Assembly (NCBI GenBank): GCA_902799185.1
Contig: CADBZO010000024.1
Span: 1 to 33,556, forward strand
Length of the DNA: 33,556 nucleotides
Source of the DNA: an uncultured Bacteroidales bacterium
GTDB lineage: Bacteria > Bacteroidota > Bacteroidia > Bacteroidales > Paludibacteraceae
Direction of reading: 5' to 3'
Shown here in pieces: positions 1 through 33,556 of the stretch; within the stretch, counting starts at the first letter, position 1; each line of letters opens with the position of its first letter. Under the pieces are notes generated by a model, which searched no databases, was not told the DNA's origin, and saw only the letters and a list, made by a program, of their open reading frames with translations. Both the position numbers and the translations under genes were made by a program.

Positions 1-6
1 TCGGGG

Positions 7-37
7 CAAAGTTACAAAAAAAAAATGACATACGCAA
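7..37 (-). promoter_or_regulatory. Bacteroidota-type promoter reading off the left edge
   Basis: On the minus strand the -7 element TAACTTTG (7-14) is preceded after exactly 20 nt by TTG (35-37). The spacer starts CGTATGTCA followed by ten T, and is identical to the spacer of the ffh promoter at 7799-7830. The transcript would start at or beyond base 1, so the gene it drives lies outside the window. Confidence 0.75.
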
Positions 38-73
38 GCACGCACATCATTTTTTAGAAATTTTATGTTTTTT

Positions 74-925
74 TTAATGCAAAGGGCGGTGTTGGAATTG
101 TTTCCAGCGTTTCAGTTGAAGCTGCATCTCATTGCGGGTCTGTGGATCGCAAAAGGTGTCGGCGAAACGCTCCCAAATATAATTGACCGCGAGCGATGAA
201 GGATGCACCAGGTCGTCTGCGAAGAAACGGTAATCACGCAACTCGTCCAGAAGAATCTCGTAGGATGGGAAATAATGGCAACTTGACATTTGAGATTTGA
301 CATTTGTCAATGCCTCTACTGCCATGAGAAGCGTAGCTTTGGAGAGTTGGTTTTCATGAAGCCCGTCGCGTATATGACGTATAGGCGAGACGGTAAAGAG
401 CCAGTGTTTGTCGGGATGACTATTGATAATCGGTTGCCATGCCGCCACTATCTCCTCCACTGACAGACGGCGACGGGTAAACCATGTATCCGGCATTTTA
501 TGACAATTTCCTACTATCTCACCGTTCATCTCATAGACCCAGGCGGTACCAAAGGTGACGATAACAACCGTAGCTTCCGAGAGGGCTTGCTGCATCAACA
601 CAACAGAAGCTTTAACTGCCGCTTCCGTCTCTTCCTTGGTAGGACGCGAGAAAGAACCATGGTGCGCCATGGAATGCCATAAGCCGTCGTATTCCACAAG
701 CGGCAATTGAGAATTGACAATTGAGAATTGAGAATTGACAGCGTTTGCTATTGATAGCGGGTTATACAGTGTGCCGAAAGGGTTGGCGGTAACGTGAAGG
801 CCGCGATGCGCCATCTCGTTGCCCATCTCATCCGAGAAACACGAACCGATCAGGAGAATCTTGTCCTCATAGCCGATTTTCCATCCGGAAGGCTTGATAT
901 CTATGATTGTTTGCAGTTTGACCAT
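74..925 (-). CDS. GSCFA domain-containing protein
   Basis: 283 residues. The family-defining motif is present as GSCFSDEMGN (about residues 27-36), followed by NPFGTLYNPLSIANA, DGLWHS, and near the C-terminus FPSYEILLDELRDYRF and the DLVHPS block. GSCFA proteins are SGNH-hydrolase-like enzymes found mainly in Bacteroidota and Proteobacteria; the substrate is unknown. No signal peptide is visible, so a cytoplasmic location is likely. The gene lies 6 nt downstream of the LolC/E-like permease and probably shares its transcript. Two variable segments (about residues 63-74 and 207-216) are encoded by period-7 repeat tracts at 704-738 and 283-310, which is odd for conserved protein sequence. Family assignment is firm; biochemical role is not. 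Confidence 0.9.
   Translation of the reverse strand: MVKLQTIIDIKPSGWKIGYEDKILLIGSCFSDEMGNEMAHRGLHVTANPFGTLYNPLSIANAVNSQFSIVNSQLPLVEYDGLWHSMAHHGSFSRPTKEETEAAVKASVVLMQQALSEATVVIVTFGTAWVYEMNGEIVGNCHKMPDTWFTRRRLSVEEIVAAWQPIINSHPDKHWLFTVSPIRHIRDGLHENQLSKATLLMAVEALTNVKSQMSSCHYFPSYEILLDELRDYRFFADDLVHPSSLAVNYIWERFADTFCDPQTRNEMQLQLKRWKQFQHRPLH
283..310. repeat. Period-7 tract inside the GSCFA gene
   Basis: Four consecutive heptamers on the plus strand with consensus TTGACAT (variants TTGAGAT, TTGTCAA). They encode part of LTNVKSQMSS in the GSCFA protein, just before the conserved FPSYEI block. The reverse complement resembles the heptamer tract in aroQ (28286-28320). Confidence 0.8.
704..738. repeat. 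Period-7 tract inside the GSCFA gene
   Basis: Five exact-period heptamers alternating CAATTGA and GAATTGA on the plus strand. Read in the gene they encode VNSQFSIVNSQL, between the conserved LSIANA and DGLWHS blocks. The same unit (TCAATTN) recurs in the porT signal-peptide region at 31201-31225. Confidence 0.85.
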
Positions 926-931
926 AGTCTT

Positions 932-2161
932 TTACTCAAAGTGCATTACTTTCGCCGGACTGATTTTGGAGATAATAGACGAAGGTATCAGCAAAATCAA
1001 CAGCGAGACCGTAACAGTCAATATGTTAAGCGCAATAATCCATCCCCATGCAAAGTTCACGGGTACGTAATCCACATAATAGGTGGCAGCATCCAGCGGG
1101 ATGAGGTGGCTGTAATACTGGATGGCTGCCATTCCCAAGCCGAGGATGTTTCCCCATAGCATCCCTTTTCCGATCAGCAAAGCCGCTTGTGCAAGGAAGA
1201 TCCGCCGCACAAAACGGTTATCCGCTCCGAGGGCTTTTAGCGTACCGATGAGTTGAACGCCATCCAGAATAAGGATGATGAGTCCGGAGACGATATTAAA
1301 TCCCGCTACAATCAGCATCAGGATGATGATGACAATCACATTCATATCCAATAGATCAAGCCACGCAAAGATTGCCGGATTCTGCTCACGGAGGGTCTGC
1401 ACATAGTACACATGATAGCCGTTTTCGTCCATCTGGCGCATGGTAGCGAAATATACTTTGTCCGCCACCTCGTCTATACGAGACACATCATCCACGAGTA
1501 TTTCCACTCCCGAATAGACGTCCGCCTCCCAGGATTGCAGTCTTCGCGCCGTTTCGAGTGGGGTGATCATAAACAGGTTGTCAAACTGGGCAATGCCGGT
1601 ATCGTACAGGCCTACGATCTTGAAACGTCGCGCACGGACATCCGTCTCATCCACGAAATAGGCAGAGATAACAGCTCCTAAAGAGAGGTTCAGTTGGCGT
1701 GCCGTGGAGCGCGAAACGAGCACCTCTTGCGGCGAGGAAGGGATCGTTCCTTCTACTAGATTGCGGGTAAAGAAATCCCAATAATCGGTGCCTTTAAGCA
1801 CCATTCCCATGAAGGAAGAGTCGGTTTTGAGCATCCCCGGTTTGGTGATAAACGGCTCGGCGGCAACGACATGCGGATAACTACCCAGAACGGTTAACAG
1901 GCTGTCCGAAACCTCGATAGCTTGCAGATCATATGTGTTGTTATTATCAAAAGAAACGACCTGGATATGTGCCCCGAATCCTGCTACCTTCTGCGTGATG
2001 GTATGCTTGAATCCAACGACAATACAGATGGTCAAAATCATGACCATCACGCCCACAATCATCCCCGCAAGAGCCACCTTGACGGCAGGGCGTGAACGCC
2101 GTTGTTCGCCGGCTTGGGAAAAATAAAGCCGGGAAGCTATTTTTAGTTCGGGCATTGGCAT
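932..2161 (-). CDS. LolC/LolE-type FtsX-family ABC permease
   Basis: 409 residues with FtsX/MacB-type permease layout: a first membrane helix at about 28-52, a large periplasmic domain (about 55-265), then three helices at about 274-299, 318-342 and 371-393, and a short tail ending SPAKVMHFE. The intracellular segment DGVQLIGTLKALGADNRFVR matches the conserved coupling region of lipoprotein-releasing permeases (GTLKALGA). The expected role is ATP-driven extraction of lipoproteins from the inner membrane, with an ATPase (LolD) and periplasmic LolA encoded elsewhere. Start at 2161; Met3 at 2155 is an alternative. It is divergent from the small exported protein at 2195 with only 33 bp between them, and directly precedes the GSCFA gene. 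Confidence 0.88.
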   Translation of the reverse strand: MPMPELKIASRLYFSQAGEQRRSRPAVKVALAGMIVGVMVMILTICIVVGFKHTITQKVAGFGAHIQVVSFDNNNTYDLQAIEVSDSLLTVLGSYPHVVAAEPFITKPGMLKTDSSFMGMVLKGTDYWDFFTRNLVEGTIPSSPQEVLVSRSTARQLNLSLGAVISAYFVDETDVRARRFKIVGLYDTGIAQFDNLFMITPLETARRLQSWEADVYSGVEILVDDVSRIDEVADKVYFATMRQMDENGYHVYYVQTLREQNPAIFAWLDLLDMNVIVIIILMLIVAGFNIVSGLIILILDGVQLIGTLKALGADNRFVRRIFLAQAALLIGKGMLWGNILGLGMAAIQYYSHLIPLDAATYYVDYVPVNFAWGWIIALNILTVTVSLLILLIPSSIISKISPAKVMHFE

Positions 2162-2194
2162 GATTTTTGTTGTTTAATCAGAGTAATCTGAATA

Positions 2195-2623
2195 ATGCTA
2201 AAAAGACTATTTTTTATTGCGTGTGCTGCTTTAGTAGCAGTAATTATGACAGCTCAAGAGCCTGTTAGCGAACGCCCTCACCGTACTCCGGAGGAGGAGG
2301 CGCTCAAGCAGACCACCCGTCTGGTGCGCGAGCTGGATATCCGGGACTCCGTTCGCTTCGATACCATCTACCGCATGCATCTGAAATATGCGCGTATCCG
2401 CCAGAACGGGCTTACCCGTGCCCAGAACATGGAGCGAATGCAGGCTATATACGAGGAGTTGAAGCATCTGCTTTCCTCCGAGGAGTTGGATCGGTTCATG
2501 AACCACCCTGCCGAGCAGCCACGCCGTCCTAGCGGAGCAAACCGCATGATGGCGGCTCCGGTTCAGGCAGCACCAAGCGGCGTAACGCCCAATATACCGG
2601 AAGCGCCAAAAGAGAACCAATAA
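2195..2623 (+). CDS. Small exported protein, Spy/CpxP-like in composition
   Basis: 142 residues. A clear signal peptide (MLKRLFFIACAALVAVIMTAQ) is followed by an Arg/Glu-rich helical region with heptad-like spacing (about 30-108) and a Pro/Ala-rich tail. The helical stretch RDSVRFDTIYRMHLKYARIR followed by a LSSEELDRF block resembles small periplasmic Spy/CpxP-like proteins of Bacteroidota, but no catalytic motif is visible and family membership is only suggested. The 3' 95 bp overlap the convergent PAP2 gene (stop at 2529). The periplasmic location follows from the signal peptide; the function is unknown. Confidence 0.7.
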   Translation: MLKRLFFIACAALVAVIMTAQEPVSERPHRTPEEEALKQTTRLVRELDIRDSVRFDTIYRMHLKYARIRQNGLTRAQNMERMQAIYEELKHLLSSEELDRFMNHPAEQPRRPSGANRMMAAPVQAAPSGVTPNIPEAPKENQ

Positions 2624-3104
2624 CCAGTCCGGCCAATATGTCACTGGGGTAATGCACCCCAAGATACATCCGACTATAGCAATTCAAAGCTACCCACGTC
2701 ATAAGACTTGCGGTAGCTATTTTATTCTTATACAAAAGCGAAAAAAGCAGTCCGCACGCCATGGTGTTGGCGGCATGGGAACTGCAGAAGCCATACAAAC
2801 CTCCCATGTATCCGTTCACCAGATGTACAGGATCGATAGCCGGTTCGTGAGTCGGTCTTAGACGGCAGACCAGCGGTTTGAGCAGACCGCTACAGATCCA
2901 GTCGCTCAATCCCACCGCTACGCCGAATCCCAAGAGAATGAACAGAACGGTTTTCCAAGAGCGATATTTACAGGCAATCAAACCAACCAACACAACATAT
3001 AACGGGAGCCATGTTTTGGCACGGCTTACGATCCACATGAAACTGTCCATCCACTCGGAATAATGGCCGTTGATCCATAGTAATATGTCGGTGTCGAGAG
3101 ACAA
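2529..3104 (-). CDS. PAP2-family membrane phosphatase
   Basis: 191 residues with the three PAP2 signature parts. Motif 1 is K76-x6-R83-P84. Motif 2 appears as CSSH at 107-110 in place of PSGH. Motif 3 is S144-R145-x5-H151-x3-D155. Several hydrophobic helices surround them, so this is an integral inner-membrane phosphatase of the undecaprenyl-pyrophosphate / lipid phosphate phosphatase superfamily. The substrate cannot be read from sequence; undecaprenyl diphosphate recycling or lipid A dephosphorylation are the usual options. It is the last gene of the ffh-folD-prfA-rsmE operon, 25 nt after rsmE. Its C-terminal residues overlap the convergent gene at 2195-2623 by 95 bp. Confidence 0.9.
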   Translation of the reverse strand: MSLDTDILLWINGHYSEWMDSFMWIVSRAKTWLPLYVVLVGLIACKYRSWKTVLFILLGFGVAVGLSDWICSGLLKPLVCRLRPTHEPAIDPVHLVNGYMGGLYGFCSSHAANTMACGLLFSLLYKNKIATASLMTWVALNCYSRMYLGVHYPSDILAGLVIGSLLALPVYWALRRLVLPEPEPPSCGLLR

Positions 3105-3111
3105 GCTATAA

Positions 3112-3139
3112 TGAATTAAAAATTTAAAATTACGAATTT
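3112..3139. repeat. Period-7 tract supplying the rsmE stop codon
   Basis: Four heptamers (TGAATTA, AAAATTT, AAAATTA, CGAATTT) between rsmE and the PAP2 gene. The rsmE stop TAA (3130-3132 on the minus strand) lies inside the third unit, so the last residues of RsmE are repeat-encoded. Confidence 0.65.
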
Positions 3140-3861
3140 ATTAGTATAACGGTGTGGCAGGCTACAAGGGCGGCGGTCTCCGTACGGAGACGCGCTGCAC
3201 CCAAAGAGACAGGACGGTAGCCATTTCTCACCGCCCACTCCACTTCGGCTGGTGAGAAATCGCCTTCGGGGCCGATAAGAATAGCGGTTTCATGTCCGCG
3301 AACGACAAGTTGTTGCAAAGCTTGCTTAGTATTCGTAGGACGATATGCATCTTGCAATGACAAGACCTCTTCCTCTGTCATGCAATGGGCGATGAACTTA
3401 TCGCCGGCTGTTTGCAGCTGGTTTATCTTGGTTAAAGGATTCAGTTTCGGGAAACGGGTCTTGAGGGACTGCTTGGCGGCAGAGACAACAATCTTCTGCA
3501 ACCGTTCCATATTGACCGTCTTGCGCTCTGAATGGTCGCAGAGCAGAAGGGTGATCTCATCGACGCCCATCTCTACGCATTTCTCTATAGCCCACTCTGT
3601 CCGGTCTATATTCTTGGTCGGTGCAAGCGCGATATGTATGCTACCGTCATGTAACGGTGCAGGTTGCTCTACGGCAGTAATACGGACCTCGCAATGTTTG
3701 CGATGCGGATTCGTAATCTCGCAATGATAGAGATTCCCCACTCCGTCCGTCACGAGTATCTCGTCCCCCGCCGTACGGCGGAGCACCTGGACGCAATGTG
3801 CACTCTCTTCCTCTGAGAGCGTCAGGGTCGTTGTTATATCCGGGCAGTAGAACAAGTACAT
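3130..3861 (-). CDS. rsmE: 16S rRNA (uracil-1498-N3)-methyltransferase RsmE
   Basis: 243 residues from the start at 3859-3861 (MYLFYCPDITTT), which sits 1 nt past the prfA stop. An upstream extension into prfA is open but does not look like RsmE. An N-terminal PUA-like domain (about 1-70) is followed by a SPOUT methyltransferase domain with the knot motifs LIGPEGDFSPAEVEWA (about 195-210) and LGAARLRTETAA (220-231). The enzyme methylates U1498 of 16S rRNA with S-adenosylmethionine. It lies between prfA and a PAP2 phosphatase in a translation-related operon. The stop codon lies within a period-7 repeat, giving the C-terminus ILINS. Confidence 0.95.
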   Translation of the reverse strand: MYLFYCPDITTTLTLSEEESAHCVQVLRRTAGDEILVTDGVGNLYHCEITNPHRKHCEVRITAVEQPAPLHDGSIHIALAPTKNIDRTEWAIEKCVEMGVDEITLLLCDHSERKTVNMERLQKIVVSAAKQSLKTRFPKLNPLTKINQLQTAGDKFIAHCMTEEEVLSLQDAYRPTNTKQALQQLVVRGHETAILIGPEGDFSPAEVEWAVRNGYRPVSLGAARLRTETAALVACHTVILINS

Positions 3862-3862
3862 C

Positions 3863-4963
3863 TTACAGTTCGCTTTCTTTGAGGCGTTCGGCGTTCTCTG
3901 CCACTTGGAGGGCGTCAATGACACCTTGTATGTCGCCGTCCATGAAGGCTGCAAGGTTATAAACCGTATAACCTATTCGGTGGTCGGTGATACGCCCCTG
4001 CGGATAGTTGTAGGTACGAATCTTAGCAGAGCGGTCGCCGGTAGAGACCATGGTCTTGCGGCGGGCTGCGATGTCGTCAATATATTTCTGGTGCTCCTTG
4101 TCATATATCTGCGTGCGCAGGCGTGAGAGCGCGCGTTCCTTATTTTTAGGCTGGTCACGCGTCTCGGTACACTCAATGAGTATCTCCTGTACCTCGCCCG
4201 TATTGGGATTTTTCCACATATACCTGAGACGCACGCCCGACTCCACTTTGTTGACGTTCTGTCCTCCGGCTCCGCCGGAACGGAAGGTCTCCCATTTGAT
4301 TTCACCTTCGTTGATATGCACCTCGAACTCATCTGCCTCCGGCAGTACGGCTACCGTAGCCGCAGAAGTATGGACACGTCCCTGCGTCTCTGTGACAGGC
4401 ACACGCTGCACACGATGGACTCCGGACTCATATTTGAGCGTACCATAGACATTTTGGCCGGTGACATTAAAGATGATCTCCTTATACCCTCCGGCGGCAC
4501 CTTCCGTGAAAGAAGACACGGTGTATTTGAATCCTTTCAGTTCGAAATACTTGGTGTACATACGAAACAGGTCACCGGCGAAGATAGCCGCCTCGTCACC
4601 TCCCGTTCCGCCACGGATCTCCATGACAACATTCTTGCCGTCCTCGGGATCCTGGGGCAGCAGCTGGAGTTTGAGTTCCTCCTCCAGTTTGGGTATCTGC
4701 GGCTCCAGTTCGTCTATCTCCGCTTTTGCCATCTCTTTCAGATCCGCGTCTGTCTCATTGAACAACAGGTCTTTGGCGTCCTGCAGGTCAGTCACGGCTT
4801 TTTTATAGCGGTGTGCACATTCCAGCACGCGCTCCAAGTCATGGTAGTCGCGGTTGAGACGCACATAACGCGCCTGATCAGCTATGACAGACGGGTCTGT
4901 AATCAACAGGGAAACCTCGTGGAACTTCGCTTCCAGTCCTTCTATTTTCGATAAGATATCCAT
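3863..4963 (-). CDS. prfA: Peptide chain release factor 1
   Basis: 366 residues, normal RF1 length. The GGQ motif that triggers peptidyl-tRNA hydrolysis is at 233-235 (SGGAGGQNVNKVESGVRLRY). The stop-codon-reading tripeptide is PVT at 189-191, the PxT form of RF1 (UAA/UAG) rather than the SPF of RF2. The block EIRGGTGGDEAAIFAGDL (115-132) is also RF1-typical. The start overlaps the folD stop by one base (TAATG), indicating translational coupling. Confidence 0.97.
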   Translation of the reverse strand: MDILSKIEGLEAKFHEVSLLITDPSVIADQARYVRLNRDYHDLERVLECAHRYKKAVTDLQDAKDLLFNETDADLKEMAKAEIDELEPQIPKLEEELKLQLLPQDPEDGKNVVMEIRGGTGGDEAAIFAGDLFRMYTKYFELKGFKYTVSSFTEGAAGGYKEIIFNVTGQNVYGTLKYESGVHRVQRVPVTETQGRVHTSAATVAVLPEADEFEVHINEGEIKWETFRSGGAGGQNVNKVESGVRLRYMWKNPNTGEVQEILIECTETRDQPKNKERALSRLRTQIYDKEHQKYIDDIAARRKTMVSTGDRSAKIRTYNYPQGRITDHRIGYTVYNLAAFMDGDIQGVIDALQVAENAERLKESEL

Positions 4964-5883
4964 TATTTCATTTTCAGTCCTAACACCTTGCCGGTATAGG
5001 CGACATAGGTATGCATAAGTAACATCGCAATAGTCATCGGTCCAACTCCGCCCGGAACCGGCGTAATATACGATGCTTTGGATGCTACGTTTTCAAAATC
5101 CACGTCTCCGACCAACCGGTATCCGCGTGGCGAAGAGGCGTCATCGACACGGTTGATTCCCACGTCGATTACTACAGCCCCCTCATTGACCATGTCGGCT
5201 TTGAGCAGTTTCGGAGAGCCTGCTGCCACGATGATGATATCCGCCGAACGGCATATGGCATCCAGATTGCGTGTTTTGCTATGACAAACCGTTACGGTAG
5301 CATCTCCCATAGAAGAGGCACTCATGTTCGGCAGAGAGAGATACGGCCGTTGCATCAGCATCATCGCCATGGGTTTGCCTACAATATTCGACCGTCCGAT
5401 GACTACCACGTGTTTGCCCTCCGTAGAGATATTATAGGCACTGAGCAACTCTTGTATTCCGGCGGGAGTGGCACTGCGGAAAGCAGGAAGGCCTTGTATT
5501 GCGCGTCCCATACTCATGGGGGTGAGGCCATCTACGTCTTTACGGAAATCGATGGTTGTCAGCACTTTGGATTCGCTGATATGTTCCGGCAACGGTAACT
5601 GGACGATAAATCCATCTACTGACGGATCATTGTTGAGTTTGCGTATTTCGGTCAATAACCTACGCTCTTTGATATCTTCCTCAAAAGCTATTTTCTCAAC
5701 TTCTATACCGACTTCCTGGCAAGCTTTGATTTTATTTGCCACATAGATTTCCGAAGCGGGATTATGCCCCACGAGCACAATGACCAGTTTAGGGCCCCGC
5801 AGTCCGTTCGCCAGATTGAAAGCCACCGATTTGCGCAGTTTCTCCCGGATCTCGGCAGCTACTTTCTTACCGTCCAAAATCAT
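4963..5883 (-). CDS. folD: Bifunctional methylenetetrahydrofolate dehydrogenase / cyclohydrolase FolD
   Basis: 306 residues. The catalytic motif YVANKIKACQEVGI carries Lys51; VQLPLP is at 94-99 and KDVDGL near 115-120. The NADP-binding motif is GRSNIVGKP (163-171), and PVPGGVGPMTIAML is near the C-terminus. The enzyme interconverts 5,10-methylene-, 5,10-methenyl- and 10-formyl-tetrahydrofolate, supplying formyl groups for initiator tRNA and purines. The usual PCTP motif reads SATP here; I believe this is a lineage variant rather than damage. ATGA overlap with the upstream gene and TAATG overlap with prfA place it inside the ffh operon. Confidence 0.97.
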   Translation of the reverse strand: MILDGKKVAAEIREKLRKSVAFNLANGLRGPKLVIVLVGHNPASEIYVANKIKACQEVGIEVEKIAFEEDIKERRLLTEIRKLNNDPSVDGFIVQLPLPEHISESKVLTTIDFRKDVDGLTPMSMGRAIQGLPAFRSATPAGIQELLSAYNISTEGKHVVVIGRSNIVGKPMAMMLMQRPYLSLPNMSASSMGDATVTVCHSKTRNLDAICRSADIIIVAAGSPKLLKADMVNEGAVVIDVGINRVDDASSPRGYRLVGDVDFENVASKASYITPVPGGVGPMTIAMLLMHTYVAYTGKVLGLKMK

Positions 5884-6446
5884 TCTTTTCTCTCCTCTGT
5901 TGCTTGTTTCTCGGATTGTTGCTCATCAAACCGTTTATCGTTTATATTACTTTGTTTCCATCGTTGGATGTTACGCCAAATATCTTTCCATTCGCGCTGG
6001 GTAATATACCATTTATTTTCCCGTCGCGGCGGGCGATAGACGTGGTGCATATGGATCTCCGTCTGTACGCGTCGCACTTCCGAAGAGTCAATGTTGTAAG
6101 TCTGTGCCAAACTATCGCCGAGCAGCAAGGCGTCCTGACGATCCACCTTACGGATATTCAATTCGTCCACTTTCACCTCTGTCCCGGGGTCATCCATCGG
6201 TAGCGAACGTATCTCCTCCACCACCAGTCTTGTCAGTTTGTATCCGCCGAATGCCAGCACAGCGAGCACAATGAACATCAAACCATAATAGGCTTGTTTG
6301 TCTTGCATCTTCATCCATCCTCCCCAACCGTTGGTCAGTTTGTCAGAGTGGAAAGAAGCATGATGATGGTGGTGGCGGTGTCTGCGTTTGCTCGCTTTAC
6401 GTTCCTCCCATTGCGGTTGATATGTCTTGATATCTTCGTCTGCCAT
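5880..6446 (-). CDS. Membrane-anchored protein with His-rich N-terminus
   Basis: 188 residues, family not recognised. The N-terminus is basic and histidine-rich (RRHRHHHHH at 21-29, further His at 33), then comes one hydrophobic helix at about 53-70. The remaining roughly 115 residues are predicted on the far side of the membrane and hold MHMHH-like and charged segments. The positive N-terminal side suggests N-in/C-out topology. The gene is locked between ffh and folD by TAATG (6444-6448) and ATGA (5880-5883) overlaps, so it is translated with the SRP GTPase. A role in metal binding or in membrane targeting could be proposed from the His run and the neighbour, but neither is shown. Confidence 0.75.
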   Translation of the reverse strand: MADEDIKTYQPQWEERKASKRRHRHHHHHASFHSDKLTNGWGGWMKMQDKQAYYGLMFIVLAVLAFGGYKLTRLVVEEIRSLPMDDPGTEVKVDELNIRKVDRQDALLLGDSLAQTYNIDSSEVRRVQTEIHMHHVYRPPRRENKWYITQREWKDIWRNIQRWKQSNINDKRFDEQQSEKQATEERKE

Positions 6447-7750
6447 TATCTGCGTTTAATGCTCATTTGCTGTACTTTACGCATCATCTTGGAGGTCTGT
6501 TCAAACTGCTTGAGGAAACGGTTAAGATCCACAATGGTGACGCCTGCTCCCTTGGCGATACGGTTCTTGCGGCTGCCGTTAAGCAGACCCGGGTTCGCAC
6601 GTTCTGCCGGGGTCATAGAATTGATCATCGCTTCAATAGGTTTGAAGGCGTCGTCGCTGACCTCCACGCCCTTGAGCGCCTTGTCCATGCCCGGAATCAT
6701 GCTCATCAGATCCTTCATGGAGCCCATCTTCTTGATTTGGTTGAGCTGGCCGATGAAGTCGTTGAAATCGAACTGGTTCTTGGCGATCTTCTTGCTGATA
6801 CGGCGAGCCTCGGCTTCGTCGTACTGCTCCTGGGCGCGTTCTACGAGGGAGACTACGTCACCCATTCCTAAGATCCTGTCCGCCATACGCGCCGGGTGGA
6901 ACACATCCAACGCCTCCATCTTCTCCCCCGTACCGATGAACTTAATCGGTTTGTTCACCACCGAACGGATGGAGAGTGCAGCACCGCCGCGGGCGTCACC
7001 GTCCAGTTTGGTCAGAACCACGCCGTCGAAATCGAGCCGCTCGTTGAATTCCTTGGCGGTATTGACGGCGTCCTGTCCGGTCATGGCATCGACGACGAAC
7101 AGCGTCTCGGACGGCGTGATAGCCTCCTTGATAGCCGCTATCTCGTTCATCATCTGCTCATCGACAGCCAGACGGCCGGCAGTATCGACGATCACCACAT
7201 CGTACCCCAAGCGTTTCGCCTCTTCGATGGCTGCTTTGGCTTTCTTTACAGGATCGGACTCGCCTTCACCGAGATAGACCTTGGCGTTGATCTGCTCGCC
7301 GAGCACACGGAGCTGCTCGATAGCCGCCGGACGATAAACGTCGCAGGCTACCAGCATCACGCGTTTGTTCTTTTTGGTCTGGAGCCAGTTGGCGAGTTTG
7401 GAAGCGAAAGTGGTCTTACCGCTACCCTGAAGACCGGACATCAGGATAACTGCCGGATTGCCCTTTAGGTTTATCTCCTGCGCTTCGCCACCCATCAGAG
7501 CCGCTAACTCATCGTGGGTGATCTTCACCATCAACTGCCCCGGACGGACACTGGTCATCACGTTCTGGCCCAGTGCTTTCTCCTTCACCTGGTCGGTAAA
7601 CTGCTTGGCCGTCTTGTAGTTCACATCCGCCTCCAAGAGGGCTTTGCGGATGTCTTTTACTGTCTCCGCAATATTAATCTCGGTAATACGGCCCTCACCT
7701 TTCAGTATCTTGAAAGACCGTTCTAATCGTTCGCTTAAATTATCAAACAT
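6446..7750 (-). CDS. ffh: Signal recognition particle GTPase Ffh (SRP54)
   Basis: 434 residues. The N-domain (1-90) is followed by the G-domain with P-loop GLQGSGKTT (106-114), DVYRPAA, DTAGR and TKLDGDARGG, then a Met-rich M-domain (about 300-434) with SMIPGM, the RNA-binding segment and a tail MMRKVQQMSIKRR. Ffh with 4.5S RNA binds signal sequences at the ribosome and delivers them to FtsY. The gene heads the operon; a Bacteroidota promoter at 7799-7830 lies about 40 nt upstream of the ATG. Confidence 0.97.
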   Translation of the reverse strand: MFDNLSERLERSFKILKGEGRITEINIAETVKDIRKALLEADVNYKTAKQFTDQVKEKALGQNVMTSVRPGQLMVKITHDELAALMGGEAQEINLKGNPAVILMSGLQGSGKTTFASKLANWLQTKKNKRVMLVACDVYRPAAIEQLRVLGEQINAKVYLGEGESDPVKKAKAAIEEAKRLGYDVVIVDTAGRLAVDEQMMNEIAAIKEAITPSETLFVVDAMTGQDAVNTAKEFNERLDFDGVVLTKLDGDARGGAALSIRSVVNKPIKFIGTGEKMEALDVFHPARMADRILGMGDVVSLVERAQEQYDEAEARRISKKIAKNQFDFNDFIGQLNQIKKMGSMKDLMSMIPGMDKALKGVEVSDDAFKPIEAMINSMTPAERANPGLLNGSRKNRIAKGAGVTIVDLNRFLKQFEQTSKMMRKVQQMSIKRR

Positions 7751-7755
7751 ATAGA

Positions 7756-7790
7756 CATTTACTATTTAGTCATTTACAATTTATTCATTT
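7756..7790. repeat. Repeat tract in the ffh leader
   Basis: Alternating 8- and 7-nt units (CATTTACT, ATTTAGT, CATTTACA, ATTTATT, CATTTT), in effect 2.5 copies of a 15-mer, filling nearly the whole untranslated leader between the promoter and the ffh start. Confidence 0.65.
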
Positions 7791-7798
7791 TGCGGGTG

Positions 7799-7830
7799 CA
7801 AAATTACAAAAAAAAAATGACATACGCAAA
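7799..7830 (-). promoter_or_regulatory. Promoter of the ffh operon
   Basis: Minus strand: TTTG (7827-7830), 20-nt spacer beginning CGTATGTCA then ten T, and TAATTTTG (7799-7806). The expected transcription start is near 7792, giving a leader of about 40 nt to the ffh ATG at 7750. The spacer is identical to that at 7-37. Confidence 0.85.
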
Positions 7831-7862
7831 CATATGCCACTCTTTTCTCGTATTTTTCCGTC

Positions 7863-7904
7863 TTTTTACTTTTGTCTTTTTACTTTTGTCTTTCTACTTT
7901 TGTC
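7863..7904. repeat. Period-7 tract supplying the stop codon of the transporter-OmpA fusion
   Basis: Six heptamers alternating TTTTTAC (one TTTCTAC) and TTTTGTC, in effect three 14-mers. The stop TAA of the fusion gene (7880-7882, minus strand) lies in the third unit, so the C-terminal residues TKVERQK are encoded by the repeat. Confidence 0.85.
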
Positions 7905-10756
7905 TCAATAGTTATCTCCACACGGCGGTTAAGCCGGCGTCCTTCCTCCGTATCGTTGGAGGCAACCGGCTGCGTATCGCCATAGCCCAAGGCGGTGATT
8001 CTCTCCGGTTCACAACCGTAAGCTATCAGTTGTTTCCGTACCGCTTCGGCGCGTGCCTTGGAGAGAGCCAGGTTATCCTCCGGCTTGCCTATATTATCCG
8101 TATGCCCGGACAACTGCACCCGGTAGCCGTAAGTCCGCACCAAGTCGGCTATGCGTCTCAACTCCGGCAGCGAGACGGGCATGATACTGTCGCTGGCGGT
8201 GGCAAAAAGCAGGTTGTTGATAGGCGTCGGTTCGTTGGCCTTTAGCACCGTAATCACCTCCGGCCGTTTGTCCTCCGGCAGCGTGATGGAATAGATGTCA
8301 TGCCGGCGACCGGCTTTCTGCGCGTAATATGCCGTCTTGCCGTCCGCTGTGATTTTGTACCAGCAGTCTCTTCCCGTGGTGTTGATCTGTTCCCCCAAGT
8401 TCTCCGGCTCGCTCCAACAGTTCCAGCAGGTGTCACTCTGCCGCCGGCTCACCCACACATCCAGATCGCCTATCGTCCCCTCCCTGTCGGAGGAGAAATA
8501 GAGCGTTTTCATATCCGGGTGCAGAAACGGCGAGCGTTCCATGCCGCGGGTGTTGACCGCCGGGCCGATAGAGAACGGTTTGCCCCAACGGCCTTGTGCA
8601 TCCCGGACGGAAACGAAGATATTGAGAGACGGTTTGTCTTCTCCTCCTGCCGGATAGTTGGCGGCAAAAAGAAGCGCCTTGCCGTCTGCGGTAATCATCG
8701 CATCCGCCTGCCAGTTGCCTATCTGCAAGGTCTGCGGCAGCGGTCTGGGTTCCGTCCAGCCGCGGTGCGGTATATGTTGCGAGAAGCACATCCGTCCTTC
8801 GATAAACAGCAGCATCATCCCCCCGTCGCCGGAAACGGATGTAGGTGCCTCGTTGCGATAAGGATTGCTCAGTTCGGGAACACGGCGGGCACTGCCCCAC
8901 TCGCCCGTCTTGGGGTTACGGTGCGATATATATATGTCTTCGCTCGTAGAGCCGTCTTCGCGGTTAAGGCCCACGAAATACAGTGTATTGTCATCCATGC
9001 TCAGTACGGGTCCGTATTCCTCGCCGGCTAAGGTATTGACAGCAGGCGGCAGGAGCTCCGGGCGGATGGAGTCGTTGGAGGTAAAACTACAGAAAATAAG
9101 CACTAATAGTTGCGCTGCCATCACCCGCAGGAAGGTCGTGAACGGATAGACGGTGGCGTAGCACACGGATGCCTGGTTGTTCTCGTTGGAGAGCGATTGT
9201 GCATAAGGCAAAGCCATAGCGGAAGTCATGGAGCCGATGAGCAGACCGACGACGGTGAAATAGTTCATCTTCATCCATTTATAGGCAATAGCACCTATCG
9301 TCAGCAGCGGCACGATGGTGATGACAAAGCCGTATCCGATCCATAGATAGCCGCCGTTCATGAGTGTCGGCATGAAGCCCTCACCTACACTCAGCCCCAA
9401 GGCTGCCAGGAAGAGCGTCAGGCCCAACTGCCGCGCCATCATGTTTGCCGAGGTGGTGGAGAAAGTGACCATGTTGTAATACGGTCCGTAATGGCCGATG
9501 AGAATAGCCACGATCAGCGAACCGCCTACGAGGCCTAATTTGAACGTCTGTCCCATACCCGGCAACGGGATCGGCAGTAATCCCACGCATATACCCAGTA
9601 CCATACCGAAGAACACCGGCATCAGATGCGGCACATCAAGCCTTTTCAGCTCGTTGCCGAAAGTCTCCGCTACGCGGCTCACGTCATGTTTGTCGCCCAC
9701 GACCATGAGCCTGTCGCCCAACTGAAGGACCATATCGTCCGTGGCTAACAGGTCAATACCGGCACGGCTGACACGCGTGATGGTAGCGTGGTACTGCTGC
9801 CTGAGATTGAACGAACGGATACGTTTGCCGTTGCACTCCGGCTTGGTCACCGCGATACGGCGGGAGATCAGATGGTCCGATTTCTCATGTTGCACACGCA
9901 AGTCATAATCCCGCATCTGCCCCAGCAGCCGCAAGGCGTCCAGATGCTGTCTGTCGGTCAGGATACGCAGTGTGTCGCCGTTGCTGAATGTCGTCTGGTC
10001 GTTCACCAGTTCGTCCGACCCGTCGGGACGGATGACACGACTGACAACCATCTCTTTAACCGGGCATATACGCACCAGCTCACTCATCGTCAGTACACCT
10101 ATCTGCGGGTTATTGAGGGTGATATCCACACAGAGCGGCTCCTCGTTGTCTTTCTGCGCCGCCTCGCGCAGCCTTTTCTCCTCTTCGGGCAGACTGACGC
10201 GGAAGGAGAGCCGTATCAGTTCAAACGCCAGGATGATACCTACTATACTCAGCGGATACGCCACCGCATAACCGGTAGCTATATCGGGGTTCGTGCTGCC
10301 CGTCAGGTCGAAATACGCCTGCTGCACCGCCGCCAGCGAAGGCGTGGAGGTCGTTGCACCGGACATCACGCCCGCCATTGTCCCCATCTCTATCCCCGTG
10401 GCGTAATGCAGTACGATCGCGCACACGCATCCTAACAGCACTACCGCCGCGGCAAGCATGTTCAACTGCAACACGCCCCGCTTGAACGGCGAGAAAGAAG
10501 GGCCTACCTGCAAACCGATAGAATAGACGAAAAGGATGAGACCGAAGTCCTTGGCGAACTGCTCTACCGAGTGGTCTATCTGCACGCCTGCCGAGGCAAA
10601 CGCGATACCGACAAACAGCACCCACGTCACACCTAACGAGAAATGACGTATCTTTGCTTTCTCGCCCAGCCACAGGCCGATAGTCATCACAATCGTCAAC
10701 CACAGCAGCGACTGCGTGATGGACGGATTAAACAAAAACTGCTCTATGCTATTCAT
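7880..10756 (-). CDS. AspT/YidE-type transporter fused to a PD40 propeller and OmpA domain
   Basis: 958 residues in one uninterrupted frame. Residues 1-190 hold the first membrane block. Two RCK_C (TrkA-C) domains follow at about 205-280 and 295-373. Residues 378-556 are the second membrane block, with the TVYPFTTFLRVMAAQLLVL ending typical of the C-terminus of AspT/YidE/YbjL transporters. At about 557 the protein continues as a periplasmic-type module: PD40/WD40-like strands (about 580-830; SMDDNTLYF, ADGKALLFA, PDMKTLYFSSDR) and an OmpA C-terminal domain (about 845-952; LSGHTDN, LSKARAEAVRKQL, GYGDTQPVASN, GRRLNRRVEI) that in known families binds peptidoglycan. Published AspT topology puts the C-terminus outside, which agrees with a periplasmic tail. 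Last gene of the gyrA operon, 3 nt after cinA. An internal ATG at 9119-9121 begins a signal-peptide-like segment. The domains are clear; substrate and purpose are unknown. Confidence 0.9.
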   Translation of the reverse strand: MNSIEQFLFNPSITQSLLWLTIVMTIGLWLGEKAKIRHFSLGVTWVLFVGIAFASAGVQIDHSVEQFAKDFGLILFVYSIGLQVGPSFSPFKRGVLQLNMLAAAVVLLGCVCAIVLHYATGIEMGTMAGVMSGATTSTPSLAAVQQAYFDLTGSTNPDIATGYAVAYPLSIVGIILAFELIRLSFRVSLPEEEKRLREAAQKDNEEPLCVDITLNNPQIGVLTMSELVRICPVKEMVVSRVIRPDGSDELVNDQTTFSNGDTLRILTDRQHLDALRLLGQMRDYDLRVQHEKSDHLISRRIAVTKPECNGKRIRSFNLRQQYHATITRVSRAGIDLLATDDMVLQLGDRLMVVGDKHDVSRVAETFGNELKRLDVPHLMPVFFGMVLGICVGLLPIPLPGMGQTFKLGLVGGSLIVAILIGHYGPYYNMVTFSTTSANMMARQLGLTLFLAALGLSVGEGFMPTLMNGGYLWIGYGFVITIVPLLTIGAIAYKWMKMNYFTVVGLLIGSMTSAMALPYAQSLSNENNQASVCYATVYPFTTFLRVMAAQLLVLIFCSFTSNDSIRPELLPPAVNTLAGEEYGPVLSMDDNTLYFVGLNREDGSTSEDIYISHRNPKTGEWGSARRVPELSNPYRNEAPTSVSGDGGMMLLFIEGRMCFSQHIPHRGWTEPRPLPQTLQIGNWQADAMITADGKALLFAANYPAGGEDKPSLNIFVSVRDAQGRWGKPFSIGPAVNTRGMERSPFLHPDMKTLYFSSDREGTIGDLDVWVSRRQSDTCWNCWSEPENLGEQINTTGRDCWYKITADGKTAYYAQKAGRRHDIYSITLPEDKRPEVITVLKANEPTPINNLLFATASDSIMPVSLPELRRIADLVRTYGYRVQLSGHTDNIGKPEDNLALSKARAEAVRKQLIAYGCEPERITALGYGDTQPVASNDTEEGRRLNRRVEITIETKVERQK

Positions 10757-10759
10757 TGC

Positions 10760-12007
10760 TTATTCTCTTAACAACCGTATCAGTCCGATCAGTGCTTTCA
10801 TGCAGGCGCGGTCGGTGATCTGCTCGCGTAGCTTGCCCAGGTGGAAGCACTCGGCGGTGGTGCCTTCGGGTGTTGCCCAGGCTATCCACACCGTGCCGAC
10901 GGGCTTCTCTGCCGTGCCTCCGGAAGGACCTGCAATGCCGCTGGTAGCAATCGCATAATCCGTCCCTATCAGTTTGCGAACGGACTCGGCCATCACGCGC
11001 ACTACTTCTTCGCTTACCACGCCGTGCGTTTTTATCATCTCTTCGGGAACACCTAAGAGATGCTCTTTGACGGAGTTGTCATAGCTGACGACGGAGCCCC
11101 AATAGAAAGCCGAACTGCCGGCATGTTTGTTGAACATGGCGGCTAACTTGCCTCCCGTGCAGCTCTCCGCCGTTGCGACAGTAGCGCCGCGTTCTTGCAG
11201 CCGGCGTCCTGCAATCACCTCCAACGGCTCGTCCGTCTCGGCAATCAGATAATCCGCCACCAGCGTCTTCAGCCGTCCGAACCACTCGTTCATCTCCGCC
11301 TCCGCAGCCTCGCCGTAGGACGACAGACGCAGACGGATGATACCGTCCTTGGGCAGATACGCCAGATGGAGATACCCGGGTTTGGAATTCTCGTAATCCT
11401 CTAAGATAATCGCCAGCGACGACTCCGGTATGCCCGTCACCTGCAACGTACGGTGCAGAATATGCCCTGATTCGTAATTCGTAATTTTTAATTCGTAATT
11501 CTCAATATACGGCAGTATCTGCTCGTCCATGGCAATCTTCATCTCGTACGGCACACCGGGCATGGAAGCCAGTATCTTGTCTCCCTTATGAAAAACCATC
11601 AGCGGCGCGGAGCCTACCCTGTTCTCTAATATCTCCGCGCACTCCGGCACCAGCCATTGCGTAGCCGTCAGGCGGTTCAGCACCTCCGGCCGCTCCTTGT
11701 ATAAATCATGGATATGCGCCCGCACCCGCGTATCTTCCACGAGGTGTGTCCCGAAATACTCGCACAGCACCTGCTTGGTGATGTCATCTTTGGTGGGTCC
11801 CAAGCCGCCGGTTGTCAGGACGATGTCCGCCCTGCCGAAAGCCTCTTCCAGCGCTGCGATGATATGTGCACGGTCGTCATGCACGGACGTGATCTGGAAC
11901 AACTCTATGCCGTTCTCATTCAGCCGCTGCGCCATCCAGGCGGAGTTGGTATCGACTACCTGGCCGATCAGCAACTCGTCTCCAATAGTGATTATCTCTG
12001 CTCGCAT
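10760..12007 (-). CDS. cinA: CinA family protein (competence/damage-inducible; NMN amidase-type)
   Basis: 415 residues from the ATG at 12005-12007 (MRAEIITIGDELLIGQVVDT). N-terminal MoCF-like domain with the LTTGGLGPTKDD motif (about 65-80), and C-terminal CinA domain (about 255-415) with TAESCTGGKLAAM, SYDNSVK, HGVVSEEVV and ATSGIAGPSGG. C-terminal CinA domains deamidate nicotinamide mononucleotide in pyridine nucleotide recycling; the N-terminal domain in related proteins hydrolyses ADP-ribose. ATG at 12017-12019 is an alternative start. The start overlaps the stop of the DUF3109 gene by 16 nt. A period-7 repeat (11470-11504) encodes an extra segment NYELKITNYE just before the conserved HILHRTLQVTG. 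Confidence 0.93.
   Translation of the reverse strand: MRAEIITIGDELLIGQVVDTNSAWMAQRLNENGIELFQITSVHDDRAHIIAALEEAFGRADIVLTTGGLGPTKDDITKQVLCEYFGTHLVEDTRVRAHIHDLYKERPEVLNRLTATQWLVPECAEILENRVGSAPLMVFHKGDKILASMPGVPYEMKIAMDEQILPYIENYELKITNYESGHILHRTLQVTGIPESSLAIILEDYENSKPGYLHLAYLPKDGIIRLRLSSYGEAAEAEMNEWFGRLKTLVADYLIAETDEPLEVIAGRRLQERGATVATAESCTGGKLAAMFNKHAGSSAFYWGSVVSYDNSVKEHLLGVPEEMIKTHGVVSEEVVRVMAESVRKLIGTDYAIATSGIAGPSGGTAEKPVGTVWIAWATPEGTTAECFHLGKLREQITDRACMKALIGLIRLLRE
11470..11504. repeat. Period-7 tract inside cinA
   Basis: Five heptamers on the plus strand: ATTCGTA three times, ATTTTTA once, and a diverged ATTCTCA. This is the same unit as the intergenic tract at 13708-13756. In the gene it encodes ENYELKITNYE between the two CinA domains. 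Confidence 0.85.
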
Positions 12008-12576
12008 TGTTTTTTCCATTCTGTTGCGGTTAACTCCAACTCGTCGTACCACTCCTTGCCGAAACGCCGGATCAGCGGTTCTTTCAAAAACTGATACAGC
12101 GGCACGTGGTTCTTCTTGCCTAAGACGCGTGCGCAGTGGCATATGTCCCACCGGTGGTACTCCACTCCTACGCGCTCGCCTACTTGCGACAGACGTATCG
12201 GGTACAGATGGCACGAGACAGGCTTCTTGAAATCAATCTTGCCGGCGTTATAGGCCTTCTCTATCAGACAGTAGCACCAGCCGTTATGGTCGGTACGGGC
12301 GAAGACGCAGTCTTTGTCGTTGACGATTGATGTCACCCGTTCCCCGGAAGGATCGTTATACGCAATACCTTGTGCTGCTACCACCGCCTTGGCCTCCGGC
12401 GTCATATCCGGCAGCAGGAGAGGAAGTATCTCGTTGATCTTCTGTTCCTCTTCGGCCTCTAACGGTGCTCCTGCATCACCTTCGATACAGCAACAGCCGC
12501 GGCATTTGTCCAGATCGCAGCAGAACTCCTTCTCCAGCACATCCAGACTGACCAGTGTGTCACCTATTATAAACAT
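11992..12576 (-). CDS. DUF3109 family cysteine-rich protein
   Basis: 194 residues. The N-terminal cysteine cluster has Cys at 19, 20, 25, 28, 29 and 30 (CCDLDKCRGCCCIEGDAGAP), with later cysteines in NDKDCVFA, GWCYCLIEKA, KPVSCHLYPIR and DICHCARV. The pattern matches DUF3109 proteins of Bacteroidota and resembles Zn- or Fe-S-binding YkgJ-type proteins. The function is unknown; metal binding is a reasonable inference. It overlaps the upstream mntP by 10 nt and the downstream cinA by 16 nt. Confidence 0.88.
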   Translation of the reverse strand: MFIIGDTLVSLDVLEKEFCCDLDKCRGCCCIEGDAGAPLEAEEEQKINEILPLLLPDMTPEAKAVVAAQGIAYNDPSGERVTSIVNDKDCVFARTDHNGWCYCLIEKAYNAGKIDFKKPVSCHLYPIRLSQVGERVGVEYHRWDICHCARVLGKKNHVPLYQFLKEPLIRRFGKEWYDELELTATEWKKQCEQR

Positions 12577-13133
12577 ACGCCTTCAATACATATCTTTATA
12601 CCCAGCCCGATAAGCACCAGTCCGCCCACCAGCTCCATGTTGATCTTCAGTCGGCCTACAAACACCCCGGCCAGATACCCGCCGAACGAGAACAGCGCCG
12701 TGATGCCGCCGATCGTCAGCACCGACCACCACAGCTGTCCGGGATAAGGGATAAACAGAATACCCGTAGCCAACACATCTACGCTGGTAGCCACTGCCAG
12801 CACCAGCAGGTGAGAGACTTTCCAGGAGGCTTTCTGCGCCTCGTCCTCATGCTCGTGGTACGACTCCCAGATCATCTTCACGCCCAGGAAACCTAAGATT
12901 ACCAAGGCTATCCACGGTGCATAACGCTGCATGAACTCCGTAAACAGACTGCCGGCAAAGAAACCGATCACCGGCATCCCCGCATGGAAGAGACCGAAGA
13001 TCAGGGCCATCAGCAACGGTCGCGGACGGTTGGACAGGTCGTATTTGTCTGATGTCAGACCTTGTACCACCGACACCGCACAGCAGTCCATTGCCAGACC
13101 GACTGCTAAAATGATAATAGATAAGATGCCCAT
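12567..13133 (-). CDS. mntP: Putative manganese efflux pump MntP
   Basis: 188 residues, six hydrophobic helices in two repeats of three, the MntP layout. Helix 1 contains LAVGLAMDCCAVSVVQGLTS, matching the MntP motif with a conserved Asp (about residue 16); the second repeat has AVATSVDVLATGI with its Asp. A charged His/Glu loop (ESYHEHEDEAQ) lies between the repeats. MntP exports Mn2+ from the cytoplasm. In E. coli it is controlled by MntR and a yybP-ykoY riboswitch; no such element is visible here because the gene is embedded in an operon 19 nt after def. Confidence 0.9.
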   Translation of the reverse strand: MGILSIIILAVGLAMDCCAVSVVQGLTSDKYDLSNRPRPLLMALIFGLFHAGMPVIGFFAGSLFTEFMQRYAPWIALVILGFLGVKMIWESYHEHEDEAQKASWKVSHLLVLAVATSVDVLATGILFIPYPGQLWWSVLTIGGITALFSFGGYLAGVFVGRLKINMELVGGLVLIGLGIKICIEGVCL

Positions 13134-13136
13134 AAA

Positions 13137-13159
13137 TTATCAATCTCAATCATCAATTC
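13137..13159. repeat. Weak period-7 tract at the def stop codon
   Basis: TCAA recurs at 13140, 13146 and 13153 with spacing 6 and 7. The def stop codon (13153-13155, minus strand) lies in it. It is less regular than the other tracts. Confidence 0.4.
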
Positions 13160-13701
13160 CTCCTGTACTTGTACCGCGCCCCCACTTTGCCTTTGGCTAT
13201 CGCCGCCAGTTTGTTGCGGGCGAAAGTCTTGCGGATGGGCGATATACGGTCGGTGAACACGTGCCCCTCCAGATGGTCGTACTCGTGCTGCACGATACGC
13301 GCCCGGAAATCCGTGAACGTCTCCTCGTGCTCGTTGAAATCCTCGTCCAGGTAACGAATGGTGACGGTCTTGGGACGAACGACATTCTCGCTGATACCCG
13401 GCAGGGAGAGACAACCCTCGCTGTAGGTGCATGTCTCCTCGCTCGTCTCCAGGATCTCCGGGTTGATGAACGCCCGCTTGAAGTCCTTGCACTCTGGATA
13501 GTCTTCCTCCAACTCTGTGCCATCTACTACGAACAGCCGCCACGGCTTGCCTACCTGCGGAGCCGCCAGACCGCAGCCTTCCGCTTGCGTCAGCGTCTCG
13601 TACATGTCCGCGATGAACTGTTTCAGTTCCGGCGTGTTCTCTATCTCCTCAGCCTGTTTTCTCAGTACCGGCTGTCCGTACAAATATATAGGTAGTATCA
13701 T
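13153..13701 (-). CDS. def: Peptide deformylase
   Basis: 182 residues with all three deformylase motifs: GCGLAAPQ at 42-49, EGCLS at 95-99 (metal-binding Cys97) and HEYDH at 139-143 (metal-binding His residues, catalytic Glu140). It removes the N-formyl group from nascent proteins using Fe2+ or a similar metal. It follows ruvX after a 45-nt gap made of a heptamer tract. The short C-terminal end KYRRN stops within another repeat-like stretch. Confidence 0.97.
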   Translation of the reverse strand: MILPIYLYGQPVLRKQAEEIENTPELKQFIADMYETLTQAEGCGLAAPQVGKPWRLFVVDGTELEEDYPECKDFKRAFINPEILETSEETCTYSEGCLSLPGISENVVRPKTVTIRYLDEDFNEHEETFTDFRARIVQHEYDHLEGHVFTDRISPIRKTFARNKLAAIAKGKVGARYKYRRN

Positions 13702-13707
13702 CGATCT

Positions 13708-13756
13708 ATTCGTAATTCGTAATTCGTAATTAGTAATTCGTAATTTTTAATTTTTA
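13708..13756. repeat. Period-7 tract between ruvX and def
   Basis: Seven consecutive heptamers on the plus strand: ATTCGTA four times, ATTAGTA once, ATTTTTA twice. It fills the ruvX-def gap and runs into ruvX, whose stop TAA (13747-13749, minus strand) lies in the sixth unit. Confidence 0.9.
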
Positions 13757-14163
13757 ATTGTCTCAAGGTACCCCTCGAGAATAATGCACGCAGCGATCTT
13801 GTCCACCACGGCTTTGTTCTGCCGGTCTTTTTTCTTCATGCCGCCGGCTATCATGGCTTGGTGCGCCAACACGGAGGTGAAGCGCTCGTCATACATAGTT
13901 ATAGGTTTGTCGGGAAATTGTTTCTTGAACTCCCCCATGAACGGTCGGATATAGTTCATGCTCTCCGATTCCTCGCCGTTCATCTGTGTCGGATGACCGA
14001 TGACCACTTCGTCCACGGGCTCGTGGGCAAAGTAGTCTGCCAGCCATTTCATCAGTTCTCTGGTCTCGATCGTAAGCAACGGATTAGCCGTTATGCGGAG
14101 TATATCCGTAACGGCTAATCCTGTACGCTTGCGACCGTAGTCTATTGCTAAGATACGTCCCAT
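13747..14163 (-). CDS. ruvX: RuvX/YqgF pre-16S rRNA nuclease, RNase H fold
   Basis: 138 residues. N-terminal LAIDYGRKRTGLAVTD with the first acidic residue at Asp8, GHPTQMNGEES in the middle, YDERFTSVLA (Asp92/Glu93) and the final acidic residue Asp121 in VVDKIAACIILEGYL. The family has been assigned to 5' maturation of 16S rRNA and earlier to Holliday junction resolution. The start directly abuts the stop of the TPR gene (14164). The last residues ETIKN and the stop codon are formed by the heptamer tract that follows. Confidence 0.95.
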   Translation of the reverse strand: MGRILAIDYGRKRTGLAVTDILRITANPLLTIETRELMKWLADYFAHEPVDEVVIGHPTQMNGEESESMNYIRPFMGEFKKQFPDKPITMYDERFTSVLAHQAMIAGGMKKKDRQNKAVVDKIAACIILEGYLETIKN

Positions 14164-15414
14164 TTAGAGGTTGTTGAGTTTCGCCTCGATCTCGTCGTAT
14201 TTGGCCTGCATGCCGTCCTCGGTACGGAAACGGTAGTACAGCATCTTCAGCGTCTGCATGTACGTCATGTTGTCCGGACGGAGCTCATGAGCCCGCTCGA
14301 AATAAGGGATGGACTGTTTGAACACGGCGTTCATCTCATCCAGCGCTTTCTTGTACTCGGCGTCGGATACCAGCGCGGCGGCCTCGTTCAGCTTCACGGC
14401 TTTGTTGTAATATACACGGCCCTTGCCGGCGATAGCGTCTGCGGAGTTGGCGTCCATGGACAGCACTTTGTCGAAATCAGCCATGGCGTCGTCGAAACGG
14501 TCCAGCATCTCATACAGCACACCGCGTTTGATGTAATACAGTTGCTCGGACGGGTTCTGCTCGATGAGCGAGGTGAAGAAAGCGATAGCCTCTTCCTCTT
14601 GGTGAGCCTGAACGGCGTAGCTGACGAGGTTCTGGATGAACCAGTCCTCTTGCGGGAAGCGCAGGATAGCGTGGTGCAATGCCTCTACGAACTTCACCGT
14701 GTCTTTGCTCATCATGTATTCCTGACACAGGAACTGGTTCACCATAATCGGCTCTATCTCACCGTCTTTGAGTTGTTCGAACAGCTCGATAGCCTCGGGG
14801 TGCATCTCGGCGCGGTAAGCGAAGCAGGCGGCGTTGTACTGATAGTTGGCATACGTGGTGTCACGCGGCATCTCCTTCTGGAGTTTCGGGTCTTGCATGG
14901 GGGCTAATGTCGGGATGTCCAGATGGGTCTTGAACGCCTTGTACGCGCCGGCGAAATCATTGGCCTCGTAGAGGACTGCGCCGTAGCGTACCAGATCCTC
15001 GCTCTTGTAGTAGGTCATGAGCATCTTCGCTACCTTGCCGCGCATCTTCGGGTCGGTCGGTACCTCTACGCCTTTCTTGTTGAGAACCGGTACCTGGGCC
15101 AGCTCATCGGCTTTCACCAGATACTCCAGGCTCTCTTCCATCGCGGCACCTACCGTCGGGATGTCTTTCGCCAGACCCATATACAGGTTATTGTTCTGAC
15201 GTTCAGCCTCTTTGAAACCAATCATACCTGCCCAGTAGTAGTTCTCGGCAGTGGGCTCCTGCTCCAATCCTTCTTTCACGGAAGCGCGTGCTGCTGCGAA
15301 ATCAGGGTTCTCGCTGTTCATCAGACTCTTGGCTTTCTTCACAGCCGGATTCTTCTGTGCAAAGCAGCCTGCGCTAACCAGCATCAGGGCTGCCAAAATC
15401 AATGTCTTTTTCAT
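14164..15414 (-). CDS. Exported tetratricopeptide-repeat protein
   Basis: 416 residues. The signal peptide MKKTLILAALMLVSAGCFAQ fits cleavage after Ala19, the usual Bacteroidota A/Q site. The Cys at 17 could suggest a lipobox but its context is poor. The rest is helical with several TPR-like pairs, clearest at EQLYYIKRGVLYEMLDRFDD followed by AMADFDKVLSMDANSADAIAG (about 290-335) and at SIPYFERAHELRPDN. It is probably a periplasmic scaffold; the partner is unknown. It sits 3 nt after gyrA and abuts ruvX, so it belongs to the gyrA operon. Confidence 0.88.
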   Translation of the reverse strand: MKKTLILAALMLVSAGCFAQKNPAVKKAKSLMNSENPDFAAARASVKEGLEQEPTAENYYWAGMIGFKEAERQNNNLYMGLAKDIPTVGAAMEESLEYLVKADELAQVPVLNKKGVEVPTDPKMRGKVAKMLMTYYKSEDLVRYGAVLYEANDFAGAYKAFKTHLDIPTLAPMQDPKLQKEMPRDTTYANYQYNAACFAYRAEMHPEAIELFEQLKDGEIEPIMVNQFLCQEYMMSKDTVKFVEALHHAILRFPQEDWFIQNLVSYAVQAHQEEEAIAFFTSLIEQNPSEQLYYIKRGVLYEMLDRFDDAMADFDKVLSMDANSADAIAGKGRVYYNKAVKLNEAAALVSDAEYKKALDEMNAVFKQSIPYFERAHELRPDNMTYMQTLKMLYYRFRTEDGMQAKYDEIEAKLNNL

Positions 15415-15417
15415 AAC

Positions 15418-18009
15418 TTATTCTTGATTTTCATTGTTGTTTTCTTCTTCTGTAACCTGTAACCCGTCACCGGTAACCTCTTCCTCTTCTTTCGGAACGA
15501 TACAACCGCTGACGAGGCTGTCGTTGCGTTTCTGGAGTTCGATCAGTTTGACGCCTTGTGCGGCACGGCCCGTCTGACGGATGGTCGAGATGTCCATACG
15601 GATAGCGGTTCCGCTCTTGGTCATCAGCATCAGGTCGTCCGCATCGGTGACTGCCTCGATACCTACCAGGTTACCGGTCTTCTCGGTGATCTCGATAGTC
15701 TTGACGCCCTTGCCGCCGCGGTTGGTCACGCGATAGATCGGGTTGCCTTCCTCGTCATCGACAGGCGTACGTTTGCCGAAGCCTTTCTCCGAGATAACGA
15801 GAATGGTCTTGTCTGTACCCTTCTCCACACAAACCATGCCAATCACGCGATCCTGGCCGTCTTCTTCCAAAGTTATCGCTTTCACGCCGGTTGCTCCGCG
15901 TCCCATCGGACGCACGCCGCCCTCGTTGAAACGAACGACTTTGCCGTTGTAGGAAGCTACCATCATTTCGCTCTGACCGTCCGTCAGTTCAACGCCGATC
16001 AGTTCGTCGCCCTCACGCAGACCGAGCGCGATGATACCGTTGGCACGCGGACGGCTGTACGCCTCCAGCGTGGTCTTCTTCATCAGACCGTTCTTGGTGA
16101 TGAAAATCAGGAAGTGGTTCTCCACATACTCCGGATCGTTGAGACCCTTCACGTTGATACAGGTGCGTACCTTGTCGCCTTTCTGCAGGTTGATCATGTT
16201 CTGGATGGCACGGCCTTTGGACTGCTTGTTACCCTCCGGCAACTCATATACTTTCTGCCAGTACAGACGGCCCATCTCCGTGAAGAACATCATCGTCGAG
16301 TGCATCGACGCCTGATATACGCGCTCGATGAAGTCCTGGTCGCGGGCGCTGCCGGCCTTCGAACCGATACCGCCGCGGCTCTGCTGACGGAAATCAGCCA
16401 GCGGAGTACGTTTGATGTAGCCCAGATGCGAGATGGTGATTACCATATCGTCGTCGGCATACATGTCCTCGGGGTTGAACTCGGTGGCCATCTTCACGAT
16501 CTTGGTGCGGCGTTCGTCGCCGTATTTGTCTTTGATCTCCAGGAGCTCGGTGTTGATGACGTCGTAGCGCATCTCCTCGTTGGCGAGCAACTCGTTCAAG
16601 TGAGCAATTAACTTCTCGATCTCTGCATACTCGGCTTTCAACTCGTCGATACGCAGACCCGTGAGGGCACTCAGACGCATATCTACGATAGCCTTCGACT
16701 GCAGGTTGTCCAGCTCGAAGCGTTTCTCCAGGTTCGTCTGGGCGTCCGCCGGAGTACGGCTGGCACGGATGATACGGACCACCTCGTCGATGTTATCCAC
16801 GGCGATGATTAAGCCCTCTAAGATATGTGCTTTCTCCTCGGCCTTGCGTAACTCGTAACGCGTACGGCGGGTTACTACGTCCATGCGGTGCTCGATGAAG
16901 TTGCCGATCAGCTGTTTCAGGTTCAGCAGCATCGGACGGCCTTTCACCAGGGCGATGTTGTTCACCGCGAAACTCGACTGCAATGCGGTGAACTTATAGA
17001 GTTTGTTCAGCACTACCTGCGCATTGGCGTCACGCTTGATCTCCACTACGATACGGATATCGCGTTTGGAGTGGTCGTTGATGTCGGCTATGCCTTCTAT
17101 CTTCTTGTCGTTCACCAGCTCGGCGATGTATTTAACCAAGTCGCTCTTCACTACGCCGTACGGCAGCTCAGTGATCACGATACGCTCACGGCCGTTGTCG
17201 TCGGTCTCGATGTCGGCATTGGAACGGATGATCACACGGCCGCGCCCGGTCTCGTAAGCGTCACGCACACCCTGATAGCCGTAGATAGTACCGCCCGTCG
17301 GGAAATCCGGAGCCTTGACGTATTCCATCAACTGCTCCACCGTAATATCCTCTACGCTCGCGTCGTGCATGCGTGCCTTGATATTATTGATATACGCGCA
17401 ACAGCCGTCTATCACCTCCGCCAGGTTATGCGTCGGCATGTTTGTCGCCATACCGACGGCAATACCGCTCGCACCGTTCACTAACAGGTTCGGGAAACGG
17501 CAAGGCAGCACCGTCGGCTCTTTCAGCGAGTCATCGAAGTTGTTCTGCATATCTACGGTGTCCTTCTCGATGTCGCGGAGCATCTCTTCCGCCAGCTTCG
17601 ACAGACGCGCCTCGGTATAACGCATAGCCGCTGCGCCGTCGCCATCGACTGAGCCGAAGTTACCCTGGCCATCCACAAGGCAGTAACGCATCGCCCACGG
17701 CTGTGCCATACGGACCAAGGTGCCGTAGATGGAACTGTCGCCGTGCGGGTGATACTTACCCATTACCTCACCTACGATACGGGCACTCTTCTTCGTCGGC
17801 TTGTCGCTCGTGTTGCCCAACTCGTTCATTCCGAACAGCACACGGCGGTGAACCGGCTTGAAACCGTCACGCACATCCGGCAGCGCACGGCTCACGATCA
17901 CACTCATCGAGTAGTCGATATACGAGGATTTCATTTCCTCGTCAATCTTCACCGGAATGATGTGATCGTTCTTGATCAATTCATCTTGATTCTGATTGTT
18001 TTCTTCCAT
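15418..18009 (-). CDS. gyrA: DNA gyrase subunit A
   Basis: 863 residues. N-terminal breakage-reunion domain with RALPDVRDGFKPVHRR, the quinolone-determining stretch HPHGDSSIYGTLVRMAQ (88-104) and the catalytic tyrosine Tyr131 in AAMRYTEARL. The C-terminal beta-pinwheel domain has a GyrA-box-like QQSRGGIGSKAG. GyrA with GyrB introduces negative supercoils. The promoter is about 120 nt upstream, and the leader contains an 8-nt tandem repeat. The acidic C-terminal tail contains VTGDGLQVTE, encoded by a period-7 tract (15451-15478). Confidence 0.97.
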   Translation of the reverse strand: MEENNQNQDELIKNDHIIPVKIDEEMKSSYIDYSMSVIVSRALPDVRDGFKPVHRRVLFGMNELGNTSDKPTKKSARIVGEVMGKYHPHGDSSIYGTLVRMAQPWAMRYCLVDGQGNFGSVDGDGAAAMRYTEARLSKLAEEMLRDIEKDTVDMQNNFDDSLKEPTVLPCRFPNLLVNGASGIAVGMATNMPTHNLAEVIDGCCAYINNIKARMHDASVEDITVEQLMEYVKAPDFPTGGTIYGYQGVRDAYETGRGRVIIRSNADIETDDNGRERIVITELPYGVVKSDLVKYIAELVNDKKIEGIADINDHSKRDIRIVVEIKRDANAQVVLNKLYKFTALQSSFAVNNIALVKGRPMLLNLKQLIGNFIEHRMDVVTRRTRYELRKAEEKAHILEGLIIAVDNIDEVVRIIRASRTPADAQTNLEKRFELDNLQSKAIVDMRLSALTGLRIDELKAEYAEIEKLIAHLNELLANEEMRYDVINTELLEIKDKYGDERRTKIVKMATEFNPEDMYADDDMVITISHLGYIKRTPLADFRQQSRGGIGSKAGSARDQDFIERVYQASMHSTMMFFTEMGRLYWQKVYELPEGNKQSKGRAIQNMINLQKGDKVRTCINVKGLNDPEYVENHFLIFITKNGLMKKTTLEAYSRPRANGIIALGLREGDELIGVELTDGQSEMMVASYNGKVVRFNEGGVRPMGRGATGVKAITLEEDGQDRVIGMVCVEKGTDKTILVISEKGFGKRTPVDDEEGNPIYRVTNRGGKGVKTIEITEKTGNLVGIEAVTDADDLMLMTKSGTAIRMDISTIRQTGRAAQGVKLIELQKRNDSLVSGCIVPKEEEEVTGDGLQVTEEENNNENQE
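15451..15478. repeat. Period-7 tract in the gyrA C-terminal tail
   Basis: Four heptamers on the plus strand: TGTAACC twice, CGTCACC, GGTAACC. They encode VTGDGLQVTE in the non-conserved acidic tail of GyrA. Confidence 0.75.
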
Positions 18010-18051
18010 TGTTATTGTTGTTTTGTAGTTATCCGCTATATAGTTTGCCGG

Positions 18052-18099
18052 TTGACTGGTTGGCTAGTTCGCTAGTAGACTAGTTCACTAGTTGGCTAC
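18052..18099. repeat. Period-8 tract in the gyrA leader
   Basis: Six consecutive octamers with core CTAG (TTGACTGG, TTGGCTAG, TTCGCTAG, TAGACTAG, TTCACTAG, TTGGCTAC). They lie between the gyrA promoter and its start codon, so they would be transcribed as leader RNA. Confidence 0.85.
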
Positions 18100-18129
18100 C
18101 ACTCTTCGGCCGCACCTCGAAATTGCGTA

Positions 18130-18161
18130 CAAAGTTACTGCTTTTTTTTGACATATGCAAA
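18130..18161 (-). promoter_or_regulatory. Promoter of the gyrA operon
   Basis: Minus strand: TTTG (18158-18161), 20-nt spacer beginning CATATGTCA then eight A, and TAACTTTG (18130-18137). Expected start near 18123, leaving a leader of about 114 nt to the gyrA ATG. Confidence 0.85.
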
Positions 18162-18260
18162 TTAAATCGCATTTTTTTGCGTTTTAAGCGCTTTTGCTTT
18201 CTTTTTCGGCACCCCCTCGGTAGCCCTCTCTCATCTCCCCAAATCGCAAATAACAGCCCT

Positions 18261-18408
18261 CCTTCACGCCTCATCTACGATTAATTCACCTCCCATTTAC
18301 GCTCCATTCACGACTCATTTACGCTCCATTCACGCCTTATTTTCGACTCAATCTCGCGATATAACCGTGACCTGACCGTGACCTGACCGCGATATGACCG
18401 CGACCACA
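18261..18408. repeat. Period-11 tract upstream of gyrA
   Basis: Nine in-register 11-mers from 18261 to 18359 (CATTTACGCTC occurs twice exactly; variants CATTCACGACT, CATTCACGCCT, CATCTACGATT), then a 5-nt break, then four more 11-mers at 18365-18408 (CCGTGACCTGA twice; CCGCGATATGA; CCGCGACCACA). No open frame of note covers it. It lies between the gyrA promoter and the wecE terminator. Confidence 0.85.
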
Positions 18409-18449
18409 CAGCAACCTCCCAGCAGGCTCACGCCGTTTCTCCCCTATTA

Positions 18450-18483
18450 GAAAACGCCCCCGCAGACCATTCTGCGAGGGCGT
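18450..18483 (-). terminator. Rho-independent terminator after wecE
   Basis: Inverted repeat with arms 18454-18466 and 18471-18483 (13 bp with one mismatch, GC-rich, CCAT/ATGG loop). On the minus strand it follows the wecE stop (18496) by 12 nt and is followed by TTTTCTAAT, the layout of an intrinsic terminator closing the glycan island. Confidence 0.75.
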
Positions 18484-18495
18484 CTCTTTCCAAAG

Positions 18496-19662
18496 TTAGT
18501 GTTCGTAATGCCGAAGAATAAGGCGGCATATCTCATTCACCTGGTCTGTCTCCAGATCATAGTACATCGGCAACCGCACCAGGGTATCCGCATAGCGGTC
18601 ACATTCCGGGAGCATACGACCGTCATGTTTGTCCGCATAATAGGCAGAACTATGCAAACTTAAATAATGGAAGACCGCCAATACGCCATTGTCCTTCAGG
18701 TACTTGATGAGTGCTGTCCGTTTTTCCAGATCCGGAAGAATCAGATAGAACATGTGCGCATTATTGGTGGCATAATCGGGAATATCCGGCAAAGTAAAAT
18801 AGCCTTTGTCGGCAAGCGGTTTGAGTAGTTCATAATAGCGGTTCCAGAGTTGTTTGCGTTTGGCTTGTATCTCGTCTAAGTTCTCTAATTGCGCCCAAAG
18901 GAAAGCAGCGTTTATCTCCGCGGGCAGGAATGATGAGCCCATGTCTACCCAGCCGTATTTGTTCACTTCGCCACGGAAGAACTCTGCGCGGTTGGTACCT
19001 TTCTCCCAGATAATCTCCGCCCTGCGCACAAAACGTTCGTCGTTCACGATGAGCAACCCGCCCTCGCCTCCGGCGGTGATATTCTTCGTCTCATGGAAAG
19101 AAAATGCGGCAAGATGACCGATGGTGCCTAAGGGCTTTTTCTCCTCCCCTTGTGGGGAGGTCGGGAGGGGTTTCCAGTAGCTATCTATTGCTTGCGCTGC
19201 GTCTTCAACCACAAGAAGATTATGTTTCTCGGCGATGGACATAATGGCATCCATGTCGCATGCCACACCGGCATAATGAACCGGCACAATGACTTTGGTA
19301 CGCGGAGTGATAAGCGCTTCAAGCGTCTCTGCATCCAGGTTCGGGTTGCGTTTCATGGAATCCGCAAAGACAACTTTGGCGCCCTCGCGCAAGAAAGCGA
19401 GCGCCGTAGAAACAAAGGTGTAACTGGGCACTATGACTTCATCGCCGGGCTTCAGATCACACAGCATGGCGCACATTTCGAGTGCGTCTGTTCCGGAGGT
19501 AGTCAGCAGACATTTCTTGAATCCATATCGTTCTTCGAAGAAATGCTGACAGCGTTTTGTGAACTCTCCGTTTCCAGACAACTTGCCGTTATACACAGCC
19601 TGATACATGTAATGCGCCTCTTTCCCCGTCAAATGAGGCTTGTTAAATGGAATCGACAACAT
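18496..19662 (-). CDS. wecE: dTDP-4-amino-4,6-dideoxygalactose transaminase (WecE/RffA)
   Basis: 388 residues from the ATG at 19660-19662 (MLSIPFNKPHLTGKE); an ATG at 19686 would overlap the upstream gene. PLP-dependent DegT/DnrJ/EryC1/StrS fold: TSGTDALEM, PGDEVIVPSYTFVSTA, VPVHYAGVACDMD, VVEDAAQAI, the PLP-lysine motif SFHETKNITAGGEGG, KGTNRAEFFRGEVNKYGWVD and NAHMFYLILPD. It follows E. coli WecE block by block, so the expected reaction is amination of dTDP-4-keto-6-deoxyglucose to dTDP-Fuc4N. About ten extra residues (PLPTSPQGEEK) sit between SYWK and KPLGTIGH. They are encoded by a GC-rich stem-loop repeat (19141-19170) that also occurs between genes. A WecD-like acetyltransferase is present in the same island. 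Confidence 0.92.
   Translation of the reverse strand: MLSIPFNKPHLTGKEAHYMYQAVYNGKLSGNGEFTKRCQHFFEERYGFKKCLLTTSGTDALEMCAMLCDLKPGDEVIVPSYTFVSTALAFLREGAKVVFADSMKRNPNLDAETLEALITPRTKVIVPVHYAGVACDMDAIMSIAEKHNLLVVEDAAQAIDSYWKPLPTSPQGEEKKPLGTIGHLAAFSFHETKNITAGGEGGLLIVNDERFVRRAEIIWEKGTNRAEFFRGEVNKYGWVDMGSSFLPAEINAAFLWAQLENLDEIQAKRKQLWNRYYELLKPLADKGYFTLPDIPDYATNNAHMFYLILPDLEKRTALIKYLKDNGVLAVFHYLSLHSSAYYADKHDGRMLPECDRYADTLVRLPMYYDLETDQVNEICRLILRHYEH
19141..19170. repeat. GC-rich stem-loop repeat inside wecE
   Basis: CCTCCCC (19143-19149) pairs with GGGGAGG (19154-19160) around TTGT, followed by TCGGGAGGGG. A relative with the same layout lies in non-coding sequence at 21393-21420. Inside wecE it adds about ten residues without breaking the frame. 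Confidence 0.7.
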
Positions 19663-19670
19663 ATTTATTT

Positions 19671-21092
19671 TTATTTTGAAATCCACGCGTTCATATCGCG
19701 CATTTCATTATAAGAAATAGTATCGCAATACTGGCTTACTATTTCATTACTGTTTGGCACGATTTGGTCGTTATATTTGATTGTAATATAAATGCCTTTG
19801 CCTTGATACTCAGCCACACGAGGAAGTTCTGCGTTTATATCCTGTGTTTCATAGTCATAATACGTTTCGAATGAACTATACAGCCATCGTACCATTTCCC
19901 CTTCAAACGAAGGATTAGTAATGTCTATTGCAAATAGATATATGGGCAATCCGGTCTCTTTCTGCTTGCTTGATATCGCGTTCATAAATTCTATAGCTCC
20001 GGCACGGTCGCCTTGTTGTTTTTTAATGGCTTTGGGTATTTTGATACCATACCAACCTGCAAATAAAGCCATTAAGATGCACAATAAATATGGGCGTAGA
20101 TATTTGTCGCCAAAATAAATTACTGCCGGCAGGGCAATTACTACTGCTCTGTTGTAATATAATACCCAGTTCAATTTCAATATAAATCCGCCTAAACAAT
20201 GTGCGGCTGCTACTAATATCAACACATCAAAAATTGTGTACTCGGACTTATTCCTTATTATATCCCATATGCGCACGCAGAATAACAGAATCACTACCCA
20301 TAGGAATTTCTGCGCGACAAGGATATGGATTGCATTTGTAAGGAATGTTGTCTCTGCTCCATGTGCACCATCATAAGCTGAAACGGTCTTCAGATAGATC
20401 GCAAAGAAATATATTAGCAGAAAAACAACGGCATTCACAATAAGAGCGATATGGAAAATACGTTCTGCCTTGGTCGATTTCTTCCATAGAGGTAGAGCGC
20501 AAACGCCCCATGCCAAAGGCACTACAAATGACACCTCCGAGCAATAAGTGATCCAAAACAGCACGGCAAATGCCAATATCCCATACACGGGCTTTTTCCT
20601 GTCATAGAAAAGGTAAGCAAATAATATCGTGGCTCCATTTAGAACGGCTCCAAACCAGCTGGTTGAATAGCAGTTGATAAAATCCGAATAATGGCGTCCG
20701 ACAAGAAATATTGCTACCATTAGAGCCGTTGTGTATCGCCAGACGGAAGGTTGATTGCGCAACATATCTTGTACCAAATAGAAACTCATCCACGAAAAAG
20801 CGATAAACCATAGTGCTTGATATACATATACGATGGTGGCACTTATCTGCCCATGAAAGAAGATCGGGAGTATATTGTACATCAGATAACTGAACGGGAA
20901 AAACCGTCCTATTTCCGGAGATACGGTGTGCGACATAGGGAAAAATCTACCCCACCCCGTATATTTCATTACGATCGCGTCATCGCCGAAAAGCCATTCG
21001 GAATGATAGACGATGAAAAAAGCGCAGACAATACTGATTGCTGCCCATAGAATGTAGGATACATTCCTCCATAATGTACTTTTTTGTTCCAT
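19671..21092 (-). CDS. Polytopic membrane protein, probable GT-C-type glycosyltransferase
   Basis: 473 residues, about ten hydrophobic helices, then a soluble C-terminal domain of about 120 residues. After the first helix comes SEWLFGDDAIVMKY with Asp37-Asp38, in the place where GT-C enzymes carry acidic catalytic residues in the first periplasmic loop; GRFFPFSYLMYN follows. I do not recognise a named family. GT-C identity rests on topology, the Asp pair and context: it ends 8 nt before wecE and shares an island with a GtrB/ArnC-like enzyme and SMR-type proteins. The inferred job is transfer of a lipid-linked sugar to a glycan on the periplasmic side. A polymerase or ligase of the O-antigen type is an alternative. 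The gene is clearly AT-richer than the housekeeping genes. Confidence 0.6.
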   Translation of the reverse strand: MEQKSTLWRNVSYILWAAISIVCAFFIVYHSEWLFGDDAIVMKYTGWGRFFPMSHTVSPEIGRFFPFSYLMYNILPIFFHGQISATIVYVYQALWFIAFSWMSFYLVQDMLRNQPSVWRYTTALMVAIFLVGRHYSDFINCYSTSWFGAVLNGATILFAYLFYDRKKPVYGILAFAVLFWITYCSEVSFVVPLAWGVCALPLWKKSTKAERIFHIALIVNAVVFLLIYFFAIYLKTVSAYDGAHGAETTFLTNAIHILVAQKFLWVVILLFCVRIWDIIRNKSEYTIFDVLILVAAAHCLGGFILKLNWVLYYNRAVVIALPAVIYFGDKYLRPYLLCILMALFAGWYGIKIPKAIKKQQGDRAGAIEFMNAISSKQKETGLPIYLFAIDITNPSFEGEMVRWLYSSFETYYDYETQDINAELPRVAEYQGKGIYITIKYNDQIVPNSNEIVSQYCDTISYNEMRDMNAWISK

Positions 21093-21445
21093 ATATAAAT
21101 TTGTTTAATTTGTTAAATTTGAGAACAATATAATTTTCTTTAATTTTTGTTAATTTTGGACTTAAAATAAAATTCTGTTTAATCTGTGGATCTTAATTTT
21201 TTTTTAGATTATTTTGGGTCATTTTTGATTAAAAGAAATTGTCTTTAATTGTTGACCCCAATAAAAATTCGCATAATTAGCATAATTAGCCGTTTTTATA
21301 TATCTGTTTCTTCTGTTTTATCTGTTTCATCTGGACAATCAATAATCTTTCAACTTGCATCTTTCAACATTCTTCTTTCGTCTTTTCTATCTCTCCCCCT
21401 CCACGGGGGAGCCGTAGGGGACTTTCACTCCTTTCTCCCTTTCTA
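21093..21445. repeat. Gene-free, AT-rich stretch with short-period repeats
   Basis: No convincing gene. It contains CATAATTAG twice (21272-21289, period 9), TCTGTTTCT-type nonamers (21303-21334), and a heptamer/14-mer series around ATCTTTC (21345-21380). The left part is low-complexity T/A-rich sequence just upstream of the GT-C-like gene. No clear TAnnTTTG promoter for that gene was found. Confidence 0.6.
21393..21420. repeat. GC-rich stem-loop repeat, intergenic copy
   Basis: CTCCCCC (21393-21399) pairs with GGGGGAG (21405-21411) around TCCAC, followed by CCGTAGGGG. The layout is the same as the copy inside wecE. No T-run follows on either strand, so a simple terminator role is not evident. 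Confidence 0.65.
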
Positions 21446-21500
21446 TAGTAGGTAATTAGTAGGTTATTAGTAGTTGATTAGTAGGTAATTCGCAGTACAT
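21446..21500. repeat. Period-11 tract
   Basis: Five consecutive 11-mers: TAGTAGGTAAT twice, TAGTAGGTTAT, TAGTAGTTGAT, and a diverged TCGCAGTACAT. It ends 11 nt before the stop of the SMR-type gene at 21511. Confidence 0.85.
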
Positions 21501-21510
21501 CGAGCGGTAA

Positions 21511-21843
21511 TTACTGAAAAAAGATGATGACTCCGATTATGATTACTAATATAGCTATTCCTTTCCGTTTTGTTATTTTCTCTTTGAACAAACCCCAGGC
21601 GAGGCATGGCACAAACAAATACGAGAGCGATTCGATTACGCTCACTTCTTTGACTTGCACGCCGTGGCTCATGCAGAAGATATTGAGTATTAGGCTTCCC
21701 GCCATGATAGCATAGCCGCCGATAACCCACGGATTGAGATACTGCCGCCAGAAGCCGGCATAGTTCTGCCGTGCTCCCTGTTTCAGAAGCATTTGTGCGC
21801 AGGCAGCGGCAAAGACAGACAATATGACAAGACATTTATACAT
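21511..21843 (-). CDS. SMR/EamA-type small membrane protein (ArnE-like)
   Basis: 110 residues, four hydrophobic helices. Helix 1 reads VILSVFAAACAQMLLKQGAR, close in pattern to the start of ArnE/ArnF-type flippase subunits; the last helices carry SYLFVPCLAWGLFKEKITKRK and GIAILVIIIGVIIFF. The likely role is one half of a dimer that flips an undecaprenyl-phosphate-linked sugar across the inner membrane; simple drug-export SMR function is an alternative. A second such gene lies at 22414-22752. Its start codon is part of a CATTT-type octamer repeat. Confidence 0.75.
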   Translation of the reverse strand: MYKCLVILSVFAAACAQMLLKQGARQNYAGFWRQYLNPWVIGGYAIMAGSLILNIFCMSHGVQVKEVSVIESLSYLFVPCLAWGLFKEKITKRKGIAILVIIIGVIIFFQ

Positions 21844-21880
21844 TTTCTCATTTAGTCATTTCAACATTTACTCATTTTAA
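21841..21880. repeat. Period-8 tract at the start of the SMR-type gene
   Basis: Five octamers beginning CATTT (CATTTTCT, CATTTAGT, CATTTCAA, CATTTACT, CATTTTAA). The first unit contains the start codon of the gene at 21511-21843. It resembles the ffh leader tract at 7756-7790. Confidence 0.8.
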
Positions 21881-21959
21881 CAATATAAAACGATACTTAC
21901 TTGGTTATACTTTGATAAGAATGCAATATTCTTGACGGAACCACTTATTTTTTGACCAT

Positions 21960-22004
21960 ATTTGGCAAAGAAAGTTAAAAAAAATACTATTTTCTTTGCC
22001 AAAT
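21960..22004. repeat. 14-bp perfect inverted repeat (ATTTGGCAAAGAAA)
   Basis: Arms at 21960-21973 and 21991-22004 with a 17-nt AT-rich spacer. Further direct copies of ATTTGGCAAA(G/A)AAGTT lie at 22023-22038 and 22286-22301, and a degenerate inverted copy at 22253-22267. The set brackets the ATPase remnant. Confidence 0.8.
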
Positions 22005-22029
22005 CTTGCTTTTTATTTGCACATTTGGC

Positions 22030-22244
22030 AAAAAAGTTGTACCGAGATCAAGTTTTCTTCCAAACCTTTTCTGCTTACGAAAGAGTATGACGCGGAGTTA
22101 CGGCATAAAATGAGTGTTTTTGAGTATGCCACAAATACTCGTAAGGGAGTTCGAATCGTCATGATCACATCCTTTGGGTTGATGCGAAATGCGTATGCAA
22201 ATGACATTCTGAACCAACTAACAATGGACGATCTGTTTGTATGA
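22030..22244 (+). pseudogene. C-terminal remnant of an AAA ATPase with DUF4143
   Basis: About 70 codons are open, from roughly KSCTEIKFSSKPF to LNQLTMDDLFV and a stop. This pattern (EIKF, a Lys/Arg-rich helix, VFEYATNTRKG, MITSFGL, then LTMDDLF) is the C-terminus of Bacteroidota ATP-binding proteins with AAA_14 and DUF4143 domains. The P-loop domain and about 300 upstream residues are absent, and no start codon fits, so this is a truncated relic. It lies on the strand opposite to the glycan genes and interrupts the two SMR-type genes. The left break coincides with a copy of the ATTTGGCAAA repeat. Confidence 0.7.
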
Positions 22245-22413
22245 CAAGCCATACTTCTTTGCCGAATCCGTGCAGAAAATGATAGATTTGGCAAAGAAGT
22301 TAGCGATTTTATTGCATTTTATCAAAATATTTCAAAGATCACATTTATTTACCATTTGGTTATTTACCATGTACCATCTGGCAAGTTTTCTCTTCTTGAG
22401 CTTTGAGACGTAA

Positions 22414-22752
22414 CTATTCTTTTGCATAGAGCGCGATGCCTGTTATTATCACGCATGCGCCTATTATGTTGTTGAGCGTAATCTGTTCGCCGAAAAGCAT
22501 CCAAGCCAGCAACATGATAAAGATGAGACTTGTACCTTTGAACATATACGCCGTACTGAGTTCTACGCGTTTCAATATCTGTTGCCAACCTATCGCATAG
22601 GCTCCCATGACAGCTATTGCACCCGCCAAGCTAAAACAATATGCAAGAGACATAAACTCTTGCTGCGAGGCGTATTTGGTGAATAATGTTACGCACGCAT
22701 ACAAGAGATTGATACCGATGAGAGATGCTATATGTCGGATTTTAACGGACAT
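22414..22752 (-). CDS. SMR/EamA-type small membrane protein (ArnF-like)
   Basis: 112 residues, four helices: INLLYACVTLFTKYAS, AYCFSLAGAIAVMGAYAIGW, a middle helix from YMFKGTSLIFIMLLAWMLFG with the EQITLNN turn, and IIGACVIITGIALYAKE. The pattern after helix 3 (WMLFGEQIT) is typical of EamA/SMR proteins. Together with the gene at 21511 it would make an ArnE/ArnF-like heterodimer; this pairing is inferred from context. It follows the acyltransferase gene by 95 nt. Confidence 0.75.
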   Translation of the reverse strand: MSVKIRHIASLIGINLLYACVTLFTKYASQQEFMSLAYCFSLAGAIAVMGAYAIGWQQILKRVELSTAYMFKGTSLIFIMLLAWMLFGEQITLNNIIGACVIITGIALYAKE

Positions 22753-22847
22753 TTGAATTCAGAGTTTTTTATACCTATCTCACTTTCACAATAGCCTTGA
22801 CTGTCGGCTCACCGTCGATATTGACAGCTAATAATATACTATTACAT

Positions 22848-23897
22848 TTATAATCGTTTTACAATCCTATCTGCTAATTTATAGATGCCAATTTTTTGCT
22901 TCATGAATTCCAATGCTATACTTATTGCTAAACACAATACGGTGAGAATAAGCAAATCCCCCCCCCCACGCATCCATTCGCCAGTGTGTAGCCAATCTTT
23001 ACACCAATACCAGTTCAAGAAAGTATGCGTCAAATAGATGTTCATGGAATGTTTACCAAAGAAAATAAGAGCCTTCGTCGTGTACTTCATATGCCGAACT
23101 ATGGTAATCACACATATTGCTATGGCACAAGCAAGGAATCCATCTATGCGTATTCCACTCCAATGAGGAATTATCGGATACATGCGCAATATAATCACAC
23201 CCACTAAAACACAAAGCGATACAGCGGCTATAAGCGGCTTATGATTATCCAGCCATGCTTGAATATTAGCACTCTTCTCCTCGTAACATTTCCAGCCAAT
23301 GCCTAAAACAAACGGGAACTGCCAAGTACACAGGTCTATGTTATCGTACAGGATATGTATATGAGAAGAGCAACGCATAATTGCCATACCGAAGAACACC
23401 GCCAACCAAGGCTTGAGACGAACTGCTCTGAATAATAACGGAAAGAGCAAGTAGAGAATGATGATGAGTTTGTTGAACCACCAAGTGATATTATACGAAC
23501 AGAAACCTTGTAAGCCGAATAAATCAATCACTAATCGTTTGGTGATGTTTACATGCTCGCCGTATGCATCGGTCAATGTGCGCCCGAACACAAAGTAGGT
23601 AATGGGTACAAAGATAATAAAGATAACCCAGTAGTTGAGATAAAACTTGGTTAACCTGCGTAGGATGAATTTTATATCATCCTTTATGGAGATGGGTTTA
23701 TATTGGGCAGCCAAGCCATATCCCGAACAGAACAGGAACATCGCCACACACACCTTCCCCAGTACGCCAATCCACGCGAGGACGCCGGTATATGGCTCCA
23801 CTTCGGGAGGTGGTGCACCATACATGTGATGGAATAACATTGCCAGAATTGCAATGCCCTTCATTACAGATGTGTCTTGTTTGGTTAATGAAAACAT
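22848..23897 (-). CDS. Acyltransferase family 3 membrane protein (OafA-like)
   Basis: 349 residues from the ATG at 23895-23897 (MFSLTKQDTSVMKGIAIL), 4 nt after the stop of the acetyltransferase gene; longer frames run into that gene. About ten hydrophobic helices. Near the start is KGIAILAMLFHHMYG, the acyltransferase-3 helix with a catalytic-type His; later GKHSMNIYLTHTF is typical of the family. These enzymes move acetyl or other acyl groups from the cytoplasm to sugars on the periplasmic side. In this island it probably modifies the same surface glycan. Confidence 0.87.
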   Translation of the reverse strand: MFSLTKQDTSVMKGIAILAMLFHHMYGAPPPEVEPYTGVLAWIGVLGKVCVAMFLFCSGYGLAAQYKPISIKDDIKFILRRLTKFYLNYWVIFIIFVPITYFVFGRTLTDAYGEHVNITKRLVIDLFGLQGFCSYNITWWFNKLIIILYLLFPLLFRAVRLKPWLAVFFGMAIMRCSSHIHILYDNIDLCTWQFPFVLGIGWKCYEEKSANIQAWLDNHKPLIAAVSLCVLVGVIILRMYPIIPHWSGIRIDGFLACAIAICVITIVRHMKYTTKALIFFGKHSMNIYLTHTFLNWYWCKDWLHTGEWMRGGGDLLILTVLCLAISIALEFMKQKIGIYKLADRIVKRL

Positions 23898-23901
23898 ACT
23901 C

Positions 23902-24597
23902 TTATAGCCACCAGTGGTAAATGGGCGTGATGGATTGTATGGTAAAGCCGTTTTTCTCGTACCAACGGCACGCATCGGTATTGGCTTTTTGGGTCGGGAC
24001 TTCGAGTGTCTTTATACCGCGTTCGAATAGGTAACCATCCAAGGTGGACATGATTTTGCCGCCAATGCCTTGGTGTTGCACATCTGTATCTACGGCAACT
24101 AATCCGATGTGCCCCAACTCGCCGGTATGGTCAATAGTAATCATTCCTTTTGCTGTTCCTTGTGTATCTGGATAAATCAAGATTTGCTTGTTCGTTCCTT
24201 CTTTCGGACACGCGTTCTCAATCCAACGGGTATAAAGCCTCTCATAGCAACCTTTGGGAAGCCGCTCCTCCAATTTGAAACGAGAATAACCTCCGCTAAC
24301 CAATGCTAACCGATATAAATCTTCATTCGGTTGTGCTGCTTTATAGAACGAGATTTCCGGGAATTGTTGGCGCGGTTCGCAGGGCTTGCTATACAAGATT
24401 TTCTCATCCACCAGCCGTGCACCATCTGCCGAAAAGCCTACATTATTAGGATCAAAGATGTATAGCAGATCAAATTGCTGCTTTACGATTTCTTGCTGCT
24501 TCTTCAACTCGATTGCATCCTCGGCGGTTTGTAAATCTACTCGACCGATGCGCAAGCCAAAGAAATCACTATCCCACAGTAACGAACGAATCTCCAT
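23902..24597 (-). CDS. wecD: GNAT acetyltransferase, WecD-like (dTDP-Fuc4N N-acetyltransferase)
   Basis: 231 residues from the ATG at 24595-24597, whose last base is shared with the TGA of the upstream GT2 gene (TGATG); an ATG at 24612 is an alternative. It resembles E. coli WecD in order: WDSDFFG near the N-terminus, SRFKLEERLP then YTRWIENA in the middle, and the GNAT core IGLVAVDTDVQHQGIGGKIM followed by LEVPTQKANTDACRWYEKNGF and a final YHWWL. WecD acetylates dTDP-Fuc4N to dTDP-Fuc4NAc using acetyl-CoA. Presence of wecE in the same island supports this substrate. The resemblance is from memory of the family and is not an alignment. Confidence 0.8.
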   Translation of the reverse strand: MEIRSLLWDSDFFGLRIGRVDLQTAEDAIELKKQQEIVKQQFDLLYIFDPNNVGFSADGARLVDEKILYSKPCEPRQQFPEISFYKAAQPNEDLYRLALVSGGYSRFKLEERLPKGCYERLYTRWIENACPKEGTNKQILIYPDTQGTAKGMITIDHTGELGHIGLVAVDTDVQHQGIGGKIMSTLDGYLFERGIKTLEVPTQKANTDACRWYEKNGFTIQSITPIYHWWL

Positions 24598-25550
24598 CAG
24601 TCTATATTGCATTTGTCGCTTACAATAAAAGTCGGACGCTCTTTTGCTTTCTCAAAGAGTTTGCCGAGGTAGATACCCACGATACCAATGAGCGAAATGA
24701 TGATTCCGCCCAACAACCAAAGTGAAATAATCAGGCTGGCAAATCCCATTACTTCAATAAGCCCCATGCAGTAACGAACGATGAAGACAATCCCAACGAT
24801 GAAAGCGGCCAAAGTTACCAGCAAACCCATCTGTACCATGAGACGCATCGGTTTGTCGGAGAAGGAAATAATGGTATCAAAAGCCAGTTTGAACAAACGG
24901 CTTAGATTATAGGTTGATTTGCCTTCGGCACGTTCGTCATGCTGAATAGGAAGATAGGCTTTCCGAAATCCGACCCATTGAATCTGTGTCGGGAAATAGC
25001 GCATGGCGTCACCCATAGAGAGTACCGCATCAATGACTTTGCGGTTGTATATACCGAAATTGGCTACCGATGCGTCTTGTTGAGTTTCGGTCAGAAAAGA
25101 AAATACTTTATAGAAACACTTGGAGCCAAGTTTTTTGAACCAACCGTGCGAACGCTGAATACGTTGAGCCAGCACGGAATCATAGCCCTCTTGGGCTTTG
25201 GCGTAGAGGTTCAGGATTTCTTCGGGACGGTCCTGGAGGTCGCAGTCCATGACTACGACCCATTCGCCGGAGGCGTAAGAGAGGCCTGCGGTAATGGCAT
25301 AATGCTGACCGAAATTGCGGGAGAGATTGAGACCTTTGACGCGCGGGTTCTTCTTGCACTCGGTTTCTATAGCCGCCCATGAGTTGTCAGGCGAGGCATC
25401 GTTGACCAGGATGATCTCGTAATCATCCGTGATAGAAGTGAGCGCCTCTACATTGCGCCGCACTAATTCGGCAACCATCTTCTCCCCGCGATAGACAGGG
25501 GAGACAACAGAAAGATGACAGGTATTACTTGGTGCGCCGTCGGGCAACAT
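24597..25550 (-). CDS. GT2 glycosyltransferase, GtrB/ArnC-like (undecaprenyl-phosphate sugar transferase)
   Basis: 317 residues. GT-A domain: LSVVSPVYRGE, LVNDASPDNS, LNLSRNFGQHYAITAGL and the acidic motif VVVMDCDLQDRPEE (Asp102, 104, 107), then DERAEGKSTYN (about 205-215). Two C-terminal helices at about 239-261 and 268-297 and the ending YLGKLFEKAKERPTFIV are typical of GtrB/ArnC/DPM1-type enzymes that transfer a nucleotide sugar to a polyprenyl phosphate. With wecE and wecD nearby, undecaprenyl-phosphate-Fuc4NAc is the suggested product (inference). First gene of the island; a long leader with a predicted structured RNA separates it from its promoter. Confidence 0.88.
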   Translation of the reverse strand: MLPDGAPSNTCHLSVVSPVYRGEKMVAELVRRNVEALTSITDDYEIILVNDASPDNSWAAIETECKKNPRVKGLNLSRNFGQHYAITAGLSYASGEWVVVMDCDLQDRPEEILNLYAKAQEGYDSVLAQRIQRSHGWFKKLGSKCFYKVFSFLTETQQDASVANFGIYNRKVIDAVLSMGDAMRYFPTQIQWVGFRKAYLPIQHDERAEGKSTYNLSRLFKLAFDTIISFSDKPMRLMVQMGLLVTLAAFIVGIVFIVRYCMGLIEVMGFASLIISLWLLGGIIISLIGIVGIYLGKLFEKAKERPTFIVSDKCNID

Positions 25551-25599
25551 AGTAATGGGTAGTGTTTCTTATTAGTTGTCGCGGGCTCCGCACGATTGT

Positions 25600-25830
25600 C
25601 TATAAAAATAAGAAAAGCGTGGAACCTTATTCTACGCTCATTCCTAAATCTGTGGCTCTGGTAAACCGTTTCCCAAGAATAAACAATAATGCCCACGCCG
25701 ATATGCATAAACGCCTACTTGGCGTAGGTATATACATATCCACAGGACATTTATTGTACTATCTTGTCTTGGGGGAAGAAAATTTACCAGATTTTCAGAT
25801 TTCCAAAACAAGCGTCAATAAACGCCTTCT
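25600..25830 (-). ncRNA. Predicted rod-shaped structured RNA, 6S-like, in the leader of the glycan island
   Basis: Complementary segments pair in nested order. 25627-25631 pairs with 25817-25821, 25634-25638 with 25811-25815, 25646-25652 with 25796-25802, 25658-25665 with 25783-25790, and 25672-25677 with 25768-25773. 25683-25691 pairs with 25748-25757 (one bulge), 25700-25705 with 25735-25740, and 25711-25715 with 25721-25725 around a 5-nt loop. This is a single rod of about 200 nt with internal bubbles, the architecture of 6S RNA. On the minus strand the 3' arm is followed by a hairpin option (GCGTAGAA/TTCCACGC) and a T-rich run near 25600-25615. The promoter at 25913-25943 reads toward it. 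I could not confirm a family by sequence; a structured 5' leader or attenuator is the alternative. Confidence 0.5.
25603..25638 (-). terminator. Terminator- or attenuator-like hairpin before the GT2 gene
   Basis: On the minus strand AGCGTAGAA (25630-25638) can pair with TTCCACGCT (25617-25625), nine positions with one mismatch, followed by TTTCTTATTTTT. It would end the rod RNA or attenuate transcription into the glycan genes, and it competes with the base of the rod fold. Confidence 0.4.
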
Positions 25831-25912
25831 ATGTAATTTGTAATGTTTCCGCTAAGGTCTGCAAAGCGGGTTTTGCCCACCCACATTCCCCGGCGCGTAT
25901 TCATTACGAGTG

Positions 25913-25943
25913 CAAAGGTACTACTTTTTTTTGACATGTGCAA
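25913..25943 (-). promoter_or_regulatory. Promoter of the structured RNA / glycan island
   Basis: Minus strand: TTG (25941-25943), 20-nt spacer beginning CACATGTCA then eight A, and TACCTTTG (25913-25920). Expected start near 25906, about 355 nt before the GT2 start codon, with the predicted rod RNA in between. Confidence 0.8.
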
Positions 25944-26069
25944 GAGTTGGGGCGATTTTTACCGGAAAATTCCGAAAATCCGAAGACTACCGGCAATACA
26001 AAGAAGCCAGATACGCCGGAAAATCCTGAAAATCCAGACCGCTATGCTCATCCAAGGGCCGGTCTAATA

Positions 26070-26155
26070 AAATAGCCATGTAAAGTAAATGAAATAGCTA
26101 AATAAGTTAAATAGCCATGATGTAAAGTAAATAAAGTAGCTAAATAAAATAAATA
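26070..26155. repeat. Two imperfect direct repeats of about 40 bp upstream of the rho promoter
   Basis: AAATAGCCATG followed by GTAAAGTAAAT-like and TAGCTAAATAA segments occurs from 26070 to 26108 and again from 26109 to about 26150. A partial third copy (GATAGCAATG) adjoins the rho promoter. The sequence is AT-rich with no open frame of note. Confidence 0.65.
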
Positions 26156-26189
26156 AGATAGCAATGTGAACAGATTTTTGGAAGAAAAA

Positions 26190-26221
26190 TTTGCATATGT
26201 CATTTTTTTTGCGTACCTTTG
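26190..26221 (+). promoter_or_regulatory. Promoter of rho
   Basis: Plus strand: TTTG (26190-26193), 20-nt spacer beginning CATATGTCA then eight T, and TACCTTTG (26214-26221). Expected start near 26228, about 58 nt before the rho ATG at 26286. This position rules out the longer open frame that begins at 26166. Confidence 0.88.
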
Positions 26222-26285
26222 CAGCGGATTTGAGAAAAAGCGTCTTTTTTTTCAGATATTTCCAAGAATATATTTTATTTTATCT

Positions 26286-28082
26286 ATGCAATACGAATTA
26301 CAAAAACTCGAGCGTATGTCGCTCGACGAAGTGCGTGAGATTGCGGTGAGCATGGGTCTTAGTCCCCGTCGCAGCCAATCCATACGCGAGATCAGTTATG
26401 CTATTCTGGACGCCCAGGCGGACAACCGCGCAGCCGTAGTCCAAGCGAAAGAGGACGAACGCGCCGCTGCCGGTCTGCCGTCCAAGCGCGAGCGTGTACG
26501 CGGCGTAAAACGTACCGCCGCCAAGGTCAATACCTCGAACATGAAAAGCGAGCAGGTGATAGCTACCGTAGGTTCCGAGAAAGAAGAGATGGCGAAGATG
26601 CAGGAGGACTTGAAGGCAAACAACCACAAGCCCAACAAGACCGTACAGCAAGCCGGCGGTATCTTAGGCGAAGCTCCTGAGGAGGGACACAAGAGCCCGG
26701 TATCCCCAAAGAATGATATACCGGCTCCACAGACGGTAGCGCAACCGGAGGCATCCGCTGCCACGGAAGAAGCTCCCGCCCCTAAGACCAAGAAACGCGG
26801 ACGGCCGAAGAAAAACGCCGTTCCCGAACAGGCAGAGCCTGCTACGGAGGTAACTCCGGCACAGGAAGAGACGCCGGCTGCCGTAGCGGTTTCCGAAGCT
26901 CCGCAGGCTCCTGCCGAGGAACAGGAAGAAGAGACTCCGAGTTTCGTACTGCCTAACCTGGGCGAGAACGTGATAGCGATGGGTACATTAGAGTGTACGC
27001 CGGACGGCTACGGATTCCTGCGTTCCGCCGATTACAACTATCTCCCCAGCCCCGACGACGTCTATGTAAGCAAGGACCAGGTGCGCCAATACGGTCTCAA
27101 GCCCGGCGACACCGTGGAGTGTACCATCCGCGTCAACCCGCAGCCGGACAAGTTCTTCCCGATGGACAAAGTGATCCGTATCAACGGTCTTGATCCCGAA
27201 TTGGCAAAGCGCCGTGTGGCATTCGAAAACCTCACCCCGCTCTTCCCCGACCAGAAATTCAAACTCTGCACCGGTCATAACGACTCTCTCTCGGTTCGTA
27301 TGATCGACCTCTTCTCGCCTATCGGCAAGGGTCAGCGCGGACTGATTGTAGCCCAGCCGAAGACCGGTAAGACCGTTCTGTTGAAGGAGCTGGCGAACGC
27401 TATTCTGAAGAACAACCCCGAGGTCTATATGATTGTCCTGTTGATTGACGAGCGCCCGGAGGAAGTGACCGACATGGCGCGAAGCGTGGACGCGGAAGTG
27501 ATTGCTTCTACCTTCGACGAGCCGGCAGACAACCACGTACGCGTAGCGAACATCGTTCACGAGAAGGCCAAACGCCTGGTGGAGAGCGGTCACGACGTAG
27601 TCATCCTGCTTGACTCGATCACCCGTCTGGCACGTGCGTACAACACTGTAGCCCCCTCGTCCGGCAAAGTGCTTTCCGGCGGTGTGGAGGCGCAGGCGCT
27701 GCATAAACCCAAGCGTTTCTTCGGTGCTGCGCGTAACATCGAGCACGGCGGCAGTCTGACCATCATCGCTACGGCGCTCACCGAGACCGGCAGCAAGATG
27801 GACGACCTGATCTTCGAGGAGTTCAAGGGAACGGGTAACATGGAGTTGCAGCTCGACCGTAAGTTAGCCAACCGCCGTATCTTCCCCGCCGTAGATATAC
27901 CGGCGTCCAGCACCCGCCGCGACGACCTGTTGCTGCCGGCCGACGTGCTGAGCCGTATGTGGCAGATCCGCAAGCAGCTGAGCGACATGAACGGTCAGGA
28001 GGCGATGGAGAAGCTCAAGACCTATATGGAGCGGACGGAGGACAACGACGAGTTCCTTCTGGCAGTTAACGGAGCGCGTTAA
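26286..28082 (+). CDS. rho: Transcription termination factor Rho with extended linker
   Basis: 598 residues from the ATG at 26286. Rho_N domain at 1-45 ([18 protein letters not shown]), then an Ala/Pro/Glu-rich, poorly structured linker of about 180 residues carrying the AT-hook-like [10 protein letters not shown] near residue 168. The RNA-binding cold-shock-like domain follows ([20 protein letters not shown]), then the RecA-type ATPase with P-loop VAQPKTGKT (near 356), [25 protein letters not shown] and the Q/R-loop region [20 protein letters not shown]. Rho is the RNA-dependent hexameric ATPase that ends transcription. E. coli Rho is 419 residues, so most of the extra length is the linker, as in other Bacteroidota. 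The stop codon lies in a perfect 15-bp inverted repeat. Confidence 0.96.
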
Positions 28083-28091
28083 CTGCCAGAA
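28057..28091. repeat. Perfect 15-bp inverted repeat across the rho stop codon
   Basis: TTCTGGCAGTTAACG (28057-28071) and CGTTAACTGCCAGAA (28077-28091) are exact reverse complements around a 5-nt loop. The left arm is rho coding sequence (LLAVN), the right arm holds the stop TAA and continues to the aroQ leader. No T-run follows. Confidence 0.9.
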
Positions 28092-28108
28092 ATGAAAGGT
28101 GAAAGGTG

Positions 28109-28555
28109 ATGCAGATTCTAATTATCAATGGTCCTAATCTGAACCGGCTCGGTACACGCGCGCCTGAAATATATGGTACGCGCACGATGGCACAGATTTT
28201 GTTGGATATCCAGCGTCAATGGCCGGATATCCACTTCCTGTACCGTCAGTCGAACCACGAGGGCGACCTCATTGACTGGATACAGATGACAAATGACAAA
28301 TGCCAAATGTCAAATGACCAATGCCTCGGTATCGTGCTCAATGCCGGCGGGTATAGCCATACGAGCGTGGCGTTGCGCGACGCGGTGGCGGAGAGCGAAG
28401 TGCCGGTGGTGGAAGTGCATATCAGCGACATCAGCCGTCGCGAGCCCTTCCGCAAGACCAGTCTTCTGACGGACGTGAGTGCGCACAGCATCATCGGACA
28501 AGGCACAGACGGCTATGCAAAGGCCGTGGAATGGCTGCTCGCCGGGAACAATTAA
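28109..28555 (+). CDS. aroQ: Type II 3-dehydroquinate dehydratase
   Basis: 148 residues from the ATG at 28109 (MQILIINGPNLNRLGTRAPE), 26 nt after rho; a GTG sits immediately before it. Type II motifs: NGPNLNRLG, catalytic Tyr in EIYG, QSNHEGDLIDWI, NAGGYSHTSVALRDAV, and EVHISDISRREPFR with the catalytic His. The enzyme dehydrates 3-dehydroquinate in the shikimate pathway. A period-7 repeat (28286-28320) encodes QMTNDKCQMSNDQC between LIDWI and GIVLNAGG. Compared with the Bacteroides enzyme as I remember it, the loop is about seven residues longer, equal to three heptamers. Confidence 0.94.
   Translation: MQILIINGPNLNRLGTRAPEIYGTRTMAQILLDIQRQWPDIHFLYRQSNHEGDLIDWIQMTNDKCQMSNDQCLGIVLNAGGYSHTSVALRDAVAESEVPVVEVHISDISRREPFRKTSLLTDVSAHSIIGQGTDGYAKAVEWLLAGNN
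28286..28320. repeat. Period-7 tract inside aroQ
   Basis: Five heptamers: ATGACAA twice, ATGCCAA, ATGTCAA, ATGACCA, with ATGCC following. They encode MTNDKCQMSNDQC in a loop next to the substrate-binding NAGGYSH motif. Confidence 0.88.
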
Positions 28556-28570
28556 TTATAGATTACATAC

Positions 28571-31114
28571 ATGAAACGTTTATTGGGTACAATCGGGTTG
28601 CTGGCTTTCTGCTACACCCTCCTCGCCGCCAATCTCATCACCGGACGGGTGATGGACTACGCGTCGCGCCAGGCGATTGACTTTGCCAACGTAGGCGTGA
28701 CCCGTAGCGGAGAGGACACCCCTGTCGGAGGAACGGTCTCCGATGCTACAGGTTCTTTTACCATCTCTAATCTCCAAGACGGCAGATACACCGTGCTCAT
28801 CTCGTTCATGGGCTACGAGGAACAACGGCGTGAAGTGACGCTGAACGGCAAAGAGGTGAACCTCGGCCGTATATTCCTCAAGGAATCGACCCAGACGCTC
28901 GGCGAAGTGGAAGTGGTAGGCCAAGGCTCTTCTATGCGGTTCGAACTGGACAAGAAAGTGTTCACCGTGGATCAGAACATTGCTTCGGCAGGTGCGTCCG
29001 TCACGGATATACTGGAGAACATCCCTTCCGTGGATGTGGACCAGGAAGGTACTATCAGCCTTCGTAACTCCGAGGACGTGGAGATCTGGATCAACGGCAA
29101 GCCCGCCGGTCTCAACTCCGAGAACCGCGGCCAGGTGCTCCAGCAGATGCCCGCCGGTACCATCGAGAAGATAGAGATCATCACCAACCCTTCCGCGAAG
29201 TTTTCACCGGAAGGTACTTCGGGTATCATCAACCTCGTCATGAAAAAAGACCGCTCGGCGGGCTATTACGGCTCGGTACAAGCCGGTCTGGACTACTCGC
29301 TGGCTGCGCCGTGGAACGTACCGCCCGGAGGCAACCTCGGTTTTAACATCAATTTCAATGCCGGCCCCGTGGACGGCTATTTCAATGTCGGTTACCGCTA
29401 CCATATCAGTAATGGCGGCAGTAAGACCGACCGGTACAACCTTTCCGGCGAAGGCTCGGAGAAACTGGACTCCACCCTGATCCAGAGCCACCTGGTACAG
29501 GAAGGCCAGCAGACCCACCGCGGCGGCGGACTCTTTGCCCGGGCGGGACTTAATTTCCGTCTCTCGGAGTACTCCACGATAGGTGTCTCCGGCTTCGGCA
29601 TGGTGAGCGACCCGAAGGTCTTCAAGATGAACAACTCCAACCACCGCACCTACCTGCTGACCGCTCCGGACGGCTCCGTATTGCGGGACTACACCCGTGA
29701 CCAGTCCTCGACAGGCTCCCACCCCGGCGGCAATGCGACGCTCGACTACACCTTCAAAATGGATGACCACCAGCTGATGGTCAGCGGTACGTATAATAAC
29801 TTCTCCTGGAATCAGGAGACGGACTACACCCAGATCGAGTCGGACACCACGTACCAGAACCAGACGAACTACAGCAAGGACCAGAGTATCGAACTCAAGG
29901 CGGACTACGAGTGGAAACCCACCCCGCAGAGCCGTCTGGAGGCCGGGTATAACTACACCCGCGGATGGAACAACAGTACCGCAGACGCGCATAACATCTT
30001 TGCCGACAAGGAAGAAGAGCTGTACGCCTATTACACGGATTTCTACAGCCTGACGCAGAACCACGCCCTATACATCACTTACGGCAACCGTTTCTGGAAC
30101 AAACTGTCTATCCAGGTAGGCCTGCGCGGCGAGTATTACATGCGTCATCTGGACTCGAACTACAAAGACGCTGCGGGTGCTCAGCAGGACGCGTATGCTT
30201 CTTTCCCGAACAAGAAAGACACCGCTTATTTCCAACTCTTCCCCAGCGCGTATATCAGTTATGACTTCGGCAACGGCCATGAGTTGCAACTCAACTACAC
30301 CCGCCGTGTGAACCGTCCCCGCGGACACCAGATCAACCCGCGCATGGACTTCTCCGATAGCACGAATATCAGTTTCGGTAACGTCGATCTGCTCCCCGCC
30401 TACTCCAACAACCTGGAACTCAATTATCTCAAGACCTGGGAGCGGCATACGCTCTCCGCAGGCGTGTTCTGGAAATACCGCGAGGGAGCGGTGCAGAACG
30501 TCAAATATATGGACGGCGATGTGATGAAGAACACCTATTTCAACATCTCTACCCGTCAGGAGCTGGGTGTGGAGGTTGTAGCCAAGAACCGCCTCTTCGG
30601 CGAACTGCTGCAACTCACCACCTCCGCCAATTTCTATTGGAACAACGTCTCTGCCGCTAACGAGACCTTGACCTATCAGGGCAAAGCCATTAACGTCAAT
30701 ATCCCCGGCCAGAATATCTTCGCCGGCTCGGTACGTGTCAATGCGCAGTTCCTCTTCACCAAGAATTTCAGCGGCCAGCTCTCCGCCAACTACCGCTCTC
30801 CGCGGGTGGTGGCACAGGGTACGACGAGCCATAGCTACTCTATCGACATCGGCCTTCGCCACACTTTCCTCAACAAACAACTGGCGCTGGCGCTGAACGT
30901 ACGCGACCTGCTGGACAGCCGGGCACGGCAGAATACTACCTGGGGAGAAGGCTTCTGGCAGTTCTCCGAGAACCGGTGGCACAGCCGTTCCGTGAGCCTC
31001 ACGCTCACCTATAACTTCGGCAACCAGCAAGGCAAACGCAAAGGCAAGGACGCTGATTTTAACGGCGGCAGTGAGGATTTCGATGACAGCGGAAACAGCA
31101 ACAGCGATTATTAA
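28571..31114 (+). CDS. Outer-membrane beta-barrel protein, TonB-dependent-receptor-like
   Basis: 847 residues. Signal peptide (MKRLLGTIGLLAFCYTLLA), then a carboxypeptidase-regulatory-like domain (about 22-105; ITGRVMDYASRQAIDFANVG, FMGYEEQRREV). A plug-like domain (about 115-230) contains ENIPSVDVDQEGTISLRNSE and INGKPAGLNS; a long beta-barrel with alternating aromatic strands runs to about 825. The low-complexity tail is rich in Lys then Gly, Asp and Ser. The closest family I recognise is the outer membrane beta-barrel family (OMP_b-brl_3), common in Bacteroidota. Substrate unknown; no SusD partner lies next to it, so a glycan SusC role is not supported. It follows aroQ by 15 nt. Confidence 0.88.
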   Translation: MKRLLGTIGLLAFCYTLLAANLITGRVMDYASRQAIDFANVGVTRSGEDTPVGGTVSDATGSFTISNLQDGRYTVLISFMGYEEQRREVTLNGKEVNLGRIFLKESTQTLGEVEVVGQGSSMRFELDKKVFTVDQNIASAGASVTDILENIPSVDVDQEGTISLRNSEDVEIWINGKPAGLNSENRGQVLQQMPAGTIEKIEIITNPSAKFSPEGTSGIINLVMKKDRSAGYYGSVQAGLDYSLAAPWNVPPGGNLGFNINFNAGPVDGYFNVGYRYHISNGGSKTDRYNLSGEGSEKLDSTLIQSHLVQEGQQTHRGGGLFARAGLNFRLSEYSTIGVSGFGMVSDPKVFKMNNSNHRTYLLTAPDGSVLRDYTRDQSSTGSHPGGNATLDYTFKMDDHQLMVSGTYNNFSWNQETDYTQIESDTTYQNQTNYSKDQSIELKADYEWKPTPQSRLEAGYNYTRGWNNSTADAHNIFADKEEELYAYYTDFYSLTQNHALYITYGNRFWNKLSIQVGLRGEYYMRHLDSNYKDAAGAQQDAYASFPNKKDTAYFQLFPSAYISYDFGNGHELQLNYTRRVNRPRGHQINPRMDFSDSTNISFGNVDLLPAYSNNLELNYLKTWERHTLSAGVFWKYREGAVQNVKYMDGDVMKNTYFNISTRQELGVEVVAKNRLFGELLQLTTSANFYWNNVSAANETLTYQGKAINVNIPGQNIFAGSVRVNAQFLFTKNFSGQLSANYRSPRVVAQGTTSHSYSIDIGLRHTFLNKQLALALNVRDLLDSRARQNTTWGEGFWQFSENRWHSRSVSLTLTYNFGNQQGKRKGKDADFNGGSEDFDDSGNSNSDY

Positions 31115-31115
31115 A

Positions 31116-31163
31116 GTGAAAGGTGAAAATTGAAAAGTGAAAGGTTAAAATGAAAGGTGAAAG
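31116..31163. repeat. Period-7 tract spanning the porT start codon
   Basis: Heptamers GTGAAAG (three copies), GTGAAAA, TTGAAAA, GTTAAAA and a 6-nt variant fill the gap between the barrel gene and porT and continue into porT, whose ATG (31150-31152) and codons for KGER are part of the repeat. A short relative precedes aroQ at 28092-28108. Confidence 0.85.
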
Positions 31164-31917
31164 GAATATAGGTAGAAGATTGTTAGGACTCATTGTCCTT
31201 TCAATTGTCAGTTTTCAATTCTCAACGTCCTTCGCGCAGATGGCGCAGAACAGGCCGTATGTGGATGACAAACTCTTTCACTTCGGTTTTCAGTTGGGAC
31301 TGAACTTCTCCACCTTCAGCGTGACGGACAGCGAAATGCCGATCACGAACCCGATTACCGGTGAGACGGAGATCTACCACGCCCGCGTCAGCTCTCTCTT
31401 GCCGGGTTTCCACGTAGGCTTCATCGGAGACCTGAGGCTCTGCAAATACCTCAATCTTCGTTTCACGCCGGGAATGCAGTTCACGAGCCGGACACTCACC
31501 TACAAATCCGAGTCGGGCAGACCCGTGCAGGGTACGCCCGGCAAGTTTGCCAATCATATAGACGTGCTGGCTATGCCGGTATATCTGCCGCTGTACCTCA
31601 AATGGTCTGCGGCGCGGGAGGGCAACTACCGTCCGTACGTCATCGGCGGCGGCGGTGTCAGTTTCAATGTCAGCCGTGACCGCGACAAGCCGGTGCTGCT
31701 CAATGTGATGGACTATTTCTGCGAAGTGGGTTTCGGCGTCGATTTGTATTTCCGATGGTTCAAGTTCTGTCCGGAGATCACCTACCGCATCGGTTTTGCC
31801 AACCAGCTCTACCCTTCCGCCAACCGTATGGAGTTAGCTCCGCAGGACGCATTCTACACCGATGCGCTCTCGCGCCTGACGAGTCATACTATCTGTCTTA
31901 CCTTCAATTTCGAATAA
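31150..31917 (+). CDS. porT: PorT family outer-membrane protein
   Basis: 255 residues. Signal peptide in the first 33 residues ending SFAQ, then DDKLFHFGFQLGLNFSTFSV, LLPGFHVGFIGDLRLCKYLNLRFTPGMQF, VLAMPVYLPLYLKWSA, RPYVIGGGGVSFNV and a C-terminal LTSHTICLTFNFE. This order and spacing match PorT of Porphyromonas gingivalis, an outer-membrane component needed for type IX secretion. Whether a full type IX system exists cannot be judged from this window. The signal peptide contains SIVSFQFS, encoded by a heptamer tract (31201-31225), and the start lies in another. A beta-helix lipoprotein follows 5 nt downstream. Confidence 0.87.
   Translation: MKGERNIGRRLLGLIVLSIVSFQFSTSFAQMAQNRPYVDDKLFHFGFQLGLNFSTFSVTDSEMPITNPITGETEIYHARVSSLLPGFHVGFIGDLRLCKYLNLRFTPGMQFTSRTLTYKSESGRPVQGTPGKFANHIDVLAMPVYLPLYLKWSAAREGNYRPYVIGGGGVSFNVSRDRDKPVLLNVMDYFCEVGFGVDLYFRWFKFCPEITYRIGFANQLYPSANRMELAPQDAFYTDALSRLTSHTICLTFNFE
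31201..31225. repeat. Period-7 tract in the porT signal-peptide region
   Basis: TCAATTG, TCAGTTT, TCAATTC and the start of a fourth unit, encoding SIVSFQFS. The unit is the same as in the GSCFA gene tract at 704-738. Confidence 0.7.
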
Positions 31918-31922
31918 GTGCG

Positions 31923-33401
31923 TTGAAAAACTTACGACACATATTTATCCTTTGTACCTTGTACATGGTTCCCTTGTCTTTCTTTATGGGTTGCCGCGAG
32001 TACCGGGTCAGCGAAGATGCTTCATTGCGTCTCGCTTTCTCGTGCGACACCCTGACGTTTGATACCATCTTCACCATGAGCGGAACTGCCACGGCGCAAG
32101 TCATGGTCTATAACCCCAACCAAGCGGCTGTAATGATAGACCGCGTGTGGATGGAGGACGGTTCGGCCTTTCAGGTGAATGTCGATGGCGAGCCGCAACT
32201 GAGCCGGCTCACATCACTGCAAGTCAACGGCGGAGACTCGCTCTTTGTCTTTGTACGCGTGATGATGCCCGCTACGGCGACCGACACCCCGGTATATATA
32301 TCCGACAAGTTGCATTTCCACCTCACCAATAACGCCACGCAGTCCGTCGTGATGGAGGCGTACGGTCAGGATGTGACACGTATCGGTAAGAAAGGATGCG
32401 GCAGAACCGAGAAGAACGGCTCTTTCACTTTCACCGCCAAGAGACCGTACCTCGTCTTCGACACACTCATCGTCAGCGGAACGCTCACTATAGAAGCCGG
32501 CGCAACGATATATATGCACTCCGGCGCATGTATCTACGCCCTGGGAAACGTGAAGGCGCAAGGAACCTTGGCACAGCCTATCCTCATCCGCGGGGACCGG
32601 CTGGACAAGCTCTTTGAGCACGTGCCTTACCTCTATGCCGGAGGCAGCTGGAACGGCATCTATCTCCAAGCCGGGCAGAAACAGAGCTACACGTTTGAGT
32701 ACGTAGATATCCTCTCCGGCAATGTGGGACTCTATTGCATGAGCACCGGAGCCGACCGGCCGTCCCTGCAGATGAACGGATGCCGGATCCATAACCACAC
32801 GCTTTATGGTCTGGTGCTGCTGAATACCGATGCGGTGGTGACCAATACCGAGATCAGCAACTGCGCCTCCTATTGCGTCTATTGCTCGGGCGGCAAGCAG
32901 GATTTTATCCACACCACCATCGCTTCTTATTTCGGCGCTACGGACGTACGTATCCAGTCGGCGGTGAAGGAAGAGACGGCTGCGGTGTATATCGACAATC
33001 TCAGCAAGAGCGAGAGCACCACTACCTCGTTCGTCAACTCTGTCATCACCGGCTACCGGCGTAACCAGCTGATGGTAGCCACGCCTTTTGAGAACTATTA
33101 CACAGGCACTTTTACGGGCAACTATCTCAAAACCGACACCCTCGCCATGCCTGCCGCACAGCATAACACCTATTGGCAAGCATCGGATACGGTGCCTGTC
33201 TTTTGCAATGATTATTTCAAATACAAGGAATACGTCTATTATGATTTCCGGCTCGACTCGCTGAGCCCTGCTATCGGTATTGGCGACAGCATTCATACAC
33301 TGCCTTATCCCGAGGTGCAGGAGGCACTCAAAACCGACCGGAACGGTATCTCCCGCGAGGGTCTCAAGCCGGACGCAGGATGCTATCAACGTCGGCTTTG
33401 A
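31923..33401 (+). CDS. Parallel beta-helix lipoprotein
   Basis: 492 residues from a TTG start at 31923, 5 nt after porT. This start gives a full lipoprotein signal sequence (KNLRHIFILCTLYMVPLSFF, then MGC). The only ATG nearby (31965) would leave too short a signal, and the longer open frame runs back through porT. The N-terminal beta-sandwich-like part (about 30-140) is followed by a right-handed beta-helix region with repeated short strands (about 165-420; GTLTIEAGATIYMHSG, KAQGTLAQPILIRG, GGSWNGIYL, EISNCASYCVYCSGG). Expected to be anchored to the outer membrane; the ligand is unknown. Its last 38 bp overlap ribF on the other strand. Confidence 0.78.
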   Translation: MKNLRHIFILCTLYMVPLSFFMGCREYRVSEDASLRLAFSCDTLTFDTIFTMSGTATAQVMVYNPNQAAVMIDRVWMEDGSAFQVNVDGEPQLSRLTSLQVNGGDSLFVFVRVMMPATATDTPVYISDKLHFHLTNNATQSVVMEAYGQDVTRIGKKGCGRTEKNGSFTFTAKRPYLVFDTLIVSGTLTIEAGATIYMHSGACIYALGNVKAQGTLAQPILIRGDRLDKLFEHVPYLYAGGSWNGIYLQAGQKQSYTFEYVDILSGNVGLYCMSTGADRPSLQMNGCRIHNHTLYGLVLLNTDAVVTNTEISNCASYCVYCSGGKQDFIHTTIASYFGATDVRIQSAVKEETAAVYIDNLSKSESTTTSFVNSVITGYRRNQLMVATPFENYYTGTFTGNYLKTDTLAMPAAQHNTYWQASDTVPVFCNDYFKYKEYVYYDFRLDSLSPAIGIGDSIHTLPYPEVQEALKTDRNGISREGLKPDAGCYQRRL

Positions 33402-33556
33402 TCTGCAGCCGAAGATCTTCCAGAGAATCAAACTTCCGCTCTTCGCGCAAATACCGCACGAAACGGAGCTCTAATTCCGCCCCGTACAAATCGCCCTTGA
33501 AGGACGGTATATAGGCTTCTATCACGCCCTCCGTACTGATGTTTACAAAGGCGGGG
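33364..33556 (-). CDS. ribF: Riboflavin kinase / FAD synthetase RibF, C-terminal part only
   Basis: Partial gene entering from the right edge; 63 codons and a TGA (33364-33366) are visible. The residues read PAFVNISTEGVIEAYIPSF, then KGDLYGAELELRFVRYLREE and RKFDSLEDLRLQIKADV. This is the C-terminal flavokinase domain of RibF (GDLYG, R-F-L-R-x-E-x-K-F-x-S-L-x-x-L). The enzyme phosphorylates riboflavin to FMN and adenylates it to FAD. The visible end overlaps the beta-helix lipoprotein gene convergently by 38 bp. Confidence 0.88.
   Translation of the reverse strand, partial: PAFVNISTEGVIEAYIPSFKGDLYGAELELRFVRYLREERKFDSLEDLRLQIKADVDSILRPA

Follow-up and report, generated by a model that had tools for sequence, protein, structure and literature searches.

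Carriers of the inner membrane are generally regarded as freely mobile, and the site usually assigned to PD40-OmpA proteins is at the outer membrane. AspT of Tetragenococcus halophilus (8y1x, 8xw5, 9oqy) consists of two membrane blocks with a large loop and has no periplasmic tail, and the known members of the YidE family (PRK03818) stop after their last helix. Among PD40-OmpA proteins, PorE of the type IX secretion system is a lipoprotein of the outer membrane that also carries TPR and CRD domains, and in both PorE and the OmpA-like protein CHU_0125 a propeller is followed by an OmpA domain. TolB-Pal likewise combines a propeller with an OmpA-type wall binder, divided there between two proteins. 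In MotB/PomB and TssL-type proteins, an outward-going inner-membrane helix carries the OmpA domain; these proteins have no propeller, and what they work with in the membrane belongs to a motor or secretion system and is not a carrier in one chain.

Here we report a gene in which a YidE-type carrier and a PD40-OmpA module are joined in one chain. The window, a stretch of 33,556 nucleotides from an uncultured Bacteroidales bacterium of the Paludibacteraceae, contains at 7880..10756 on the minus strand a single open reading frame of 958 codons, as the earlier note, made from the sequence alone, had described; it starts with ATG and has no internal stop. All parts of the gene are given here on that strand. 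The carrier half (residues 1-556, 9089..10756) has two Asp-Al_Ex membrane blocks flanking TrkA_C domains and ends in a membrane helix (residues 528-556, 9089..9175) predicted from the model, the charges and the family topology to run from inside to outside. A linker of variable sequence and nearly constant length (residues 557-575, 9032..9088) leads to a PD40 beta-propeller (residues 576-830, 8267..9031), recognized by Pfam, the structure model and Foldseek, and to a predicted OmpA-type peptidoglycan-binding domain (residues 846-950, 7907..8221). The join lies where it had been placed, at the end of the last helix: codon 9091-9089 encodes residue 556, the Cys of LLVLIFC, and the propeller starts about 20 residues later.

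Pfam matched Asp-Al_Ex in two stretches (239 bits), TrkA_C at residues 308-367, PD40 at 731-769 and OmpA at 850-944, the last above its cut-off (67.3 against 27.2). Two RCK_C domains had been claimed for the carrier half; one stands as a TrkA_C match over the cut-off, while the second stretch reaches 19.4 bits alone against a cut-off of 27 and is likely from the model, which shows two alpha/beta units between the membrane blocks. The claim of a complete carrier was borne out by the NCBIfam model PRK03818 (YidE), which scored 574.3 against a cut-off of 449 and was covered from position 3 to 551 of 553, so that carrier sequence has not been lost and this half is a full-length family member by score and coverage, with 402 further residues after the last helix where known members stop. 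The same genome has a second carrier of the YidE-type family, unfused and 48% identical.

By sequence and fold, the best solved relatives of the carrier half are the AspT structures 8y1x and 8xw5, although the protein is distant from AspT proper (TIGR03802; 173 against a cut-off of 546.95). It is also distant from PorE (96.2 against 600) and from CHU_0125 (139 against 620), and unlike these it bears a carrier at the N-terminus. What the earlier note says of PD40-OmpA proteins, that they are normally separate and lie in the outer membrane or periplasm, agrees with PorE and related proteins. AspT, OmpA domains and TolB were among the Foldseek matches of the structure model, and the OmpA domain matches MotB/PomB structures. 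The carrier half is weakly modelled (mean pLDDT 69, pTM 0.46, residues 368-460 below 50) and superposes poorly on AspT (rmsd 21.6), so the helix limits hold only approximately; confidence is higher in the tail, where most blocks score in the 80s. In a search of open-licence papers we noticed no report of a carrier/PD40-OmpA fusion, and this domain architecture is new, real and conserved.

The side of the membrane on which the tail lies can be predicted from the family. Table 1 of PMC8396727 gives the Asp_Al_Ex family as 10H-2RH-Nout, and PMC9527358 describes AspT with ten helices plus two re-entry helices; a chain that has its N-terminus outside and crosses the membrane ten times also has its C-terminus outside, as the earlier note had assumed. 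Positive charges agree with the family topology: with segment limits taken from the model of mean pLDDT 69, and hence approximate, there is one Lys or Arg in the five segments assigned to the outside, compared with five in the four short segments assigned to the inside and 29 in the cytoplasmic domain. The C-terminal tail is thus predicted to lie outside, and for the proposed MotB-like feature, an inside-to-outside helix ahead of a periplasmic OmpA domain, charges and family topology agree, with helix limits drawn from a weak model.

The OmpA domain appears equipped to bind the wall. In PorE, the side chains D576, N584 and R591 hold peptidoglycan (PMC7192894); their counterparts here are D887, N895 and R902, at matching spacing, and this trio is found in 31 of 31 OmpA-bearing rows of a 39-row alignment. 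The Asp, Asn and Arg side chains that hold the DAP residue in OmpA domains are thereby all present, consistent with the proposal that the tail could tether the carrier to the cell wall. In two fused proteins, L061 and L064, the chain stops behind the propeller, and the 450 bases that follow encode no OmpA domain in any of the forward frames. G115 has another frame of comparable length, 857 codons.

The fusion is common within one genus. Counted over the rows listed, a junction query of 201 residues across the join, run on 178 genomes of the genus, was spanned by an open frame over its whole length in 44 of them, the window's own included (841-985 codons), and one more fusion is interrupted by a contig end. 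Thirteen genomes match the tail only, at 58-77% identity and with no carrier joined; in two of these the frame is longer, at 705 and 820 codons. Another five have a carrier that is close over the stretch (79-89%) and stops at the join, without a tail, and the remainder show no match or more distant matches only. On public MAG contigs, which overlap with the genus genomes so that the counts are not additive, 39 of 52 loci are fused, one of them interrupted by a contig end; the others comprise five close carriers alone, two distant carriers, five tails alone and one distant PD40-OmpA protein. These records are titled Paludibacteraceae or Bacteroidales and many are named after ruminant gut samples, the nearest being RUG12032 at 96% identity.

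Wider searches gave a different picture. For 393 genomes of the order, the longest open frame behind a listed Asp-Al_Ex match is 623 residues, and among 395 genomes of the phylum the junction query was spanned only in the window's own genome; a distant fusion could escape both searches. A wide family of such fusions is rejected on these results; in the genomes sampled here, the fusion belongs to a single genus.

The same survey bears on the suspicion that the frame is an artefact of assembly, or of a stop codon lost near 9090. The window does sit in a fragmented draft of 55 contigs, yet the open frame is shared by 43 further genomes of the genus and selection is detected over the join, which together rule out such an error and leave this explanation with a negligible chance. 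A base error with all relatives encoding two separate genes, which the earlier note had held out as the alternative, is excluded by the spread of the open frame.

Selection was estimated from 15 pairs of fused genes (14 for the linker and the OmpA domain), and dN/dS is below 1 in every region giving a value. It ranges from 0.013 to 0.069 in the carrier and from 0.031 to 0.100 in the propeller, from 0 to 0.281 across residues 540-580, from 0 to 0.264 in the linker, and from 0 to 0.445 in the OmpA domain, where the upper value rests on a dS of 0.03 and very few changes. Judged by these ratios, both halves and the join are maintained as protein under purifying selection. The linker is the least conserved part, at 53-84% identity to the window compared with the 76-97% typical of the carrier and propeller halves.

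The fused gene occupies a defined chromosomal slot. Gene order in the group runs gyrA, a TPR gene, two small genes, Mntp, a small gene, cinA and then a variable occupant; cinA (10760..12214, minus strand in the window), the fixed left neighbour, lies 3 nt upstream of the fused gene. The slot may hold the fusion, the carrier alone (L071, L075, L079, L087) or the tail alone (L081, L082, L083, L085 and others), and where a phosphoesterase gene is found downstream it belongs to the same family at 18 fused, two carrier-only (L079, L087) and four tail-only (L082-L085) loci. In many relatives this gene lies between the slot and ffh, or instead of ffh. The window's right neighbour is ffh (6446..7750, minus strand), and in the window, L038 and L080 it stands in the place of the phosphoesterase gene or next to it; in the window there is no phosphoesterase gene in 7751-7879 and ffh comes straight after the fused gene, as it does in L038 and L080. 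A weak terminator-like hairpin with a 20-pair stem lies just after the fused gene (7807..7850, minus strand), one of four such sites in a region where 3.8 are expected.

In more distant loci of the same genus (L120, L133, L135), what comes after cinA is a carrier of 61-62% identity without a tail, and unfused tail homologs (47-57% identical in the propeller) are located elsewhere; that of L128 neighbours genes for an ABC-F ATPase, Tex, dihydrofolate reductase and thymidylate synthase. L073/L137 (G170) holds a tailless carrier that shares 85% identity with the window's and is located apart from cinA. Broken carrier frames, which may reflect sequencing error or decay, were also seen, near the N-terminus in L063 and in two pieces in L016 and in a paralogue at G034:C46.

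At some loci the frame of the tail is joined to that of a different upstream partner. In G162 (L084/L139, 820 codons) and G169 (L121, 705 codons), the cinA frame continues through a hydrophobic stretch into the propeller with no stop between, and from the reading frames this slot appears to hold another type of fusion as well. At the DNA level the G169 propeller shares 98% identity with its counterpart in the fused L064, compared with 78% for cinA, and the similarity to L064 starts within the last carrier helix. It follows that the carrier was lost from a fused allele, or from a portion of one, and that the last part of the helix was left ahead of the tail.

The junction itself is strongly conserved among distinct fused proteins: an FC pair is present in 40 of 40 and FCSFT in 39 of 40, and in 35 of 40 the Cys and the propeller motif are separated by 21 residues. 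PorE has a lipoprotein signal; here a lipobox is absent from the junction in all 40, and lipoprotein release at the conserved Cys was rejected. Another possibility is that the product is a polyprotein, in which the last carrier helix would act as a signal peptide and the PD40-OmpA part would be released by a peptidase, so that one gene yields two ordinary proteins. Homologs outside the group (L126, L127, L128, L132) are indeed separate proteins with signal-peptide-like starts, the halves are separable in evolution, and a loose signal-peptidase-like site lies just past the helix in 13 of the 40 fused junctions. The absence of any lipobox, the 27 of 40 junctions (the window's included) that lack even a loose site, and the retention of FCSFT all speak against this, and we consider processing of this kind improbable. 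In the 11 tail-only reading frames inspected (nine distinct), a strongly hydrophobic stretch precedes the propeller in every case, with no lipobox in any and a loose cleavage-like match somewhere in each. Anchoring by the helix is, from the junction sequences, the simpler reading, and a single uncleaved product is what they would predict.

The tail might instead be translated, besides or in place of the fusion, from a start codon within the last helix that would give it a short signal sequence. Many fused genes do have an ATG before the helix end (the Met in FLRVM), and tail-only relatives begin in just such a place; against this, the fused relatives L055, L057, L059 and L012 have Leu, Ile or Val at this position, and the Met is present in unfused carriers as well. 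An internal start is weakened by these substitutions and seems to us very improbable.

The history of the slot was approached through an IQ-TREE phylogeny of the flanking genes with 43 rows (32 fused, six carrier-only including two outgroups, and five tail-only). To enter this tree a locus needed at least four of six markers, which removed, among others, the window's short locus, L082, L120 and L134; four duplicates were omitted as well. L070, where a contig end falls inside the propeller, is counted there as fused and labelled T elsewhere. Eight changes of state are required on this tree, in which carrier-only and tail-only rows are nested among fused ones. Several sister pairs of unlike state have support of 99-100, such as carrier-only L071 with fused L076 and fused L059 with tail-only L084, both at 100. 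Clustering by state is modest for single states (as low in 47, 18 and 81 of 500 shuffles of the labels), and for all three states together it was as low in 1 of 200. An earlier FastTree phylogeny of 46 rows differs in details, for example in the place of L061, and shows the same nesting. The simplest story for these sequences would be one fusion in the ancestor of the clade followed by loss or exchange, and the carrier-only and tail-only states may have arisen by loss or by exchange between lineages.

Exchange has left a visible trace in one case. Identity of L058 to L045 and L060 is 92-99% between the start codon and roughly codon 560, and on either side it is lower, at about 63-88%, which makes recombination certain from the sequence comparison. 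Because gyrA is also close in this case (93-94%), the imported part is the carrier or else its surroundings. The edges of the patch lie near the carrier start and the domain join; its confinement to the carrier half indicates that the halves are exchanged separately. When all 666 pairs having all three regions were screened, six passed the filter, two for the L058 case and four for the generally divergent L061, and the reverse filter passed none.

Taken together, we favour the reading, to which we give a probability of roughly 0.55, that the YidE-type carrier and the periplasmic PD40-OmpA module are produced as a single inner-membrane protein whose halves are largely independent. The tenth carrier helix, passing from inside to outside, would act as both export signal and membrane anchor for the tail; the propeller would be held no more than about 20 residues from the membrane, and peptidoglycan would be gripped by the OmpA domain, which would so tie the carrier to the wall. 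Seen conversely, a wall-binding module may have borrowed a carrier as its membrane anchor, comparable to MotB-like proteins with their one helix. That the two halves would function largely independently is suggested by the fact that either is kept alone, that the tail has been joined to different sequence upstream, that the OmpA part has been dropped and that the carrier has been exchanged separately.

Against this reading stands the long conservation of one frame in 44 species-level genomes together with a near constant linker length, which can be read as selection for the joint protein and would, if so, favour a functional coupling. In a wall-coupled carrier, peptidoglycan binding by the tail, or a propeller ligand, would gate or place the carrier, and transport would answer to the wall. 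The retention of the frame, the purifying selection on both halves and linker, the conserved wall-binding residues, and a linker whose constant length would set the propeller at the outer mouth of the carrier are all consistent with such coupling. However, either half has been lost or exchanged separately at the same locus, the OmpA domain is absent from L061 and L064, and the linker is the part least conserved in sequence. We therefore regard coupling as doubtful and obligate wall control of transport as unlikely. Rather less probable still is the version in which the wall-bound propeller is a gate or sensor at the outer mouth, so that wall state or ligand controls exchange and some lineages later freed one half. 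The suggestion in the earlier note that wall or ligand state influences transport is, as stated, unsupported by these data, given the halves kept alone, the two losses of the OmpA domain and the patch confined to the carrier half.

On the favoured reading of a single anchored protein with largely independent halves, one chain would tie a carrier to the wall, unlike the usual picture of mobile carriers. The locus would also be a clear case in which a topogenic helix lets a periplasmic module switch its membrane anchor. Natural controls are present in one slot, as carrier alone, tail alone, fusion without the OmpA domain and CinA-linked tails, and with these the effect of wall tethering on a carrier can be asked directly.
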